Virus record (IMG/VR): IMGVR_UViG_3300012005_000004
Span: 16,370-80,369 of that record
Origin: a virus
DNA: 64,000 nucleotides
Reading direction: 5' to 3' (one strand)
Shown here piece by piece: positions 1-64,000 of this stretch (the stretch's first letter is position 1; every line of letters begins with the position of its first letter). Position numbers and translations under genes: made by a program. The notes beneath the pieces were generated by a model that saw only the letters and a list, made by a program, of their open reading frames with translations, was not told the origin of the DNA and did no database searches.

Positions 1-156
1 ATGCGTATCGACATGAATGAAGTTACAAAGCGAATCCTTGATGAAAGTACCAAGTCAAAGATCATGTTCGCCGGTAGCGGTAAGATATACAAAGATGGAG
101 TTTGCATCGTCTTTAAGAATAAGACGGTGGTAACAGTATCAGTTAAGGACAAATGA
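1..156 (+). CDS. Hypothetical protein, 51 aa
   Basis: The frame opens with ATG at base 1 and ends in an ATGA overlap with the metallophosphoesterase gene, so the two are probably translationally coupled. The product is short, basic and rich in Lys and Val. I recognise no motif. The window begins exactly at this ATG, so a longer upstream start cannot be excluded. Confidence 0.5.
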   Translation: MRIDMNEVTKRILDESTKSKIMFAGSGKIYKDGVCIVFKNKTVVTVSVKDK

Positions 157-1010
157 AACATATTCGATTCGCCAGTGACATTCACCTGGACTTTGACATC
201 GCAGCCTGGCACAAGGGGTTGCGAAGAAGTCACGGAGTGATGTGTGACATGGACATGCTCTGGTATCCAGAGCCGATGGAAGGCGATGACGAAACGACGC
301 TAGTGATTCCTGGAGACCTCTGGGTAGAGCGCAGGTTCTTGAGCCAAAAGCATCCCGCCACAAAGAAAAGCTGGATGCAAGAGCTGTCAGGACGCTTTAA
401 GTACGTTGTGTTTGTGCTTGGTAATCATGATTATTGGGGTCAAAACCTAAGCAAAGAACCAGGACGAATCAAATCGGTCATCAATGATGACAAGCTGACG
501 AATGTGTTCTTTCTAGAAAATCTGTCGATCGTTCTCGACCAGGTTAAGTTTCTCGGTGGAACGCTCTGGACAGACTTTGCTAGGCAAGATCCTCTATTGA
601 TGTTCAATGCACCAAACGTAATGAATGACTACAAGTACATTCGAAATGGCGCAAGCTTTGGGAGGTTGCACCCAAGAGACTTGCTTGCCGCTCACCTGAA
701 GACACGATCATTCATCAGTAACAATTGCGTCAAGGATGATCCAGCACAGCGTATCATGGTGGTAACTCACATGGCTCCATCATACATGTCTTATGCTAAA
801 GCTCCATTTAGCTCTAAGTACCAACCGTACTACGCTTCGGACCTATCGGACATGATCTTAGATGATTGCCAAGACGCCGAGTGGTGGCTTCATGGTCATA
901 TTCATGATCCTGCCGATTACATGATCGGAAACACCAGAGTAATGTGTAATCCACGAGGTTACTCCAGACAACAAATTAAGTGGGACCCTTTGATGAGGAT
1001 AGATCTATGA
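153..1010 (+). CDS. Calcineurin-like metallophosphoesterase
   Basis: The 285-aa product has the full set of dimetal phosphoesterase motifs in order: ASDIHLDFD near residue 8, PGDLW near 53, GNHDYW near 91, THMAP near 206 and HGHIHD near 248. These residues bind two metal ions that hydrolyse a phosphoester, so it probably acts in the cytoplasm. The family covers nucleases, cyclic-nucleotide esterases and protein phosphatases, and the substrate cannot be chosen from sequence. There is no signal peptide. It overlaps its neighbours by ATGA at both ends and heads a run of small phage genes. Confidence 0.9.
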   Translation: MKHIRFASDIHLDFDIAAWHKGLRRSHGVMCDMDMLWYPEPMEGDDETTLVIPGDLWVERRFLSQKHPATKKSWMQELSGRFKYVVFVLGNHDYWGQNLSKEPGRIKSVINDDKLTNVFFLENLSIVLDQVKFLGGTLWTDFARQDPLLMFNAPNVMNDYKYIRNGASFGRLHPRDLLAAHLKTRSFISNNCVKDDPAQRIMVVTHMAPSYMSYAKAPFSSKYQPYYASDLSDMILDDCQDAEWWLHGHIHDPADYMIGNTRVMCNPRGYSRQQIKWDPLMRIDL

Positions 1011-1390
1011 GCACTACATTCGATAAGTTTATGGTTAAAGACCAATATGGTTCACCGCAGTATCGCTTGAATGAAAGACTGGCAACGGCTCAAGGAGTCA
1101 CCGATGAACAGCTGACGAAGCTTCGTGACTTGCACCAGCAAAAGCTTATGCTGTTTGAGCAGATGGAGCTTCTTGATCCAACTACTGAACCTGGACGGCT
1201 TAAGTCACTAGCTTTCGCGGTGGAACAGATTGAATTCGACCTGCAAGCAAATTGGAACTTTCCTCAAGATCCAAACTTTCACGAATGGTATCTGGTTCCT
1301 CATTGTAAGTGTCCGACTCTAGACAACCGCGATCGAAAGGGGACACAGTTCAAGGTCATTTCAACATTCTGTCCGATTCACGGAAAATAA
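1007..1390 (+). CDS. Hypothetical protein with C-terminal Cys/His motif
   Basis: The start is set at the ATG that overlaps the previous stop (ATGA). An in-frame ATG 27 nt upstream lies inside the phosphoesterase gene and is less likely. The 127-aa product ends with a cluster (HCKCP, then FCPIHG about 25 residues later) that could bind a single metal ion. The middle is charged and probably helical. Function unknown. Confidence 0.7.
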   Translation: MSTTFDKFMVKDQYGSPQYRLNERLATAQGVTDEQLTKLRDLHQQKLMLFEQMELLDPTTEPGRLKSLAFAVEQIEFDLQANWNFPQDPNFHEWYLVPHCKCPTLDNRDRKGTQFKVISTFCPIHGK

Positions 1391-1391
1391 G

Positions 1392-1652
1392 ATGAAAATA
1401 AGATTTAGCACAATTGTGGTGTTTGTGCTTGCTGGTGTTGTTATTTTCTTAGCATGTTCTCTCTTAGCGATTTCAATCTCTATGGCATTCCATACGATCT
1501 TCACGAAGAGATCATCACCTGAGTGTAGGAATGAAATTGTTGTGTCGATCGTCAAGGCTGAGTATCGAACAGTGACGGTCAAAACGGAGTCAGGTAAGTT
1601 ATTGCGGTTAGACCAACCAACCGTTAAACCAGGAGATAAGATCTGCGTATGA
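1392..1652 (+). CDS. Small membrane protein with N-terminal transmembrane segment
   Basis: This 86-aa product has one hydrophobic segment at about residues 8-33, followed by a short beta-rich domain ending in PTVKPGDKICV. It looks like a signal-anchored protein with a small periplasmic or exoplasmic domain. It sits one base after the previous stop and overlaps the next gene by 4 nt. Function unknown. Confidence 0.65.
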   Translation: MKIRFSTIVVFVLAGVVIFLACSLLAISISMAFHTIFTKRSSPECRNEIVVSIVKAEYRTVTVKTESGKLLRLDQPTVKPGDKICV

Positions 1653-1879
1653 TAGTTTATGGTTTCTTCTACAATAGCTGCATCTTTGAGAGCGCCCCAG
1701 GGCTCCAGTCCTTGCACTTAACGAAGGCTGGAGCGTATAAGGCTATGAGAGCTGATATGATCAAGGTGGCGATGGAAGACCGTGAAAATTCTCCGTATAA
1801 GTCTAAAGGTTGGACTAAAGAAAAACCAATCGATTGGCGTTCTTGGTCCATAAAGAAACTAGAGGTTCAAGATGAGTGA
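1649..1879 (+). CDS. Hypothetical protein, 76 aa
   Basis: ATGA overlap with the gene before and 8 nt overlap with the gene after place it in the same operon. The product has a short hydrophobic start and a basic, Trp-containing C-terminus. No family recognised. Confidence 0.6.
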   Translation: MIVYGFFYNSCIFESAPGLQSLHLTKAGAYKAMRADMIKVAMEDRENSPYKSKGWTKEKPIDWRSWSIKKLEVQDE

Positions 1880-2123
1880 TATTCATAGACGTTCAGATGA
1901 GACTATAAGAAAAGATTCATTTTGGAACATAGCTGAACAAAACAATCGGTGTGAATATGCAGTTTGTGTCAACATCCCAGGTTTTCCAGATGCAGAAATT
2001 TTAGATGCTTATGAAGCTTGGCTAAATGAACAAAGCATAAAATACTATTTCTATTACTTCTTTATCTTTTTTAAGAATGAAGAAGACGCTATAGCATTTA
2101 ATTTACGTTGGGTATTAAGATGA
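1872..2123 (+). CDS. Hypothetical protein, 83 aa
   Basis: The product contains a very aromatic stretch (YYFYYFFIFF near residues 57-66) followed by a short charged tail, suggesting a compact alpha/beta fold of the kind many small phage proteins have. It overlaps both neighbours. No family recognised. Confidence 0.6.
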   Translation: MSDIHRRSDETIRKDSFWNIAEQNNRCEYAVCVNIPGFPDAEILDAYEAWLNEQSIKYYFYYFFIFFKNEEDAIAFNLRWVLR

Positions 2124-2428
2124 AAATGAAAAGATCTAATTTTGATGTAGTTATGCGTGCGCTATCAGAATATGTTCCAGTCACACTAGGTGGTAGAGTT
2201 TATCGGCTTATCAAGGCAGGTGACCCAATAGTCGCAGTGTCTGGTGTTTTTGAATCAGATCACGACGTACTCTGCCACGTTCTTCAAATGTTCAAAAATG
2301 AAAGCAAGGCTTATGCAGAAATAACTCTTCCGGCAGATCTCACCGTTAATAACTTGATCGAGCTCGCAGATTCTTTAACCGAAGAAGATATAATTAATTG
2401 TATCTTCAGCCATGCTGGTCGAATCTAA
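2120..2428 (+). CDS. Hypothetical protein, 102 aa
   Basis: The start is the ATG overlapping the previous stop (ATGA). A start 12 nt earlier is possible but would lie deeper in the upstream gene. The product is a mixed alpha/beta acidic protein with no recognisable motif. It ends in a TAATG overlap with the next gene. Confidence 0.6.
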   Translation: MKMKRSNFDVVMRALSEYVPVTLGGRVYRLIKAGDPIVAVSGVFESDHDVLCHVLQMFKNESKAYAEITLPADLTVNNLIELADSLTEEDIINCIFSHAGRI

Positions 2429-2697
2429 TGACAGCGTACCAAGACAACTGGGAAAAGATCTTTGGAAAGAAGAAGGTAAAGCCGAAGATCATTCAACCGT
2501 TGCGATCTACCGTCGCATACTGGGATCCTGATAAGCCAGACATTGTCTCGGCTCTAAGCTCAAATGTTGACTCTTTAGATAAAGAATCTTTGATCTCCTT
2601 AGTTCGAGAGCTTGATCGACGATTCATCCAGCTTTGGGATAAGGTCTCATTTGAGCAAGAACATGGTCTTCTTGACTATGAAAAGCTGGTGAAATAA
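2428..2697 (+). CDS. Hypothetical protein, 89 aa
   Basis: The start is the ATG in the TAATG junction. The product begins MTAYQDNWEK, is lysine-rich in the first third and probably helical in the last (residues 50-89). No family recognised. It is the last gene before a promoter that begins the Ter/Tel island. Confidence 0.6.
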   Translation: MTAYQDNWEKIFGKKKVKPKIIQPLRSTVAYWDPDKPDIVSALSSNVDSLDKESLISLVRELDRRFIQLWDKVSFEQEHGLLDYEKLVK

Positions 2698-2700
2698 TTG

Positions 2701-2729
2701 TGTACTTGTTGAGTTCATTGAGTTATAAT
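2701..2729 (+). promoter_or_regulatory. Promoter TGTACT-N17-TATAAT
   Basis: The -35-like element TGTACT (2701-2706) and a perfect TATAAT (2724-2729) are exactly 17 bp apart. This spacing and -35 form recur about twenty times in the window. It lies 37 nt upstream of the DUF475 gene. Confidence 0.7.
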
Positions 2730-2765
2730 GCTTTGTGTTAGTCCATCTAAACGGAGCGTAATAAA

Positions 2766-3794
2766 ATGAAATCAACAATGTCGTACTTTTCGACCAGCTT
2801 CATCTTCACATTGGTCGCCCTAGTATTTTGTTACTTTGTCGCGGGCATCGAAGGAGCCTTCTTGGCTGGAGTTCTAGGGATCTTAGAGACCAGCCTATCG
2901 ATGGACAACGCCGTCGTAAATTCCACGGTCCTTCGCGACATGGACCAAGTATGGAGGAAGCGTTTCCTGACTTGGGGTATGGTTATCGCCGTGTTTGGAA
3001 TGCGACTCGTGTTCCCAGTCTTGATCGTCTGGGCTACCAGCACGCTAGGCCTTGTAGAATCTGCTGTACTTCCCTTTAAAAACCCACACCTCTATGAAAC
3101 TACGCTGACGGCCGCTCATGTAAGCATCGCGGGCTTCGGTGGAACGTTCTTGCTGATGGTCTTCCTGAAGTTCTTCATCGATGATTCAAAGGAGGAACAC
3201 TGGGTACCATTCGTAGAAAGCGTCATGGTCAAGGCTGGACGTATCGAAGCAGTACAGATCATCTTGGCTCTTGCGGTGGCTGCTGTAGTTACGCTGCTGC
3301 TGCCTGCCATCGATAAGATGCAGTTTATTCAATCGGCCGTGTGGGGCATCATCGCTTACCTAGTAGTTGACGGCATCGGCGCGATCTTTGAGTCCGATGA
3401 AACTGAAGGATCAGTCGCCGCATCTGTCGCTAAGGCTGGGATCGCCTCATTCCTTTACCTCGAGATGGTTGACGCATCCTTCAGCTTTGACGGCGTAATC
3501 GGAGCGTTTGCGGTTACCAACAATGTTATCTTGATCGCGCTTGGCCTCGGGATCGGCGCCATGTTTGTCCGGTCGTTGACCTTGTTGATGGTAGACAAGA
3601 ATACTCTCGGAACCTTCCGTTACCTGGAACATGGAGCCTTCTGGTCGATCGGAGTTCTTGCCATCTGTATGTTCCTCGGCATCGTCGTTGACATCCCAGA
3701 GGTTGTCACGGGATTGTCGGCCGCGGTTATCTTGGGACTTGCTCTCGGACACTCCGTATATGCAAACCGTAAAGAGCTGGCGTTGGCCTCTTAG
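2766..3794 (+). CDS. DUF475/TerC-superfamily integral membrane protein
   Basis: This 342-aa, very hydrophobic protein has about nine predicted transmembrane segments. It carries the family hallmark near residue 38 (GILETSLSMDNAVVNS), in which the acidic residue and the Asp-Asn pair lie inside the membrane. A second matching segment (YLEMVDASFSFDGVIGA) lies near residue 226, giving the internal repeat expected of TerC-like proteins. TerC/DUF475 proteins are proposed metal-ion exporters and occur with TelA and TerD in chemical-stress operons. The same partners follow here within 7 kb. The ion transported cannot be read from sequence. Confidence 0.85.
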   Translation: MKSTMSYFSTSFIFTLVALVFCYFVAGIEGAFLAGVLGILETSLSMDNAVVNSTVLRDMDQVWRKRFLTWGMVIAVFGMRLVFPVLIVWATSTLGLVESAVLPFKNPHLYETTLTAAHVSIAGFGGTFLLMVFLKFFIDDSKEEHWVPFVESVMVKAGRIEAVQIILALAVAAVVTLLLPAIDKMQFIQSAVWGIIAYLVVDGIGAIFESDETEGSVAASVAKAGIASFLYLEMVDASFSFDGVIGAFAVTNNVILIALGLGIGAMFVRSLTLLMVDKNTLGTFRYLEHGAFWSIGVLAICMFLGIVVDIPEVVTGLSAAVILGLALGHSVYANRKELALAS

Positions 3795-3802
3795 AGATAA
3801 AA

Positions 3803-4063
3803 ATGATACTACCTAAAGATCTTCTTGATCAAATATCGTATTATGAGTATAACACTCAACGGGTGAATCGATTCGCGACGAACACACTCACACAATCAAA
3901 ATTTATATTACATTTTAAGCAATGGTGGAAACCAAGTAAAACTATCTTCATCAATTGGTTACAGCGAACAACTCAAGACGGTGATTTATTGATTTTCGAA
4001 GAACCAGATGAAAGTAGAGAACTTAGAGATCAACTACACTTATACATTCAAGATAGAAACTAG
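3803..4063 (+). CDS. Hypothetical protein, 86 aa
   Basis: This gene lies between the DUF475 and TelA genes. The product is rich in aromatic residues (a WW pair near residue 41) and has an acidic C-terminus. No family recognised. Its codon use is more AT-rich than its large neighbours. Confidence 0.6.
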   Translation: MILPKDLLDQISYYEYNTQRVNRFATNTLTQSKFILHFKQWWKPSKTIFINWLQRTTQDGDLLIFEEPDESRELRDQLHLYIQDRN

Positions 4064-4088
4064 TTTCATAACTGTTAAGGAATAGATC

Positions 4089-5354
4089 ATGCAACCAACC
4101 CGTCTAGGTGGAGCTCCAAACCTTCAAGCTCAACCAGCATCACCGCCTGCTGCTGTAGTTGAATCGATGATGCCAGACTTTTTGACGCCAAAGACAGAAC
4201 AATCGGTTATGGTAGCACCAACGATGAGCACATCGATCACATTACCACCAAACTTCCCGGTCACCTTCCCTGAGCAAAAGATGCGGCAGATAGAAGGAGA
4301 TGTCAAGAAGTTTGACTTTGACAAGATCTCGATGCGAGACATTGCCATGATCGGAACCGAGGTCGAGCAGGAGCTTCACAAGACACTTGGTGTCTTCCTA
4401 GCGAAGATCAACCAGGGTGACCAACCAAAGCTGTTCAAGCTTGTTGAAAAGCTCAAGGATGAGGTCGACAAGGAGAACCTTGGTGAGCTTGCTGATAAGA
4501 TTCTCAACGCCCAGCCTGGCATGATCGATAAGCTCAAGGGGATGTTCAGCGCAAAGTCGCTATCAAAGGCGTCCAACAATGCGTTCGAGAACGTTCGGCT
4601 GCTGGCCGCAGGCAAGACCAAGACGCTGACCGAGGTTATCGCCAAGATGGAGCAGGAACTCGCGGTTGAGATGAACCGGCTCGAAGGAGAGGTTAAGAAC
4701 ATGGAGGCGCTTAAGAACGCGTACGTCGATCGCTTCATGGACTATGCCTACTTGACGGTTTACATGATCGGCATCCATGAAAAAGCTCAACAGTACGTTG
4801 CTGCAGTTGAAGCGCAAGGCCAAGTCGATCCTACTTTCCTCAATGACCTTCGGGCTAAGTTTCAAGCTCTGGAAAGCCGTGCATTGACCGTTGAAGGCAT
4901 GATGACGAAGCTGCCTAGTGACCAGCTCGCGATACGTCAGATCCAGAACGCCGGTGTCCAAACGCTCATGGAAACTGCGACGACATCATCGACCAGGTTT
5001 GCTTCGATCAAGATGACGCTGATTAAGATCAACGGTGCGTTGATCGTTCAAGGTGTTCAACGGTTGAGCGCTCAAGGAAAAGCTCTTGATGAAACGCTGC
5101 AAACCGTCGATCGCAAGCTGATGAATGAAGTTGTCACCGTCGCCGCAAACGCTCCTGGAGATAATCGATTGGCTCAAGCCCAACAGCTCCAACAGGTCAT
5201 CGCTGACACCAAAGCGCTCCAGGTGATCGTCGAGCAAGCACGGGTGAAGAACTCCGCACAGTTCCAGCAGGCCCGCGAGATCTTCTCTCAAGCCCGAGCT
5301 GATATGCAGCAGCTTGGAACTACCATCCGCCCAGACCAACCGCTTGGATATTAA
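4089..5354 (+). CDS. TelA-family toxic anion resistance protein
   Basis: The 421-aa product has a Pro/Ala-rich N-terminus (about 60 residues), then a long helical and coiled-coil region typical of TelA (PF05816). Recognisable features are the FDKISMRDIAMIGTEVEQEL segment near residue 80, VEKMxNELxxEMNRLE-like heptads near 185-205, and the helical tail. TelA proteins are cytoplasmic, often linked to tellurite resistance, and frequently sit beside TerC and TerD. The biochemical role is unknown. Membership rests on the overall pattern; no search was run. Confidence 0.8.
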   Translation: MQPTRLGGAPNLQAQPASPPAAVVESMMPDFLTPKTEQSVMVAPTMSTSITLPPNFPVTFPEQKMRQIEGDVKKFDFDKISMRDIAMIGTEVEQELHKTLGVFLAKINQGDQPKLFKLVEKLKDEVDKENLGELADKILNAQPGMIDKLKGMFSAKSLSKASNNAFENVRLLAAGKTKTLTEVIAKMEQELAVEMNRLEGEVKNMEALKNAYVDRFMDYAYLTVYMIGIHEKAQQYVAAVEAQGQVDPTFLNDLRAKFQALESRALTVEGMMTKLPSDQLAIRQIQNAGVQTLMETATTSSTRFASIKMTLIKINGALIVQGVQRLSAQGKALDETLQTVDRKLMNEVVTVAANAPGDNRLAQAQQLQQVIADTKALQVIVEQARVKNSAQFQQAREIFSQARADMQQLGTTIRPDQPLGY

Positions 5355-5356
5355 AG

Positions 5357-5542
5357 ATGACGAAGGAAGAAGTTAAAAAACATCTTGAGAATAATGAAAC
5401 ATTGGGTGGCGGTTCATGGGTATTTTCTAAAAACTGTATGAACTGCGGAGATGGCTGCTGTTATCAAGAATTTAGCGGCGTAGAAGAAGCTCTTGAAAAC
5501 ATAGGATGGTACGTTGATCTTGATGAATTAGAAGTTGTTTGA
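5357..5542 (+). CDS. Small Cys-rich protein
   Basis: The 61-aa product has a CMNCGDGCC cluster near residue 27 that could bind a metal ion or an Fe-S centre. The rest is acidic. It starts 3 nt after the TelA stop and so belongs to the same transcript. Confidence 0.6.
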   Translation: MTKEEVKKHLENNETLGGGSWVFSKNCMNCGDGCCYQEFSGVEEALENIGWYVDLDELEVV

Positions 5543-5563
5543 TCACATAATTTAGGAAAAACT

Positions 5564-5833
5564 ATGACTTCAGAAGATATCTATCGAGCAGCTCTTATCG
5601 AGCTCGCAGATGAAGGAAATGAGAAAGCGAAATTTGCTCTCGGTATGGGATCTAGAGTTAGCGAAAACTCTAGAGAGATTCGTCCAAATGTTTCTACTGC
5701 TCTACAAAAAGCATCTGGTGAATTGACCAGAGCGCTAAGGTTGAATGGAGATGAGTGGACTAAAGAAACCGACAGAGCTGTTTCTGCTGCCCACGCCTAC
5801 TTAATGGAAGCGATGTCTCAATTAGCTAGATAG
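5564..5833 (+). CDS. Hypothetical helical protein, 89 aa
   Basis: The product appears all-helical, rich in Ala, Glu and Arg. The upstream sequence taggaaaaact gives a usable ribosome-binding site. No family recognised. Confidence 0.6.
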   Translation: MTSEDIYRAALIELADEGNEKAKFALGMGSRVSENSREIRPNVSTALQKASGELTRALRLNGDEWTKETDRAVSAAHAYLMEAMSQLAR

Positions 5834-5839
5834 AGAAAC

Positions 5840-6793
5840 ATGAACGAACTCGCGGTCATCACGACTTACTACAACCCAGTTCGCTATCAAACGCGTCGCA
5901 AGAACTATGACGTTTTTATGGCGGGTATGAAGAAAGCTGGAGTGACTTGCATCACAGTCGAATGTGCGTTCGGAGATGAACCGTTTGAGCTAGAAGAATC
6001 TCCAGCTGTTATCCAGCTTCGATCTAAAACCTTGGTTTGGCAAAAAGAGAGGTTGATTAACATCGCCGCGTCCTACGTTCCAGATCATTTTAAGTATATC
6101 GCTTGGATCGATTGTGACGTCGTATTCATGAATAACAGCTGGGTAAAAGATACAATAAAGGTTCTCAAGAAGCACCAGGTGGCCCAGCTCTTCAAAACTT
6201 GTATGAGGTTGGATAAGCATGGCGACCGCACAAATGACATCTCTGAGTCCTTCGCCTCGGTGATGAGCGATCATCCAGAATATCTCAACTATGAACGGTA
6301 TGACAAGCATGGTCACACCGGTTACGCTTGGGCGATGCGCCGGGAGATCTTTGATAAGGTTGGATTATATGAAGCTGCGATCTCAGGCAGCGCAGATCAC
6401 TTCATGGCTCATGCCATCTATGATGATTACAACTTTTGCATTCAAAATGCTCTCAAGCATGATGAATTTCAGATCTCACATTTAAAGGAGTGGGGAAAGA
6501 GATTCTATGAGATAGTTAAAGGATCGCTAGGATGTGTACAAGGAGAGATCGAGCACCTTTGGCATGGAGATGCGGTTGATCGGCGGTACTTCCTCCGTAT
6601 GCATGAGATTACAGAGCTTGGATTTAATCCGTGGACAGACATAGTTTCACTTCCAGGAAAGCCTCTTGATTGGAGTCCTGGAATGAATAAACTGGGGCTA
6701 GTAAAGTACTTCGATAATTACTTTAGGGGCCGTCGAGAAGATGGAGCTAAAGAACCAGTGAGTCACCATTGTGGAGAAACTTGTGTCGTATAA
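5840..6793 (+). CDS. GT-A-fold glycosyltransferase-like protein
   Basis: The 317-aa product begins with a beta strand and loop typical of nucleotide-sugar binding (LAVITTYYNPVRY). Near residue 94 it carries WIDCDVVF, a good DxD metal- and UDP-sugar-binding motif. Further on it has HTGYAWAMRREIF near 160 and AISGSADHFMAHA near 180, the pattern of acceptor-side motifs in this fold. It would transfer a sugar to an unknown acceptor such as a phage protein, DNA base or surface glycan. It has no signal peptide. Confidence 0.75.
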   Translation: MNELAVITTYYNPVRYQTRRKNYDVFMAGMKKAGVTCITVECAFGDEPFELEESPAVIQLRSKTLVWQKERLINIAASYVPDHFKYIAWIDCDVVFMNNSWVKDTIKVLKKHQVAQLFKTCMRLDKHGDRTNDISESFASVMSDHPEYLNYERYDKHGHTGYAWAMRREIFDKVGLYEAAISGSADHFMAHAIYDDYNFCIQNALKHDEFQISHLKEWGKRFYEIVKGSLGCVQGEIEHLWHGDAVDRRYFLRMHEITELGFNPWTDIVSLPGKPLDWSPGMNKLGLVKYFDNYFRGRREDGAKEPVSHHCGETCVV

Positions 6794-7595
6794 TATTCCA
6801 GAAGCACGGGCTAGCCTAGATAAGAAGTTAGATGATGTTAACGCTAACTTATCAACATTAAACTATAAGCAACGAGATAATTTCAACTCTCGCATAGCTT
6901 ACATCAGCGAAGAAGCTAAAAGGATGCTTCCTGACTTTTCGAAGAACACAGAGAGCTATCTTGCTGAAGTAGCTCCAGATTTTGTGACTGAGAAAGTACA
7001 TAAAATCTTCAAGTCGAATAGAAAGTTGCTTGGTGTTTTCAAGCGACGAAATTCTGATAACGCTCTATGGGGGCTTCACATCTCATTGAAGAGTTACCTT
7101 AATAGCTGTAAGTGGAGAGAGTTGCGTCACATGGATGACTCTATAGAGATTGTCCAGAATGAAATCAATTCTCTCAACCAGGAGCGTGTAACTCTGATCA
7201 AGACTATCAATTCACTCAGAGATTTATCAGCGTCTGGTAAAAAACCCAGCCCACGTTTGAGGCTTGCTTTAACTAAATCCTCACAAAATAATATTACTCC
7301 ATCATCAAAAGCTAGGTTGAAGAGAATCCAAGAAGAACCATCTTACCAACCTGATTATCAAGAGAATGATGATTTAGATCTGTTAAAGCTGCTCATCATT
7401 GAACAACAGATGTTCGGCCAGACAGGCACCATCGATTCGGTACACGGCGGTGGCGGAACGTTTGATGGAGGTGGAGCGTCTGGCAACTGGGACAGCGGAC
7501 CGATGACCAATCCAGGATGTAACATTGACCTCATCAGCGCGGTGGTTGGAGCTGGTGTGATCGCAACAGATGATTCATTGGGGACGTTCTCTTAG
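6783..7595 (+). CDS. Coiled-coil protein with Gly-rich tail
   Basis: I chose the GTG at 6783 because GGAG lies 7 nt upstream of it. An in-frame GTG at 6771 would overlap that site. The 270-aa product is helical and coiled-coil for about 190 residues, then has a flexible segment. It ends in a glycine-rich tail including GGGGTFDGGGASGNW. Tails of the form GGGxFxGGGASGxW are common at the C-termini of TPM-domain (YgcG-like) membrane proteins, but no TPM domain is visible here. It lies inside the Ter/Tel island. Confidence 0.6.
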   Translation: MSYNIPEARASLDKKLDDVNANLSTLNYKQRDNFNSRIAYISEEAKRMLPDFSKNTESYLAEVAPDFVTEKVHKIFKSNRKLLGVFKRRNSDNALWGLHISLKSYLNSCKWRELRHMDDSIEIVQNEINSLNQERVTLIKTINSLRDLSASGKKPSPRLRLALTKSSQNNITPSSKARLKRIQEEPSYQPDYQENDDLDLLKLLIIEQQMFGQTGTIDSVHGGGGTFDGGGASGNWDSGPMTNPGCNIDLISAVVGAGVIATDDSLGTFS

Positions 7596-7598
7596 TTG

Positions 7599-7627
7599 TT
7601 TACACAAGGTGTGAAATGGTATAAGAT
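7599..7627 (+). promoter_or_regulatory. Promoter TTTACA-N17-TAAGAT
   Basis: TTTACA (7599-7604) and TAAGAT (7622-7627) are 17 bp apart, upstream of the 7654 gene and the TerD gene. The -10 is weaker than at the other sites. Confidence 0.55.
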
Positions 7628-7653
7628 GCATCTACTCACTAAGGAGAACTTGC

Positions 7654-8010
7654 ATGGATCCATTTGAAGCCACTTTGAACGAGCTACGTAATTACTTGAA
7701 ATCGCTTATGATCTCAAGTGAGCCGGTAACTAAGTTTGAGTACGGTGGTGACACCCCAGGATTTGAATTGATAACTCACTTCAAAGCGCTCTTACTTGGT
7801 GAAGATTCAGATTCTGCAGAAGTAATCTTTAAGATTCAAAAATTCTTTTCGGCACCAGATGTCTCTGTGAAATCAAATCCATCAGGTGAATTCATGATCG
7901 ATTTGCGGTGGTCAACTCAGCCACCAAACATGGATGCATTGTTAAACTTCGGCGTGGTAAATGATGGGCCATTTGCTGGTAATTTGTATTTCTCAATGTC
8001 ACGTGGTTAA
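7654..8010 (+). CDS. Hypothetical protein, 118 aa
   Basis: A mixed alpha/beta protein beginning MDPFEATLNELRNYLK, with AAGGAG 7 nt upstream of the ATG. Position directly before TerD suggests a role in the same response, but no motif is recognised. Confidence 0.65.
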   Translation: MDPFEATLNELRNYLKSLMISSEPVTKFEYGGDTPGFELITHFKALLLGEDSDSAEVIFKIQKFFSAPDVSVKSNPSGEFMIDLRWSTQPPNMDALLNFGVVNDGPFAGNLYFSMSRG

Positions 8011-8034
8011 CGTAGTTCAACTTAGGAGTTAATT

Positions 8035-8673
8035 ATGAGTGCTCTCACTCTCAATCTGTCAAAACCTGGCGACGTCGCCCAAAAGCTGCAACTGAACCTC
8101 AAGAAGTCTGAAGCCTTCAAGGTCAAGCTTGCTTGGGAAGGCAACACCGACCTGGACCTGCACGCCCTGTTCTGCATCAATGACGGCTCCGGCGGAAAGA
8201 TCAGCCAGCTCGAAGATATCCTTTCCACATACAACGTCAAGCGGCGCCTCGGCGGCCAAGAAGCCGGCACACTGACCAAAAATCCCGATGGCACCTTCGC
8301 AATTCACGGTGGAGCCCTCATTCACAGCGCCGACGTAGACAATGGCGACTCATCCGAAGATGAAGATGAATGGATCCGTGTCGATCCTTCCAAGATGACG
8401 ATCCCGCCCGGATCAGCCATCGAGATTCCAATCATCGCGATGATTCATCCTCAGTCTTCCGGCCGGAACTTCAGCGGCGTTCAGAATGCCAAGGTGTCCG
8501 TGGAAGATGCCAACGGGACCGTCCTCATGTCGGCGAACCTCTCAGCCCAGTTCGGTCAGTTCGTCGGTGTGCAGATGGGTTCGATCATGATTGAAGACAC
8601 CGGAACGAGCTTCGCTCAGGTTGGCGTCGGCTTCAACGAGGACTTCAACGGCGTCCTGGGCCACTTCTCCTGA
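8035..8673 (+). CDS. TerD-family protein
   Basis: This 212-aa product has an N-terminal amphipathic stretch (LTLNLSKPGDVAQKLQLNL) and then the TerD core, with LAWEGNTDLDLHA near residue 39 that supplies the Asp ligands of the calcium site. Later strands (IHSADVDNGDSSEDEDEW) carry further acidic loops. TerD-domain proteins are calcium-binding cytoplasmic proteins of the tellurite/chemical-stress operon. The vWA protein and DUF475 partner nearby support the call. GGAG precedes the ATG. Confidence 0.88.
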   Translation: MSALTLNLSKPGDVAQKLQLNLKKSEAFKVKLAWEGNTDLDLHALFCINDGSGGKISQLEDILSTYNVKRRLGGQEAGTLTKNPDGTFAIHGGALIHSADVDNGDSSEDEDEWIRVDPSKMTIPPGSAIEIPIIAMIHPQSSGRNFSGVQNAKVSVEDANGTVLMSANLSAQFGQFVGVQMGSIMIEDTGTSFAQVGVGFNEDFNGVLGHFS

Positions 8674-8674
8674 G

Positions 8675-9697
8675 ATGAAACCGACCATCATCGGCGAGAA
8701 GAAAGTAGAGGTCACCAAGGTGTTTAAGCCAACTGTGATCTCTACTCAAAGCTCGCCGGTGGAGACTCCTCCCATGAAACCGACATCATTTAAGCCGACT
8801 ACCATTCCTCAATCGGAGACAAAGCCGAATGATCCAGAGGAACCAAAGGCTTCATTTAAGCCGACCTCGTGGGAATCAAAGGTTCCTCCTCCAGAGGTAA
8901 AGCCAGTTCATCAGCCGATCGGACCTTCAAAGCTTCCTGGACAAGAGCGCCACACGTTGGATGTTTCATTTGATGAGGTCAAGAAGAAATTCATAGCCTA
9001 CGATGATGATATCATCCAAGCAACACGAGATACGCTTTGTGGTGTTATCATCGAGTCAATGGATACACAAGCCACCATGATGTTCGGCGTCAAGGTTCAA
9101 CAAAGCTACAGCATCATCGTTGACAAGTGGCTCAAGGTCCTTGAAGGCGATCAGGTTAGAACCACAGGTCGGCACGTTCAGCGATTGAAGGAAGTTCTTC
9201 AAACCGTCGCTGATTCTTTGACCGCAGGACAACCATGGTTTCGTCGTGAAACTATCCAGGGACGCTTTGATAAGGTAAAACCAGAGATAGAACAGCTTAG
9301 ACAGCTCCTTCGTACTGGTGAACAACAGCTCTCAGTGGCAAATCGAGAGCTGACCGAGTTGAAGCTGTCTACTCAGCGCTTGATTAAGGAAGCGACAGGT
9401 TACATGCTCGCGTGCGAGTACATCATACCTAAGCTTCCAGAAGACAAGGGACGTCTCTTGAATGATCGTGGTATGTCTTTGACTAAGACGATCAGCTTGC
9501 TTCAAACTCAAGCGATGAAGCTAGATCAAGATGAACAGAACATAACAGCGCTATTAACTAATATCCAGGATGGTGTGCTTATTGCCCTTCCTGCACTTTT
9601 ATCAACCGTAGCAACGGCCGTTCAAGATGAGAAGAATGACACACAGCGGTTCGTCGTTCGTGATCAATTGATGGACGTCATCCGTAAGTTAACTTAA
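8675..9697 (+). CDS. Helical protein of the Ter/Tel island, TelA-like in layout
   Basis: The first ATG after the TerD stop (one base later) gives 340 aa. The first 115 residues are disordered, with repeated K-P-T motifs (FKPT, MKPTSFKPT). The rest is all-helical, with a long heptad region near residues 200-260. Its architecture, a disordered Pro-rich head followed by helical bundles, resembles the TelA protein encoded at 4089, but I cannot confirm homology by eye. It lies between TerD and the vWA protein. Confidence 0.65.
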   Translation: MKPTIIGEKKVEVTKVFKPTVISTQSSPVETPPMKPTSFKPTTIPQSETKPNDPEEPKASFKPTSWESKVPPPEVKPVHQPIGPSKLPGQERHTLDVSFDEVKKKFIAYDDDIIQATRDTLCGVIIESMDTQATMMFGVKVQQSYSIIVDKWLKVLEGDQVRTTGRHVQRLKEVLQTVADSLTAGQPWFRRETIQGRFDKVKPEIEQLRQLLRTGEQQLSVANRELTELKLSTQRLIKEATGYMLACEYIIPKLPEDKGRLLNDRGMSLTKTISLLQTQAMKLDQDEQNITALLTNIQDGVLIALPALLSTVATAVQDEKNDTQRFVVRDQLMDVIRKLT

Positions 9698-9706
9698 GGA
9701 AATCAA

Positions 9707-10474
9707 ATGGCAATTACACTGAATCTTCAGAAATCCCAAGCAGCTCTGCAATTGAACTTGCAAAAGGCCGGTATCATCACACCTCCTTCCGTTGAGATGA
9801 TGTTCATCCTTGACGTCAGTGGTTCTTTTGAAACTGAGCATATCAATGGCACCACGAATGACCTGATCACACGGCTCGTTCCGTGGGGTATGACCTTTGA
9901 CCCGGACAAGAAGCTTGACTTGCTGACCTTCTCCAATGGTCCAAACTCTGTACAAAATGTAGGTCCTGTAACCGACGCCAACTATAAGGACTTTGTCAAG
10001 AAGAACATCATCAACAAGGTTGAAGGTTGGAACGGCGGAACTGACTATAGCTACGCTCTCGAAGAATCGCTGAAGGAATTTGGTTGGATCGGTGAAGGTA
10101 TCGGTGGAGCGGCGCCAGCCGAAAAACCTGGGTTCTTCGGTAAGCTCTTCAGTAAGAAGGAAACTCCAGCCATCACCGCTCCAACTTCACAGAAACGAAA
10201 GTCTCTTGTCATCTTCGTTACTGACGGTGAAAACAGCGATCGTGACCGGACCACGAAGATCCTCCAGGAATCTGAAAACCGCCATGACGGCTGCTACTTC
10301 CTCTTCATCGGCGTTGGCCATGGCAACTTCTCCTACCTCAAGCAAGCTGGAGATAAGTTTGCCAACACTGCCTTCTACGAGATCAAGGACCTGAAGAAGT
10401 TCATCAGCATGTCCGACGAGGACCTGTACGGTGAGCTGATGCAGGAAGAGCTGATGTCCTGGATGAAATCCTAA
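9707..10474 (+). CDS. TerF/TerY-like von Willebrand factor A protein
   Basis: The 255-aa product starts with ITLNLQKSQAALQLNLQKAG, closely resembling the first residues of the TerD protein encoded 1.7 kb upstream. It then has a vWA domain with MIDAS motif DVSGS near residue 36, a threonine contact at NGGTDYSYALEE near 110 and VTDGENSD near 170. vWA proteins of Ter operons are metal-binding partners of TerD-type proteins. A flexible insert (GAAPAEKPGFFGKLF) lies between strands near residues 135-165. Confidence 0.82.
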   Translation: MAITLNLQKSQAALQLNLQKAGIITPPSVEMMFILDVSGSFETEHINGTTNDLITRLVPWGMTFDPDKKLDLLTFSNGPNSVQNVGPVTDANYKDFVKKNIINKVEGWNGGTDYSYALEESLKEFGWIGEGIGGAAPAEKPGFFGKLFSKKETPAITAPTSQKRKSLVIFVTDGENSDRDRTTKILQESENRHDGCYFLFIGVGHGNFSYLKQAGDKFANTAFYEIKDLKKFISMSDEDLYGELMQEELMSWMKS

Positions 10475-10476
10475 GT

Positions 10477-10638
10477 ATGCCAGTCTCACTGATTATCCTT
10501 CACATCGTTGATGATTTTGGAAATCAGATACCGCCGTGCGATCTACCTTTTGATGTATATTGCCGGCGGTATGCTTATTTTATGGATGAGTGGTACTGGC
10601 ACGGGATGGTATTTAGATGCACACCTACTCCGTTCTAG
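10477..10638 (+). CDS. Small hypothetical protein, 53 aa
   Basis: A short frame starting 3 nt after the vWA gene stop. It encodes an aromatic-rich peptide (YAYFMDEWYWHGMVF). No clear ribosome-binding site is visible apart from coupling to the upstream gene, so it is only moderately supported. Confidence 0.45.
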   Translation: MPVSLIILHIVDDFGNQIPPCDLPFDVYCRRYAYFMDEWYWHGMVFRCTPTPF

Positions 10639-10659
10639 ATAGTTTCGTGGAGGATAAAC

Positions 10660-10666
10660 ATAAATA
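10660..10666 (+). promoter_or_regulatory. ATAAATA late-promoter-like motif
   Basis: ATAAATA ends 8 nt before the ATG at 10675. It matches the core of the T4 late promoter TATAAATA. Confidence 0.45.
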
Positions 10667-10674
10667 GTCCTATT

Positions 10675-11184
10675 ATGGAACTATTAAAAGAACTCATCAA
10701 AATCCGCGAAGCGAATGACGAGGTGCTGTGTGAATCAGTCACTGAGTATCTCGCCACGGTTATCGCCTACCTCAAGTCTAAGAAGCATGAGGACCTATTC
10801 AACACCGAGAAGCCGCTGATCAAGGTTGACCATCTTGCTTCGATCGTGGCCGGTCTAAGAGTTTTGTCTGACATAGAGCACCGCTCGATCCTGACCAAGG
10901 ATGACATCCACATCAACCCGAACAACTCCCACAACCTTTATGACTTCATGGACTCCTTCCCGAAGAACGGTAAGGGAACCCCAGCTTTGACTCTCAAGGT
11001 CCTCAAGGCCCTCAAGGAAGTTTCTCCTAAGACCTTCGCGTCAGAGCTTCAAAAGTTTAAGGGATTGAAGACTAAGAATGATGCCGAGCGCGGAAAGCTG
11101 ACGACCGAGCTAGAAAAGTTTGCAGCCAACGTAGGAACTATGTTCAACAAGGTTCGCTCTATCCATAATGGAGATGAGGACTAA
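10675..11184 (+). CDS. Hypothetical helical protein, putative virion-internal
   Basis: The 169-aa product begins MELLKELIKIREAND. The helical first residues ending in IRE-A resemble the T4 capsid-targeting peptide, which is cut after [IL]xE by the head protease. The remainder is helical and lysine-rich. No family recognised. GGAGG lies 21 nt before the ATG, too far to be an ordinary ribosome-binding site, and an ATAAATA motif lies between. Confidence 0.6.
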   Translation: MELLKELIKIREANDEVLCESVTEYLATVIAYLKSKKHEDLFNTEKPLIKVDHLASIVAGLRVLSDIEHRSILTKDDIHINPNNSHNLYDFMDSFPKNGKGTPALTLKVLKALKEVSPKTFASELQKFKGLKTKNDAERGKLTTELEKFAANVGTMFNKVRSIHNGDED

Positions 11185-11223
11185 GGCTGATAACTAGAAC
11201 TATAATATATTTTGGAGGTCCTG

Positions 11224-11559
11224 ATGGACATTAATATAGTAGGCTTTAACGGTGAACCACTCACCGTTGCTGTAGATTACATTTCACGCCCATCTTATGG
11301 TAACTTAACACGAGTTTATAATAAAGATGGTAATAAAATGTTAGTGGGTGATTTGACCGCACATCCTCTAACGATTCGCGCCAGTGAAGAAGTATTTTCA
11401 AAATTACGATCGATGTCGCCATTTAATATTGTTTTTATCAAGGATAACCTGACGTTCCAAGTTAATAATGTATGGGAACTTGTTCAACACGAAGATGTTA
11501 AAGGATCTCGCGACTACTATTTTGAAACCTCACACGTGACAGAAGTGTTCAAAGGATGA
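11224..11559 (+). CDS. Hypothetical protein, 111 aa
   Basis: The start is the ATG preceded by GGAGG at 11214. A TTG 12 nt upstream overlaps that site and is unlikely. The product is beta-rich with no recognised motif. A TATAAT lies at 11201-11206 without a matching -35. Confidence 0.65.
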   Translation: MDINIVGFNGEPLTVAVDYISRPSYGNLTRVYNKDGNKMLVGDLTAHPLTIRASEEVFSKLRSMSPFNIVFIKDNLTFQVNNVWELVQHEDVKGSRDYYFETSHVTEVFKG

Positions 11560-11641
11560 CTTAAGCAAAATCTGCAATGTCACGAGCTAGCTGCTCTTGT
11601 AACAACGACTAATTTTCACCTCACCCCTTAAAGAGAATCAC

Positions 11642-11818
11642 ATGAATAGCTACGTCAAAAATTGTCATATTATTACACGCGCTGGTGCGGTCGGGCCTTT
11701 GTTCCGACAAGAAGGCGATAAAGTTATAGCTGCTTTAGATGGCTACGCAATTATGCCAGTGGAGCAACTCCGTGAGCTGCAAGCTAAAGCTGGTGTGCCT
11801 TTAGCAGATGCAGACTAA
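11642..11818 (+). CDS. Small hypothetical protein, 58 aa
   Basis: An intact short frame with AAAGAGAA upstream. The encoded sequence has a repeat-like beta hairpin (GPLFRQEGDKVIAALDGYAIMP broken across two strands) and a helical C-terminus. It is followed by an intrinsic terminator, which supports it as the end of a transcription unit. Confidence 0.6.
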   Translation: MNSYVKNCHIITRAGAVGPLFRQEGDKVIAALDGYAIMPVEQLRELQAKAGVPLADAD

Positions 11819-11899
11819 TGAGCAAAAACAATATGACCCGAATCACACTAAACGGTAGGAGAGATTCTCGGTAGTATATGTTTATGTTTTCAGAGTGAT

Positions 11900-11931
11900 A
11901 AAGGAGCTATTTTAGCTCCTTTTATCATTTT
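11900..11931 (+). terminator. Intrinsic terminator
   Basis: AAAGGAGCTA, loop TTT, then TAGCTCCTTTT and a further T-rich stretch form a strong hairpin ending the upstream unit. Confidence 0.8.
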
Positions 11932-11954
11932 TACTCAATATTTTCATAGCTGAA

Positions 11955-11983
11955 TGTACTTTATGCTAGTGATGTGATACTAT
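11955..11983 (+). promoter_or_regulatory. Promoter TGTACT-N17-TACTAT
   Basis: TGTACT (11955-11960) is 17 bp from TACTAT (11978-11983), upstream of the gene at 12017. Confidence 0.5.
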
Positions 11984-12016
11984 ATCCTTCTAGAACCTTT
12001 CACCGGAATTCATAAA

Positions 12017-12433
12017 ATGAATACACAGATCGAAGACGTAGAAGCTATTACTCCTGAATCAACAACCACGGAATCAACAACCACCAATTTTTATCAAACG
12101 GTTGATGCTCCTCCACAATCCGCCGATGGCTCTTTGGATTTGATCATGACACACCTTGGATCAAAGTTTGATGATATCGGTCGCCGCGTTACAATGATTC
12201 AATACTTGCTGGAGAACGACACATTTAAGCTGGCGTCGAAGCAAACACGCAATAACCTTCTTCATGGCTTGCTCGAAGATATTGGCGTCTTTGAGGAGAT
12301 CTCAAAGGTAGCGGTTCGCTCGTTGAAAAAGATCAAGCGTGAGCGGGCCTCTGAAGATCGTTTGGATCAGCTTTTATTAATCGATCCAGATTACATCACT
12401 AGCGCCAAAGAAGATATCTCCAATGATGCTTAA
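12017..12433 (+). CDS. Hypothetical protein, 138 aa
   Basis: The first 40 residues are low-complexity and Thr/Glu-rich (TTTESTTTN); the rest is helical and charged. It overlaps the next gene by 11 nt. No family recognised. Confidence 0.65.
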   Translation: MNTQIEDVEAITPESTTTESTTTNFYQTVDAPPQSADGSLDLIMTHLGSKFDDIGRRVTMIQYLLENDTFKLASKQTRNNLLHGLLEDIGVFEEISKVAVRSLKKIKRERASEDRLDQLLLIDPDYITSAKEDISNDA

Positions 12434-12854
12434 AGATCTAACATACGTTAATTCACGATACCTTGCGTTCGTCTTAGATGACGCATGCAAGGCTCACCTC
12501 TTGAAAGTTTGTCCGCCGAACTTCGAGAAGGTTTATTGTGACCACGTGACGATCGCATTGAGCCCATCAGAAGAGACCTTTGAGAAAATCAAGCGCCGGT
12601 GGAATACAGAGCCTGATGTTGAAGCTTTGTTAATCGTCATCGGCGATGATATCGAAGCGTTGGTATGTACCGTTGATAAGGATAGTCAAAGATTATTCGC
12701 TCATGATAAGGGAACTTACCACGTGACGATGTCTCTGAATCCACCGCGAAAACCAGCTAACTCCAAAGAGCTAATCTCCAAGTCTGTTGGTGTCAAGCGT
12801 ATTCCATTCAAAGATCCAATAAAGTTGACCGGAAAGTTCAAATTCGTGGTATAA
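12423..12854 (+). CDS. 2H phosphoesterase (LigT/CPDase-like)
   Basis: The 143-aa product has the two H-x-[TS] signatures that define the family, CDHVTIALS near residue 38 and YHVTMSLN near residue 98. They are separated by about 60 residues, as expected for the bilobal 2H fold. These enzymes open 2',3'-cyclic phosphates or cleave 2'-5' linked oligonucleotides, so roles in RNA repair or in destroying oligonucleotide second messengers are both possible. A second ATG 3 nt downstream could also serve as start. Confidence 0.8.
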   Translation: MMLKDLTYVNSRYLAFVLDDACKAHLLKVCPPNFEKVYCDHVTIALSPSEETFEKIKRRWNTEPDVEALLIVIGDDIEALVCTVDKDSQRLFAHDKGTYHVTMSLNPPRKPANSKELISKSVGVKRIPFKDPIKLTGKFKFVV

Positions 12855-12861
12855 TAGTAGA

Positions 12862-13365
12862 ATGATAATCATACCAACATTTACGCAATACGTGCCGATC
12901 GAGCTCTTCTTAGACCTCGATGGAGTATTTGCACACTTCGACCTCGGTCACTATGAGCTGTCTGGGAAGTGGCCTCACGAGGTTACCGACAGAGAGATGT
13001 GGAAGACCATTCACAAGGCTAAAGATTTTTTCCTTTCGCTTAAGTTCATGCCTGACGCTGAGATCCTTTGGGAATACACAAAGCAATACAACCCTAAGTT
13101 CCTGACAGGTGCTCCATCTTCAGAGCTTTCTAGGCTTCACAAGAAGCAGTGGGTAGCTGAGAAATTTGGACCTCAGTGGGAAACGATCGTGCTGCCGTCT
13201 AAGGACAAGCAAAAGTATGCAGGTCCTCACAAGGTCATCGTAGATGATCATAAGGATAACATCCAGCGTTGGACTGATGCTGGAGGCATAGGCATCTTGC
13301 ACACCGACGTTCACGTAACAATTCAACAGCTTGAAGCTCTTCGATTAACTTATCACCCGGAGTAA
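12862..13365 (+). CDS. HAD-family 5'(3')-deoxyribonucleotidase-like protein
   Basis: The 167-aa product has the HAD nucleophile motif FLDLDGVFAHFD near residue 16, a threonine in KFLTGAP near 76 and the acidic motif IVDDHKDN near 122. Length and spacing fit the small NT5C-type nucleotidases found in many phages, which dephosphorylate (deoxy)nucleoside monophosphates. It lies in a nucleotide/cofactor gene group with DHFR and the CoA enzyme. Confidence 0.78.
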   Translation: MIIIPTFTQYVPIELFLDLDGVFAHFDLGHYELSGKWPHEVTDREMWKTIHKAKDFFLSLKFMPDAEILWEYTKQYNPKFLTGAPSSELSRLHKKQWVAEKFGPQWETIVLPSKDKQKYAGPHKVIVDDHKDNIQRWTDAGGIGILHTDVHVTIQQLEALRLTYHPE

Positions 13366-13367
13366 AG

Positions 13368-14525
13368 ATGAAGATTGTAGTCGTTGGAGGGATCGGTGCT
13401 GGTAAGTCGACCGTTATAGAGAAGCTTCAAACAGAGATGCTAAAGATGAATACTAGCATCGAGCCTATAAAGCCATCGGTGACTTTTTGCAGCGTTGATA
13501 AATTCGTTAGTTGGCTTTATGAAAACAGCATAGAGGTTAAGGAGTTCTTGAAGTCCTTAGGAATAAAAGATAAAGCTCAGATGTCGGACGTTGTGTTTGA
13601 AAATCCGTTTATCAAGGAAAAGCTTGAGAGCATCTGCGCCCCTTTGATCTCAAAGGAAATTAACTATTGGGTCGATCGAGAAGATTGGAAAAAGAACCAC
13701 TTGATCGTCGAATTTCCATTGCTATTTCAATATCCGGAGTACCTCGATAAGTTTGATGTGATCGTTTCAGTTACCGCTCCAATTGACGTAAGGATCGGTC
13801 GTATTAAAAATCGCAATGGGTTCTCTACTGACAAGATACTTTCAATCATAAACTCTCAACCTTTACAGCAAGACGTAGATGAGAGGGCTGACGTTGTGAT
13901 TTACAACGGATCAGATAAGCTCGATAGTGATGACATTAATATCTTGTTGAATGACATCGGAGAAGCTTATTTTAAGAAACAAGCTAGTTTAGAACATACT
14001 GATAAAGATGAATCAGATCTAAAGATCGGTATCGTTTCTGGTTCATTTGATCCCATCACCAAGGGTCACATGTGGCTGATTGATCGTGCTCTGGACATGG
14101 TGGACAAGGTCTATATCGTGATCGGAACCAACCCAGGAAAGAATAGCCTCTTCACGCAAGATGAAAAGAAGAATATGATCTGCGATTCTCTAGATAGTTT
14201 ACCTAAACATAAGCTAGAAAGAGTTCACATTAAGGTCCTTCCAGAGTCTGAGCTATTGGTGTATTACGCAAAAGAGCTTGGTGCGGCCTTCATCTTCCGT
14301 GGTCTCAGGTCTGGCATTGACTTTGAGTATGAATCTCAAATCAACATGACACAGCGAAAGCTTAATCCAGACATCGAGATAGTTTACTTGATGCCTCCAC
14401 GTGACAAGATCGAGATCAGCTCATCCTTTGTAAAAGGGCTATACAAGCTTAACGGTACCGATGAGCTGATTCAATCTTACGTTCCATATCCAGTTTATGA
14501 AGCTCTCAAGAAAAAGTTAAAATGA
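13368..14525 (+). CDS. Fused dephospho-CoA kinase-like and phosphopantetheine adenylyltransferase
   Basis: This 385-aa protein joins two CoA-synthesis domains. Residues 1-200 form a P-loop kinase with GGIGAGKST near residue 6, as in dephospho-CoA kinase (CoaE). Residues 222-385 are a clear phosphopantetheine adenylyltransferase (CoaD), with GSFDPITKGH near 225, RGLRSGIDFEYE near 310 and ISSSFVK near 349. Together they would convert 4'-phosphopantetheine to CoA. The animal CoA synthase has the opposite order (PPAT then kinase). The kinase assignment is weaker than the CoaD one because only the P-loop and general layout are visible. Confidence 0.85.
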   Translation: MKIVVVGGIGAGKSTVIEKLQTEMLKMNTSIEPIKPSVTFCSVDKFVSWLYENSIEVKEFLKSLGIKDKAQMSDVVFENPFIKEKLESICAPLISKEINYWVDREDWKKNHLIVEFPLLFQYPEYLDKFDVIVSVTAPIDVRIGRIKNRNGFSTDKILSIINSQPLQQDVDERADVVIYNGSDKLDSDDINILLNDIGEAYFKKQASLEHTDKDESDLKIGIVSGSFDPITKGHMWLIDRALDMVDKVYIVIGTNPGKNSLFTQDEKKNMICDSLDSLPKHKLERVHIKVLPESELLVYYAKELGAAFIFRGLRSGIDFEYESQINMTQRKLNPDIEIVYLMPPRDKIEISSSFVKGLYKLNGTDELIQSYVPYPVYEALKKKLK

Positions 14526-14992
14526 TCAAATATCACATCGGATTATTGTTTGACATCGCCCAGCTTGCTGACCACTTTTATCCCATCGTTAAGGGTCTCA
14601 CCGGTAGAGATGCGATCTACCAGAACCCAGGTGCTTCATTACGTAGCTTTGCTGTCTTCAACTGTCGTAACAGGATCGTTGAGCTACCAGAGGAAATAAC
14701 GTTAGCCTATGAAGAGTGTGTGTCTTTCATCAACGATGAGACGGTTTGGGAAACTATCGAAAAATACGCTCGCACATATCCTTATGAGCTGGTAGACAAG
14801 CTGTTCGCCATCACCGGGCCGTCTGAAGATATTAACCAAGCGATGCGAGATTTTAATGATCTTAATTGTATTCTCGACCAAGGTAGGCTTGGCAATGATG
14901 ATCAGTTCGTGCAAGCGTTGATTGACATCAAGACAAAGGCAGAAGAGTTCGCTTCTGATATTGAATCAACCTCTTCCGACTCGGTGGCTTAA
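14522..14992 (+). CDS. Hypothetical protein, 156 aa
   Basis: ATGA overlap with the CoA enzyme gene and a 1-nt overlap with the DHFR gene show operon membership. The product is mostly helical and acidic. No recognisable motif. Confidence 0.65.
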   Translation: MIKYHIGLLFDIAQLADHFYPIVKGLTGRDAIYQNPGASLRSFAVFNCRNRIVELPEEITLAYEECVSFINDETVWETIEKYARTYPYELVDKLFAITGPSEDINQAMRDFNDLNCILDQGRLGNDDQFVQALIDIKTKAEEFASDIESTSSDSVA

Positions 14993-15639
14993 TGAACGTA
15001 GAAGCGATACTAGCGCACAGCAAGAACTTCGTCATCGGTAAAGGCAATGGTATGCCGTGGCATCACAGCGCCGACTTCAAGAGGTTTGCAGCAATCACGA
15101 AGGGTCATGCGCTGCTGATGGGAGCTAAGACCTTCCTCGGCATCGTTGATTACTTTAAGTCAACAAAAACACAGATCTTACCAGAGAGAAAGATCTTCAT
15201 CTTAGCCGATCACAAGGGTGATCACATTCCTTTGGGACATCATGTTCACCGCCGAGGATATGGTCCAGAGTGGACACAGCTCAATAACCAGCTAATAGGA
15301 TATTGCAAGGACCTCGCACTAGACACGTCTAACCTTAACGTGGTGCTAAATGATGACGGTCCCACAAACATCATCCGTAGAATTAGCCCGATGATATGCA
15401 AGGATCAAACGCTCTTCATTGCTGGTGGGGCTAAGGTTTACCGAGAGTACCTTCCTCTAGCTTCGACGATACACGTTACCGTAATCGACACCGAAGTTCC
15501 AGAAGGTGAAGACATCGTATCGCTTCATGAAGATTCGATCGCTCTATTGAAAGATCGATCAACGTATCGAACAGAGCTAGAGAGTTATGCAGATCACAAG
15601 GGGTTGACTGCTTTCTTTCACCGATTGGAGAAAAAGTGA
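14992..15639 (+). CDS. Dihydrofolate reductase
   Basis: The 215-aa product shows DHFR landmarks: an N-terminal strand with MPWHHSADFKRF near residue 21 (the WxxxxDxxxF substrate loop), GHALLMGAKTF near 38 (NADPH site) and FIAGGAKVYREYLP near 143. It reduces dihydrofolate to tetrahydrofolate for dTMP synthesis. It is longer than bacterial FolA (about 160 aa), with an insert in the middle (residues 65-125), as in other large-phage versions. No thymidylate synthase is seen in the window. Confidence 0.88.
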   Translation: MNVEAILAHSKNFVIGKGNGMPWHHSADFKRFAAITKGHALLMGAKTFLGIVDYFKSTKTQILPERKIFILADHKGDHIPLGHHVHRRGYGPEWTQLNNQLIGYCKDLALDTSNLNVVLNDDGPTNIIRRISPMICKDQTLFIAGGAKVYREYLPLASTIHVTVIDTEVPEGEDIVSLHEDSIALLKDRSTYRTELESYADHKGLTAFFHRLEKK

Positions 15640-16052
15640 TGCCACCAGAAGAATTGATTGCCATATGGATCGTTAACTTAGCTAAAGAGCTAGAAGCTTC
15701 TAAAGATGAACAAGAGAGCACATTAATTAAAAATTATTATGCTCCTCATATTACTCGGCTTCTTCAAGAAGGAAGTAAAGATTCCAAAGAATTAATATTG
15801 ACTTTAATAAAAGCGCTAGATATATGCGTTAAAAGTAATGGTATTCGAGACGGTGATTTTCTAACTCATTGCACCATAAACAGGTTGGCGTATCCTAGAT
15901 CTATTAAAACCATAGACATGACGTTGAAGCTTAATAATAATCTTAAGTATTTAAGATTATTTAACGCAGGATGTACAACGGAGAAAATGAAGTTAAATTT
16001 TGTACCATCTTTAAGCCTAGAAGAGATTGCTCGATCGATCTTGATGAATTAG
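15639..16052 (+). CDS. Tandem paralogue 1 of 4, unknown function
   Basis: The start is the ATG in the TGATG junction with DHFR. The 137-aa product is helical at the N-terminus, has YYAPHITRLLQ near residue 33 and ends LSLEEIARSILMN. The same two features recur in the next three genes, so this is the first copy of a four-gene array. No outside family recognised. Confidence 0.65.
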   Translation: MPPEELIAIWIVNLAKELEASKDEQESTLIKNYYAPHITRLLQEGSKDSKELILTLIKALDICVKSNGIRDGDFLTHCTINRLAYPRSIKTIDMTLKLNNNLKYLRLFNAGCTTEKMKLNFVPSLSLEEIARSILMN

Positions 16053-16060
16053 GAGATGAA

Positions 16061-16471
16061 ATGTCACTTGAAATCAAGCTCACTAATGTATTAACTGATT
16101 TTATCATAGATTTACAAAAATCATACAATGATGCTGAAAGCTCTCTTTGGAAAGCATATTACGTTCCAATTCTTACAAGAATGCTTCTACAAAATCTTTC
16201 AGTTTATTCGTCTGAAGATGCATGCGAGGAAGTGAGATTTAGGCTGAGAACGATCTTGCATAATTGTAGGAAAAATGGTGCTATCTCATTCTATGTCATT
16301 GGAGACGTTAATTTCTCCCAAGATGCATTTTTAATTGAATTAGAACTTTCGAAATCAAAATATAATCGAAATGGAATTACTACTGGATCTTGGGAAATAT
16401 TTAAGATCACGGTTGTAGCTCATTCATTGAGTCAAGAAGAGAAGGCTCGTTCAATATTGTTAGGAGATTGA
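16061..16471 (+). CDS. Tandem paralogue 2 of 4, unknown function
   Basis: AGGAG lies 7 nt upstream of the ATG at 16061 and fixes the start. A longer in-frame version would lie inside paralogue 1. The 136-aa product has AYYVPILTRMLLQ near residue 31 and ends LSQEEKARSILLGD. Confidence 0.7.
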   Translation: MSLEIKLTNVLTDFIIDLQKSYNDAESSLWKAYYVPILTRMLLQNLSVYSSEDACEEVRFRLRTILHNCRKNGAISFYVIGDVNFSQDAFLIELELSKSKYNRNGITTGSWEIFKITVVAHSLSQEEKARSILLGD

Positions 16472-16472
16472 A

Positions 16473-16898
16473 ATGATTATATCAGAACAAATATCAAAAT
16501 TGATCGGTCCGTTATCTTACTTTTTAGGATATTCCATCAATGATTTAGAGCGTGATTCGTATAAGACATTCTACGTCCCTAAGATATCTAAGCTAATTCA
16601 CAGCCTGGTGGCAGTCAAAAATTCCATGCCGAATATATTATTTTTTGAAGATTTAGCCTTAACAACTATTAAAAAAGCTCTTTTTGAGACATTAAATAAA
16701 AGAAATATTCGTAGTTATAAGGTAGAACATCAACGTGGAAATGGGTACAGCTTTATCGAAGTAACTTTTGAAATGATGAATTTTCAATATTCGAGAGGTG
16801 TTCCGGGAAGAGACAGCTTTGAATCATTTTGTATCGACCTTCTCTATGAACCAACAAGCATCGATGATACGACTCGATCAATCTTGCTAGGAGACTAA
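16473..16898 (+). CDS. Tandem paralogue 3 of 4, unknown function
   Basis: The 141-aa product has TFYVPKISKLIH near residue 31 and ends SIDDTTRSILLGD. Its ribosome-binding site (TAGGAGA) is embedded in the LLGD codons of the preceding paralogue. Confidence 0.7.
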   Translation: MIISEQISKLIGPLSYFLGYSINDLERDSYKTFYVPKISKLIHSLVAVKNSMPNILFFEDLALTTIKKALFETLNKRNIRSYKVEHQRGNGYSFIEVTFEMMNFQYSRGVPGRDSFESFCIDLLYEPTSIDDTTRSILLGD

Positions 16899-16899
16899 A

Positions 16900-17298
16900 T
16901 TGAATTTACTGCATTTATTTTACTTTTTTGTCAATGACTTGAGGGCAACTGCAGGACCAGTTATAGGACATGCTACAGATATAGCTGCAAGAGATAAGGT
17001 TTGTGAAGCTTACTTACCTGGGATCTCCACCGCGCTTTTTAAGAACCTTGAAGGTTTTGAGCGTCGGAATCAGTTACAATTTATCTATGATAGGTTAAAA
17101 GATGTAATCGTTGACTTGATAAAAGTTGGTGACATTATAAGTGGTACCGTAATCTATAAAATGATACCGGATGAATTTGTTGTCATGTTGGAGCTAATTG
17201 CTCAGAATAACAACATTTTTGACCAGAACTTGACAATTTCAATGAAGAATGGAAACTTCGACTTCAATGAAACGGTAAAGTCGATCTTGCTAGGATAA
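16900..17298 (+). CDS. Tandem paralogue 4 of 4, unknown function
   Basis: A TTG start at 16900 follows TAGGAGA in the end of paralogue 3. The 132-aa product has AYLPGISTALFK near residue 36 and ends FNETVKSILLG. It converges with minus-strand genes whose stop lies at the next base. Confidence 0.65.
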   Translation: MNLLHLFYFFVNDLRATAGPVIGHATDIAARDKVCEAYLPGISTALFKNLEGFERRNQLQFIYDRLKDVIVDLIKVGDIISGTVIYKMIPDEFVVMLELIAQNNNIFDQNLTISMKNGNFDFNETVKSILLG

Positions 17299-17949
17299 TC
17301 AAAGTTTAGCGAACCGTTCAAGGTCCATCCCATCTTTGTCATAGGCGAGCATCTCAGCTTGAGCAGCTACAACTCCAGCTTTTCCATGACCAAGATGTTT
17401 GTTAACGATATTGACAGCGGCCTGTAGCTCGGCTAGATTTTTGCCTAGGTGATTGACCTTAACTTCTTTGAGATGTTTAACTAAGATTAACGATAGAATT
17501 CCATCATCAACGTTCCTGATGACTAAGTATGTGCCAATATAATCTACGTGCTTTTCAATCCCTTTCAACGATGTGAATTCATTACACACGTACTTCCCAT
17601 TAACTTTTCTAGGAGAGTACTCAAATGTTATATCTCCGCTGATGTAGAAATCTCCTTTGACGGTTTTAGGGCACCCTCTCATGGTGGTAGGAGCAACCCC
17701 AGATTTGCTCTTATTAAGAGCAAAGGTAGCGTTAGCTTCTGAAAAAGTAAAAGGAAGAGCTCCATCTTCAGAAGATACCGCTATGGTCGCAAGGCACCGA
17801 ATCTCACCATCGGTAGTAAGTAAAATATCGGCAGGATTAAACTTACTTATGTCGTTATAGCTCCAGTTGGCCGACATCCACTCGACGACCTTGCGATACT
17901 TGTCCATCCAGGCCTTATCTTCTTTATCGGTGATCTCGTGTAGCTTCAT
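17299..17949 (-). CDS. Putative virion-internal protein, FTSLK-family paralogue A
   Basis: The 216-aa product begins MKLHEITDKED and is paralogous to its upstream neighbour. Shared blocks are RGCPKTVKGDFYISGD, NEFTSLKGIEKHVDYIG and the C-terminal NKHLGHGKAGVVAAQAEM. The FTSLK repeats recall short leucine-rich-repeat strands. The N-terminus resembles the T4 capsid-targeting peptide, though the cleavage residue would be Asp. It overlaps the 17946 gene by 4 nt. Confidence 0.65.
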   Translation of the reverse strand: MKLHEITDKEDKAWMDKYRKVVEWMSANWSYNDISKFNPADILLTTDGEIRCLATIAVSSEDGALPFTFSEANATFALNKSKSGVAPTTMRGCPKTVKGDFYISGDITFEYSPRKVNGKYVCNEFTSLKGIEKHVDYIGTYLVIRNVDDGILSLILVKHLKEVKVNHLGKNLAELQAAVNIVNKHLGHGKAGVVAAQAEMLAYDKDGMDLERFAKL

Positions 17950-18590
17950 AGTTTAGCGAACTTCGATAGGTCAAGGTCTTCATAATCTTCTAGCTCTTTC
18001 TGAGCATCTAGAACTCCAGCCCTACCTTTACCTAAATACTTGTTGACGATCTTGCACGCGGTGTCAAGCTCTTCATCTTCAGGATCATCAGCTTCGATAG
18101 ATCCTAGGCTCTTAACTAAGATAACGCTGAGAAGCCCTCCCTTAACTCGCCTGATAACTAAGGCTTCTCCGATCTTATCTACGTGCTTTTCGATACCTTT
18201 AAGCGAGGTAAATTCTAGACAGTAATAGCTTCCACCTACGCTCTTAGGAGAACCTTCAAACGAAGGTAGGTCTCCCTCGATGGTAAAGTTATCGGTGACT
18301 ATATTTGGACATCCCTTCATCGTCTTGGGTGCCATCTTAGACGTATTGACTAGCAATGAAAAATTACCACCAGCTCTCGTGAACTTGAACGGAATCTCTC
18401 CGTCATCGGTATCTATACCCAGTGACCCTTCTACGAATACCCCTGTCGGGAAGACTTTAATCTTCTGCCATATATTATCATTTGTTACTTGACCATCAGA
18501 TTCACTATCATAGGCGTGGTCAATTACCCACTTGTAGATCTCACTTCCGTTAGTGAGCTTCTTGTCTTCGGTAAGTTCTAAGAGTTTCAT
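17946..18590 (-). CDS. Putative virion-internal protein, FTSLK-family paralogue B
   Basis: The 214-aa product begins MKLLELTEDKK, where LTE-D fits a head-protease site ([IL]xE). It then shares KGCPNIVTDNFTIEGD, LEFTSLKGIEKHVDKIG and NKYLGKGRAGVLDAQKEL with its partner. Related blocks occur in the proteins encoded at 43273 and 50834. An ATAAATA motif lies 5 nt upstream of the start codon. Confidence 0.68.
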   Translation of the reverse strand: MKLLELTEDKKLTNGSEIYKWVIDHAYDSESDGQVTNDNIWQKIKVFPTGVFVEGSLGIDTDDGEIPFKFTRAGGNFSLLVNTSKMAPKTMKGCPNIVTDNFTIEGDLPSFEGSPKSVGGSYYCLEFTSLKGIEKHVDKIGEALVIRRVKGGLLSVILVKSLGSIEADDPEDEELDTACKIVNKYLGKGRAGVLDAQKELEDYEDLDLSKFAKL

Positions 18591-18595
18591 GATGG

Positions 18596-18602
18596 TATTT
18601 AT
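18596..18602 (-). promoter_or_regulatory. ATAAATA late-promoter-like motif
   Basis: ATAAATA on the minus strand ends 5 nt before the ATG of the 17946-18590 gene. GAGG lies just upstream of it. Confidence 0.45.
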
Positions 18603-18657
18603 CCTCTAAAGTTTTCCGGAGGAAACATGTGATATAATCTTCTCTCATGGAGACTAT

Positions 18658-20355
18658 ATGCAACAGCATCCTATCACATTTTTCCACAATCATTCTATAG
18701 TTCCTAGGGAACAACAAACCAGAGTGCTAGATGCGGTCCACGCGAACTGGGACAAGTACAAATATTTTGCCCTGTCTTGTCCGACCGGCGTAGGTAAAAC
18801 TTATATCGCCACAGCGATCGCTGATTCTCTCAAGAACGCTTACATCCTTACCTCGACGTTACAGCTCCAAGAGCAATATGAATCATCTTGGAAACAGCTA
18901 GTCAACCTCAAAGGACGCAGCAACTATCAATGTAACGTCAACACGAACTTTACCGTGGATGCAGCGCCGTGCGCGGCTAACATGGACCTCTATTCTGATT
19001 GCATGCAAGCTAGCCGGTGCGCTTACTATAATCAAAAGAACCTCGCCCTTAAGTCAAAAGCGATGATCACAAACCCGGTGTACATGCTATATTCTACACA
19101 TTGTGGCTTCGCTAAGGATGAGGAGTCGCCGTGGGTGAAGCGATCTGTTCTGATCATCGATGAAGCGCACAATACCGAGAATCACCTAGTCAGCTTTGCC
19201 GAATCAGACGTAGATCCACAAGCGTATCACGATGAGTTTGGTTGTGAAACAGATCACTTTAAGTTTACCGGAGATCAACTTACTGACTATATGATGGTAG
19301 TCGAGATCAAGGAGATCTTGCTCGAAAAGCAAGAGGAGATGAAGGCCGAGATCGACAACCAATTTCCTGCAGCCAAGATGCTTGGTATTGACGTTAAGAC
19401 GTGGGCTAGGGGGTTTTCGGTTAAGGCTGCGGAGAAGGTACAAAAGCTTCAGGCTAGAGCAAATAAGCTTGACAAGGCCATCCAACCTCTCAAGATCTTC
19501 TTCAACACTCATTCTACTCCGGAGGAGCTGTCGCGCCGGTGGTTAGTTGAGAAGGTTGCTGACAAGAACGTATTGAAGCTCGCTCCTGTTTATGGGGACT
19601 TTCTCTTCCAAGAGTACTACGGTACCTTGGCAGACAAGTTTGTGTTCCTCTCAGCTACTCTTGGAACTAAGAAAGAATTTGCTAAGGAGATTGGGATCAA
19701 GGAATCTGAGCTCTTCTTCATCGAGACGGATTCTCCATTCCCTCCTCAAAATAGTCCGATCATCATCTCTCCGATGATAAAGCTCTCGAAGGAAGTTTAT
19801 GAGTCTAACGTTAAGAAGGTTGGACCGTTGATCGATGAGATCTTGAATTTCCATAACGGAGAACGAGGGATCATCCACTCCGTCACATATGATCTTCAAA
19901 AACACATCTTTAATGGTGTCACACCTCTAAATAGAAAGAGGCTCTTATGCCGCGACATGGATACATTAAATGGAGTGGTTAGTAAGAGTGTGTATCCGAA
20001 GAAATACTCTAACCAAGAGCTTCTTAGCTTACACGAGGCAAAACCAGATAATGTGCTGCTGTCTCCGTCGATGATGGAAGGTGTTGACTTACATGATGAT
20101 CTTTCGGCTTTTCAGGTTATCATCAAGCTACCCTGGGCTAACCTGGGAGACATAAGGATCCGCACCAAGTCTAACCTCGACGGAGACTGGTACGCAAATA
20201 AGATGTGGCTGAGCATCCTTCAAGCTTCAGGGCGAAGCACGCGTCATGAGACTGATCGGTCGATGACGTATATCTTGGACGCTAATTTTAAGTACTTCTA
20301 TAACCAGTGGAAATCGAAGCTACCAGATTGGTTCAAGCAAAGGATAGTATTTTAA
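18658..20355 (+). CDS. DinG/XPD-like superfamily 2 DNA helicase
   Basis: The 565-aa product has Walker A SCPTGVGKTY near residue 39, a DEAH box (LIIDEAHNTEN) near 165 and late helicase motifs SMMEGVDL near 474 and ILQASGRSTR near 520. Between motifs I and II four cysteines (near residues 97, 109, 119 and 125) are arranged like the 4Fe-4S ligands of the XPD/DinG family. It would unwind DNA 5' to 3', probably in replication or repair. A TATAAT at 18633 precedes it and GGAG lies upstream of the ATG. Confidence 0.85.
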   Translation: MQQHPITFFHNHSIVPREQQTRVLDAVHANWDKYKYFALSCPTGVGKTYIATAIADSLKNAYILTSTLQLQEQYESSWKQLVNLKGRSNYQCNVNTNFTVDAAPCAANMDLYSDCMQASRCAYYNQKNLALKSKAMITNPVYMLYSTHCGFAKDEESPWVKRSVLIIDEAHNTENHLVSFAESDVDPQAYHDEFGCETDHFKFTGDQLTDYMMVVEIKEILLEKQEEMKAEIDNQFPAAKMLGIDVKTWARGFSVKAAEKVQKLQARANKLDKAIQPLKIFFNTHSTPEELSRRWLVEKVADKNVLKLAPVYGDFLFQEYYGTLADKFVFLSATLGTKKEFAKEIGIKESELFFIETDSPFPPQNSPIIISPMIKLSKEVYESNVKKVGPLIDEILNFHNGERGIIHSVTYDLQKHIFNGVTPLNRKRLLCRDMDTLNGVVSKSVYPKKYSNQELLSLHEAKPDNVLLSPSMMEGVDLHDDLSAFQVIIKLPWANLGDIRIRTKSNLDGDWYANKMWLSILQASGRSTRHETDRSMTYILDANFKYFYNQWKSKLPDWFKQRIVF

Positions 20356-20364
20356 GGTAACATC

Positions 20365-20847
20365 ATGGATAGCATGCAGTTCGTCGACAGCCTGAGGAAG
20401 ATCCCGGAGGTTGTGACCGTCGCTAACGTGATGAACATCCCGATCTCCACCAAGCTGTTTGTTTTTATTAACACCCAGAAGAACCTAATCTTAGTCGAAG
20501 GAACGGTTATTGCGTTAAATCACCATACGGCAGATGGTCTTCCAGACATCTTGATCACGATGGAGTTTACGATCAATGGGTTACCACACGCATCAACCTT
20601 GGTTCTTGGTCAAACATATAACGGTTGGACCGACAAGATCGGAGATGAGGGAGACAACCTTAATAGAGTATTCTTAACTAAGGCGGCTGCGTTGAGATAC
20701 TTTGAGGACATCTCCTTCGTAAATGATATAAAAACACTAGAACGATCTAGAAGCATTCATGGATTGATAAGCCGATTGCTCCACCAAGCCAATCATCCAA
20801 GAGGTGCTGGGGGATCTCCTAGTGATAGGGATCAAAAGAAAGATTGA
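20365..20847 (+). CDS. Hypothetical protein, 160 aa
   Basis: It follows the helicase gene by 9 nt and probably shares its transcript. The N-terminal 120 residues look beta-rich and the last 30 are disordered and basic. No motif recognised. Confidence 0.65.
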   Translation: MDSMQFVDSLRKIPEVVTVANVMNIPISTKLFVFINTQKNLILVEGTVIALNHHTADGLPDILITMEFTINGLPHASTLVLGQTYNGWTDKIGDEGDNLNRVFLTKAAALRYFEDISFVNDIKTLERSRSIHGLISRLLHQANHPRGAGGSPSDRDQKKD

Positions 20848-20883
20848 TAATTTGAAATATCAAATTGTTACTAAAAATAATTG

Positions 20884-20912
20884 TTTACATGAGGTACTGG
20901 AATGATTATAAT
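20884..20912 (+). promoter_or_regulatory. Promoter TTTACA-N17-TATAAT
   Basis: TTTACA (20884-20889) and a perfect TATAAT (20907-20912) with 17-bp spacing drive the gene at 21046. About 125 nt of leader lies between, with no strong hairpin visible. Confidence 0.75.
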
Positions 20913-21045
20913 GAGTTCCTTGGTAAAGCACTTCCGATACACAAGTTACACTTCCAATAAGGAACTTCTCATAATCAAAGATCTTGCTAAAGATCTAGGA
21001 TGCTCAGTCCCAAAAATAAAGAAACACAATGAGACCTAGTACAAA

Positions 21046-21492
21046 ATGAGATTTTATTCGACCGAGTATGTACTGACAAGTAATAATAAAGAGCAAAAGT
21101 TCAACGGAAATATTTGGGCTCCAAGCTTTGAGGCGGCCACCGAGTTGGCAATCCTTCGTAACATCAATGAACGGGTCCTTGGAGTAGTATCTGGTTATCC
21201 AGGCTTCGATCCTTGTCCACTCCCTTCTACTTTTTACAAAAACCGTGATTTGATCGAATGCACCCACGTCCTCGTGTTTTACGGTTGGCTAGCATCAAAA
21301 GCCAAGGCAGCAGACTGCGATTCACTTCTAAATGATCACGGTGCTATCCACGAGATCCTCCACGAAATGCACCATCCTAATTTCTACTCTTTTAGACAAG
21401 AAGTTATGGACATGCTGATCAAGCTTGAAGAGTCTATTCCTGGGTTAAAAACATACATAGGTGTTAAAAATCACAATAAAGTTACTGAGTAG
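21046..21492 (+). CDS. Hypothetical protein, 148 aa
   Basis: A soluble alpha/beta protein with a His-rich region (HEILHEMHHPNF near residue 103). No metal-site pattern is convincing. It is bracketed by a promoter and an intrinsic terminator, so it is probably monocistronic. Confidence 0.65.
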   Translation: MRFYSTEYVLTSNNKEQKFNGNIWAPSFEAATELAILRNINERVLGVVSGYPGFDPCPLPSTFYKNRDLIECTHVLVFYGWLASKAKAADCDSLLNDHGAIHEILHEMHHPNFYSFRQEVMDMLIKLEESIPGLKTYIGVKNHNKVTE

Positions 21493-21504
21493 TAATTTAA
21501 GATA

Positions 21505-21541
21505 GCAAGAATGTGTTTATTTTACACATTCTTGCATTTTT
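21505..21541 (+). terminator. Intrinsic terminator
   Basis: GCAAGAATGTGT, a 7-nt loop, then ACACATTCTTGC followed by a T-rich tract. Confidence 0.85.
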
Positions 21542-21554
21542 ATGTGATAGTCGG

Positions 21555-21583
21555 TTTACTTTTGATACCGTGTGATATACTAT
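21555..21583 (+). promoter_or_regulatory. Promoter TTTACT-N17-TACTAT
   Basis: TTTACT (21555-21560) lies 17 bp from TACTAT (21578-21583), upstream of the gene at 21669. The leader of about 80 nt is rich in purines (GAGAGAGGAGAG). Confidence 0.55.
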
Positions 21584-21668
21584 TACTCCATAGAAGTTGA
21601 ACACGAGAGAGGAGAGCTCACAAGGTGATCCTAATTTTATAACCAATGAATAATCAGGAGTAACATTC

Positions 21669-22202
21669 ATGGACAAGCAACATCAAGATGGTCGCAATGA
21701 TTTCAAGTTTGGAACATCAAAACCAAATAAGCGTGATTTCTACAATGTGGTCGTGATCGCTCCAAATGGAACCGTGATCGATGAACATCAATGGAAAAAG
21801 GTCGCCGGTAACAAAGAAGGCGGAGATCTCCGCAAAGCGCTGAAGGTTGAAGGTTGGACCCCAGTTCGGGTCTTTGACGAAACCGCGTATGAAGCGTCGC
21901 GTTCAGAATTCCGCGATCAAAACAAGAGGTCTACCCAGGAATCTCGTCAATCGGTTATTCAGCAAGCTTTCATTGACGCTGAAGTTGAATATCATCCGCG
22001 GATTGAAAGCGCCCTCCGCATCGTTCTTCAGCTGATGGATCCATCACAAGAAAAGCGGACAGTTACTACTCTTCGTAATGTAGTTCGTTCCATCGATGCC
22101 GGTATGTCTGAAGATGCTCGGGCCAAGGGTAAGACTAAGGTCTCCAAGGGAACCACCAAGACGGTTGAAAGCGCCGCGCAGGTCGAAACTACGCAATCGT
22201 AA
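21669..22202 (+). CDS. Hypothetical protein, 177 aa
   Basis: The N-terminal 80 residues resemble a small beta domain (YNVVVIAPNGTVIDEHQWKK). A helical middle and a basic, Ser/Thr/Lys-rich disordered tail follow. It is bounded by its own promoter and a strong terminator. No family recognised. Confidence 0.68.
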   Translation: MDKQHQDGRNDFKFGTSKPNKRDFYNVVVIAPNGTVIDEHQWKKVAGNKEGGDLRKALKVEGWTPVRVFDETAYEASRSEFRDQNKRSTQESRQSVIQQAFIDAEVEYHPRIESALRIVLQLMDPSQEKRTVTTLRNVVRSIDAGMSEDARAKGKTKVSKGTTKTVESAAQVETTQS

Positions 22203-22218
22203 ATACCAGCAGGCTGTA

Positions 22219-22254
22219 AAATGGCGTACCAAAAATTGGTACGCCATTTTTATA
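22219..22254. terminator. Bidirectional intrinsic terminator
   Basis: AAATGGCGTACC, a 7-nt loop, then GGTACGCCATTTTT. Runs of A and T on both sides let it serve the convergent genes at 22202 (plus) and 22265 (minus). Confidence 0.88.
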
Positions 22255-22264
22255 TGCGAAATTA

Positions 22265-24634
22265 TTACAAGAGAGTCCAGACTCTAACCCAGTCTAGCTC
22301 AAATGAATTTCCCTGGCCCTGCGGGGTGTTGTTGGTGTCTGGTATACCAGACGTGCTTAACGGACCATTCCCAAACCACAGCTGGAACAAAAGGTACATC
22401 GGGTTATTATAGTTGCAAGAAGTCCGATGATACTCTCTTCCATCCATGTAGAAGATCAGCGTGTTAGAATCCCAGTGCATACCCCAGATGTGGAACGCAT
22501 CTCCCCAGCGCTGCAACCCAAGGTTGGTGTCCTTACCCTTAACGTAATCCAGCCGATTTGTGGGTCCACCGCCACCTGGTTGCCAGACGGTAGTCGTGAA
22601 GTCGGTGACGTTGTAGCTAGAGTCCGTGTACAACCCATCTCCGTTACCGTAGGCCTCCATCATGTCAATCTCGTCATTCGGGTAATTCGGTCCGTCATTA
22701 AACAGCCAGAATGCTGGGAAGATTCCTTTTCCCTTCAATAGCTTACCATTCCACTCTACATAACCATGGAGCATGTTAAATGATCCTGGAGTGCTCATCT
22801 CACGACGGAAGAATTGATTCGGGGTGATGTTTGTATTTGGAAGTGATGAATCAACCAGCGGCCACAGTCGCGCAACGGTCCGCACTACAGGAGGGCTAAC
22901 TGATGTATCGGTGTATGAGGTTGTGTCATAGTTAACCATCGTGTAGTTATTCATGTGATTGAGGTCCCACACGCTAGTGTTCAACACCGAATCAAATTCA
23001 TCTCTAAACGCAATGTTTCCATATAGCGAAGTAGTGTTAACTAAATTACCACCAGAGTCGAGCAAGAACGGCCGCGCTGCTCCAGATGGAGCTGGGGCTG
23101 GTGTAGGTGCTGTTGGAGTCGGGACTGGAGATGTTGTAGGAGATGGCACCGGTGAAGACGAAGCTATTCCCCATACCCTGACGTACATGATCTCAAAAGA
23201 ATTACCTTTGCCAGTTAAAACCGGAGCCGCTGTTGGATCCCCAGACGCCGAACCAAGCCAAACATCAAGCAAGACATACATAGGCTTCGAGAAGTATCCA
23301 TCATTCAGGTAGGTCGGTCCGATTTGCGCACCGTCAAAGTAGAACCTAATTTCATTAGCATCCCAGTGTACCGCGTACTTGTGGAACCCAGCCGAGAGGT
23401 CAACCGCTGGTAAGAAATCTGTAAGCTTGTACGCGTAGGGAACCTCATGGTAGCTGTAATCAGCGTTGGCCTTGTGAAGCGTGATTCCATAATTATTAGG
23501 ATGGAGGCTTCCATCTGACCAACCGCTCGACGGCCCTCCTCCAGAATAAGCTTCCATGATGTCAATCTCTGGGCGATCATTTGTCGGATGAGCATAAAGC
23601 CAGAAAGCTGGCCAAACGGCGTTACCGATATTTAACTTCGCTTCACACTCAAAGTAACCATAAAGCTGTTCAAACTTTCCATCGGTGTTGATCGTCCGAT
23701 TTTCCTTTTCGTAAGGTTGCTCAGCCCAGATCTTCAAAGATCCACCTTCAACGGTGTAGTTATTCTTTGTATTGACAGGCATGTACCAGTCTTGCAAGAT
23801 CCACTTAGCAGGATCGACGATTCCAGCTTCAAATTCATCCTGGAAAGTCATCGCTGTATACCTAGACGCTGACTGACCGTAAGGACCAATTCCTACAGGC
23901 GAAGGTGTAGGTGCTGGGGTTGGTGTCGGTCCTGGGCTCGGTGTCGGAGTAGGTGACGGAGTAGGTGCTGGGGTTGGTGTCGTCGGAGTAGGCGCTGGCG
24001 TCGGTCCTGGTCCTGGGGTTGGTGTCGTCGGAGTAGGCGCTGGCGTCGGTCCTGGTCCTGGGGTTGGTGACGGAGTAGGCGCTGGCGTTGGTGTCGCCGA
24101 CACGGGTGGAACAGACGGAGAAAAGATAGGGCTGGGAACAGGGACGGAGACAGGAGCTACGATCGGCGGTGGCAGCGCCAACGCGTTAAATTTTAACGGC
24201 GACGGTTTTTCAACGTTATTCTTCTGAGTATACATGACCGTGATCATTGAGTACCCGACCGTGTTTGCACCTCCAACTTGAGTATAGATCGTTCCGCTAA
24301 GGCCACCAGGCGCATCAGGTGGAACCGAAGACATATTATACAGGTTGGTTGGAGTGAACGGTATGTCAACCCGTCCGATGAATGAGCTCGGGATCGGTTG
24401 CGTGTATTCATTTCCTCCTGGTGTGACTCCAATAGAGATGAAACCACCTCCATCAAACGGAATGGGAACGTCACAAAGGAGATGAAGGATTTGGGATCCT
24501 ACAGGAACCATAATGTTTACTGCTGGCGCTTGCGGCGTCAGAGATGCCACTTGAGATAAAACAACTAACCCAGTATTATCTTGGGGTAAATTGTCAGCGC
24601 GAATTGTTCCTACCCGTACCGGATCTTGTTTCAT
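22265..24634 (-). CDS. Tail/fibre protein with two GH16 glucanase-like domains
   Basis: The 789-aa product has a beta-rich N-terminal domain (residues 1-170), then long Pro/Thr/Ser linkers ([14 protein letters not shown]-type repeats, about 170-250). Two GH16-type jelly-roll domains follow, about 260-505 and 550-789, separated by a second PT linker. Each domain keeps the GH16 catalytic signature, EIDIME near residue 354 and EIDMME near 653, so both are probably active endo-glucanases on laminarin, agar-like or capsular glycans. The linker style and neighbouring genes suggest a virion appendage that degrades surface polysaccharide. Confidence 0.85.
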
Positions 24635-24649
24635 ATCTTATATAATTTG

Positions 24650-25309
24650 TTAGTTAACTACACTAAACAGAAAGATGTAGTTTACATCGATTAGATCATC
24701 TGGATCATTGTCTAAAACCGATAGAGTTACCTTCAGCTTAATTTGACGACCCTGATAAATTATCTCAACGGCCATAGGATGTTCTATCCCACCGTCGAAG
24801 CAGAATGGAAGTTCATCCTTCAGACATTCATTGCAAACTAGATACTTTTCTGTTGAATCCTTGACTCTATCGAGTAGACGTTGGCTAAGATCGCTGAAGA
24901 AATTTTCCCGTAAGATAGGCTTCGCCACGATGTTACCGTTCGCATCATGTAGGTTATTTCCGCACTCGATTACCTCAACCAAAGTTTTTCCGATAACGTC
25001 TTTTTCTTGGAGACCAAAAATTTTAAGTCCCGTTCTATTTAAGTGAGTGATTTTTCCAGAAGAGTCCATGATGATTAGACCTTCCCTCAACTTAGCTGAG
25101 ATCGATGTCAGACTTTTACGAGCTGTCTTACATTCCTTAGAGATCTTTTCACTTAGCTTACTAGACATCTCTTGAGTTTGACGCACAGCTTCTTCTAAAT
25201 CTCTACCGATCTTCTCAACTTCAGCTAATTTATCTTTGATTTCATTGCGGTGAGCCTCTAGCTTCTCGGCCGGCAAAGCCGCCGCAGGTGACTTTGAGTT
25301 AAAGAACAT
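24650..25309 (-). CDS. PAS-domain protein with coiled coil
   Basis: The 219-aa product has a helical/coiled-coil segment (residues 20-85), then a PAS domain (about 90-210) starting LREGLIIMDSSGKITHLNRTG and including FGLQEKDVIGKTLVEVI. Four cysteines occur late (two in VCNECLKDELPFC). No kinase, cyclase or HTH output domain is attached, so it is a sensor or interaction module only. It is encoded between a GH16 tail protein and a small membrane protein. Confidence 0.78.
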   Translation of the reverse strand: MFFNSKSPAAALPAEKLEAHRNEIKDKLAEVEKIGRDLEEAVRQTQEMSSKLSEKISKECKTARKSLTSISAKLREGLIIMDSSGKITHLNRTGLKIFGLQEKDVIGKTLVEVIECGNNLHDANGNIVAKPILRENFFSDLSQRLLDRVKDSTEKYLVCNECLKDELPFCFDGGIEHPMAVEIIYQGRQIKLKVTLSVLDNDPDDLIDVNYIFLFSVVN

Positions 25310-25329
25310 AGGAGTTTCCTCTTTTGATA

Positions 25330-25620
25330 TTACAGTTTGGCGCCGATTGTTGCGATCAATACTCGTAGCTCTGTTAGAGCTTGAACTACGCTAATTTGAC
25401 CTTCCTGATACTTGTCTATGACAGTTAGTAGGTCTTTACGATCTTCTTCGATCTGCTTCTGAAACATCTCAACAAGTTGCTTTTGTTCTTTCTTGAGCTC
25501 TATTTCCCTACGAATATATACGTATACACTACCACCAGCGAGAAATAGCAAGATGGCCATGATGGCTGGATTGCCAGCAGCCAAGATCGGCGCGAGCAGC
25601 TCGTGGATGAAGCTTTCCAT
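25330..25620 (-). CDS. Small membrane protein with coiled coil (holin- or spanin-like layout)
   Basis: The 96-aa product has one transmembrane helix at residues 15-36 (AAGNPAIMAILLFLAGGSVYV), then a charged coiled coil to the end. This layout occurs in i-spanins and some holins, but also in other phage inner-membrane proteins. No lysis gene is adjacent; the endolysin lies 28 kb away. Confidence 0.5.
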   Translation of the reverse strand: MESFIHELLAPILAAGNPAIMAILLFLAGGSVYVYIRREIELKKEQKQLVEMFQKQIEEDRKDLLTVIDKYQEGQISVVQALTELRVLIATIGAKL

Positions 25621-25690
25621 TTGTTATCCTTCGTTTATTGGTACAGATAAGCTATTTACAAAAAATTTCATAACTCTTTTGAATTTTTCA

Positions 25691-25719
25691 TTTCTTTTAT
25701 AGGAAAGATAGATTACAAT
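25691..25719 (+). promoter_or_regulatory. Promoter TTTCTT-N17-TACAAT
   Basis: TTTCTT (25691-25696) and TACAAT (25714-25719), spacing 17, precede the PrkA gene. The 130-nt leader contains a small hairpin (GGTGAA GTAG TTCACC, 25740-25755) and further inverted repeats, so it may be a structured 5' UTR. Confidence 0.5.
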
Positions 25720-25850
25720 AGACTCGTACACTCGAATTTGGTGAAGTAGTTCACCCACACACCTCGGCTCTAACGAGCTTGCCAATGGCACGGTGGTAGT
25801 TACACTGCTGCTCGTAGTAAAGTTCTACAAACAAACCTAAAGGAAATTAG

Positions 25851-27839
25851 ATGGGCAAACTTCTTGAACGTTTCATGACGGACCTAGGCGGACGATCAAC
25901 AGATGATCTAATCCCACTCGAAGATTATCTCGAGCTCTGTAAGACAACCCCAGCAGTTTACGCATCTCCAGCTCAGCGTATGCTTAAGGCTATCGGTGAT
26001 CCAATCACGATCGACACGCGCAACGACACCCGGCTGGCCAAGGTGTTCGGCAACAAGATCATCCGTCAGTATCCAGCATTCAAGGATTTCTACGGCATGG
26101 AAGACGCGATCGAAAACATCGTGTCGTACTTCAAACACTCCGCTCAGGGTCTTGAAGAATCTAAGCAGATCCTGTACTTGCTTGGACCGGTCGGCGGCGG
26201 TAAATCGTCTTTGGCTGAAAAGCTAAAAGCTTTGATGGAAGATGTTCCGGTCTACATTCTCTGCACCCATGAAAAGGAAAAGAAGAACGAACACAGCACC
26301 GTCGAGAAATTTACCACTGAAGTATCTCCGGTCTTTGAAAATCCGCTCGGGTTGTTCCACGGAAAAGAATCGTACGTTACGATGCTCGCCGAAGAATATG
26401 ACATCCCAAAAACCGCGATTCGTACCATCCCATCGCCGTGGGCTGTTAAGAAGCTCGAAAGCTACGGCTATGATTTCTCAAAGTTCTATGTCAAGAAGAT
26501 CTATCCAAGCCGTCTTCGTCAAGAATGTATCGCTCGGGTTGAACCAGGCGATGAAAACAACCAGGATGTTTCTTCAATGGTCGGCGAGCTTAACATCCGC
26601 ATGCTCGAAAAGTTTGACCAGGATCACCCCTACGCTTACACCTTCTCGGGTGGATTGAACAAGGGTAATAATGGCTTGGTCGAAATGGTTGAAATGTTCA
26701 AGACCCCGATCAAGATGTTGAATCCTCTGCTGACGGCCACGCAAGATCGTAACTACACCGGTACGAAGCCGATTGGTTCGATTCCGTTTGACGGCATCAT
26801 CATGGCTCACTCGAACGAATCTGAATGGTCGCAGTTTAAGAATAACAAGACAAACGAAGCGTTCCTCGATCGCGTCTACGTTGTTCACGTTCCATATTGC
26901 ACACGGGTCAATGAAGAAATTTCGATTTACAAAAAGCTATTAGCTCACTCTGAACTGTTCAAGGCGCCTTGTGCTCCTGGAACTCTCGAGTTCCTCGCGC
27001 AATTCTGCGTTATGTCTCGTCTTGAAGAGCCTGGCAACTCAACTCTGTACTCAAAGATGCGAGTCTACAACGGCGAAAACGTCAAGAACGATGATCCGAA
27101 GGCTAAGCCTATCCAAGAATACAAGGATGCGGCCGGAGTCAACGAAGGCATGAAGGGTTTGTCAACTCGTTTTGCCTTCAAGATCCTCTCGAAGACGTTC
27201 AACTTTGACACCGAAGAAGTTGCGGCAAATCCGATCCACCTGATGTATGTCCTCAAGACGTCCATCGCCCACGAGCAATTTGACAGCGAAAAGAATGATG
27301 CGCTGTTGGAAAATCTCGACGGTGTGCTGTCGGACAAGTACATGGAGTTCCTCGAGAAGGATATCCGCGCATCGTTCCTGGATTCATTCCAGGACCTCTG
27401 CCAAAATGTCTTCGAGAACTACTTTTACTACGCCGATGCGTGGGTTCAGGACCAGGAGTTCCGCGATGCAGATACAGGCGTCATGCTTGATCGGCCGGCC
27501 ATCAACGCCGAGCTGGAGAAGATCGAGAAGCCTGCCGGCATCTCTAACCCGAAGGACTTCCGTAATGACATCACGAACTTTGTGATCCGTTATAAGTCTG
27601 ATCATGGTGGTCAGCTGCCGAAGTGGGATTCTTTCGCTAAGATGCGGGACGTGATCGAGAAGAAAGTTTTGGCTTCGACGGATGAGATCCTTCCGGTCAT
27701 CTCATTTGCACCGAAGCGCTCGGAGCAAGACCAGAAGAAACATGAGCAGTTTGTTGGAAAGATGGCGGCGCGCGGTTACACCGAACGCCAAACTCGATTC
27801 CTTTGCGAATGGTTCATGCGTTCCAGGAAAGCGTCGTAA
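25851..27839 (+). CDS. PrkA/YeaG-family AAA+ serine protein kinase
   Basis: The 662-aa product matches PrkA (bacterial about 640 aa) throughout. It has an N-terminal FYGMEDAIENIVSYFKHSAQ block near residue 80, Walker A LGPVGGGKSS at 111-120 and FSGGLNKGNNGLVEMVEMFK near 264. PFDGIIMAHSNESEW follows near 310, then AFLDRVYVVHVPYC near 340 and a C-terminal helical domain. PrkA is a soluble AAA+ kinase (YeaG in E. coli) linked to starvation and stress. Its usual partners YeaH and SpoVR/YcgB are both encoded within the next 5 kb. AAAGGAAA precedes the ATG. Confidence 0.92.
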   Translation: MGKLLERFMTDLGGRSTDDLIPLEDYLELCKTTPAVYASPAQRMLKAIGDPITIDTRNDTRLAKVFGNKIIRQYPAFKDFYGMEDAIENIVSYFKHSAQGLEESKQILYLLGPVGGGKSSLAEKLKALMEDVPVYILCTHEKEKKNEHSTVEKFTTEVSPVFENPLGLFHGKESYVTMLAEEYDIPKTAIRTIPSPWAVKKLESYGYDFSKFYVKKIYPSRLRQECIARVEPGDENNQDVSSMVGELNIRMLEKFDQDHPYAYTFSGGLNKGNNGLVEMVEMFKTPIKMLNPLLTATQDRNYTGTKPIGSIPFDGIIMAHSNESEWSQFKNNKTNEAFLDRVYVVHVPYCTRVNEEISIYKKLLAHSELFKAPCAPGTLEFLAQFCVMSRLEEPGNSTLYSKMRVYNGENVKNDDPKAKPIQEYKDAAGVNEGMKGLSTRFAFKILSKTFNFDTEEVAANPIHLMYVLKTSIAHEQFDSEKNDALLENLDGVLSDKYMEFLEKDIRASFLDSFQDLCQNVFENYFYYADAWVQDQEFRDADTGVMLDRPAINAELEKIEKPAGISNPKDFRNDITNFVIRYKSDHGGQLPKWDSFAKMRDVIEKKVLASTDEILPVISFAPKRSEQDQKKHEQFVGKMAARGYTERQTRFLCEWFMRSRKAS

Positions 27840-28006
27840 TGAATAGCCGAGAGATGTTTGAGCAGTCATTCAAGCGTCCCTCGGACTATTTTAGGTTGAC
27901 AGCCGAGCATCAATGGGAAATTGATGCTCGGCTTGGAATCCTAGATTGGGACGGGAAGAACTTGACAGAAGAAGATCATCTTAGATTTAGAAAACATTAT
28001 GAATGA
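27839..28006 (+). CDS. Small hypothetical protein, 55 aa
   Basis: The start overlaps the PrkA stop (TAATG). The product is soluble and charged (LTEEDHLRFRKHYE). An intrinsic terminator begins 5 nt after it. No family recognised. Confidence 0.6.
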   Translation: MNSREMFEQSFKRPSDYFRLTAEHQWEIDARLGILDWDGKNLTEEDHLRFRKHYE

Positions 28007-28010
28007 GCAA

Positions 28011-28040
28011 ATGGAGAGTATTTTACTCTCCATTATTTTT
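28011..28040 (+). terminator. Intrinsic terminator
   Basis: ATGGAGAGTA, TTT, TACTCTCCAT then TATTTTT, ending the PrkA transcription unit. Read-through could supply the downstream genes. Confidence 0.82.
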
Positions 28041-28047
28041 AGAGAAC

Positions 28048-28647
28048 ATGAAAAATATAAAGATCATATCAGGGGGTCAAACAGGGGCCGACCTAGCTGG
28101 GTTGTGGGTAGCAAAGTTATTTGGATTACAGACAGGAGGGATGGCTCCTAAGGGATGGAAGACGCTGATAGGTTCAATGCCTCAGCTTGAAACCCTATTT
28201 CAAATGGGAGAGTCCGCAAGCGGATATCATGGCAGAACATTAGAAAATTGCGAGATGTCTGACATAACGCTGATCTTTGCATCTAATATTAAGTCGCCAG
28301 GTACCAAGCTAACTCTTCACCATTGTGTCAAGAACAAGATTCACTATCAAATCTTTGCGTTCGGAGACGATGCGGTTACTGCATCAGATCAAGCACTAGG
28401 AAGATTAGTAACAGTTTTGCAAAATCAACTTGCGGTGAATGAAGATTCGATCATTAACATCGCGGGTAATTCAACCTCGACATCCTCACAGACCTTCAAG
28501 TTTACATTTCTCTTGTTGTGTAAAGCTTTTGAGCAAGTTCTCAGATTTAAACCAGAGCAGCTGAAGAATCATGGTATAGATAAGGTAGAGGCGATGGCAC
28601 GAGACCGCTATGATCAATCAACTTTTGATTTTCTTACAAAAGTGTGA
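28048..28647 (+). CDS. SLOG-fold protein (molybdenum-carrier/YpsA-like)
   Basis: I start at the ATG at 28048 because an in-frame ATG at 28003 would place the terminator hairpin inside the gene. The 199-aa product begins IKIISGGQTGADLAGLW, with a GWKT segment near residue 33. This is the signature of the SLOG-superfamily proteins annotated as putative molybdenum carriers. The fold binds nucleotides or nucleotide-like ligands. The second half is helical. It sits between the PrkA and class I phosphodiesterase genes. Confidence 0.75.
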   Translation: MKNIKIISGGQTGADLAGLWVAKLFGLQTGGMAPKGWKTLIGSMPQLETLFQMGESASGYHGRTLENCEMSDITLIFASNIKSPGTKLTLHHCVKNKIHYQIFAFGDDAVTASDQALGRLVTVLQNQLAVNEDSIINIAGNSTSTSSQTFKFTFLLLCKAFEQVLRFKPEQLKNHGIDKVEAMARDRYDQSTFDFLTKV

Positions 28648-28728
28648 GCGGTGAGATCAAAATTTCTTTTAGTATCTTTTTGAGAAGATCTATATTAGAA
28701 TAGATCTAATCATGGAGAATTCAAGGAA

Positions 28729-29490
28729 ATGAAGGATAATAACTCAAAGCTTCTCGGATTCAATGTTGCACAAGCTGCCTCTCAGTTTCGCTTGATGCAG
28801 CATCACGAATTGGTTAGCTACATCTTTCGCTCGAATGGTGTTGAGGATTACCTTGATTATTTCAATGCCCACAATCCATCTAGCGATATCCCATATCACA
28901 ATAAGTACCACACTTATTGTATGGCATTGAATGTCTATGAGGCTTCTCTCTATTACAATCTTTCTATAGAAGCTCGACGAGCTCTTCTAGTTGCCGCATT
29001 ATTTCACGATTATGATCATTCTGGTGGACGCAAAACTGACGACATAAACGTCGCCATAGCCGCAAATAACCTGGTTGATGCTCATAAACAGCTTGTAGAA
29101 ATATACCGAACTCAACCGGTCTCCGACGTCGGAGACCACTTCGCTCACTTAACTCCAAAAGAGCTCATTGATGCGATTGAGACGTTGCTTATTACTAAAT
29201 ACCCCTATGATGGACCTCCAGTCACGATGCTTCAAAAGATCATTCGTGATGCGGACTTGATGCAAGTATACGAAGAAGATGCTGATCGTCTGCGACAGCA
29301 ATTTCTCGGTCTAAAGGCTGAGATGGAGCTTACGCGCGGACCCTTTACACCAGAACAATGGGGCGATGGATGTCGTGATTTTAACGATGCTACCGTCTGG
29401 CATACCCAGTGGGCCCAGGACAAGGCGGTCGCCTTGGACCAAAAGGCTTGCACGGAACATCTTAGAAATTTATTGATAGGAAACAAATGA
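28729..29490 (+). CDS. Class I cyclic-nucleotide phosphodiesterase-like HD protein
   Basis: The 253-aa product carries HNKYH near residue 56 (the HxxxH element of class I phosphodiesterases), followed by ALFHDYDHSGG near 90 (the HDxxHxG metal motif) and IIRDADLMQVYEED near 172. This set matches the catalytic core of PDEase_I proteins, which hydrolyse cAMP or cGMP. It lacks a regulatory domain. General HD phosphohydrolase activity is an alternative. It overlaps the DUF444 gene by 4 nt. TAGAAT at 28696 may be its -10. Confidence 0.75.
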   Translation: MKDNNSKLLGFNVAQAASQFRLMQHHELVSYIFRSNGVEDYLDYFNAHNPSSDIPYHNKYHTYCMALNVYEASLYYNLSIEARRALLVAALFHDYDHSGGRKTDDINVAIAANNLVDAHKQLVEIYRTQPVSDVGDHFAHLTPKELIDAIETLLITKYPYDGPPVTMLQKIIRDADLMQVYEEDADRLRQQFLGLKAEMELTRGPFTPEQWGDGCRDFNDATVWHTQWAQDKAVALDQKACTEHLRNLLIGNK

Positions 29491-30872
29491 GCATCGTCAT
29501 CAATGATAAGCGTAAAGTAACAAGGGATCGCACGTCTGAAAATCGGGCTCGTTTCCTTCGACGCATCAAGGGAACCATCAAGGAACAGATGAATGATATC
29601 ATCGGTGGAAAATCTCTCAAGGAGATGGACAAGACCGGTGGTAACATAAAGGTTAATCGAAAAACGATAACCGAGCCTCAGATCTGGCACACCGACGGAG
29701 GTAACGTCGATCGCGTCTTGCCTGGAAATGATCAATATGTTCCAGGAGATACCATCCAGAAACCACGCCAAGGCGGAGGTCAAGGACGCGGCAAGAATGC
29801 AAGCGATGGTCCAAACTCTGAAGATGATTTTGTGATTGAGCTGTCTCCTAAGGAATTCATGGATTATTTCTTTGAAGACCTAGAGCTGCCAGACATGATG
29901 AAAACCCAGCTGACGAAGATCAAGGAATATAAGCGTGAAAATGCTGGATTCCAAACAGATGGATCTCCGAATCGGCTGTCGGTCATTCGATCTTACAAAC
30001 AATCTTTCGCGCGCCGAATGATGATGAATGGAGTCTTCAAAGATCGCATCGCTATTCTCAACGAGCTACTTTACGTATTGACAAACTCGGAGATGCTAGC
30101 GGTGAAAATGATATCACTTCCACTTACGATTGATATCAAAGAAGCTGTGATCGAGACCGATAAGCTGCCTGAACGTGGAACATTTGAGCATGATCTTTTA
30201 GTCGCTACTGTCCAAGCTGAGATAGATCATTTGCACTTCAAGTGCGAGAACATGGCGATGTTCGAAGAGATGGACATGCGCTATAGAACTGTTATTAAGC
30301 GTGAGATTCCGATCGCACACGCTACCATGATGATGATCATGGATAACTCAGGATCGATGGGTGAGAAGGAAAAGACGATCGCTAGGAAGTTCTTCTGGTT
30401 GCTATACTCCTTCCTGGTCCGCGCATACGAGAAAGTTGACATGGTATTCATCTCACACACCACCGAAGCATCTGAGATGACCGAAGAAGAATTCTTTAAC
30501 ACTCGCGAGAACGGTGGAACTATCGTATCTTCAGCTTTGGATCTCACTAACGAGATCATCCAGAAGCGTCTGTTAAATAAGACTAACATCTATGTTGCTC
30601 AAGTTTCTGATGGTGACAATGTAGATTCTGACAATGACACTTGCATTGACATTCTTACCGATCAAATCCTCCCAAACATTCGCTACATGGCTTATGTTCA
30701 GGTAGATGATTATCATGGAGATGAAAATGCAAATGTCTATGGGAAAGGTTTATGGAGAGCTTATAAGTCGATCTCAGATACTAACTCGCGGTTGCAGATA
30801 AAACGCGTGCAAGATGAAAATAACATCTACCCTGTCTTCAGGGATTTGTTCAAAAAGAAAGAAACATCATAA
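29487..30872 (+). CDS. DUF444 (YeaH/UPF0229) family protein
   Basis: The 461-aa product has the family layout. A basic N-terminus (NRARFLRRIKGTIKEQ) comes first, then a Gly-rich linker (PRQGGGQGRGKN near 92), a conserved central block and a C-terminal vWA domain with MIDAS motif MDNSGSMGEKEK near residue 284. A TIVSSALDL segment lies near 343. In E. coli yeaH is co-transcribed with the PrkA gene yeaG, and here the PrkA homologue lies 1.6 kb upstream. The biochemical role is unknown. Confidence 0.9.
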   Translation: MSIVINDKRKVTRDRTSENRARFLRRIKGTIKEQMNDIIGGKSLKEMDKTGGNIKVNRKTITEPQIWHTDGGNVDRVLPGNDQYVPGDTIQKPRQGGGQGRGKNASDGPNSEDDFVIELSPKEFMDYFFEDLELPDMMKTQLTKIKEYKRENAGFQTDGSPNRLSVIRSYKQSFARRMMMNGVFKDRIAILNELLYVLTNSEMLAVKMISLPLTIDIKEAVIETDKLPERGTFEHDLLVATVQAEIDHLHFKCENMAMFEEMDMRYRTVIKREIPIAHATMMMIMDNSGSMGEKEKTIARKFFWLLYSFLVRAYEKVDMVFISHTTEASEMTEEEFFNTRENGGTIVSSALDLTNEIIQKRLLNKTNIYVAQVSDGDNVDSDNDTCIDILTDQILPNIRYMAYVQVDDYHGDENANVYGKGLWRAYKSISDTNSRLQIKRVQDENNIYPVFRDLFKKKETS

Positions 30873-31081
30873 TGAAAGTCAAAGTAGAGATTAAGTACCC
30901 ACGGTTCGCGGTTCAGTTTGGAAGACAGATCGCCTTTGGACAGATCTACAAAGATGGTGCATTGTTCTTTGACGGATCAATCGCTCAAATTTTAGAGGTT
31001 GTTAAAGTGCAAGACTTTGAGATCGAGAACGCGCAGGAGATTCTTGACCTTATAGTTCGACTCCACGGGTTTGCTTGCTAA
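30872..31081 (+). CDS. Hypothetical protein, 69 aa
   Basis: The start overlaps the DUF444 stop (TAATG). A beta-rich N-terminus and helical C-terminus with a final Cys. No family recognised. Confidence 0.6.
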   Translation: MKVKVEIKYPRFAVQFGRQIAFGQIYKDGALFFDGSIAQILEVVKVQDFEIENAQEILDLIVRLHGFAC

Positions 31082-31090
31082 AAGGCAGAG

Positions 31091-31606
31091 ATGAAACTCT
31101 CAACGATTTGGCATCTTCTCGCCTTAGCGACGGCTGCTGGTTTAGTAGCAATTTGCTATCCAGAACCTACTAAGAAACCAGAGCTTAAGCAAGTGGTTTC
31201 TACCACCTTAACTAAGGTCCCTGGAGTCTCTGAAGGTATAGAGCTGTACATAGACACCAAGACCATCGAAGATTTTGTTGATTCAAAGTCCTCAGTTCGA
31301 CACGCTGTAGTGGTGTACTATTTTACAACACCACTTGTCATTAGAGGTAAGGATGTTTATTACATGCAAAAAGATGCTTTTTATGCATGTGATGATAATC
31401 TCTTCTTAAACGGTGATATAATCTTCTATGACAAGGCCGCCAGCCAGCTTTTCAAAGGACCAACTGGTGTCGGTGTTGAAAAACCAGAGAAGGATACAAA
31501 CTCAGAGGTTGAGATGAAATTTATCTGTGGCTCCAATGTTACAAAGAAGTCAGCTCCAAAGAGCTCAATCGGCCCAATAAAGCCACTTAATCACATTTAC
31601 ATTTAA
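31091..31606 (+). CDS. Secreted or membrane-anchored protein with N-terminal signal
   Basis: The 171-aa product has a hydrophobic stretch at residues 5-23 (IWHLLALATAAGLVAICY), then a beta-rich domain with two cysteines (ACDDN, FICGS) that could form a disulfide in the periplasm. The pattern is loosely like surface-adhesin E domains. It lies between DUF444 and SpoVR genes. Confidence 0.6.
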   Translation: MKLSTIWHLLALATAAGLVAICYPEPTKKPELKQVVSTTLTKVPGVSEGIELYIDTKTIEDFVDSKSSVRHAVVVYYFTTPLVIRGKDVYYMQKDAFYACDDNLFLNGDIIFYDKAASQLFKGPTGVGVEKPEKDTNSEVEMKFICGSNVTKKSAPKSSIGPIKPLNHIYI

Positions 31607-31617
31607 GGAGCATTAAC

Positions 31618-33162
31618 TTGTCCGAAGATAAACTATTATTCAAGGCCGGTGATGATTGGACGTTTGAGATGCTCGATAAGATCTGGACCGAGATCGAGAT
31701 CATCGCTAAGGAAGAGCTGCGAATTCCTTATTACAAACCACAGATTGAAGTTATCACAGCACGACAGATGCTTGATGCTTATACCTCTGTCGGTATGCCA
31801 ACATACTACAAACACTGGTCATACGGTAAGGAATTTGTCCAAAGCGAGAAGCAGTATCTCAATGGACAGATGGGTCTCGCTTACGAGATTGTCATTAACT
31901 CTGACCCATGCATCGCTTACCTGATGGAAGAAAACAATGCCCTGATGCAAACCTTGGTCATGGCTCACGCTTCAGTCGGCCACGCGGCGGTTTTCACGAA
32001 CAACTACCTATTCCGCCAGAACACAGACGCGTCGGCGATCGTAGATTATCTCAACTTTGCTAGGGATTACCTGAAAAAGTGCGAGGAAAAGTATGGCTTT
32101 GATGAGGTAGAAGGTGTACTAGATGCATGCCATGCGTTATCGAACTACGGTGTCGATAAGTACAAGCGTCCACCAAAGATTTCGGCTGACAAAGAAGCTA
32201 AGAAAGCGATGGAGCGCTTTGAGCGCGAATTTGCTGACTACGATCCGATCTGGGCTAAGATCGGAAAACGGAAGGCTGATGCTAAGGATGTAAATCCTGT
32301 CACTGATACTAAGCTTGCTGAATCACAGGAAAACATCCTCTATTTTATCGAGAAAAATGCTCCACACCTTCCAGGTTGGAAACGTGAGGTCATCCGCATC
32401 GTACGGAAGATCAGTCATTATTTCTCACCGCAGCGTGCCACCAAGGTTCTGAATGAAGGGTACGCATCATTCACCCACTTCTACATTATGAATCGACTTC
32501 ATGAGAAGGGTTTCATCGACGGTGGTTCGATGATTGAATTCTTCGCTAGCCACAGCGGAGTTCTAACTCAACATAAATTTTCACAGTTCAACCCGTACAA
32601 GCTTGGTTTTTCGATCTTCATGGACATCAAGAGGATGGGTGAGGATCCAACCGATGAAGATCGATTATACTTTCCTGACCTTGCTGGAAAAGACTGGGTC
32701 ACCGAGATTAACTATGCGATGAAGAACTTCAAGGATGAAACATTTATCCTTCAGTACCTATCTCCAAAGGTCGCTCGAGACATGCAGTTGTTCGTAATTA
32801 ACTCAGAGTCGACAGGAGCTACACAATACGGCGTAACCGAGATCAGTAACCTTGAGGGTTTTGAAACTTTGCGTAAGAAATTGGCCGCACAGTTCGCGAT
32901 GGAAAATATCATCCCCGACATCCAAATTTCAAACGTTGATTACAAGCGCTCACGAAAGCTTACTCTTGAGCACCTGGTTAAGAACGGGAAGCCAATCAAT
33001 ATTGATGATACTCGTCGCGTTGTCCAACACGTCGCCGATCTGTGGGAATACTCAGTCACGCTAGATACCTTCGAATATGACAAGGAAGATGATGCAACCA
33101 AGCTTCACATCACAGCCCTTGGAAAATACTCAATGAAATCATATGAAGAAACCCACAGTTAA
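31618..33162 (+). CDS. SpoVR/YcgB family protein
   Basis: The start is TTG with AAGGAG 7 nt upstream. The 514-aa length fits SpoVR/YcgB (about 510). Recognisable blocks are an early PYYKPQIEVITARQML, SVGHAAVFTNNYLFR near residue 119, a WKREVIRIVRKISHYF segment near 257 and NEGYASFTHFYIMNRL near 280. The His- and Glu-rich helices recall a metal site. SpoVR proteins accompany PrkA and DUF444 in stress and sporulation clusters, and all three are present here. Confidence 0.9.
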   Translation: MSEDKLLFKAGDDWTFEMLDKIWTEIEIIAKEELRIPYYKPQIEVITARQMLDAYTSVGMPTYYKHWSYGKEFVQSEKQYLNGQMGLAYEIVINSDPCIAYLMEENNALMQTLVMAHASVGHAAVFTNNYLFRQNTDASAIVDYLNFARDYLKKCEEKYGFDEVEGVLDACHALSNYGVDKYKRPPKISADKEAKKAMERFEREFADYDPIWAKIGKRKADAKDVNPVTDTKLAESQENILYFIEKNAPHLPGWKREVIRIVRKISHYFSPQRATKVLNEGYASFTHFYIMNRLHEKGFIDGGSMIEFFASHSGVLTQHKFSQFNPYKLGFSIFMDIKRMGEDPTDEDRLYFPDLAGKDWVTEINYAMKNFKDETFILQYLSPKVARDMQLFVINSESTGATQYGVTEISNLEGFETLRKKLAAQFAMENIIPDIQISNVDYKRSRKLTLEHLVKNGKPINIDDTRRVVQHVADLWEYSVTLDTFEYDKEDDATKLHITALGKYSMKSYEETHS

Positions 33163-33634
33163 CTTTCTACGTCAATTACTGTGCGGACTTTTACATAATG
33201 AGTGGAAGTTCATTCGCAATATCTACGGTGATGAAATTATAGCTGCTGGATGGCGGCGCAGCATTTGGCGGTGCCAACGCTGCGGGAAGCATAAGTATGA
33301 GAAGGAGCTTCATACCACCGGAGAGATCTCTGGATATATAAGGTACCGATATCCAGAAGATAATGAGTTTGAAGTCTTGTTTCCAGAGCAAGCACACGAA
33401 GGAGTTGATGAAGATGTCTTCGCCACATTTAAGGTAGATGATCTTCCAAAAGAAGATCTTGAAGAATGGTATAGGGAAGGAGCTTATGTCATCTTTAACG
33501 TCGACGATGGAACGCTTAGCTTCTTGAAAAGATATTGGACACAAGAAGAGATCGATGAGATAAATCGTCGAGGTGATGAGCTTTATAAAAAGATGCAAAC
33601 TGTATTCAAAACCCACCCAGAGTGCGAGGATTGA
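33143..33634 (+). CDS. Phage protein with N-terminal zinc ribbon (DUF1660-like)
   Basis: The gene overlaps the SpoVR end by 20 nt. The 163-aa product has RQLLCGLLHNEWKF then WRCQRCGKHKYE near residue 42, resembling the DUF1660 prophage zinc ribbon (CxxCGK preceded by a CxxxxH pair). The remaining 110 residues are acidic and helical with no motif. Confidence 0.65.
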   Translation: MKKPTVNFLRQLLCGLLHNEWKFIRNIYGDEIIAAGWRRSIWRCQRCGKHKYEKELHTTGEISGYIRYRYPEDNEFEVLFPEQAHEGVDEDVFATFKVDDLPKEDLEEWYREGAYVIFNVDDGTLSFLKRYWTQEEIDEINRRGDELYKKMQTVFKTHPECED

Positions 33635-33651
33635 AAATACTCGTGACTGCT

Positions 33652-33777
33652 ATGATTGAGAAAATACTCATTAAGATGTTAACAATAACATTCTTTACGT
33701 TAGTAACATGTCTCATCATCGGGGATTCGTTCCTAATATATTCAATGATACTGTACGGAGTAAAAAATGGCATGTAA
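33652..33777 (+). CDS. Very small membrane protein, 41 aa
   Basis: A short frame encoding one hydrophobic helix (LTITFFTLVTCLIIGDSFLI) with a basic N-terminus. It overlaps the next gene by 11 nt. An in-frame TTG at 33631 overlapping the previous stop is an alternative start. Neither has a strong ribosome-binding site. Confidence 0.45.
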   Translation: MIEKILIKMLTITFFTLVTCLIIGDSFLIYSMILYGVKNGM

Positions 33778-33982
33778 ACGTTGCACGGACCTTGCTGTGC
33801 AAACCAACGGAGATGCTGGAGATTTTTGCTCTTGTGTGAAATCTATCTCCAGGCTGGTTGAAATACCGAAGTCTAAGATCTACCTTCAATTGGTCCAATC
33901 ATTCATCGAAAACGCCGTCACGCTAGATGAAAACGACATTAAATCGCTGAAACAGCTTTGTAAGGACGGACTCAGTGACTGA
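33767..33982 (+). CDS. Small Cys-rich protein, 71 aa
   Basis: The product starts MACKRCTDLA and has FCSCVK near residue 20, giving four cysteines that could bind zinc. A helical C-terminal half follows. It overlaps the amidinotransferase-fold gene by 8 nt. Confidence 0.6.
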   Translation: MACKRCTDLAVQTNGDAGDFCSCVKSISRLVEIPKSKIYLQLVQSFIENAVTLDENDIKSLKQLCKDGLSD

Positions 33983-34790
33983 ACGTTTCTTAATGTGTAA
34001 GCCCAAGTGGTTTTCAGTAAACTACGTCATCAACCCGTGGATGGATGGTAACATTTCTAGCGTGGTCTCTGCTGATGCCATGTCTCAATGGACCACGCTG
34101 CAAAAAGCTATAGCTAAGCTGGCTGAAGTGGTAGGCATCAACCAAGCTAAGAGTTTGCCTGACATGGTCTTCACTGCCAACGCAGCTTTAGTTCGAGATG
34201 GCAAGGCTATATTATCTCGATTCAAACACCCAGAACGTCAAGGAGAAGAAAAGCTATTCAGTGACCTGCTTCTCAACCAGGGATTTCAAGTTCTATGGTT
34301 ACCTAATGGCGTTCCATTTGAGGGGGCCGGTGACGCGCTATTTTGCACTCGACACCCAAGCTTGTTGTGGATGGGGTATGGACACCGAACTGATGCGATG
34401 GCCTCATTTTACATCGGTGATTATTTAAAGTGCGCGGTCGTACCGCTTAAGCTGATAGACGATCGCTTCTATCACCTTGACACATGCTTCTGTCCTCTCA
34501 AAAATGGAGAGCTGCTCTATTATCCACCAGCCTTTGACGAAGAGTCACTCCAGAAGATCAGGGCAATGATCCCAATGGATCAGCGGATCATCGTGTCTGA
34601 AGAAGATGCGCTAAACTTCGCTTGTAATGCAGTTAACATAGATACAAATATTTTTCTCAACAAAGCGTCAGATGAACTAGTTGAGAACTTGACTAGTCGA
34701 GGTTATGTTGTCAAACAACTTCCGCTGACAGAGTTCATCAAGGCTGGTGGATCTGCTAAGTGCTTAACGCTTCGTCTCACAGAAAACTAA
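33975..34790 (+). CDS. Amidinotransferase-fold (dimethylargininase/arginine deiminase superfamily) enzyme
   Basis: The 271-aa product has the guanidino-modifying fold landmarks: NYVINPWMDGN near residue 16, LPDMVFTANAALV near 56, PFEGAGDALF near 113, FYHLDTCFCPL near 164 (catalytic His) and GGSAKCLTLRL near 258 (catalytic Cys). This matches dimethylargininase-type proteins that hydrolyse arginine or methylarginine to citrulline. All catalytic residues appear intact. GTG at 33975 is assumed as start; an ATG at residue 7 is equally possible. Confidence 0.82.
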   Translation: MTERFLMCKPKWFSVNYVINPWMDGNISSVVSADAMSQWTTLQKAIAKLAEVVGINQAKSLPDMVFTANAALVRDGKAILSRFKHPERQGEEKLFSDLLLNQGFQVLWLPNGVPFEGAGDALFCTRHPSLLWMGYGHRTDAMASFYIGDYLKCAVVPLKLIDDRFYHLDTCFCPLKNGELLYYPPAFDEESLQKIRAMIPMDQRIIVSEEDALNFACNAVNIDTNIFLNKASDELVENLTSRGYVVKQLPLTEFIKAGGSAKCLTLRLTEN

Positions 34791-34843
34791 AACTGCATTC
34801 TTTCTCTTTTTCACAGCTCTAATGAAAGAGCAGTGAAAACTTG

Positions 34844-34872
34844 TTCACAATCTAGGAGAACAATGATATAAT
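34844..34872 (+). promoter_or_regulatory. Promoter TTCACA-N17-TATAAT
   Basis: TTCACA (34844-34849) and TATAAT (34867-34872) with 17-bp spacing, 37 nt before the rIIA-like start. A 13-bp hairpin with one A.A mismatch (34807-34840) lies just upstream and may end the previous transcript. Confidence 0.7.
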
Positions 34873-34908
34873 TTCTCCATCGATAGAGAAACTTTGGAGA
34901 ATTCCGCA

Positions 34909-37527
34909 ATGAGGCTACATCAGAATGATCACGGTTTTGAATCTCAGCTGCCGACCGATGAATATGAAGCTGGCATTGAATTTTCACAAAAGATGGTCAC
35001 GATCTTGTCCGACCATATCTACAAGGACAAGATCCTCGCGGTGATCCGTGAGCTCAGCTGCAACGCCTATGACTCCATGGTTGAAGCTGGCAAGAAGGAT
35101 TGCCCATTTAAGATGCACCTTCCGACTCGCATGGATCCAACCTTCTATGTAGAAGATAATGGTGTTGGGCTGGACCCATTGGTCCTCCCACGCGTCTACT
35201 TGACGTACGGGCACTCAACCAAAACCGATAATGATGAAGCGATCGGAGCTCTCGGCCTCGGGTCTAAGTCTCCATTTGCTTACACAAAATCTTCCTTCAT
35301 CGTCCGTAATCGCTGGAACGGCGTAGAGTATTCCTACTTGGTTTACTACAACGCGCAAGGTAAGCCTGCGATGTCAAAGGTCGGAGAAGAAGTTACCGAT
35401 CGAGGCAACGGACTGCGCGCCGAGTTTGCGGTCAAGCCTCAAGACATCTCCGCATTCTTTGATCGTACCGATCGTTTTTTCAAGTATTGGAAGAACACTC
35501 TTCCAGATTTCGTTGGTCAGGACACTAAGCGAGTCTTACATTCTAAGATCGATAAGGTCATCGACGGTGGTAGCTGGTACTTAGAAAACCGCGGAGCTGA
35601 TAGCGATTTCAAGGGGGCAATCGCTATCATGGGAAACATCCAATATCCCATCGAAGCTGATTCGATCCCAAATTTACCCGAAGAGCTGAAAGTAGTCGCT
35701 CAAAACTCCTTCGTGATTGAATTTCCGCTTGGATCTCTAGCTTTCCAGCCCTCGCGCGAAGCCTTATCATTTGATGATTTTACAAACAAGAGCTTGATCG
35801 CTCGCCTCGAAGAGGTTCGCCTATCAATGGGAGATACATTCAAGGCACAGATCTTTAAGAAGGGTCAAACGCAGCTGCAATTCCGTAAGAATTTCACTTT
35901 CAAGCTCAATGAGTTTGCTCGGATTATCAGGAGGGAAACTATTTCTTCTGCTCGATATGACAACCAAATTTATTGGGCCGTAAAGTTTCTGCTTAACCGT
36001 ACCCACGTCGATTCGGTAACCTATGATAAGTATGAATACAGCATCGACGGATTGCTGAATAATGTTCACTACGTAGTACGAGATGGTCACCAACAGTTCG
36101 CGATTATCTCTGAAACCACACGAGGTAAGAATGCTAGGATCTGGCTATCTAATGCTACATCATTGACGTTCTCTGCAAAACAAGATGTTCCATATGATGA
36201 GATTTATCCTGGTCCAAATATTGCTAGCCGAAAGATCAAACAAAACGAAAAGGTAACATTTGATTGGATCCCATCGTTAGTTCCAAACCGCAAGAACGCA
36301 GCTGAGTATAGCAATGTCCAACGGGTAGTTATGTCCGGTAAGTTTGACGTGGTAACTAACAATCGACTGATGCTTGACTCTCCAGAAGCAACCTTTGTCA
36401 TCAATGATGAAGGTGGCCCTGGTGAGAGCAAGTATAAAGCTTATATCAAGTCCCATCATCGTGGTCCACAACAGTATTTCTTCGTTAAGCACATCACGAA
36501 GGACATCTCTATCGTTGAGCTTACTCAGAAAGTTGCTTCGTTCATCGAAGACAATGGGATGAAAGGCGCATCTATCGAGTTTACTAGCAACCTTGAAGAT
36601 TATCGTCCGGTGCTTGATAAGGTTAAGAAGAATCGCGGCACCATCAAGCTTTACGTGCGAGAGTTCAAATTTTACCCAACTATCAAGAAGCCATTTCAGC
36701 TTAGCGTTGGCCGTAAGACGGAGGTTGGCCGCGGGGATATGCCTCGGCATCAAGATGAACACACTCAAACCATCTTTGAGTGGGATGTTCTGAAGAATGC
36801 AAAGTTGCCATGGCTTTACTTGCGTAAAACTCGGTCTAAGGTTGAAGCTAATGAAGACACCAAGGCTAATCAACGTTCATTTATAACGCACAATAAAGAT
36901 GCGGTAATTCTTGCCTTGACCAAAGGTTTATTGGAAGATGTCGAGCATGAGGTGTTGCAAGATCCTCATCATAAGACGGTAGATAACCTTCCAGTTACAT
37001 TCAACAAATATACCGTTCTAGTTCTCACCGACGGTCACATCAAAGAGCTGCAGAAGAAGGGTATCAAGATGGTAGGACTTTATGACCATGTTAATGCTAA
37101 GGTCGCTGAGATGTTTAAAGCTCATGATTTTCGTAAGGACCTAGAGCATGACGCGATGATGGATAATCAAACGGTTATCAATGGCTTATATAACAGGATG
37201 GCGCCAGCTACTCGGCGGGGACTGTTAACTCGAGTTGAACCTGAAGTCCCTAGCGCTGAATCACTGATGTTGTCAATGCTCAAGAACTACGATGACTACT
37301 TAAACGCTCCTAAGAATAATACTGAGAGCTACGAGATGGTTGCCCTGTATCAATATTTCGTTGATATGTACAGTGCTGGAGTTAGCAACAGCAAGTCAGC
37401 ACGAACCATTGATGAAAAAGTTAAAGACAGGTATCCGATCTTAAAGTATATGTCTATCAACAATTTAGATAAAAATGGAGTAGATATCCTTCTAGATTAC
37501 GCATCTATGGTTGAAAATAACTGTTGA
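34909..37527 (+). CDS. rIIA: rIIA-like GHKL ATPase protein
   Basis: GGAG 9 nt before the ATG at 34909 fixes the start (872 aa). An in-frame TTG 15 nt upstream overlaps that site. The N-terminal 300 residues form a GHKL ATPase with IRELSCNAYDSM near residue 44 (N box), FYVEDNGVGLD near 80 (G1) and LGLGSKSPFAY near 117 (G2). This matches phage rIIA membrane-associated lysis-control/exclusion proteins. The long C-terminal part has no recognised domain. A rIIB-like gene follows after an inserted receiver-domain gene. Confidence 0.85.
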   Translation: MRLHQNDHGFESQLPTDEYEAGIEFSQKMVTILSDHIYKDKILAVIRELSCNAYDSMVEAGKKDCPFKMHLPTRMDPTFYVEDNGVGLDPLVLPRVYLTYGHSTKTDNDEAIGALGLGSKSPFAYTKSSFIVRNRWNGVEYSYLVYYNAQGKPAMSKVGEEVTDRGNGLRAEFAVKPQDISAFFDRTDRFFKYWKNTLPDFVGQDTKRVLHSKIDKVIDGGSWYLENRGADSDFKGAIAIMGNIQYPIEADSIPNLPEELKVVAQNSFVIEFPLGSLAFQPSREALSFDDFTNKSLIARLEEVRLSMGDTFKAQIFKKGQTQLQFRKNFTFKLNEFARIIRRETISSARYDNQIYWAVKFLLNRTHVDSVTYDKYEYSIDGLLNNVHYVVRDGHQQFAIISETTRGKNARIWLSNATSLTFSAKQDVPYDEIYPGPNIASRKIKQNEKVTFDWIPSLVPNRKNAAEYSNVQRVVMSGKFDVVTNNRLMLDSPEATFVINDEGGPGESKYKAYIKSHHRGPQQYFFVKHITKDISIVELTQKVASFIEDNGMKGASIEFTSNLEDYRPVLDKVKKNRGTIKLYVREFKFYPTIKKPFQLSVGRKTEVGRGDMPRHQDEHTQTIFEWDVLKNAKLPWLYLRKTRSKVEANEDTKANQRSFITHNKDAVILALTKGLLEDVEHEVLQDPHHKTVDNLPVTFNKYTVLVLTDGHIKELQKKGIKMVGLYDHVNAKVAEMFKAHDFRKDLEHDAMMDNQTVINGLYNRMAPATRRGLLTRVEPEVPSAESLMLSMLKNYDDYLNAPKNNTESYEMVALYQYFVDMYSAGVSNSKSARTIDEKVKDRYPILKYMSINNLDKNGVDILLDYASMVENNC

Positions 37528-37532
37528 TATCA

Positions 37533-37561
37533 TATACATTTCTCCTAGATCTGGTTATAAT
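37533..37561 (+). promoter_or_regulatory. Promoter TATACA-N17-TATAAT
   Basis: TATACA (37533-37538) and TATAAT (37556-37561), spacing 17, upstream of the receiver-domain gene with AGGAGG before its ATG. Confidence 0.72.
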
Positions 37562-37587
37562 AAGAATCATACCACATAGGAGGTTCA

Positions 37588-37956
37588 ATGATTGCTTATC
37601 AACCTAAAACCATATTGGTAGTAGATGATAATATAGATTTAATTGCTTCAGCTGTTAATTTACTTAAAAATCATGGTTACGAGACCATCACAGCAGAGAA
37701 CGCCGCTGAAGCATTGAATATCATAGAATCTGGTAAACACGTTGATCTCATCTTCACTGATGTGGTAATGCCAGGGAATGTCTGTAGCGTCGAGATGGCT
37801 GCTCGGGCCAGATACATCTATCCGCATATCAAGGTTATCTTTACGAGCGGGTATAGAGATACTTTAAAGATGCTGCTTGAAGATGAGGTGTTTCTGTTGA
37901 AACCCTATGAGTTTAACTCAATGCTCAAAACTATAGAAGATGTTCTCAACAGCTAA
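37588..37956 (+). CDS. Stand-alone response-regulator receiver domain
   Basis: The 122-aa product is a complete CheY-like receiver. It has the acidic pair ILVVDDN near residue 10, the phosphorylatable Asp in IFTDVVMPG near 57, the switch Thr/Ser in FTSGY near 90 and the conserved Lys in LLKPY near 109. No output domain is attached, so it would act by binding a partner or as a phosphate sink for a host histidine kinase. It has its own promoter and lies between rIIA- and rIIB-like genes. Confidence 0.88.
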   Translation: MIAYQPKTILVVDDNIDLIASAVNLLKNHGYETITAENAAEALNIIESGKHVDLIFTDVVMPGNVCSVEMAARARYIYPHIKVIFTSGYRDTLKMLLEDEVFLLKPYEFNSMLKTIEDVLNS

Positions 37957-37969
37957 CTTCACTTTTTTG

Positions 37970-37998
37970 TTTACACTTCGTGGATGTTGAGATATAAT
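37970..37998 (+). promoter_or_regulatory. Promoter TTTACA-N17-TATAAT
   Basis: A perfect TTTACA (37970-37975), 17 bp, then TATAAT (37993-37998), 42 nt before the rIIB-ACP gene. CGGAGGCG serves as ribosome-binding site. Confidence 0.8.
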
Positions 37999-38039
37999 GT
38001 CTATATTAAATTTTTCAACAACCTCGGAGGCGAACCGAA

Positions 38040-39425
38040 ATGAGTAACGAGATCTACTACACCAGCCATGATGGTGGTGCTACGCTCTTTATGGACGGAA
38101 AGCTGAAGTCAATCTCCAGCGATCACCCAAATTTCATGAAGATCATGAGCGCTCTCAAGGCAAAGTCATATGACTTGGCCATCAAGCTCATGGACATGGT
38201 AGGAACCATCAATGATATTGGATCAAATGTTTCCAAGAAGTTTGTTGGTCGTAGAGTTTTTGTCGAAGGTGAAACGGTTTACTTCACGGATGAAAATGGC
38301 AAACATCATGTCTTGCACGGTACTCTTGTTGATCGCATCATCGATGATATCGGTAAGCCATCTGGACAAAAATATGCAGATGCTCTCTTGGCTCTTCAAG
38401 ATAACATCATGCGCAACACTCGCAAGGATATTCGCGAAGAGCTGTATGAGTTCTTAATGTCTGGAAAGACGCCGATCACGATGGATGGTTGCTTCCTGGC
38501 TTACAAGAAGGTAAAGGCTGCAAACAAGCAAGGTCAATACCTTGACATCTACTCTGGAACTATGGATAACGCGCCTGGTAAGATTCCGCGTATGGATCCA
38601 AAAGATGTCGACGCAGATCGGTACCGAGAATGCTCTCGAGGACTGCATTTCTGTTCTCGTGGTTATTTGAGTCACTATGGAAATGGAGATGGAGATGATT
38701 CATCTGTAGTTATGGTGGTGAAGGTCAATCCAAAGGATGTGTTTGCAATTCCTACGGATTATTCATTCCAAAAAGGTCGGGCATCTGAATATTATGTGGT
38801 AGGTATGGTTAATAAGGGACACGATCTTTCCAAAAGTGACGTGTTCAAGGATTCTTTTATCGATGAAGATAGCAAGGAAGCTTCGGCACCGAATGTTACA
38901 TTCAAGGCGCCTCTCAAGGCTGGCTTGCAAACTGTTGGCGAAAGCTATGGTTTGATCAACGATGGAAAATGCTTGGTCATCGAACAGAACGGAAAATATG
39001 TTCCAGTTAGATCAGCTTCATTCACCGGTAAGGTAGATGCTCCTGGTGCCGATCAAGTGAAGCATCGGTTGGGTAAGGTTATCATGGAGATGTTTGAATT
39101 GGCTTCATTTGAAGTTACGAGTGACCTTACTCTTGAACAAGTTGGTGGCGATTCGCTAGATGCGGTAGAGCTAGTTATGGCGATCGAAGATGAGTTTGAG
39201 ATTGAGATCTCCGATGATGATGCTGAAAAATTCCACACGTCAATGGATATTCTTAACTATCTGCTCAAGGTGAATAAGATCTTTCCACCGAATAAGTATT
39301 CTTATGTTGATGTTCTTGGAACTCCAGTTACCGGAGAACCGAAACTCATGTCATTTGAAACGAAGTCGGTTCGTCAGTCAGTAAAAGAAGCAGTACAAAA
39401 AGCTCAAGGATCTGTTAAGAGTTAA
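38040..39425 (+). CDS. rIIB: rIIB-like protein fused to an acyl carrier protein domain
   Basis: Residues 1-290 (of 461) follow the rIIB pattern: an N-terminal MDGKLKSISSDHPNFMKI, a central TPITMDGCFLAYKKV, and RECSRGLHFCSRGYL near 198. Residues about 335-415 form a complete acyl carrier protein with GGDSLDAVELVMAIEDEFEI, in which Ser near 370 is the phosphopantetheine site, followed by the usual acidic helix and YLLK. T4 rIIB has no such domain. A short helical tail ends the protein. A host or phage phosphopantetheinyl transferase would be needed to activate it; none is seen in the window. Confidence 0.85.
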   Translation: MSNEIYYTSHDGGATLFMDGKLKSISSDHPNFMKIMSALKAKSYDLAIKLMDMVGTINDIGSNVSKKFVGRRVFVEGETVYFTDENGKHHVLHGTLVDRIIDDIGKPSGQKYADALLALQDNIMRNTRKDIREELYEFLMSGKTPITMDGCFLAYKKVKAANKQGQYLDIYSGTMDNAPGKIPRMDPKDVDADRYRECSRGLHFCSRGYLSHYGNGDGDDSSVVMVVKVNPKDVFAIPTDYSFQKGRASEYYVVGMVNKGHDLSKSDVFKDSFIDEDSKEASAPNVTFKAPLKAGLQTVGESYGLINDGKCLVIEQNGKYVPVRSASFTGKVDAPGADQVKHRLGKVIMEMFELASFEVTSDLTLEQVGGDSLDAVELVMAIEDEFEIEISDDDAEKFHTSMDILNYLLKVNKIFPPNKYSYVDVLGTPVTGEPKLMSFETKSVRQSVKEAVQKAQGSVKS

Positions 39426-39455
39426 GTCGAAGAATGCCTCCCTTCGGTTTTACTC

Positions 39456-39489
39456 AGAGAGATCGAAGAAATTCGATCTCTCTTCTTTT
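39456..39489 (+). terminator. Intrinsic terminator with GAAA loop
   Basis: AGAGAGATCGAA, loop GAAA, TTCGATCTCTCT, then TCTTTTG. It ends the rIIB-ACP unit. Confidence 0.8.
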
Positions 39490-39501
39490 GAGCTAAGGTA
39501 A

Positions 39502-39508
39502 ATAAATA
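39502..39508 (+). promoter_or_regulatory. ATAAATA late-promoter-like motif
   Basis: ATAAATA 23 nt before the HNH gene start, with an AAAGGCGG ribosome-binding region between. Confidence 0.45.
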
Positions 39509-39531
39509 GATAAACCAGAAAGGCGGACAAT

Positions 39532-40213
<682 letters not shown>

Positions 40214-40233
40214 TAACTTGGTGGATATATGTG

Positions 40234-40262
40234 TATACATGTTCATAGATGTTTGTTATAAT
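40234..40262 (+). promoter_or_regulatory. Promoter TATACA-N17-TATAAT
   Basis: TATACA (40234-40239) and TATAAT (40257-40262), spacing 17, drive the GGDEF-EAL gene through a 110-nt leader. Confidence 0.7.
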
Positions 40263-40298
40263 GATCTTAGTACTTAAGTAATTAAAAAGAGGTTTAAA

Positions 40299-40322
40299 AT
40301 GTATTCTTTACAATTTTCTTAG
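40299..40322 (+). other. Possible 7-codon leader peptide
   Basis: ATG at 40299 is preceded by AAAGAGG at 6 nt and encodes MYSLQFS before TAG. Downstream, AACTTTC and GAAAGGTT can pair around the main ribosome-binding site (AAAGG). The arrangement suggests translational control of the GGDEF-EAL protein, but is not proven. Confidence 0.4.
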
Positions 40323-40377
40323 TGTAAATCCAACGTGTATTTAGCGTTAAAAACTTTCAAATGAAAGGTTACACCTC

Positions 40378-42498
40378 ATGCAACGGATTTATAAGGATAA
40401 TGCCGTGTTGCGAGGCATTATCGAAAACACCATGGATGCGATCATCGTCATTAACGATGATAATAAAGTAGTAGAATGGAACAAGTATGCCACTGATTTA
40501 TTTGGATATACCCAAGATGAAGCTATCGGTAGATCATTATCTTCTCTGATTATACCAGATACGTTCATTCCTCACCATGAGGCATGCGTTAATCGAGCTG
40601 TCCAAAATCAAAAAGATCATTGTTATCTTAGAACTGAGATGGATGCACGCAGAAAAGATGGTTGTAAGCTCAAAATTGAGCTTACAGTTTCTCAGATAAC
40701 TCTAAAAGATCAAAGCGGAATAAAGAATAGTTTGTTTAGCGTAGCAATACGTGATATCACAGTTCAAAAGAATAGTCAAGACCGTGTGATTCGCCAAGCT
40801 TCTCTTTTAGATCTTTCGCGTGATGGTATCTATGTTATTGATAAAGATCAGAGGTTGACTTGGTGGAATAAGGGGGCTGAGCTGCTCTACGGATATTCCA
40901 CTGATGAAGCTATCGGTCATATAGCTTATGAATTGTTACAAACAGATTACCCACTAAGTGGTAGGAATGCCTTTGAAGAGATCTTTCAAACACTTCTACA
41001 TTCTGGTTCTTGGGAAGGGGAGTTGACGCAACTCACAAAAGACGGTAATCGCGTTACAGTTCTCAGCCGTTGGGTACTTGATATCGAATATGATGAAGTG
41101 TTAATAACTAATACCAATATCACAGAGCTAAAACGAAATCAAGAAAAAATCGAATATCTCGCTACGCATGATGATCTCACTGGTTTGCCAAACCGTCGGT
41201 TGCTAGAAGATAGAATAAACCATGCGATAATCCAATGTGAACGAAATGGTGGTCACGTTGGTGTTCTATTCTTAGACCTTGATCGTTTCAAGATCATAAA
41301 TGATTCGCTTGGTCATGACATGGGAGATAAACTACTCAATGAGGTTAGTCAAAGATTAGTCAAATCAGTGAGACGTGAAGATACCGTAGCTCGTCTAGGT
41401 GGAGATGAATTTGTAGTAGTTCTTGAGAATGTATCAAATATTGAAGATATAGCTGAGATCTCTTCCAAGATACTGAATTCTATTCAACAACCTATTTCAT
41501 TGGGAGAAGGTGCTGGGAAGAGCATCTCAATCAACACTAGCATTGGTGGTTCCGTCTACCCAAAAGATGGCCTAGACGTTATCACATTGATGAGGAACGC
41601 TGATTTAGCTATGTATAAGTCTAAAGAATATGAAATGGGGGCATTTCGTTTCTACAGCCCAGAGATGAATGAGTTAGTTCTTCAACGACTGACAAATGAA
41701 AATAATTTAAGAAAAGCATTGAATAATGAAGAATTCATTCTCCATTTTCAACCGAAGATCTGTAGCGCAGAAGGGCGTACCACCGGTGTTGAAGCATTGA
41801 TTCGATGGAACCACCCAGAAAAGGGTTTAATCATGCCATCTGAATTTATTGGATTAGCTGAAGAGATCGGGTTAATCAATAAAATTGGTGAGTGGGCTCT
41901 ATACGCAGCGTGCGAGCAAAATAAAGCATGGCAAAATATGGGATTGCCTCTCATACAGATGTCAGTAAACTTGTCAGTGCACCAGCTCACGCCAAATTTA
42001 GTTAACATCGTATCAAAAGCGTTGAAAATGTCTGGCTTAGATCCAAAGTGGTTAGACCTAGAAGTTACCGAATCTGCTGCGATGAAAGATGTAGACATGA
42101 CGATTGAAACCTTAGGTAAACTTCGAAAGCTTGGTGTGTCAATCTCTATCGATGATTTTGGAACTGGATATTCATCTCTAGAATATCTTAAAAAGATGCC
42201 GTTAGATAACTTGAAGATTGATCAATCATTTGTTAGTGGCATTCCAACAGATTCTAATGACCTTTGTATCGTGGCTGCAATCATTGGTCTGGCTCATAAC
42301 ATGAAGCTACGAGTGATCGCTGAAGGAGTGACATCTAAAGAACAAGTTGCGTTCTTAGACACACACAAATGTGATGAGATGCAGGGTTACCTATTCAGCC
42401 GTCCAGTGACAGCTGAGGACGTAGAGCAAAGGTTGATCGGTCAAGTTTGGAGCTACCCATACCAAGGAAATCATGAACTACGAACGTGCGATGATTGA
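40378..42498 (+). CDS. PAS-PAS-GGDEF-EAL cyclic di-GMP enzyme
   Basis: The 706-aa product has two PAS domains (about 8-130 and 135-255), a GGDEF domain (about 260-425) and an EAL domain (about 440-700). The cyclase motif is intact (ARLGGDEFVVVLE near 340) and RRED lies five residues before it, a feedback-inhibition I-site. The EAL motif (TGVEALIRWNHPE near 468), DDFGTGYSSLEYL near 594 and LKIDQSFV near 616 are intact. It has no membrane helices. Both synthesis and breakdown of c-di-GMP are therefore possible, with the balance set by the PAS domains. Confidence 0.92.
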   Translation: MQRIYKDNAVLRGIIENTMDAIIVINDDNKVVEWNKYATDLFGYTQDEAIGRSLSSLIIPDTFIPHHEACVNRAVQNQKDHCYLRTEMDARRKDGCKLKIELTVSQITLKDQSGIKNSLFSVAIRDITVQKNSQDRVIRQASLLDLSRDGIYVIDKDQRLTWWNKGAELLYGYSTDEAIGHIAYELLQTDYPLSGRNAFEEIFQTLLHSGSWEGELTQLTKDGNRVTVLSRWVLDIEYDEVLITNTNITELKRNQEKIEYLATHDDLTGLPNRRLLEDRINHAIIQCERNGGHVGVLFLDLDRFKIINDSLGHDMGDKLLNEVSQRLVKSVRREDTVARLGGDEFVVVLENVSNIEDIAEISSKILNSIQQPISLGEGAGKSISINTSIGGSVYPKDGLDVITLMRNADLAMYKSKEYEMGAFRFYSPEMNELVLQRLTNENNLRKALNNEEFILHFQPKICSAEGRTTGVEALIRWNHPEKGLIMPSEFIGLAEEIGLINKIGEWALYAACEQNKAWQNMGLPLIQMSVNLSVHQLTPNLVNIVSKALKMSGLDPKWLDLEVTESAAMKDVDMTIETLGKLRKLGVSISIDDFGTGYSSLEYLKKMPLDNLKIDQSFVSGIPTDSNDLCIVAAIIGLAHNMKLRVIAEGVTSKEQVAFLDTHKCDEMQGYLFSRPVTAEDVEQRLIGQVWSYPYQGNHELRTCDD

Positions 42499-42640
42499 TA
42501 ATCTTTTAACATTACTTCGAGATAGTCAACGAAGGGCTGGAGATGTAGAGTGGGCTCGGCGACGAGATAAGTTAATCGCCGAGCTGCTTGAAACTAAACG
42601 ATCTATTTCTTGCTCTTCAACGAAGCTTGAGGAGAAGTAA
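42473..42640 (+). CDS. Small hypothetical protein, 55 aa
   Basis: An ATG with AAGGA upstream inside the 3' end of the GGDEF-EAL gene opens a 55-aa frame of charged helix (RDSQRRAGDVEWARRRDK). It overlaps the converging minus-strand gene by 38 nt. Moderately supported. Confidence 0.5.
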   Translation: MNYERAMIDNLLTLLRDSQRRAGDVEWARRRDKLIAELLETKRSISCSSTKLEEK

Positions 42641-43271
42641 GTTTCTTTGGCTTCAGTGAAGCAGCTCCTTTAGGCGGGTGTTGCTTCGCTAATGCGTCTT
42701 CCTCCTTCTGATGCTGTGGCTTTGGTGGAATGAATCTTCCTTCTGCATCAATGTGAGGTGATGAATATTTAAAACGTTCGCCACCTAATGCAGTTGCAAC
42801 AACCAAATTTACCTTAGCGTATTTTCTACCTGCCATCTTATAAACGGTCAATCTGTGGTGACCATCTAGTATGCAAAGGTCTCCACCGTTTCCACCCTTA
42901 GGTAGGTCTATCGAATAAACAACTTCGGGTAAATCTTCATCTTTAACGTTCTTATTCTTGTCAACCAAGCTAAGAAGACGATTTTTTTGGACTGATGATT
43001 GGGCTCGCCCTAGCTCCTTGAGAGGAACAAGAACAACTCTTCTCTTGGTATGTCCTCCTGAGATGATTGACTTAGGGCGCTTAAAGAATGCGCTAAGGTC
43101 GATCTCTTCACCATCTACGCCATCAAACCATTGACGGTGCTCATCAGCTGCAGGGTGGCTCTTGATGGCGATCTTAACTTGCTCGATCTCATCTGATGTC
43201 AGCTTAACGGCGTGCTGTTTGATCGCTTCCTCGGCTCTCCAGCCCTCTGATAGATAGTTCTTGAATGACAT
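42603..43271 (-). CDS. ParB-like (sulfiredoxin-fold) domain protein, putative virion-internal
   Basis: The 222-aa product starts MSFKNYLSEGWRAEE. A ParB/Srx-type core around residues 80-165 includes LCILDGHHRLTVYKMAGRKY near 133, where GHHR is the usual nucleotide-binding/catalytic motif. A Lys/Pro-rich disordered tail follows. The LSE-G at residues 7-10 fits a head-protease site. The next gene on this strand begins after one base. Confidence 0.7.
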   Translation of the reverse strand: MSFKNYLSEGWRAEEAIKQHAVKLTSDEIEQVKIAIKSHPAADEHRQWFDGVDGEEIDLSAFFKRPKSIISGGHTKRRVVLVPLKELGRAQSSVQKNRLLSLVDKNKNVKDEDLPEVVYSIDLPKGGNGGDLCILDGHHRLTVYKMAGRKYAKVNLVVATALGGERFKYSSPHIDAEGRFIPPKPQHQKEEDALAKQHPPKGAASLKPKKLTSPQASLKSKK

Positions 43272-43272
43272 G

Positions 43273-44064
43273 TTATGGCTCCGCGAAGTCTTCTAGTCCA
43301 GCTTCGATCAGCTCATTTTGAGCTTCTAAAACTGAGATCTTACCCTTGTTATTTTTAGGACCGACATATTTGTTAATGATCGCCACCGCATCAATTAAAT
43401 CTTGAGAGTTATGATACTTAACCTCATCTTTTTTTAGCAAGGGTGTGTTATAGCGGCCTTTGACCCATGAATCATCTATAGCGACGCTAGTTAATCCTTC
43501 GATCAATAATAGACCTAAGATGTTTGACTTAATCGGATTTCCACCGATCCAAATAGAGCTGTTAATTCGATGGATGTGCTTGTGAATATCCTTGAGAGAA
43601 GTAAACTTATTACCAGAGATCCTGAGCTCTTTACCAAATTCTTTGGGGGCTCCTACAAAATCTGTTAGTAGATTGTTTGAGATGTTCATGCCACCATTTG
43701 GTAGCTTATCTGGAGCACCCTTCCAAGAGCTGATCTTATTGTTTCGAACGTTATAATAGTTTCCTGTAAATTTTGCAGGACCACCCGTCAGATCTTTGAG
43801 CTCTTGATCCATACAGATCAGGTAGCTGTTGAAGCTAAACATCCTCGGAAAATTCTTAAGACTAGTCACATTACCTTCTGCTGAAAATACTCCGTGACAC
43901 AGCGCAAATGGAACCTCGACATGTCCGTCTACTGATAAAGTTACATTAGCGTTTGCGATGATCTCTCCGTCTTGCACCATGCACTTGATCAAGTGATTAT
44001 CGCTGATAAATTTGGTGGCGCCGCGGTCCGCGGCTGATTCGACTAAGATTTGAGAGATTTTCAT
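43273..44064 (-). CDS. Putative virion-internal protein, FTSLK-family (LRR-like)
   Basis: I start at the ATG at 44064 (263 aa) rather than 33 nt upstream, since MKISQILVESA matches the N-termini of related genes. The middle has LRR-like strands (NNKISSWKGAPDKLP, NNLLTDFVGAPKEFG, GNKFTSLKDIHKHIH). The C-terminus has NKYVGPKNNKGKISVLEAQNEL, shared with the proteins encoded at 17299, 17946 and 50834. LVE-S at residues 7-10 fits [IL]xE cleavage. Confidence 0.7.
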   Translation of the reverse strand: MKISQILVESAADRGATKFISDNHLIKCMVQDGEIIANANVTLSVDGHVEVPFALCHGVFSAEGNVTSLKNFPRMFSFNSYLICMDQELKDLTGGPAKFTGNYYNVRNNKISSWKGAPDKLPNGGMNISNNLLTDFVGAPKEFGKELRISGNKFTSLKDIHKHIHRINSSIWIGGNPIKSNILGLLLIEGLTSVAIDDSWVKGRYNTPLLKKDEVKYHNSQDLIDAVAIINKYVGPKNNKGKISVLEAQNELIEAGLEDFAEP

Positions 44065-44069
44065 AGCTG

Positions 44070-44076
44070 TATTTAT
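44070..44076 (-). promoter_or_regulatory. ATAAATA late-promoter-like motif
   Basis: Minus-strand ATAAATA ending 5 nt before the ATG at 44064. No ribosome-binding site is present between. Confidence 0.45.
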
Positions 44077-44104
44077 TTTATCATTAGTTGTCACCAACTA
44101 ATGA

Positions 44105-44133
44105 TGTACTTTTCTAGAGATTTAAGTTATAAT
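44105..44133 (+). promoter_or_regulatory. Promoter TGTACT-N17-TATAAT
   Basis: TGTACT (44105-44110) and TATAAT (44128-44133), spacing 17, before two small genes. Confidence 0.7.
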
Positions 44134-44159
44134 TAAATTATGTTTAATTGGAGGACTAG

Positions 44160-44387
44160 ATGCTGAGAGTTATAGGAGACAAGGCTGAGGCTGTTAGCGA
44201 GGCCAGATTGTTGTCAAAAACCATCCCGGGGATCCGCTTGTACGTAACGTCGAGCGGAAGTCTTCTCCTCACAGAGGAAGATCGACCTGAGCTCCGTGAA
44301 ATACCATTTAATGATGTTAGCATTCGTGCGATCCGAGAATATGATGTTGAATACATGGAAGAAGTCCCAGAATCAGAAAGAGTTTAA
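44160..44387 (+). CDS. Hypothetical protein, 75 aa
   Basis: A GGAGG precedes the ATG. The product is small and alpha/beta with an acidic C-terminus (YDVEYMEEVPESE). No family recognised. Confidence 0.62.
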   Translation: MLRVIGDKAEAVSEARLLSKTIPGIRLYVTSSGSLLLTEEDRPELREIPFNDVSIRAIREYDVEYMEEVPESERV

Positions 44388-44390
44388 ATT

Positions 44391-44582
44391 ATGAATATTA
44401 TAAAGTATCCGTACCCACGTGAAAAGATGATAGCTCCATTGATCATCGAGCAACCCAAGACGATCGATGAGATGATCACCGATGCTAAAAAGCTAGTTGC
44501 AGCTCACGGCATGCCTGTTTCCTTTGAGTACCGAGGAGCTACCATTATGGTAAGTAAAGGTCAAGCTTCTCAAAATGAATAA
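44391..44582 (+). CDS. Hypothetical protein, 63 aa
   Basis: Starts 3 nt after the previous gene. The product has a helical centre (TIDEMITDAKKLVAAHG) and short strands. No family recognised. Confidence 0.58.
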   Translation: MNIIKYPYPREKMIAPLIIEQPKTIDEMITDAKKLVAAHGMPVSFEYRGATIMVSKGQASQNE

Positions 44583-44596
44583 ATTTTTGAATTTAA

Positions 44597-44625
44597 TTTA
44601 CAAACTCAAAAAGTTAGTTTATAAT
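44597..44625 (+). promoter_or_regulatory. Promoter TTTACA-N17-TATAAT
   Basis: TTTACA (44597-44602) and TATAAT (44620-44625), spacing 17, about 85 nt before the Ro60-like gene. Confidence 0.78.
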
Positions 44626-44711
44626 TCTCCTTCACGCTTAAGCTAGTGTGTTGAATAGTGGCGCTGATCCATTGAAGGATCACAATTCCCTAACTGAAAG
44701 GTAATAAAAAC

Positions 44712-46148
44712 ATGAAGACCAACGCAAAGGCAGTAAACAACCGTCGCACCGAAGGTGGTGCACGTGCATCGGCGATCACGCCGGAACAAGAGCTGCGCCG
44801 TCAAGTAATGGCACTGATGCTGTGGGAAAATGGCGGACAGACAGAAAAGAATGTCGCATCGCTGATCCCGAAGTGTCGGCCAGAGTTCGTGGCCGCGTGC
44901 GCGTTCGAAGCTCGCACGAAGATGAAGCTGCGCCACGTTCCGCTGTTCATCGCGCGCGAGATGGCTCGGCACCCAGAGCACAAGTCCCTGGTGGGTAAGT
45001 TGCTGCCTGACCTGATCAACCGTGCCGATGAGATCAATGAGTTCATGGCGATCTACTGGAAGAACGGTAAGACCCCGATCTCGGCGCAAGTCAAGAAGGG
45101 TTTGGCCGCAGCTTTCAAGAAGTTCGGTCCGTATGCGCTGGCGAAGTACAATAAGACCGACATGGCCATCAAGATGCGTGATGTGATGTTCTTGACTCAC
45201 GCTAAGCCTGCCGATGCTCCTGGTGACAAGTACACCAAGGAAGTTCGTAAGGCTGAACGTGCTGGACAAAAGGCTCGTCAGCTGACCAAGGGCGAAAAGC
45301 TGTTCTCGGACTTGATCAATGACAAGCTGGAAACTCCTGACACATGGGAAACCAACCTGTCGGCTGGTGCAGACAAGAAGGAAACGTTTGAACGATTGAT
45401 GTCTGAAAACAAGCTGGGTGCATTGGCATTCATTCGTAACCTGCGGAACATGGTTCAGGCTGGTGTGAGCCGGCAGGCTATGAAGGAGTACGGAGCCAAG
45501 GTAAACTTGGAATACGTGCTGCCGTTCCGGTTCTTGTCAGCAGCTCGTCAAGTTCCAGGAATGGAAGACCTGTTGGAGCCGATGATGTTGCGTTGCCTGG
45601 AAGGTCAACCGAAGCTGCCGGGTAAGACCGTGCTGATTCTCGACACTTCTGGTTCGATGCACGCCGGAATCTCGGGCAAGTCTGACCTGACTCGTTTGGA
45701 CACGGCCGCAGCGCTGGCGATCTTGGTTCGTGAAATTTGCGAAGATGTCGTCATCTACTGTACCGCAGGTTCGGATGGAGCACGTCGTCACGCTACCATG
45801 CAGATCCCAGCACGTCGTGGATTTGCGCTGGCGGATTACATCCGTAGCAATGAAGTTCAAGGCAAGATCGGTGGTGGCGGTATCTTCTTGAAGCAGTGCC
45901 TGGACTTCGTGGAAATGAACGAAAAGACGGCAGACCGCGTGATCACGTTGACCGACGAGATCGACTGCGATGACAAGGCGTCTCCGGAGGGAGCTTCGAC
46001 TTTCGGTGAGAACAACTACATCATCAACGTCGCTACGCAGGCTAACGGTATCGCGTACTCGAAGTTCACGCACATCAACGGTTGGAGCGAAGCTGTAATC
46101 GACTTCATCCGCGTGCTTGAAGAAGACCAAGCGGCTGAATTGCAGTAA
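44712..46148 (+). CDS. Ro60/Rsr-like TROVE-domain RNA-binding protein
   Basis: The 478-aa product has a helical-repeat TROVE region (residues 20-290) with the typical ENGGQTEKNVASLIPK, FIAREMARHPEHK and FIRNLRNMVQAG blocks. A vWA domain follows with MIDAS motif LILDTSGSMHAG near 307 and TLTDEIDCDDK near 416. Ro60 orthologues form a ring that binds misfolded RNA and Y RNAs, and in bacteria tether PNPase. The gene is more GC-rich than its neighbours, suggesting separate ancestry. A tRNA-like RNA follows, as at bacterial rsr loci. Confidence 0.9.
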   Translation: MKTNAKAVNNRRTEGGARASAITPEQELRRQVMALMLWENGGQTEKNVASLIPKCRPEFVAACAFEARTKMKLRHVPLFIAREMARHPEHKSLVGKLLPDLINRADEINEFMAIYWKNGKTPISAQVKKGLAAAFKKFGPYALAKYNKTDMAIKMRDVMFLTHAKPADAPGDKYTKEVRKAERAGQKARQLTKGEKLFSDLINDKLETPDTWETNLSAGADKKETFERLMSENKLGALAFIRNLRNMVQAGVSRQAMKEYGAKVNLEYVLPFRFLSAARQVPGMEDLLEPMMLRCLEGQPKLPGKTVLILDTSGSMHAGISGKSDLTRLDTAAALAILVREICEDVVIYCTAGSDGARRHATMQIPARRGFALADYIRSNEVQGKIGGGGIFLKQCLDFVEMNEKTADRVITLTDEIDCDDKASPEGASTFGENNYIINVATQANGIAYSKFTHINGWSEAVIDFIRVLEEDQAAELQ

Positions 46149-46232
46149 TGTTTTACGCATGGCACATGCGTACAAGTCCCCTGGATAAGAGATGGAATGT
46201 GCTAACAGAGGTCGGTTTACCATTCACCTCTT

Positions 46233-46366
46233 GGATGTGTAGCTCAGGTTGGTAGAGCGTCTAGTAGGAAAGCCCGGACGTTGATCCCATGTGGAAGCGC
46301 ATGGAGTAGTCGCGGTGTAGCAAGTACAAATGAAGGTCGCAGGTTCGACGCCTGCCACATCCGCCA
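46233..46366 (+). ncRNA. Y RNA (YrlA-like) with tRNA-mimic domain
   Basis: The 134-nt segment starts GGATGTGTAGCTC and ends GCAGGTTCGACGCCTGC, CACATCC, GCCA. It therefore has a 7-bp acceptor stem, a normal D arm, a normal T arm and an encoded CCA. Instead of an anticodon arm it holds about 75 nt that cannot close a 5-bp anticodon stem but can form a hairpin (CCATG/CATGG, then GAC/GTC). It lies 85 nt downstream of the Ro60-like gene. Bacterial YrlA RNAs have this position and a tRNA-like module. A tRNA with an insertion is the alternative. The 46149-46232 leader holds ACGCATG/CATGCGT and AGAGGT/ACCTCT repeats. Confidence 0.75.
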
Positions 46367-46368
46367 AA

Positions 46369-46608
46369 ATGAAACGAATTAGCACTTTATTGTTGAATCG
46401 AGTAATTGATAGCGTTCACCATCGAGCTTTTCGAGGGTATCCTACCTATTATGAAGAAATAAAGATCTTAGAGCTCCTAAAGGATGCACGTGAACTTATG
46501 AACAAGCATGATAAAGATAGAAGTAAAGTTGATTTAATCGCTCACGTTGTTCTAATCGGTGTTCTAGCTTTATCCGGTGTTATTGTAACCTACTCACTAT
46601 TTCGCTAA
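46369..46608 (+). CDS. Small protein with C-terminal transmembrane helix
   Basis: The ATG lies 3 nt after the tRNA-mimic CCA, so a ribosome-binding site would fall inside that RNA, and none is obvious. The 79-aa product is charged, with one C-terminal hydrophobic helix (HVVLIGVLALSGVIVTYSLF). It overlaps the next gene by 1 nt. Confidence 0.5.
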   Translation: MKRISTLLLNRVIDSVHHRAFRGYPTYYEEIKILELLKDARELMNKHDKDRSKVDLIAHVVLIGVLALSGVIVTYSLFR

Positions 46609-46844
46609 TGATGACCGATAAAGATATTCAATTCTTGAAAGAGCAGGTAAAGAATGGTGAGAACGTGTGTTATATCGATGATGACGGTAAGCGTCTTTTA
46701 GTATCCTCTGTGAATCTAAACTGGGTAGAATTCCCAGATGAACCAGATCTAAAAGAACCAGCCGCCATGCTAGTTGGTAGCGTTCCTGTAGCTTTATTGA
46801 ACGTTGAGCTGAGTTCTTTCATGAAATTGGTACCTCTAAAATAA
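46608..46844 (+). CDS. Hypothetical protein, 78 aa
   Basis: Start overlaps the previous stop. The product is a small beta-rich acidic protein. No family recognised. Confidence 0.58.
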   Translation: MMTDKDIQFLKEQVKNGENVCYIDDDGKRLLVSSVNLNWVEFPDEPDLKEPAAMLVGSVPVALLNVELSSFMKLVPLK

Positions 46845-46857
46845 TTTCATAAAGTAG

Positions 46858-46886
46858 TTTACTTTTCTAGAAAGACAAGATATAAT
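46858..46886 (+). promoter_or_regulatory. Promoter TTTACT-N17-TATAAT
   Basis: TTTACT (46858-46863) and TATAAT (46881-46886), spacing 17. The first feature downstream is a long RNA hairpin, not a gene, so this probably drives the tRNA/ncRNA cluster. Confidence 0.75.
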
Positions 46887-46900
46887 ACTTCCATAGCATA

Positions 46901-46975
46901 AATTCTTAAGTAAGAGCGATCTTAGTAGAGATACACTGTTAACATTAGCAGTACTAAGGCTCTTACTTAAGAATT
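46901..46975 (+). ncRNA. Unclassified RNA with perfect 17-bp stem
   Basis: AATTCTTAAGTAAGAGC (46901-46917) is exactly complementary to 46959-46975, and the inner arms CTTAGTA/TACTAAG (46921-46927, 46952-46958) extend the stem after a 3-nt bulge. The stem begins about 8 nt after the expected transcription start. A second pair (AACGGTT/AACCGTT, 46990-47024) follows before the first tRNA. It could be an RNase III processing site, a stable small RNA or an RNA decoy. Confidence 0.65.
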
Positions 46976-47045
46976 CAGGTGGCGTAGATAACGGTTACTT
47001 CACTTCCAAAGAAACCAACCGTTCTCGCTTAGTTCCCCTGTAATA

Positions 47046-47127
47046 TGGTTCCGTAGCTCAATGTTAGAGCGCCTGGTCCCTTTGCGGACAGGAGATAGTG
47101 GAGTTCAAATCTCTCTCGGATCCACCT
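47046..47127 (+). tRNA. tRNA-like gene with expanded anticodon arm
   Basis: TGGTTCCG pairs with CGGATCCA, and the D arm (GCTCAATGTTAGAGC) and T loop (TTCAAAT) are canonical. The anticodon region is 21 nt (CCTGGTC, CCTTTGC, GGACAGG), four longer than normal, and lacks U33, so no anticodon can be assigned. It may be a defective tRNA or another tRNA mimic. Confidence 0.6.
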
Positions 47128-47151
47128 AAATTTGTAATTTTTGTGAAGTCT

Positions 47152-47159
47152 TATAAATA
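47152..47159 (+). promoter_or_regulatory. TATAAATA late-promoter-like motif
   Basis: A full TATAAATA match ending 8 nt before the ATG at 47168. Confidence 0.45.
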
Positions 47160-47177
47160 AACCTGTTATGAAAAACT

Positions 47178-47417
47178 TTGTTTCCTTACTGTCGCTTAGT
47201 TATTGGTCATTGTCCTACCTTGGACAAGGCCTTGATGTACCGACTGAAGGATGGGATTTGTAGGAACCCACAAAGATTCAGCAGGTTTATCAAGGCTCCG
47301 CAAGGGGCCTTAATTGTTTCTGGAGATAGAAAATGGATTGTGATCATGGATATCTTCTGGGCAATGGTTTGGGTGTTGTGGATAGCGATGATAGCTTCGC
47401 TGATCAGCACTGATTAA
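47178..47417 (+). CDS. Uncertain small membrane protein (possibly frameshifted)
   Basis: A TTG-initiated 79-aa frame ends in a hydrophobic helix (VIMDIFWAMVWVLWIAMIASLI). A competing ATG frame at 47168-47263 encodes MKNFVSLLSLSYWSLSYLGQ and stops after 31 codons. It sits directly behind TATAAATA. Either frame, or a frameshift joining them, could be real. There is no good ribosome-binding site for either. Confidence 0.35.
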   Translation: MFPYCRLVIGHCPTLDKALMYRLKDGICRNPQRFSRFIKAPQGALIVSGDRKWIVIMDIFWAMVWVLWIAMIASLISTD

Positions 47418-47422
47418 AATAT

Positions 47423-47505
47423 CTTCGACTGGCTAATACAAACTGGCACAGTTAGCGTCCTCAAAAGTCGCGCCTCTATCGGTTCGAATCCGATGTCGAA
47501 GACCA
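47423..47505 (+). tRNA. tRNA-Leu (CAA)
   Basis: CTTCGAC pairs with GTCGAAG, discriminator A and encoded CCA. The anticodon loop CTCAAAA is closed by GCGTC/GTCGC (one T.T mismatch). The T arm (ATCGG TTCGAAT CCGAT) is perfect and the D arm is of the leucine type. Confidence 0.8.
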
Positions 47506-47516
47506 AAGTAGTATAT

Positions 47517-47607
47517 GGATCTCGCAAGTAAGGATGGGTGGTCCCGTCAGCCGGCTGTAACCCGGTTCCTATTAGGCAAGGCGTTCAACTCGACCCGAGA
47601 TCCACCA
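47517..47607 (+). tRNA. tRNA-like gene, possible anticodon GUA
   Basis: GGATCTC pairs with GAGATCC and an ACCA end is encoded. The loop CTGTAAC is closed by AGCCGG/CCGGTT and would read as GUA (Tyr). The D region is unusually long and the T stem has two mismatches, so the gene may be degenerate. Confidence 0.5.
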
Positions 47608-47610
47608 AAA

Positions 47611-47696
47611 TGTATCAGTAGACCCTTAAGGAGAGGGGACAGTCTGTAAAACTGTTGGCTTTGCCCTGCTAGGATCGTTACCTAGATGATGCACCA
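47611..47696 (+). tRNA. tRNA-Tyr (GUA)
   Basis: Anticodon arm ACAGT CTGTAAA ACTGT gives GUA with the normal purine after the anticodon. It has a short variable arm (TGGC TTT GCC), T stem CTAGG/CCTAG and an encoded CCA. The T loop ATCGTTA is atypical. Confidence 0.78.
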
Positions 47697-47720
47697 AGAA
47701 GTATGTTATAATGGGATTAT

Positions 47721-47810
47721 GGAAGATAGCGTCTAAGGTAGACAAACGGCTTTGAACACCGTCGCCAACACCTCAGTAGGGTTGTCAGTTCGATTCTGGT
47801 CTCTTCCGCC
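47721..47810 (+). tRNA. tRNA-Ser (UGA)
   Basis: GGAAGA/TCTTCC acceptor with discriminator G, as in serine tRNAs. The loop TTTGAAC gives UGA. The long variable arm (CAAC-CC/GG-GTTG) is class II. The T arm is GTCAG TTCGATT CTGGT. The 3' end is CC without A. Confidence 0.78.
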
Positions 47811-47832
47811 TGTGAACCTTTTTACCACTTTG

Positions 47833-47861
47833 TATAAATACATGTTTCGAAAGAGACATGT
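47833..47861 (+). promoter_or_regulatory. TATAAATA motif overlapping an RBS-sequestering hairpin
   Basis: TATAAATA (47833-47840) is followed directly by a 9-bp hairpin with a GAAA tetraloop: ACATGTTTC (47840-47848), GAAA, GAGACATGT (47853-47861). The hairpin ends one base before the endonuclease ATG and contains its purine-rich region. A T4-type late start near 47846 would leave out most of the 5' arm. Confidence 0.6.
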
Positions 47862-48542
47862 ATGCAAAGACAAGCTTCACGTAGAAAGTATCATTACATT
47901 TACAAGACCATTTGTTTAGTGAGTAACCGATACTACATCGGAATGCATTCTACCGATGATCTTGATGATGGATATGTAGGTTCTGGGAAACGATTATGGC
48001 ATTCAATCCGTAAACATGGGTTAGAAAAACATAAATGTGAAATTTTAGAATTTTTAGATTCAAGAGAAAAACTTAAGATTCGTGAACGAGAGATCGTTAA
48101 TGAAGATTTCCTTAAAGATCCTCAATGCATGAATCTGACGTTGGGTGGTGGGTGTGGATGGGATTATACAAATTCAGTATTAACCGACGAACAAAGAACT
48201 AAAGCTGGAAAAGCTGGTGGATATGCTAATAGAACATTTGAGCAACGATCAGCTGCTGGTAAAATAGGTGGTAAGATTGGAGGAGTACTAACCTGGTTAA
48301 AGAATAGAGAACAAGCTGAAGCATATAGGAAAATAGCTATTAAAATCGCTACATTACCAGAAAACATAGAAAAAAGAAAAATCACCTTTATGAAAATGAA
48401 TCATCAAAAAGGAGAAAAGAATTCTCAATTTGGTACAAAATGGATTCATAATGATGATTTGAAACTTAGTAAAAAGTGCAATAAGAATGATCTATTAGAT
48501 CATTTAGAAAATGGTTGGAAGCTTGGAAGAAAGATAAAATAG
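47862..48542 (+). CDS. GIY-YIG homing endonuclease
   Basis: The 226-aa product has an N-terminal GIY-YIG module (YHYIYKTICLVSNRYYIGMH near residue 11), a catalytic Arg/Glu region (RLWHSIRKHG, IREREIVNED) and a C-terminal part with repeated KAGG/KIGG nuclease-associated motifs (TKAGKAGGYAN, SAAGKIGGKIGG). It is free-standing within a tRNA cluster, a common target for such elements. It is more AT-rich than its neighbours, consistent with mobility. Its stop codon lies in the first bases of the following tRNA. Confidence 0.9.
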   Translation: MQRQASRRKYHYIYKTICLVSNRYYIGMHSTDDLDDGYVGSGKRLWHSIRKHGLEKHKCEILEFLDSREKLKIREREIVNEDFLKDPQCMNLTLGGGCGWDYTNSVLTDEQRTKAGKAGGYANRTFEQRSAAGKIGGKIGGVLTWLKNREQAEAYRKIAIKIATLPENIEKRKITFMKMNHQKGEKNSQFGTKWIHNDDLKLSKKCNKNDLLDHLENGWKLGRKIK

Positions 48543-48613
48543 GTCACTGATGTAGTGATAGCATGACAGTCTCCAAAACTGTTTGTCAGAGTTTGATTCT
48601 CTGGTGGCCTGCC
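48541..48613 (+). tRNA. tRNA-Trp (CCA)
   Basis: AGGTCAC/GTGGCCT acceptor. Anticodon arm ACAGT CTCCAAA ACTGT gives CCA. T arm is CAGAG TTTGATT CTCTG, discriminator G, 3' CC. Bases 2 and 3 of the endonuclease TAG stop are its first two bases. Confidence 0.88.
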
Positions 48614-48619
48614 GTTATT

Positions 48620-48708
48620 GGAAGTGTATTGTGCCAGGTGGCACAGATGGTTTGCTAAACCATTGGGCTCAGTTAATGGGCCGGGTTCGAGTCCCTGCGC
48701 TTCCGCCA
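48620..48708 (+). tRNA. tRNA-Ser (GCU)
   Basis: GGAAGTG/CGCTTCC acceptor with discriminator G and encoded CCA. Anticodon arm ATGGT TTGCTAA ACCAT gives GCU, and a long variable arm is present. Confidence 0.88.
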
Positions 48709-48783
48709 GTTGGTTGACCGCATGACCGTTCCGGTAAGTAAGATCAAAGGTCGTTAATATTGACACCAACATTTAAGAAGTAT

Positions 48784-48870
48784 GCCCGAGTGGTGAAATG
48801 GTATCCACAGAAGACTTAAAATCTTCCGGCTGTAATGGCCATACCGGTTCGAGTCCGGTCTCGGGCACCA
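48784..48870 (+). tRNA. tRNA-Leu (UAA)
   Basis: GCCCGAG/CTCGGGC acceptor with ACCA. Anticodon arm GAAGA CTTAAAA TCTTC gives UAA. Class II variable arm; T arm ACCGG TTCGAGT CCGGT. Confidence 0.92.
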
Positions 48871-48872
48871 TT

Positions 48873-48959
48873 GGAAGTTAAACTGCGTAGGACGCAGCGC
48901 TGCCTCGAAAACAGTAGGACTCAGTAATGGGTTGAGTTTCGATTACTCTTTCTTCCGCC
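48873..48959 (+). tRNA. tRNA-Ser (CGA)
   Basis: GGAAG acceptor with discriminator G. Loop CTCGAAA gives CGA. The variable arm is long and the T loop is TTCGATT. The 3' end is CC without A. Confidence 0.8.
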
Positions 48960-48967
48960 GACCTCAT

Positions 48968-49054
48968 GCACCTATGGCGGAACTGGTAGACGCGCAAGAT
49001 TGAGGGTCTTGTGTCCGAAAGGACGTGGGAGTTCGAATCTCCCTAGGTGCACCA
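48968..49054 (+). tRNA. tRNA-Leu (GAG)
   Basis: GCACCTA/TAGGTGC acceptor with ACCA. Anticodon arm CAAGA TTGAGGG TCTTG gives GAG. Class II variable arm GTCC GAAA GGAC; T arm GGGAG TTCGAAT CTCCC. Confidence 0.93.
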
Positions 49055-49069
49055 AGTAATATCACACTT

Positions 49070-49158
49070 CCCCGTGTGGACAAATTGGTAAAGTTGCCGC
49101 ACTCAGACTGCGGAGCCGCGAAAGCGTATTGTCGGTTCGAACCCGACCATGGGGACCA
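49070..49158 (+). tRNA. tRNA-Leu (CAG)
   Basis: CCCCGTG/CATGGGG acceptor with ACCA. Anticodon arm CCGCA CTCAGAC TGCGG gives CAG. Class II variable arm CGC GAAA GCG; T arm GTCGG TTCGAAC CCGAC. Confidence 0.93.
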
Positions 49159-49169
49159 GTTGAAATAGT

Positions 49170-49198
49170 TTTACTTTGTAGTGAAAGCATGGTATAAT
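49170..49198 (+). promoter_or_regulatory. Promoter TTTACT-N17-TATAAT
   Basis: TTTACT (49170-49175) and TATAAT (49193-49198), spacing 17, drive the gene at 49218 and probably the tRNA-Leu/RNase P RNA behind it. Confidence 0.78.
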
Positions 49199-49217
49199 TT
49201 TCTTTTAGGAGAAAAAC

Positions 49218-49646
49218 ATGTTTGAAGCTTACAATGGCGACAAGGACAAGTTGGTGAAGTTTAATGGAGTAGCAGCTCAAAAGATTCTTGATAAGTTTGC
49301 GAGCTCCAATGTTGTTAGTAACCCAGGTCTTCAAAAATTTACTTTTGATGATTTTAAGGTCGGTGAATTCACAGCATCATTTAGCTACTTCTTCGATCGT
49401 CAAAAAGGAATTGACTTCTTAAAGTGTGGTGACAAGATGTATGTTCATGATCAATGGGTTAAGACAGAAACTTTCTCAGGAGTTCAAGTCTCCATTGGAG
49501 AATCATTTCCTCAACTAGCTGATGATATCAAGAAGGCATTTCCAGATCTTGGATTTAACATCATCTTCATCAAGGAGCTAGGTTTGAGGATGCAAGTTAG
49601 CGCAGGAGAGATCTACAACATCGAACGTTTTAAAGAAATTAAGTAG
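49218..49646 (+). CDS. Hypothetical protein, 142 aa
   Basis: GGAG precedes the ATG. The soluble alpha/beta product has a helical N-terminus and beta-rich middle (FTASFSYFFDRQKGIDFLKC). No family recognised. It is the only protein gene between the Leu-CAG tRNA and the RNase P RNA. Confidence 0.68.
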   Translation: MFEAYNGDKDKLVKFNGVAAQKILDKFASSNVVSNPGLQKFTFDDFKVGEFTASFSYFFDRQKGIDFLKCGDKMYVHDQWVKTETFSGVQVSIGESFPQLADDIKKAFPDLGFNIIFIKELGLRMQVSAGEIYNIERFKEIK

Positions 49647-49653
49647 CATTAAT

Positions 49654-49735
49654 GGGATTGTGGCTAATACAAATCGGCACAGTTATCAGGTTTAGAACCT
49701 GAGCCTTTGAGGGTTCGAATCCCTCCAGTCCTACC
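49654..49735 (+). tRNA. tRNA-Leu (UAG)
   Basis: GGGATTG/CAGTCCT acceptor (a G.U first pair). Anticodon arm TCAGG TTTAGAA CCTGA gives UAG. T arm GAGGG TTCGAAT CCCTC. D arm like the Leu-CAA gene; variable region short. Its 3' CC abuts the RNase P RNA 5' end. Confidence 0.85.
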
Positions 49736-50128
49736 GATCACAAAGCTGACCTATCGCTGAGGTGTAAAAATTCTTAGAGAAATCTAAGTTGTAAACCCTT
49801 AGAGGAAAGTCGGGGCTACAAAGAGCAGGGATTGTCGCTCTGTGGAAGTAAGAGGTGTTGATTGAAAACTACCCTGAGGTCTGAAAAGGCAACAGGCTCT
49901 CGCAATCATCACTAGATATCAGATCTGTGTGGTAACAGCACAAACAACCTCGTATCCTCGCTTACGTTATACCACAACGACTCCGTAGCAAGCCAAACAG
50001 GTACCGTTGACGTTGCTGGCCGAGGTACCGGGTTGGTGCAGCCGAAAGGCACGAGGGTGTATGGCAACCCACACCGTCGTAGACGAATGATAGGATAAAA
50101 CAGAACTCCGCTTACGGGCTTTGTGATC
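49736..50128 (+). ncRNA. rnpB: RNase P RNA (A-type, complete)
   Basis: P1 is an 11-bp perfect helix, GATCACAAAGC (49736-49746) with 50118-50128. Conserved blocks are all present in order: AAGCTGACC at the 5' end, AGAGGAAAGTCGGGGCT, GAGCAGGG, TGGTAACAG, GTAGCAAGCCAAACAGG, GGTACCGGGTTGG, GTAGACGAATGATAGG and AAACAGAACTCCGCTTACGGGC. The P4 helix AAG(U)CGGGG/CTCCGCTT keeps the universal bulged U. Compared with E. coli (AAG(U)CCGGG/CCCGGCTT) it swaps a C-G pair for G-C, a compensatory change that argues for a functional molecule. It would be the catalytic RNA maturing tRNA 5' ends, presumably with host RnpA. Confidence 0.95.
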
Positions 50129-50131
50129 AAT

Positions 50132-50219
50132 ATGTCGACTTAACATGGTCTGAACATGGCCACGGGCAGGTGATACTTCCCGTGGTGTGGGCAATACGTG
50201 GAGGAGCCTTAATCGACAT
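50132..50219 (+). ncRNA. Unclassified structured RNA after RNase P RNA
   Basis: ATGTCGACTTAA (50132-50143) pairs with TTAATCGACAT (50209-50219) around one bulged base, enclosing a 7-bp hairpin CCACGGG/CCCGTGG (50160-50166, 50179-50185) and a small CATG/CATG hairpin. There is no T arm or CCA, so it is not a tRNA. It ends just before the next promoter and has no reading frame. Confidence 0.55.
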
Positions 50220-50226
50220 TTTAGAG

Positions 50227-50255
50227 TTTACACCTCGATTAAATTGAGATATAAT
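50227..50255 (+). promoter_or_regulatory. Promoter TTTACA-N17-TATAAT
   Basis: TTTACA (50227-50232) and TATAAT (50250-50255), spacing 17, 21 nt before the gene at 50276. Confidence 0.8.
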
Positions 50256-50275
50256 GATTTTTTGAGGAGAACATC

Positions 50276-50614
50276 TTGAGAAATCATACTGATAGGTTTA
50301 CGCTGTGTTTTGATGAGTCTGGTCAAGTTTCCGTCGGCTCGCTAGATAAAATTGATGAGATGTTAAGATCTTATGGATCAAAGGGTCTCAAGGAAGATGG
50401 AAAATATAGCCATCATTTTGAAATTTCGCAAGAGTTTCGTAAAGGTAAAAAGATAGAAGGGTGTTTAACCTTTCCGAACTATGTTTTAACTGATATGAAA
50501 AAGTCAGACATGGGAGAGGTTCTTCTCAAGCTTCTAGGTCTTGGAGCCAAGACAGTTTTTATCGTTGAAACGGAAGATACCGTGAATGATGTGCAAGTGA
50601 ATACACGTTGGTAA
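50276..50614 (+). CDS. Hypothetical protein, 112 aa
   Basis: TTG start with GAGGAG 6 nt upstream. A mixed alpha/beta soluble protein with a beta-rich second half. No family recognised. Two tRNA genes follow on the same transcript. Confidence 0.65.
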   Translation: MRNHTDRFTLCFDESGQVSVGSLDKIDEMLRSYGSKGLKEDGKYSHHFEISQEFRKGKKIEGCLTFPNYVLTDMKKSDMGEVLLKLLGLGAKTVFIVETEDTVNDVQVNTRW

Positions 50615-50618
50615 TTTT

Positions 50619-50709
50619 GGAAGAGTTCCCAGGAAGGTTCCTGGTGCTGTTTGGAATACAGTTGCAGTGGTCACAAGCCGCTGACGGATCGACACCGTAC
50701 TTTTCCTCC
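50619..50709 (+). tRNA. tRNA-Ser (GGA)
   Basis: GGAAGAG/CTTTTCC acceptor. Anticodon arm GCTGT TTGGAAT ACAGT gives GGA. Variable arm CAG-GG/CC-CTG is long. The T loop ATCGACA and discriminator T are unusual, so charging is less certain. Confidence 0.75.
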
Positions 50710-50715
50710 CACAAT

Positions 50716-50800
50716 GGGGCTGTGATGTAAGACAAACCCGGTACAGTCAGCAGATTTAAATCCTGCCATTTTTACGAGTTCGAATCTCGTCAGCCCTACC
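50716..50800 (+). tRNA. tRNA-Leu (UAA), second copy
   Basis: GGGGCTG/CAGCCCT acceptor. Loop TTTAAAT closed by GCAGA/CCTGC (one A.C mismatch) gives UAA. T arm ACGAG TTCGAAT CTCGT; 3' ACC. D arm of leucine type. Confidence 0.8.
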
Positions 50801-50804
50801 ATCA

Positions 50805-50833
50805 ATAAATAGCTCCTTACCGGAGCTATTTTT
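50805..50833 (+). promoter_or_regulatory. ATAAATA motif overlapping an RBS-sequestering/terminator hairpin
   Basis: ATAAATA (50805-50811) overlaps the 5' arm of TAGCTCC TTACC GGAGCTA TTTTT (50810-50833). The hairpin would end transcripts coming from the tRNA genes, and its 3' arm holds the GGAG ribosome-binding site of the 50834 gene. A late start near 50817 would omit the 5' arm and free the site. Confidence 0.6.
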
Positions 50834-51379
50834 ATGAAGATCACCGAAGTACTAATCAGCCACAAGGATGCCCCCGCAGGCTTCAAGGGTCTGGGATCGA
50901 CCAAGATGCTAGCTAAAAAGCTAAAATTCTCCGATGGCCGCCCAGTCGAATACACGATCGGTAATAGCACCATGTATGATAGGAGTAACCCGAAAAAGAA
51001 GGGACTGTTGATAAACATCTCATTTCCAACTAAAGAAGGTCCGGTGCGGGCTAATACTTATGGTATGGGTTACAACAATACTGGATATGATCACTATCAC
51101 TCTTCTCCTGTTGAAAAAACCGCGATTGACAAGGAAACGTTAAAGAAGGTGATCCCAGCAGTTCACAAGCGTATTGAAGCTCTTCACCCACCAAAAGGTG
51201 ATGTTACTAACGATGAATTTCGAGACTTTGACAACAAGGTAGGTAATGTGATCTATAAGTGCCTTCGTGGTTATGAGATCTTGTCTAAGTATATCGTTAA
51301 AGGTGGCGGTAGAGCTAGTATGATCGATGCCCAAGACGAGCTTAACGATAAAGATTTGGAAGATTACGTTGACTTTTGA
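50834..51379 (+). CDS. Putative virion-internal protein, FTSLK-family C-terminus
   Basis: The 181-aa product begins MKITEVLISHKDAPAG and ends YIVKGGGRASMIDAQDELNDKD, matching the C-terminal block of the proteins encoded at 17299, 17946 and 43273. The middle differs from those proteins. No clear [IL]xE cleavage site follows the N-terminus here. Confidence 0.65.
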   Translation: MKITEVLISHKDAPAGFKGLGSTKMLAKKLKFSDGRPVEYTIGNSTMYDRSNPKKKGLLINISFPTKEGPVRANTYGMGYNNTGYDHYHSSPVEKTAIDKETLKKVIPAVHKRIEALHPPKGDVTNDEFRDFDNKVGNVIYKCLRGYEILSKYIVKGGGRASMIDAQDELNDKDLEDYVDF

Positions 51380-51392
51380 TCGTACAAAGTAG

Positions 51393-51421
51393 TTTACATT
51401 TCTCGAAGATTGAGTTATAAT
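51393..51421 (+). promoter_or_regulatory. Promoter TTTACA-N17-TATAAT
   Basis: TTTACA (51393-51398) and TATAAT (51416-51421), spacing 17, before the gene at 51444. Confidence 0.8.
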
Positions 51422-51443
51422 CTACTCAACATAGGAGCGGATT

Positions 51444-51821
51444 ATGAATCAGCTTATTTCTTTCCTCAGGAACAAGACCAAGAACCAATGGATCAAGGTA
51501 GGAAACTTTGATATCTATGTTCGACACGGCCATCATTATATAGACAGCAAGGTAATAACTACCTTTGACATCGCCAACATCGAAAATCGAGTAGAAGCTG
51601 AGCGTGGCAAAGGTAAGTTCAAGTTAATTCTTGCCGAGCTACAACAGATCCTCGAGATAGATAAAGATCTCCGAGGAGACATCAAGGGAATTTTTATCGA
51701 GAGTGTGTTAAATCCGCAATTGATCGAATCTCTTCCGAAGCTCGGTTTTAGGTTAGTCGGCGATACAAATCCTCCATCTTTCTTTCGACCAGTCGCTTAC
51801 GCGATGGTGCCTTCATTATGA
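51444..51821 (+). CDS. GNAT-like phage protein
   Basis: The 125-aa product has the pattern of a truncated acetyltransferase fold. DIANIENRVEAERGKGKFKLIL near residue 42 corresponds to the acetyl-CoA loop (RGKG), and GIFIESVLNPQLIESLPKLGF near 84 to the final strands. Similar short proteins are common in phages. Substrate unknown. Confidence 0.6.
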   Translation: MNQLISFLRNKTKNQWIKVGNFDIYVRHGHHYIDSKVITTFDIANIENRVEAERGKGKFKLILAELQQILEIDKDLRGDIKGIFIESVLNPQLIESLPKLGFRLVGDTNPPSFFRPVAYAMVPSL

Positions 51822-52009
51822 CATTTGATACTATACCAGAAGATCATGTGCTATCTTATCATTGCTCGTGTGGAGGTAGCATCGTTGAGAGCGGTCCCGG
51901 ACAATGGGAATGTGATTCTTGTCCATGGGATTCTAGCAAACCAGAAACACAGGAGCTCATCTTAGATCTTATTGAAGATGAAGACTATCTCTTAGAGGAT
52001 CCAACATGA
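51818..52009 (+). CDS. Small zinc-ribbon protein
   Basis: The 63-aa product has YHCSCGGS near residue 14 and WECDSCPWD near 29, four cysteines spaced as a zinc ribbon. The C-terminus is acidic. ATGA overlap with the previous gene. Confidence 0.68.
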   Translation: MTFDTIPEDHVLSYHCSCGGSIVESGPGQWECDSCPWDSSKPETQELILDLIEDEDYLLEDPT

Positions 52010-52089
52010 ACCACGCAACTGCTTTCCTTGTATTAGCTGTGATCATCGTATTGCTTTTTGGCTGTTATTGGTGGACCGGTGGAAAATGA
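52006..52089 (+). CDS. 27-aa membrane protein
   Basis: An ATG overlapping the previous stop (ATGA) opens a 27-codon frame that is one transmembrane helix (ATAFLVLAVIIVLLFGCYWW). It ends in another ATGA overlap. The coupling on both sides supports it despite its size. Confidence 0.6.
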   Translation: MNHATAFLVLAVIIVLLFGCYWWTGGK

Positions 52090-52253
52090 TACGAGCTACA
52101 ATTCAAGAGTATCGAGGAGATTCTCCTTCATCGAAGGAATTTGTTCGAAATTTTAACACCAAGGAAGAATTGGATTCTTGGGTAAAACGATCTAAACACC
52201 CAGTATTGTCGATCAAGGTAATTAAGATTGAAGACGAAGAGATGAAAGGTTAA
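52086..52253 (+). CDS. Small hypothetical protein, 55 aa
   Basis: The start is the ATG overlapping the 27-aa gene stop. The product is charged with a beta-strand C-terminus (HPVLSIKVIKIEDEE). A tRNA begins 7 nt later. Confidence 0.58.
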   Translation: MIRATIQEYRGDSPSSKEFVRNFNTKEELDSWVKRSKHPVLSIKVIKIEDEEMKG

Positions 52254-52260
52254 GAAATAC

Positions 52261-52335
52261 GGGCTGTTAGCACAGTGGTTAGTGCAATGGACTCCAAACC
52301 CATTGACGGGAGTTCGATTCTCTCACGGCTCGCCA
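52261..52335 (+). tRNA. tRNA-Trp (CCA), second copy
   Basis: GGGCTGT/ACGGCTC acceptor with discriminator G and CCA. Loop CTCCAAA gives CCA, closed by ATGGA/CCCAT with one A.C mismatch. T arm GGGAG TTCGATT CTCTC. It is isolated from the main cluster. Confidence 0.75.
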
Positions 52336-52356
52336 GAACATTATAAAGGGATGATC

Positions 52357-52650
52357 ATGATTAGGCCAATTGAAAAGATCTATGGTGCGACTAGTCGCAG
52401 CAAATTGACCATCACCCCAAAACAAGTCACAATGAGGATTCGCGTTGGGGCTTCGGATGAAGAGCGTGAACGAACTGAAAAGTTCTTCGCGACGATCGCC
52501 GAAAAGGTGGTTGAAGTCCCGAAGACAATTCGGGGAAATTTAGCTAAGCATGAACCTAGCGATACGCTTTACATCGTAATGAAGAATGAAGCAGGAGATT
52601 TTTCAGAGCGATTTTTTGAAACTGAGATCAAGCCAAAACAAGCAGCTTGA
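52357..52650 (+). CDS. Hypothetical protein, 97 aa
   Basis: AAAGGG lies 6 nt before the ATG at 52357. An ATG two codons earlier abuts it. The product is small with a helical charged centre. No family recognised. Confidence 0.6.
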   Translation: MIRPIEKIYGATSRSKLTITPKQVTMRIRVGASDEERERTEKFFATIAEKVVEVPKTIRGNLAKHEPSDTLYIVMKNEAGDFSERFFETEIKPKQAA

Positions 52651-52702
52651 ACAGTCACCATGACATGTCGTCGGGTGTAAATCTACGTACAGGAGATTTT
52701 TA

Positions 52703-53314
52703 ATGTCACGAAATCAACGAAACAGCGGGGCAACCACCAAGGGATGGATCTTGGCTACGCTTATGGCGGAGCTCGGCAAGAGTCATCCACGTCTTTCAGC
52801 AGTCCAAATTGGAAATATACTCAATATTCCAGCAGATACGATTCGCTGGCATCTCAAGGAGCTTAGGGATGAAGGTCTAGTTCTCAGGGAGAATTCTCCA
52901 GTTAATTCAACTTCCTTCGTTTACTGGGCTCCGTCGAATCCAGGAGCTTTGGGTGCTCAACCTGCTGTTGACGTAGCTTCTCCACCTAAAGCCACCGTCG
53001 AGCCTTGGCCATATCCAGAAAAAGATAAGGCTATCAAGGGAGCTGGCGCAAACTTTCCACCTCCTGCGCGGCCTGCACCACCGATGCCAGCCGTCAAACC
53101 ATCTAAGATTCGCACGCCAAACTCTACTACAGTTGATGCTCTCAAGGAAGCTGATAGATTGGTAGCAGCAAAGAAGGCAGCAGATGAGAGTGCAGCAGAT
53201 GAGAGTTCTGATGAAGCTACGATCAAATTTTCAATCAGCGGAACTTCGATCGAAGTTACTCTCTCAGAAGCAGCTTCGATCTTTAATAAGCTGAAGCCGA
53301 TCTTTGCCAGGTAG
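52703..53314 (+). CDS. Winged-helix DNA-binding protein
   Basis: The 203-aa product starts with a winged helix (residues 12-75; VQIGNILNIPADTIRWHLKE is the helix-turn-helix). A Pro/Ala-rich linker (85-160) and a small beta/alpha C-terminal domain (TIKFSISGTSIEVTLSEA) follow. It resembles the protein encoded at 53950 in layout. It may regulate phage or host genes. Confidence 0.72.
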   Translation: MSRNQRNSGATTKGWILATLMAELGKSHPRLSAVQIGNILNIPADTIRWHLKELRDEGLVLRENSPVNSTSFVYWAPSNPGALGAQPAVDVASPPKATVEPWPYPEKDKAIKGAGANFPPPARPAPPMPAVKPSKIRTPNSTTVDALKEADRLVAAKKAADESAADESSDEATIKFSISGTSIEVTLSEAASIFNKLKPIFAR

Positions 53315-53345
53315 AAAAATGGGAGCTAATTAGCTCCCATTTTTC
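53315..53345. terminator. Bidirectional terminator
   Basis: AAAAATGGGAGCTA/TAGCTCCCATTTTT around a minimal loop, serving the HTH gene (plus) and the endolysin (minus). Confidence 0.88.
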
Positions 53346-53835
53346 AATTTAGCGATTCGCTATCTTTTGCTGCGTATCTGAGATTAGTTACTACTCGAGC
53401 ACACCAGCCTCTCCCAAAGGTTGGGAAGGTTGAGATCTTAGTAAAAAAGTTAAGACGCTCGGCCAAGAACCTGATCAATACTAAGTGAACTTCCATCTTA
53501 CTATATGAGTCTTGACTAATCTGACCCCAGTGTCCATCATCTGCTACACCTACTGCTCGCTGAAGCATGCGAATAGCGGTGCTGACACCATGATTCACTC
53601 CAGCATCAAAGACTTGAAAGTTTACCGATGGATCTAAGTGCTGTCCGCAAGGCTCCCAATAGTCACGAAGATAGATCGCTTTTGCTCCATCTCGTGTCAG
53701 ATCTTTAATGTTAATATTTGGATATTGACGCTTAGAAATCCCCCAATTAGTCTCTCCGCCAGGGTCTTGTGGATGATTAACATAGCCCCCTTCGTTCCCC
53801 AACAACCGATCAAATGCCTGGTCAAATGTAATCAT
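53344..53835 (-). CDS. GH108-type endolysin (muramidase)
   Basis: The 163-aa product starts FDQAFDRLLGNEGGYVNHPQ, with the catalytic Glu in EGGYxN, followed by GGETNWGISKRQYP and a C-terminal peptidoglycan-binding-like part (MLQRAVGVADDGHWGQIS). This is the ZliS/GH108 N-acetylmuramidase pattern. It lacks a signal peptide, so a holin would be needed. An ATAAATA motif and GAGGAC lie upstream, consistent with late expression. Confidence 0.88.
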   Translation of the reverse strand: MITFDQAFDRLLGNEGGYVNHPQDPGGETNWGISKRQYPNINIKDLTRDGAKAIYLRDYWEPCGQHLDPSVNFQVFDAGVNHGVSTAIRMLQRAVGVADDGHWGQISQDSYSKMEVHLVLIRFLAERLNFFTKISTFPTFGRGWCARVVTNLRYAAKDSESLN

Positions 53836-53852
53836 AAAGTCCTCAAAGATGC

Positions 53853-53859
53853 TATTTAT
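53853..53859 (-). promoter_or_regulatory. ATAAATA late-promoter-like motif
   Basis: Minus-strand ATAAATA, 17 nt before the endolysin ATG, with GAGGAC in between. Confidence 0.5.
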
Positions 53860-53864
53860 TTGAG

Positions 53865-53893
53865 TTTACAACAAGAATTGGCTATGTTATAAT
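53865..53893 (+). promoter_or_regulatory. Promoter TTTACA-N17-TATAAT
   Basis: TTTACA (53865-53870) and TATAAT (53888-53893), spacing 17, before the HTH-DUF2325-like gene, and divergent from the endolysin. Confidence 0.8.
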
Positions 53894-53949
53894 GAATTGT
53901 CCATTGCTTTCCTGGACTCCCAAACTCTAACTTTTAAGGAAAAGTTACA

Positions 53950-55191
53950 ATGAGTGACCAACAACCAAGTGCTCGAATGAAGATTGAAGGGCTGCTTACC
54001 AAGCAGCCATCGAAGTGGCTTTCTACAGGAGAGATCGCAGAATCATTACCTGACGTAAAACGTTCCATGATCTATGTCACTATCAGTCATTTGGCCACCA
54101 AGTCAAATCGTCTGGTTCGTCGAAAGCGATCTGGAGAAAGCGGCGGGTATGAATACCAGATCTCTGCTGCTGTGAATCCAGAAGATCAACCAAGATCTGT
54201 AAATGGGTATGGGTGGACACACGATGAAAAGATCGCCTTCACCACCGCCTACATGAAGCTCAAGAAAGAGCGATCTTATTTGGCTACATCGGAGGTGATT
54301 CGGGAGGCACAGAAAGCTCTACCAGTCGAGAAACAACGACGATACATCACCAAGACCGCGAATCTTCCTTGGCTCGATCATTATATCCTTCAAGTTAAGG
54401 AAATTGAGAATATCAATCGTGAGAGACAACAACGATCGGATAAGCTTGCTGAAAAAGCTGGTTATCAGCCTATCGGCAGAGAATCTGTACCAGCAATAGT
54501 ACCACTTCAATTTGCGAAAGGTGCTAGACATCCTGGAGAGCTTCCTCCAGAAAAGCCAGTTGAGACGCCATTAGTTGAACCAGTAAAACAAGCGGTCCTG
54601 CCTAAGGAGCCAGAACCAGTTCTTATTCCTCTTGAGATTAGTTCTCTGGCTACTGATGCGCTGATTGAAGAGCTGAGTAAGCGAGCATCTTCGATCTTGC
54701 AAAAGGTTTTGTCGCAGACGATCATTGAAGTTTTCAAGTCTCCTCAAGTCCGAGAAGCTTTGACCATTAAGGTCAACGTCAATGTCAACCAGCGTCAAGA
54801 AGCTCGCCGGACCGATGACGTTCCTCCAGTCCATGACGTTCCACCTGAAACTATACGGCCTAAACATGATCCTCAACCGTTTCAAGTAGATAAGCCGAAG
54901 CTTAAGAAGATCTTGGTGGTTGGGCTGATCAACTCTCAGATTCGTGAGATCGAGAAAGAATTTCAAGATACCCTTGACATTCGATTCTGGAGGACAGATG
55001 AGCACACTAACATGTTGAAGTCGAAAGCCGGCCAAGCTGATTACACCATCTTGGTTGCAGATTTTGTTAGCCATTCTCACCAGGAGATCTTGAATACTTT
55101 GGGTGTTAAGTTCATTAGACACTCCGGTGGTATGACGAAGCTTAAGGACTTGCTCACCGGTATCTACGTTAATGAATCTCTACCAAAGTAA
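53950..55191 (+). CDS. HTH protein with C-terminal DUF2325-like domain
   Basis: The 413-aa product has an N-terminal winged helix (residues 8-70; LSTGEIAESLPDVKRSMIYV), a second helical charged segment (85-175), a Pro-rich linker and a helical region. The C-terminal domain (about 315-410) starts LKKILVVGLINSQIREIEKEF and includes YTILVADFVSHSHQEILNTL. That order of strands (a VGG-like start, an aD-x-sH motif and a final RHSGG) resembles DUF2325. Function unknown; a ligand-responsive regulator is one possibility. Confidence 0.68.
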   Translation: MSDQQPSARMKIEGLLTKQPSKWLSTGEIAESLPDVKRSMIYVTISHLATKSNRLVRRKRSGESGGYEYQISAAVNPEDQPRSVNGYGWTHDEKIAFTTAYMKLKKERSYLATSEVIREAQKALPVEKQRRYITKTANLPWLDHYILQVKEIENINRERQQRSDKLAEKAGYQPIGRESVPAIVPLQFAKGARHPGELPPEKPVETPLVEPVKQAVLPKEPEPVLIPLEISSLATDALIEELSKRASSILQKVLSQTIIEVFKSPQVREALTIKVNVNVNQRQEARRTDDVPPVHDVPPETIRPKHDPQPFQVDKPKLKKILVVGLINSQIREIEKEFQDTLDIRFWRTDEHTNMLKSKAGQADYTILVADFVSHSHQEILNTLGVKFIRHSGGMTKLKDLLTGIYVNESLPK

Positions 55192-55231
55192 GTAATATTT
55201 TGGCATCACCTAAGAGAAGTGAGCAGTAATG

Positions 55232-55260
55232 TTTACTTCTCTTTTCTTTTGTGTTAGAAT
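55232..55260 (+). promoter_or_regulatory. Promoter TTTACT-N17-TAGAAT
   Basis: TTTACT (55232-55237) and TAGAAT (55255-55260), spacing 17, before the gene at 55284. Confidence 0.7.
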
Positions 55261-55283
55261 ATTTTATTCTAGGAACACACTCG

Positions 55284-55589
55284 ATGCCGTGGATAACAAA
55301 CAGAATTTTCAAGATACGATTTTTGAAGCAAGGTAAAAATAGTGAAGATCATACGATACAATTTGAGATAGCAGATACTGGTCGCATTGAATTTTATAAA
55401 GAGATCGAATACTTTTTAGCGTCTTGCATCAACGCTGATGCATTCATTGCTAAGTGTGAGAGCATCATTGATGACTCTGGAGAAGCTACCGAGCTTGAAA
55501 TCGAGATCTCTGGATCCCAAGGAAAGTTGATGCAGGTGTTAAACCAACATGGGCCGGAGCTGAGCAAGCATTCGGTTAGTTTTAAATGA
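55284..55589 (+). CDS. Hypothetical protein, 101 aa
   Basis: The first ATG downstream of the promoter -10, with AGGA upstream, is used; an earlier frame start overlaps the promoter. The product is beta-rich and acidic. It overlaps the HAD gene by 4 nt. Confidence 0.62.
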   Translation: MPWITNRIFKIRFLKQGKNSEDHTIQFEIADTGRIEFYKEIEYFLASCINADAFIAKCESIIDDSGEATELEIEISGSQGKLMQVLNQHGPELSKHSVSFK

Positions 55590-56137
55590 TAGAAGAGATT
55601 AAGGTAATATTTCTAGACATCGATGGAGTTATTAACTCATTACGCTCATTTACCGCGTTCAAACCTTATAACCCAGAAGATGATCTCGAGCTAGAAACCA
55701 TCGCTACATGTGATCCTGTTTCTGTTAAGTTAATCAATATGATCGTCGAGCAGACCAAGGCTAAGATCGTCGTATCATCTTCTCACCGAATTTACTTTCA
55801 CTCAAGGTATGCTTCTCGATTTCAAGAGACGTCCTTCTTAGGATTTGACCTAGACAAGCTTCAGCTGTATATCTCCTCACTTGGAATTTTTGGTGAAGTC
55901 ATCGACGCAACTCCTATCTTTGATGGTGAGAAGAGGGGTGAAGAGGTAAATGGATGGTTAAATGAATTTCCAGCAAAATTTCCTTTATATGCGTTGAGTC
56001 GGTATGCCATCTTTGATGATACCACAGACTTTCTAGCAGAGCAAGCGTCAAAGCTAGTTCTATCTACTTTTGATAATGGGTTTTCAATCGACAACTACAA
56101 GCGAGCGTTATTGATCTTAGGAGATGACATTGCCTGA
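55586..56137 (+). CDS. HAD-family phosphatase, RNA-repair type
   Basis: The 183-aa product has the HAD nucleophile motif IFLDIDGVINSL near residue 9, KIVVSSSHR near 60 (motif II) and YAIFDDTTDF near 140 (motif IV). The small cap and this motif spacing resemble the HAD domain in bacterial Swiss-army-knife RNA repair proteins. Other small HAD phosphatases are possible. It overlaps the Fpg/Nei gene by 8 nt. Confidence 0.72.
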   Translation: MIEEIKVIFLDIDGVINSLRSFTAFKPYNPEDDLELETIATCDPVSVKLINMIVEQTKAKIVVSSSHRIYFHSRYASRFQETSFLGFDLDKLQLYISSLGIFGEVIDATPIFDGEKRGEEVNGWLNEFPAKFPLYALSRYAIFDDTTDFLAEQASKLVLSTFDNGFSIDNYKRALLILGDDIA

Positions 56138-57059
56138 AGGCCCAGAAGTTAAGCGTTGCTCTGAGGTTCTCAGTGACGTTATCAGCGGAAAATCCTTGAC
56201 TTCGATTAAGTTGATTAGCGGGAAGATTAGTCGAGGTGTCAACGATCTAGAGAAACTTCAACTTCCAGCTAAGGTTTTAAGCGTGTTCACGAAGGGGAAG
56301 GTGATCTTCATAAGGCTTGCCGGAGATTACTCTATCATCTCAACTCTCGGTATGTCTGGGTGGTGGTACCCACCGCTTGAAACGATCAACCCATTATTAA
56401 TGAGCCAAGCTTATTACTCAAAGGTAATTGACACGATCAATAAAGCTGAGCAGCACACCAGATTATCGCTCAACATGGATGACGGAACCCAAGTAAATTA
56501 CATCGACCCGCGCAATTTTGGTAACTTTTTCGTGGTAACGCAAGATGAATTCCAAGCGAGAGTAAACTTGCTCGGCGTCGACCTACTCAATAACGTAAGC
56601 TACATTGGTCTTCCAAATGGGATCGATTGGTTTTCAACTTGCTTGTCAAAGAAGAAGTACTCGAAGAAACCGATCGCTGAGGTGTTACTCGATCAATCGC
56701 TGATCGCTGGAATTGGTAACATCTATCGATCCGAATCGCTCTACCTAGCCGGAATAGACCCAAATCGTGAAGCTGGAAGCTTATCTCAAGATCAATGCTT
56801 AAAACTCATTAAGGCCGTTGATATGGTCCTCGAGCTCGCGTATCAAGGACGAGGTCGAATGGTCTATCCGATCAATGATGTTATAGATTTTTTAACTATT
56901 GAGATGGCTCAAAAGTTAAGGGGATCCATGCCAGGAAACACTACGGCCGTTAATGGACACCTAGTGTATGGACACGCGGAAGACGTTATGGGGAATGAAG
57001 TGCTTCGATCGCCCATCGGTTCAAGGACAGCCTGGTGGGTTCCTGCAGTGCAGACATAA
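56130..57059 (+). CDS. Fpg/Nei-family DNA glycosylase, zincless finger
   Basis: I start at the TTG at 56130, which gives MPEGPEVKR with the catalytic Pro at position 2 and AGGAG 6 nt upstream. The ATG at 56124 would add two residues, bury the catalytic Pro and leave no spacing. The 309-aa product has IDPRNFGNF near 127, LLDQSLIAGIGNIYRSE near 189 (H2TH) and a C-terminal hairpin GHAEDVMGNEV...SRTAWWVPAVQ. The four zinc cysteines of Fpg are replaced, but the finger Arg remains. It would excise oxidised bases and nick the strand. Confidence 0.87.
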   Translation: MPEGPEVKRCSEVLSDVISGKSLTSIKLISGKISRGVNDLEKLQLPAKVLSVFTKGKVIFIRLAGDYSIISTLGMSGWWYPPLETINPLLMSQAYYSKVIDTINKAEQHTRLSLNMDDGTQVNYIDPRNFGNFFVVTQDEFQARVNLLGVDLLNNVSYIGLPNGIDWFSTCLSKKKYSKKPIAEVLLDQSLIAGIGNIYRSESLYLAGIDPNREAGSLSQDQCLKLIKAVDMVLELAYQGRGRMVYPINDVIDFLTIEMAQKLRGSMPGNTTAVNGHLVYGHAEDVMGNEVLRSPIGSRTAWWVPAVQT

Positions 57060-57062
57060 ATA
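57056..57062 (+). promoter_or_regulatory. ATAAATA late-promoter-like motif
   Basis: ATAAATA overlaps the glycosylase stop, 20 nt before the ATG at 57083, with AAGGAG between. Confidence 0.45.
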
Positions 57063-57082
57063 CCAAAAACAAGGAGCATTTT

Positions 57083-57754
57083 ATGTCTCATGAAATAGAT
57101 TCGTTAATCGTGTACGTTCACGGTGCTTTTGCTTCAAAGCGTAGCTGGAATTTTATCCAAAAGCAGGTAAACCGATCTATTAGAAATAAGGCAACGCACG
57201 CCGAGATATTCTTTGAGTATGATCTTCAAGAGCAAGATGCATTTGTAATTTTGGTTAACTTAGTAGAATCAATTAGATCATCTATTAAGATAAAGAAGCC
57301 TCGCAAGGTTATCTTGGTAGGCCATTCATTTGGCGGAGTTCTCTGTGTTGCGGCATCTCGAGAGCTAGATCATGATCGAGAGCTTAATATTGATAGCGCA
57401 GCTATAACGATGTCAGCTCCATTTAACGGAGCGAAGATCGCATCAATAGTTACTATGTTTACTCCTAGCTCTACGTTCTTCATGAACATCAGTCATAATA
57501 GCCAGTTTATGTGGAATTTCAAGCACAAAAAGCTAACGTGTCCAACTCATTCATTCGTGACTACCCAAGGAAGGGTTAAGTGGATAGCTGGAGAGAATGA
57601 TGGAGTGGTCACTCTAGAGTCACAGCTTCACTTCAAGTTAGACCCATTGAATACCATAGATGTAATAGATGTAAATCACTTTGAGATCCTCCTGAGTGAT
57701 AACGTGGCAGCTCGGATAGTTTCAGAAGTTATTCCTATAAAGGTAGCAGCATGA
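57083..57754 (+). CDS. Alpha/beta hydrolase
   Basis: AAGGAG precedes the ATG at 57083. The 223-aa product has an oxyanion strand SLIVYVHGAFASKRSW near residue 7, nucleophile elbow VILVGHSFGGVLC near 75, acid AGENDGVV near 173 and base VNHFEIL near 198. It is a soluble esterase/lipase-like enzyme. The substrate is unknown; lysis or lipid modification are possible. It overlaps the next gene by 4 nt. Confidence 0.8.
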   Translation: MSHEIDSLIVYVHGAFASKRSWNFIQKQVNRSIRNKATHAEIFFEYDLQEQDAFVILVNLVESIRSSIKIKKPRKVILVGHSFGGVLCVAASRELDHDRELNIDSAAITMSAPFNGAKIASIVTMFTPSSTFFMNISHNSQFMWNFKHKKLTCPTHSFVTTQGRVKWIAGENDGVVTLESQLHFKLDPLNTIDVIDVNHFEILLSDNVAARIVSEVIPIKVAA

Positions 57755-58041
57755 ACAAATACTCAACATCACTTGCAATTTTTGCTCAAGCTCCAGCAAT
57801 GAGTATTGACCAGGAGCTTACCGTTAAGCTTAAGGTTCTGTCGGAACAGAAGGATGATGTGAAATCAGACCAGGTACTTGAGATCCTTGATCTCGGAGCC
57901 AGATATTCAATGATGAGCGAGTTTGCGATGCGGGCTCTTGACGAGCTGTGGTACATAATGATCAAAGATGAAGGTAAGACAGAGGAACAAGCTAGGTTGG
58001 AAGCTGAGCCAAGACGCAAGGCTCATGAGGCTAGCGAATAA
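57751..58041 (+). CDS. Hypothetical helical protein, 96 aa
   Basis: ATGA overlap with the hydrolase gene. The product is all-helical and acidic. No family recognised. Its stop codon lies inside an ATAAATA motif that precedes the tmRNA. Confidence 0.62.
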   Translation: MNKYSTSLAIFAQAPAMSIDQELTVKLKVLSEQKDDVKSDQVLEILDLGARYSMMSEFAMRALDELWYIMIKDEGKTEEQARLEAEPRRKAHEASE

Positions 58042-58044
58042 ATA
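58038..58044 (+). promoter_or_regulatory. ATAAATA late-promoter-like motif before tmRNA
   Basis: ATAAATA ends about 20 nt before the tmRNA acceptor piece. Expression from it would place tmRNA in the late phase. Confidence 0.35.
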
Positions 58045-58059
58045 TTAGTTCATGATTGT

Positions 58060-58385
58060 GTGGGAAGGTAACTTCTCGAATGTCAATTTGAATGTAGTTT
58101 GGACAAGGGTTCGATTCCCTTCACCTCCACCGCGTTTTTAAGTTTTTAATGGGGGTGCCCTGGTTTCGACAGGCTAAGCTAGAAGAGAATACAATCCGGT
58201 AGGCGATGACCGTTAATCAAGCAAACGTTTAAATGCAAATGAAGCATTTTTTGGAAAGTTCGCTCTCGTAGCGTAGTTTCCACGAGGTTAACCACCTTGT
58301 CTCCGAACGGTTGAGGGAGCAACGCTCTCTTAGGGGTTTTAGCCGGTAGTCCTATCAACAGAATGAAACCGGCGCCAACGCATTA
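58060..58385 (+). ncRNA. ssrA: Circularly permuted (two-piece) tmRNA
   Basis: The acceptor piece comes first: AAGGG TTCGATT CCCTT (T arm), CACCTCC, ACC (ends 58131). After about 19 nt the coding piece starts GGGGGTGCCCTGGTTTCGAC (58151). GGGGGTG and CACCTCC form the 7-bp acceptor stem. CAGGCTA (58170-58176) pairs with TAGTTTG (58095-58101), and AGAAG (58181-58185) with CTTCT (58072-58076), as helix P2. The tag reading frame GCA at 58235 to TAG at 58276 encodes ANEAFFGKFALVA, with the usual hydrophobic ALVA end. Helix GCCGGT/ACCGGC lies near the 3' end. Exact ends are estimated. Confidence 0.92.
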
Positions 58386-58413
58386 AAAATGCCCCATAAT
58401 TTGGGGCATTTTT
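58386..58413 (+). terminator. Terminator of tmRNA
   Basis: AAAATGCCCC, a 7-nt loop, GGGGCATTTTT. Confidence 0.9.
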
Positions 58414-58440
58414 ATGTCAAAAATATTTTCACTAGGAAAT

Positions 58441-58469
58441 GATACTTTCAAGAAAAATAAGAATATAAT
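58441..58469 (+). promoter_or_regulatory. Promoter GATACT-N17-TATAAT
   Basis: GATACT (58441-58446) and TATAAT (58464-58469), spacing 17, before the AT-hook gene. Confidence 0.55.
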
Positions 58470-58519
58470 TTCTTTTCTGGTTATCCCTCACGTTAATTTT
58501 CGTATCAGGAGACTCTTCA

Positions 58520-58621
58520 ATGAAGATCACATTGGCAATAAAACTCATAATCCAAGATGAAGAACCGTGCATTCAAGAACAAGCTTTACGCAACTTATGC
58601 TTCAATCAAACCAGAAATTAA
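58520..58621 (+). CDS. Possible leader ORF, 33 aa
   Basis: An ATG with AGGAG 9 nt upstream starts a 33-codon frame (MKITLAIKLIIQDEE...) that overlaps the start of the AT-hook gene in another frame. It has the best ribosome-binding site in the region. It may couple or limit translation of the downstream gene. Confidence 0.4.
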   Translation: MKITLAIKLIIQDEEPCIQEQALRNLCFNQTRN

Positions 58622-59003
58622 GAAAGCAATAACAACACCCTTCATCGAAGTTACAAAAATCCAACAACCAATCACCAAAGTAGCAAACCCATTTGATCTT
58701 CTCTTCAAAGATCTTCAACCTATCACTGAGATAGTAGAAGTAGTAGATCCAGATGCAGCCCCAAAAAAGCGTGGTCGCCCACGCAAACCTACCGCCGAGG
58801 ACGGTTCTATCCTTAACCGAACCGATGATTCAGAAGAAGAACCCCGAGAGATCACTTCTTGGATGAAGAATCGTATGATCGAAGAGTTTCGTCGAGCTTA
58901 TATCGTCAATCAAGATCCCATCCAACCTACCATAGAAAAGATAGCTAAGCGATATCGTCTAACTTATCTTCAAGTTCATCTCACCATCGAACCTCAACTA
59001 TAG
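58557..59003 (+). CDS. AT-hook DNA-binding protein
   Basis: The 148-aa product has a basic N-terminus and an AT-hook (PKKRGRPRKP near residue 71), then an acidic stretch and a C-terminal helical segment (IEKIAKRYRLTYLQVHL) that could be a helix-turn-helix. It would bind AT-rich DNA in the minor groove. Confidence 0.75.
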   Translation: MKNRAFKNKLYATYASIKPEIKKAITTPFIEVTKIQQPITKVANPFDLLFKDLQPITEIVEVVDPDAAPKKRGRPRKPTAEDGSILNRTDDSEEEPREITSWMKNRMIEEFRRAYIVNQDPIQPTIEKIAKRYRLTYLQVHLTIEPQL

Positions 59004-59032
59004 TTTACTTAGCTTTCATTTGATGTTATAAT
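59004..59032 (+). promoter_or_regulatory. Promoter TTTACT-N17-TATAAT
   Basis: TTTACT (59004-59009) and TATAAT (59027-59032), spacing 17, before the gene at 59061. Confidence 0.8.
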
Positions 59033-59060
59033 GATTCAATGTATATTATAAGGAAATAAC

Positions 59061-59378
59061 ATGAAAACGGTCGTCTCGGTTGTGGGTGGAATCATTGCAG
59101 TTTTGGCTTTGATTTTCCTGCTAAACTTATTTGGGTTTATGAATTTTCAATTTTTTGCTCCAAAGGTTGAAGCTGTTCGGCGTGCAACTTACGAGCAAAG
59201 CCAAGCGTACAATGAAGGGATGGTTCGAGATTTAGAGAACCTAAAGATGGAATATGAATCTGCTGATGATATGCATAAGGCTGGTCTTCGTAGCGTAATC
59301 ATGCATCGGTTCTCTTCTTATCATGGTCAGCTTCCAAGTGATCTTCAATCTTTCTACTTTCAGCTTAAAGGAAACTAA
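59061..59378 (+). CDS. Membrane-anchored small protein
   Basis: The 105-aa product has an N-terminal hydrophobic helix (VGGIIAVLALIFLLNLFGF), then a charged helical domain probably outside the cytoplasm. It is followed at once by a lipoprotein gene. The pair could act together at the inner membrane and periplasm. Confidence 0.65.
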   Translation: MKTVVSVVGGIIAVLALIFLLNLFGFMNFQFFAPKVEAVRRATYEQSQAYNEGMVRDLENLKMEYESADDMHKAGLRSVIMHRFSSYHGQLPSDLQSFYFQLKGN

Positions 59379-59864
59379 ATGAAAGCTCTAACTCTTGGAA
59401 TTTGTAGCGCTCTGCTGCTATCGGCGTGTGATCATCAACCAAGTTCTGATGAAGTTCAACGCCATCAGCAAGAGATGATCTCGCAAGAATCAAATTCTCA
59501 AGTTGGTATGCCAGCGATCACCAACTTTCAAGAAAAGAGAATGGCTAAGATGATCCTTGAGCTTCGTGATAAAGCGATCACCACGTTCACATATACGCAA
59601 GACATGAACGGAAAGCTTCATAAGCTTTGCGATTCGGTCGGGTATGGTCTGCCTTATGCAACTCAATATACAAACCCTCAACGGATTGATTACAATACAC
59701 ATGGATCAATTACGTTGCCTCAGGCAGATCCCAATGGGCTGTTCTCGCCGCCATCAGCAGATGGAACTTGGGTTTTGTGCGTTGATCCGGCTACAAAGAA
59801 ATCAATGCCAATTTATGTGGAGCCTCGGGTAATCGTTAGTCCATTTGCTTTAGGAGAAAAGTAG
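59379..59864 (+). CDS. Lipoprotein
   Basis: The 161-aa product has a signal peptide with lipobox LLLSAC-D near residue 13-17, so Cys17 is probably lipidated after signal peptidase II cleavage. The mature domain has two cysteines (KLCDS, WVLCVD) and is beta-rich at the end. Pairing with the membrane-anchored protein just upstream resembles an i-spanin/o-spanin arrangement, but it is longer than typical o-spanins. Superinfection-exclusion lipoproteins are another option. Confidence 0.72.
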   Translation: MKALTLGICSALLLSACDHQPSSDEVQRHQQEMISQESNSQVGMPAITNFQEKRMAKMILELRDKAITTFTYTQDMNGKLHKLCDSVGYGLPYATQYTNPQRIDYNTHGSITLPQADPNGLFSPPSADGTWVLCVDPATKKSMPIYVEPRVIVSPFALGEK

Positions 59865-59871
59865 TAGTAAC

Positions 59872-59878
59872 ATAAATA
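59872..59878 (+). promoter_or_regulatory. ATAAATA late-promoter-like motif
   Basis: ATAAATA ends 4 nt before the ATG at 59883. The start codon lies in a perfect 8-bp hairpin GGATATGA ACT TCATATCC (59879-59897). Confidence 0.45.
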
Positions 59879-59882
59879 GGAT

Positions 59883-60716
59883 ATGAACTTCATATCCTTT
59901 CTCCAAGAATCTTTCCTGCTAGAAGGAGGAGCCGCGATTAAAGGCTCCTCCAAAATTACGCAGGTTGAAGCCCGCCATGTCATTCCAGACTTAATCTCCA
60001 AAATTTCCAAAGTTACTGAAGTTGATCCTGAGAAGATCAAATCTGTAGGTTCGGCTGGTCATAAACCAGCCGACACCGACCTCTCAGGAGATATTGACAT
60101 CGCGATCGAATGTGGAGTTGAGATCGTCAAGAAAGCTTTACCTGAACTTGCGTTTGACGGTGAGAACTTTAAGGCGATGTCAGCCATCAATGTTTATTCA
60201 TTCGCCACTAAGATAAATGACAAGATAGTCCAAGTCGATCTAGTTCCTGTTGAAAATATTAACTTTGCTACTTGGTCTTTCATCTCAGATGAAGACGATC
60301 TCGCTAAGGGATTAAAGGGAGCCCAACGGAACGAAGTTATCTTTGCTGTAACAAAGCATGCAAACCTAAAGAATGTCAAGAATGACAAGGGAGATGTTGT
60401 TGAGCTAGACAGATACTTCTTCGACTTAAGTAAAGGTTTGATGAAGGGACACCAAACTCGATACAATTCAAAGGGTAAGTTAACTAAGAACTTTACCACT
60501 ACGAGTAAGGAGCTGGTGTCCGATGATCCCGAGAAGATCGCTAAGATCTTGTTTGGAAAGAAAGCTAAAGCCTCGAAGCTAGTAACATTTGATCAAGTTT
60601 GGGAAGCGATACATTCTCCAGATTTTCCATTCAAACATGAGCTAGAAAAGATCGTAAAGATGGCGAAGGTGGGGATTGAGAAGAAAAATCTCAAAGTCCC
60701 CGATGTATTGCTTTAA
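59883..60716 (+). CDS. Nucleotidyltransferase-fold protein, putative virion-internal
   Basis: The 277-aa product starts MNFISFLQESFLLEGGAA, with LQE-S and LLE-G both fitting head-protease sites. Residues 55-125 form a nucleotidyltransferase core: VGSAGHKPADTDLSGDIDIAIE near 56 (GSxxxK, DxD) and KIVQVDLVPVE near 115 (third Asp). It could add nucleotides to RNA or protein. It is convergent with the fibre gene and overlaps it by 4 nt. Confidence 0.78.
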   Translation: MNFISFLQESFLLEGGAAIKGSSKITQVEARHVIPDLISKISKVTEVDPEKIKSVGSAGHKPADTDLSGDIDIAIECGVEIVKKALPELAFDGENFKAMSAINVYSFATKINDKIVQVDLVPVENINFATWSFISDEDDLAKGLKGAQRNEVIFAVTKHANLKNVKNDKGDVVELDRYFFDLSKGLMKGHQTRYNSKGKLTKNFTTTSKELVSDDPEKIAKILFGKKAKASKLVTFDQVWEAIHSPDFPFKHELEKIVKMAKVGIEKKNLKVPDVLL

Positions 60717-62017
60717 AAAACGTTGATCATCGCTCTAGATGTTTTAAGAGGTACATCACCAATCACTAAGTATGGATATCTTATTCCGCTGCCGCTAACA
60801 GTTGTCCAATTGATAGTAAAGCTCTGAGAGAAGTCAAACTGGAATGCTCCTTGAGAATTGAATGTAGCTGACGATGAACATCTACCTATCCCAGATGATG
60901 TAGATGATGCTCCTACCATTGTTGTATCTGTTGTATTACCATCTGGCACATAATGAGATATCAGCTCCTGACCGCGGTTATCAGTTCCAGCGATCGACAT
61001 ATTTGAATTAGCATTTAATGTAGCAAATCCAGTAGTTACGCTCGCATAATTTGTTGTTCCAGAAGACGTATTACCGCTAGTCATAAAGAATTGGGCTACC
61101 GGTTTCACGCCAGGAGTTGATATAGTTTGAACACCTGTAGATCCTGGTTCTGTAATCGTTCCAAATGAAAATGTAGCAGTTCCTCCAAGAGCTACATAAC
61201 CCACCATGCAAGTTGTTGCTGCTGACTTACACTTATAAAATACGCTGAAGCTAGTAGACCCTAATGCTGTAACTGTTCCCAGCATATCTAAGAAATCTCC
61301 GTTGTATCCGATCTTCGGTATGCACGCGCCTTGATACTCAATATTTTTAGTTAATCGACTTGCTTCTGGAGTTTCCCAATAGGAACAGCAAGCTTGTTGA
61401 GATGCGCTTGTCCCAACGCAAAAACCTAACCCTAAAGCACCACCAGTATCTGGGCTAGTAGTTCCATCATTTTGTGGACCGGTGACGAAGATCAATGCTT
61501 TTGGTTGAAACCCAACAGAGTAAGTTTGTGTTGTTCCTTGATCTCCAGTATTTGCTAAAAATGTGCCGGCTTGGGCAGTGATACTAGATCCACCAATTGC
61601 CATGAAATTAATCTGAACGTTTGAATAGTTAAATGTTGTTGGTAACGCCCTGGTTACGTTAATCGTAAATCCATCGGAATCCATTGATGAAAAATCTGCA
61701 TCCATAACATAAGCACCATCATATGGATTTCTCCACAAGATACAGCGATCATTTTGAATACCATTTTCAGCACCATTTACGTGATAATTAAGAGCAGAGA
61801 TTTCACAGAACCTAGCTGTGCTAGAAGAAGCAGCACCAAAGAATCTCATCAATTGATGCCCAGGATCTGAGTTATTATCAGCAGGAATTGGATCAGTTAT
61901 AGAATAGTACTGGCTCCAGAAGATAACTACTTTTGGGGTAAACCCAACTCCAGTTATCGACTGATTGCCAGTACCAGACCTTAATATAAAATTACCAACC
62001 TTAGTTAACGTAGTCAT
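60713..62017 (-). CDS. Fibre/receptor-binding type structural protein
   Basis: The 434-aa product is Gly/Ser/Thr-rich and beta-structured. It has repeated blocks of about 150 residues beginning GVGFTPKVVIFW, SVGFQPKALIFV and GVKPVAQFFM, each a strand that starts a related sandwich. This pattern occurs in phage appendage tips. It overlaps the collagen-like gene by 1 nt and has GAGG before its ATG, so the two are probably made together. Confidence 0.72.
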   Translation of the reverse strand: MTTLTKVGNFILRSGTGNQSITGVGFTPKVVIFWSQYYSITDPIPADNNSDPGHQLMRFFGAASSSTARFCEISALNYHVNGAENGIQNDRCILWRNPYDGAYVMDADFSSMDSDGFTINVTRALPTTFNYSNVQINFMAIGGSSITAQAGTFLANTGDQGTTQTYSVGFQPKALIFVTGPQNDGTTSPDTGGALGLGFCVGTSASQQACCSYWETPEASRLTKNIEYQGACIPKIGYNGDFLDMLGTVTALGSTSFSVFYKCKSAATTCMVGYVALGGTATFSFGTITEPGSTGVQTISTPGVKPVAQFFMTSGNTSSGTTNYASVTTGFATLNANSNMSIAGTDNRGQELISHYVPDGNTTDTTMVGASSTSSGIGRCSSSATFNSQGAFQFDFSQSFTINWTTVSGSGIRYPYLVIGDVPLKTSRAMINVF

Positions 62018-63948
62018 TAATAACCTCTAGAGAACGCGATGACATCATATTTACCATCATCAGAGTTCACAACAAGACCGATATAGTCTGTCTTGCTTGG
62101 AGTTGTAGATAATGTAACTACGTCAACGTCCGTTCCAAGACGAACAGCGGCGCCCCATGCTAAAGTACGACTACCGGTCGCATCTTGCTTCAACCTTAAT
62201 AAGACTTTTTGACCATTTGTTCCACCAGAGAAGTTAATCGTGATATTCCCGGTTAGCGTTATGACGAATACATCATTATTTGTTGCATTTAATGTTAATG
62301 ATGAAGCGAAGGTGGTCGTTGTAGTTCTGTATCCAGGACCAGTAGGACCAGTTGCTCCAGAAGTTCCTGTAGGACCAGTTGGACCAGCAACCGTTGAAGC
62401 TGCTCCTGTAGACCCCGTAGATCCAGTTGGACCAGTTGGACCAGCAACCGTTGAAGCTGCTCCAGTTGGACCGTTCGTACCTGTAGGACCTGTAGCACCA
62501 GTTCCACCAGTATTACCAGTCGGACCAGTAGCTCCAACAGGACCAGTAGCACCTATAGTACCAGTATTACCAGTAGGACCAGTAGCACCTTTTGGACCAG
62601 TAACCTGAGAATCTGCTCCTGTTGGTCCTGTGATACCTGGCCCGGTTGGTCCTGGTGTGCTTGAAACTGGCCCAGTAGATCCAGTCGGACCAGTAGTACC
62701 TGTCGGGCCGGTAACGCTTGGGCCTGTTTGTCCTGTTGGTCCTGTAACTTGAGATGCAGCACCAGTAGGTCCAGTTACACTTGGGCCTGTTGCTCCAACA
62801 TTACCGGTCGCGCCTGTAGGCCCAGTTGGTCCTGTCATACCGGTAGGTCCAGTAGCACCTGTTAATCCTGTTGGTCCTGTAACGCTTGGACCCGTCGGAC
62901 CCACCACGGTCGATGCAGCTCCTGTAGGTCCTGTTGGGCCTGTAACGCTTGGGCCTGTTTGACCGGTTGGTCCGGTGACAAAGCTTGCAGCTCCTGTTGG
63001 GCCAGTCGGACCGCTACCAGCTCCAGTAGGACCAACAACACCAGTAGGACCGGTTGATCCTGTTGGACCAGTTACACTGGGTCCAGTTTGGCCAGTTGGG
63101 CCTGTAACTTGAGATGCAGCACCAGTAGGACCAGTCACGCTCGGGCCCGTAGGACCAGTCATACCAATAGATCCTGTTGGGCCAGTTACACCGGTAGGTC
63201 CCATTGGGCCAGTTGTTCCAGTGAGTCCAATAGATCCCGTCGGTCCAGTTACTCCAGTAGGTCCTGTTGCTCCTATAACTCCAGTAGGACCGGTTGCACC
63301 AAATCCACCTGTTGTTCCAGTCGGGCCAGTAGCACCTTTAGGTCCAGTTGGACCAGTTACGGTCGATGCAGCACCGGTAGCTCCTGTTGCTCCTGTTGGG
63401 CCAGTTACACCAGCAGCTCCTGTCGGACCTGTAATAGTTGAGTCGGCACCAGTAGGACCAGTCGGGCCACCAAATTGTCCAGGAGGACCAACTGAGCCAG
63501 TAGGTCCAGTTGGACCAGGATCTCCAGCTCCAGTCGGGCCTGTTGCTCCATCAAATCCGCGCAATCCAGTTGGACCAGGAGCACCTGTTGGACCGTCAGT
63601 TCCGTTCAAACCCGTGGGGCCAGTAGGACCGTCAAATCCTCGAATACCAGCAGGGCCGGTTGGACCGACATTACCAGCCGGGCCAGTAACATTAGAATCA
63701 GCTCCAGAAGCTCCTGTGGGGCCAGTTACAGTCGATGCCGCTCCTGTTGCGCCAGTGGGACCAGTTGATCCGAGTCCTGTAGGACCAGTTACGGTCGATG
63801 CAGCACCAGTTGGACCTGTTGGTCCCTTGAGTCCGGATGGGCCAGTTAAACCTTGAATTCCTGTTGGACCAGTTACTCCTGTTGGACCAGTTACCGTCGA
63901 AGCAGCACCGGTGGGTCCAGTTACGCTAGGTCCTGTTGGACCTACCAC
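62017..63948 (-). CDS. Collagen-like fibre protein (5' end uncertain)
   Basis: The first 545 residues are Gly-x-y triplets dominated by GPTG, with modules such as [14 protein letters not shown] and GATGPTG. A C-terminal beta domain of about 95 residues (starting [17 protein letters not shown]) follows, typical of phage and bacterial collagen-like trimers. GTG at 63948 is the first start after an in-frame TAA at 63988-63990. Triplet-repeat coding continues between that stop and the GTG, so the true gene may extend beyond the window with an interruption. It probably forms a rod carrying the 60713 protein. Confidence 0.75.
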
Positions 63949-64000
63949 CGTTGAATAAGATCCTGTTGGACCAGTAGGACCACCGAATTATACTGTAGGA

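What the first reader, a model, noticed from the sequence alone, without database searches (positions are those of the whole stretch)
49736..50128. Complete RNase P RNA encoded in a phage genome
All conserved blocks of an A-type RNase P RNA are present in order, closed by an 11-bp P1. P4 keeps the bulged U and shows a compensatory C-G to G-C change against E. coli, so it is diverged but under structural selection. It starts at the base after tRNA-Leu(UAG), so tRNA 3' processing could generate its 5' end. I know of no standard phage that supplies its own RNase P RNA. It may keep tRNA and tmRNA maturation going after host shut-off, or change substrate choice.
Basis: partly seen in the sequence, partly recalled or inferred. 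Interest (0 to 1): 0.96.

Follow-up and report, generated by a model that had tools for sequence, protein, structure and literature searches.

The report
Phage-encoded RNase P RNA beside tRNAs
This probable giant phage carries its own copy of the RNA enzyme that trims transfer RNAs, right next to a tRNA gene, and so do other uncultured giant phages, which appears not to have been described before.

Summary
Window 49736-50128 (+) is a full-length, type-A-like RNase P RNA: RF00010, 72.9 bits, E 3.7e-22, model 1-367 of 367. It scores below Rfam's cut-off of 100, so default annotation misses it. P1 (11/11 bp), P2, the bulged-U P4, P15 and the catalytic-core blocks are intact. The specificity domain is unusual: P7 runs into a P10-like stem with no P8/P9. 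tRNA-Leu(UAG) ends 2 nt upstream.

It is not a one-off. The same specificity-domain entrance occurs in six other IMG/VR contigs, two of them (358 and 385 kb) with phage terminases; P1, P2, P3 and P15 change sequence but stay paired. A further 46 IMG/VR records have RF00010 matches, many inside dense tRNA arrays, often 0-6 nt from a tRNA; several are proven phage, some are host DNA. No above-cut-off RnpA was found in 33 contigs. Ten known huge/jumbo phages have no match.

Best reading: a functional phage RNase P RNA that borrows host RnpA, is probably released by tRNA processing, and matures phage tRNAs and tmRNA. Catalysis, partner and expression are inferred. I found no published report; the nearest is unexplained extra RNase P RNAs in two mycobacteria.

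The parts
49736..50128 (+). RNase P RNA, type-A-like, 393 nt
   Evidence: RF00010 72.9 bits, E 3.7e-22, model 1-367
49654..49733 (+). tRNA-Leu(UAG), 2 nt before the RNase P RNA; followed by CCG, not CCA
   Evidence: RF00005 38.9 bits; sequence
49736..49746 (+). P1, 5' strand (3' strand 50118-50128), 11/11 bp
   Evidence: sequence, pairing count
49750..49755 (+). P2, 5' strand (3' strand 50089-50094), 6/6 bp
   Evidence: sequence, pairing count
49802..49817 (+). Conserved region I with the P4 5' strand GAGGAAAGTCGGGGCT, bulged U at 49810
49828..49984 (+). Specificity domain, 157 nt: P7 runs into a P10-like stem; P8 and P9 absent
   Evidence: folds; shared entrance motif in six IMG/VR contigs
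49864..49873 (+). GAAAACTACC, candidate J11/12 part of the T-loop recognition module
   Evidence: by eye; also present in sister G065
49931..49938 (+). GGTAACAG, candidate L14-like loop
   Evidence: by eye; also present in sister G065
50000..50029 (+). P15/L15; no GGU in the loop
   Evidence: sequence, pairing count
50100..50117 (+). Conserved region V with the P4 3' strand (ACAGAACTCCGCTTACGG)
48541..49158 (+). Cluster of five tRNA genes (Trp, Ser, Leu, Leu, Leu), candidate substrates
   Evidence: ARAGORN
52261..52335 (+). tRNA-Trp(CCA), candidate substrate
58038..58367 (+). Permuted tmRNA, candidate substrate
   Evidence: RF04321 123.4 bits, ARAGORN

Best explanation
It is a phage-encoded RNase P RNA ribozyme. 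Shown: the RNA's identity, its conserved catalytic core, structural selection across related viral contigs, its place beside a tRNA gene, and no above-cut-off RnpA in 33 viral contigs with such RNAs. Inferred: it is transcribed with or beside the tRNAs, its 5' end is exposed when the tRNA-Leu 3' end is processed, it binds the host RnpA protein, and the hybrid enzyme removes 5' leaders from phage pre-tRNAs and pre-tmRNA during infection. The rebuilt specificity domain suggests tuning to phage substrates, or to keep working when host RNase P is limiting.
For: End-to-end RF00010 match. All catalytic-core blocks and the bulged U kept. Seven related RNAs with compensatory change: P1 0.99 own vs 0.51 swapped pairing, P2 1.00 vs 0.74, P3 1.00 vs 0.62 (six RNAs), P15 0.95 vs 0.60. 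G051 and G067 of this group carry terminases and sheath matches. tRNA adjacency in the window and in G051, 3 nt; 14 of 32 other contexts have a tRNA within 6 nt of the 5' end and 7 within 6 nt of the 3' end. 30 of 31 comparison genome-contig rnpB loci have 0-1 tRNA in the 4-8 kb held. The record carries tRNAs and a tmRNA as plausible substrates.
Against: No activity or expression data. The specificity domain lacks P8/P9, and two sisters (G066, G067) keep only 84-89 nt of it, so tRNA recognition may be weak. No RnpA found, so function depends on an untested host protein; the RnpA search included only the window and G051 of this group. P4 core pairing is barely better than swapped (0.94 vs 0.87). 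Helix limits were set by hand.
Confidence: 0.72

Rival explanations
1. Decoy or modulator: a structured RNA that binds host RnpA or pre-tRNAs to displace host RNase P and reshape host tRNA supply, without being an efficient tRNA processor.
For: No phage RnpA, so it must compete for the host's; specificity domain reduced or rebuilt.
Against: The catalytic core, which a decoy would not need in full, is conserved. The RNAs cluster with tRNA genes rather than with known takeover genes.
Confidence: 0.15
2. Cis-acting processing element: the RNA works mainly inside the tRNA precursor transcript, on adjoining tRNAs, rather than as a free enzyme.
For: Direct abutment on tRNAs in many contigs, sometimes on both sides; window gap 2 nt.
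Against: Several RNAs have no tRNA near by (G064, G021, G040) and sister G069 lies about 0.9 kb from the nearest called tRNA. P1 closes the RNA as an independent unit. Downstream of the window RNA there is no abutting tRNA.
Confidence: 0.06
3. Passenger: a recently captured or decaying host rnpB with no function.
For: Score below the family cut-off; long divergence from bacterial models; no functional data.
Against: Intact helices with compensatory changes in seven RNAs; retained conserved blocks.
Confidence: 0.04
4. Artefact: host DNA joined to a viral contig, or a bacterial contig mislabelled as viral.
For: Viral collections do hold host rnpB: isolate-derived contigs with near-top scores and GenBank 'phage' records with bacterial neighbours.
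Against: The window has rIIA, rIIB and tail-fibre genes and a homing endonuclease next to the tRNAs. Related RNAs recur in separate large contigs with terminases.
Confidence: 0.03

Closest known systems
Bacterial RNase P RNA class A (Rfam RF00010, rnpB)
   Same: Full-length model match; P1, P2, P4 with bulged U, P15 and catalytic-core blocks in order
   Different: Phage-encoded; beside tRNAs; P8/P9 missing; below the family cut-off
Extra RNase P RNA homologues in Mycobacterium austroafricanum and M. sp. YC-RL4 (PMC9569102)
   Same: Second copies with altered specificity domain, conserved functional residues kept, suspected horizontal transfer
   Different: Described in bacterial genomes, origin not assigned to phages; relation to these RNAs not tested here
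Huge-phage translation genes: tRNA arrays, tmRNA, translation factors (Al-Shayeb et al. 2020, PMC7162821)
   Same: Same kind of genome and same functional theme
   Different: That survey used tRNA and tmRNA finders; no RNase P is mentioned
Archaeal type T and organellar RNase P RNAs (own knowledge)
   Same: Catalytic domain kept while the specificity domain shrinks, as in G066 and G067
   Different: Different lineages and protein partners; no homology tested
T4-like phages whose tRNA precursors are cut by host RNase P (PMC11143913)
   Same: Phage tRNAs needing RNase P
   Different: They rely on the host's RNA subunit

Membership tests
RNase P RNA, class A (RF00010) | Significant full-length covariance-model match | tested here: met
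   72.9 bits, E 3.7e-22, model 1-367
RNase P RNA, class A (RF00010) | Score at or above Rfam's curated cut-off (100 bits) | tested here: not met
   72.9 bits. The curated cut-off is an annotation rule, not a structural feature; 3 of the 11 control genomes that matched also fall below it
RNase P RNA | Catalytic core: P4 with bulged U, conserved regions I, IV and V | tested here: met
   sequence and alignment
RNase P RNA | Closing P1 helix and P2 | tested here: met
   11/11 and 6/6 pairs, kept by compensatory change in sisters
RNase P RNA, class A | P7-P8-P9-P10 junction of the specificity domain | tested here: not met
   No P8/P9 between P7 and the P10-like stem. Filed as a variant of RNase P RNA for this reason
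RNase P RNA | T-loop recognition module (J11/12-J12/11, L14) | tested here: inconclusive
   Candidate motifs by eye at 49864-49873 and 49931-49938; not seen in G066/G067
RNase P holoenzyme | Protein subunit RnpA encoded with it | tested here: not met
   PF00825: no above-cut-off match in 33 contigs; one sub-cut-off hit with stops in G061. The window's record is a fragment
RNase P RNA | Pre-tRNA 5' cleavage | not testable with these tools
   needs an in vitro assay
Phage genome feature | Lies among phage genes | tested here: met
   rIIA, rIIB, tail fibre, homing endonuclease; sister contigs with terminase and sheath

The most novel reading that the evidence does not exclude
Huge phages of several lineages run their own RNase P: an RNA subunit that recruits the host protein, is matured by tRNA cuts it helps to make, and has a phage-specific specificity domain that shifts substrate choice towards the phage's tRNA array.
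Probability: 0.35. Interest if true: 0.93.

Novelty: new variant of a known kind. Interest (0 to 1): 0.87.

Why it matters
RNase P RNA is an ancient, essential ribozyme regarded as a cellular hallmark. Finding it in huge phages extends the translation-related parts that phages supply to tRNA 5' maturation, suggests how large phage tRNA arrays could be processed when host functions fail, and offers natural RNase P RNAs with rebuilt specificity domains for structure-function work. It also shows that cut-off-based annotation of viral RNAs misses such genes: the whole P8/P9-less group scores 37-86 bits against a cut-off of 100.

Tried and rejected
The default Rfam scan misses the RNA. blastn of the window RNA against 50,697 phage records found only the tRNA flank. 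Other phage RNase P RNAs as blastn queries gave no convincing GenBank phage: Microcystis phage MaAM05 has bacterial-looking neighbours (fabI, engB, glyS), Acinetobacter MD-2021a looks like a prophage edge, AGRM01000002 is titled Salmonella enterica, and the faecal 'Bacteriophage sp.' records are unverified and unannotated.

RF00010 on ten known huge/jumbo phages found nothing; five of them were scanned with stricter filters that can lose weak matches like this one. Single-protein searches for relatives reached one contig each.

A catalytic-core tree was built, but the automatic core extraction failed for 11 sequences and misplaced at least G068 and G055; I use it only as a hint that phage RNAs form several groups. 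The idea that a TROVE protein travels with these RNAs failed: only G037 has a weak match to the window's, although G010 has a protein of the same PHROG.

Near-top-scoring matches on isolate-derived contigs (G034, G044, G050, G060, G030) look like host rnpB at prophage edges and were set aside. A compensatory P4 change against E. coli was rejected as evidence of phage-level selection because bacteria show it too.

Full report
OBSERVATION. The window is bases 16370-80369 of an 80,369-bp IMG/VR virus record. Rfam RF00010 (bacterial RNase P class A) matches 49738-50130 (+) end to end (model 1-367), 72.9 bits, E 3.7e-22, and is the only match in the record. The curated cut-off is 100 bits, so the default scan leaves it out. 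By eye P1 is 11/11 bp, P2 6/6 and P15 6/6, and P4 keeps its bulged U. The RNA folds to -124 kcal/mol, z -2.5. A tRNA-Leu(UAG), 49654-49733, lies 2 nt before P1.

PHAGE CONTEXT. The record has rIIA and rIIB homologues, a DNA helicase and a tail-fibre gene, a DNA ligase, a homing endonuclease next to the tRNA cluster, tRNAs and a permuted tmRNA. Its PrkA-type kinase (Pfam) is closest to one in an Enterobacter phage and to ones in uncultured phages of about 640 kb. The helicase is 64% identical to one in a 389-kb IMG/VR contig, G064. G064 has a terminase and an RNase P RNA of its own (71.7 bits) with a different, shorter specificity domain. The record is therefore probably a fragment of a huge phage; this is inference.

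SPECIFICITY DOMAIN. In the window the P7 5' strand is followed by three bases and then a P10-like stem; the P8 and P9 hairpins are missing. Bacterial comparators retrieved by their P4 sequence carry the usual hairpin at that point. An exact search for the entrance motif CAGGGNTTGTCGCTCTGTGG in IMG/VR returned six contigs: G051 (385 kb), G067 (358 kb), G066 (108 kb), G065, G068 and G069. All have RF00010 matches of 37-86 bits, all below the cut-off. G051 has a terminase and a tail sheath. G067 has a terminase (E 4.9e-133) and a sheath match. All six contigs carry tRNA genes, most of them arrays of them. In G051 the upstream neighbour is again a tRNA-Leu, 3 nt away.

SELECTION. I read helices by hand in the seven RNAs and compared pairing within each RNA with pairing of strands swapped between RNAs: P1 0.99 vs 0.51, P2 1.00 vs 0.74, P3 1.00 vs 0.62 (six RNAs), P15 0.95 vs 0.60; the P4 core, 0.94 vs 0.87, says little. 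Helix limits chosen by eye favour own pairs, but 9-12-bp P1 helices of different sequence are hard to explain that way. In the five sisters G065-G069 conserved region I reads GAGG[A/U]AGUU and region V GGCUA, which I read as loss of one A-U pair of P4 on both strands at once (sequences). This last point is a hand reading.

WIDER DISTRIBUTION. Two short patterns followed by RF00010 gave matches in 47 IMG/VR records besides the window's own, one of which is G051. Many lie in tRNA arrays of up to 40 tRNAs in 18 kb. In 32 contexts examined, 14 have a tRNA ending within 6 nt of the RNA's 5' end and 7 have one starting within 6 nt of its 3' end; some contigs are near-duplicates (G027/G029, G021/G059, G022/G033, G038/G045, G039/G057), so independent cases are fewer. 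Phage hallmark proteins were found in G037, G047, G051 and G064 (terminase), G039, G067, and more weakly in G045 and G003. The others are viral only by IMG/VR's call, and several isolate-derived ones look like host rnpB at prophage edges. As a control, 30 of 31 genome-contig rnpB loci have 0-1 tRNA in the 4-8 kb held. The exception, L219, is a contig of the same length (146,658 bp) as viral contig G038 and is probably that contig binned into a MAG.

PROTEIN PARTNER. Pfam RnpA (PF00825) does not reach its cut-off in any of 33 contigs, while 10 of 14 control genomes are positive; one sub-cut-off hit with internal stops occurs in G061. Of the window's own group only the window and G051 were in that search. 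The RNA would have to use the host's protein or act alone.

MECHANISM. Shown: identity, conserved core, selection on structure, tRNA adjacency, no RnpA found. Inferred: transcription with or beside the tRNAs, 5' end exposed by tRNA 3' processing, binding of host RnpA, and cleavage of phage pre-tRNAs and pre-tmRNA. Where a tRNA abuts the 3' side (for example G004 and G055), RNase P cleavage at that tRNA's 5' end would itself release the RNA's 3' end; the window has no such downstream tRNA. L15 lacks GGU and the adjacent tRNA lacks an encoded CCA, which fit each other (the GGU-CCA contact is established knowledge) but are weak evidence.

PRIOR ART. Nine full-text searches of open-access papers found no report of a phage RNase P RNA. 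The huge-phage survey used tRNA and tmRNA finders and does not mention RNase P (PMC7162821). A paper that ran all Rfam models on megaphage-like genomes saw only tRNAs and a tmRNA (PMC8172020). The closest hint is two mycobacteria with extra RNase P RNAs that differ in the specificity domain (PMC9569102). Subscription papers and preprints could not be searched, so novelty is provisional.

VERDICT. Identity as an RNase P RNA is close to certain (about 0.97 in my judgement); function as a tRNA-processing ribozyme with host RnpA is likely (0.72).

Noticed in passing
58038-58367 (+): Permuted (two-piece) tmRNA gene, RF04321 123.4 bits, predicted tag ANEAFFGKFALVA. Sister contig G068 (L236:12249-12618) also has a permuted tmRNA.
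   Followed up: partly
50133-50219 (+): Segment just after the RNase P RNA folds into a long hairpin (-33 kcal/mol, z -1.8) and matches no Rfam family; possibly another small RNA.
   Followed up: partly
about 50716-50802 (+): Degenerate tRNA-like sequence with paired acceptor stem, T-arm and encoded CCA, anticodon apparently UAA; not called by ARAGORN or Rfam.
   Followed up: no
44712-46148 (+): TROVE (Ro60-like) RNA-binding protein about 3.6 kb before the RNase P RNA; G010 has a protein of the same PHROG (phrog_850) near its own RNase P RNA.
   Followed up: partly
L002:4888-5985 (+): Nucleotidyltransferase with a sub-cut-off match to RlaP (RNA repair).
   Followed up: no
25851-33162 (+): PrkA kinase and SpoVR genes, with a gene matching a 'sporulation protein' PHROG between them: a bacterial stress operon carried by the phage.
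   Followed up: partly
40378-42498 (+): PAS-GGDEF-EAL protein: a phage-borne cyclic-di-GMP enzyme.
   Followed up: no
L002:14793-16046 (+): PHROG match to 2-aminooxy adenylosuccinate synthetase (PurZ-like), possibly for modified adenine in phage DNA.
   Followed up: no
L219 (LNEN01000305.1): A contig filed under a Cytophagales MAG has the same length as viral contig G038 and carries an RNase P RNA with five tRNAs: probable phage contig in a bacterial bin.
   Followed up: partly
L168 (MW495066.1): GenBank 'Microcystis phage MaAM05' has fabI, engB and glyS around an RNase P-like match; this part looks bacterial, so the record may be mislabelled.
   Followed up: partly
L193 and L196 (G065, G068): ARAGORN calls a tRNA-Pyl (CUA anticodon, a possible amber suppressor) near the RNase P RNA in both.
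   Followed up: no
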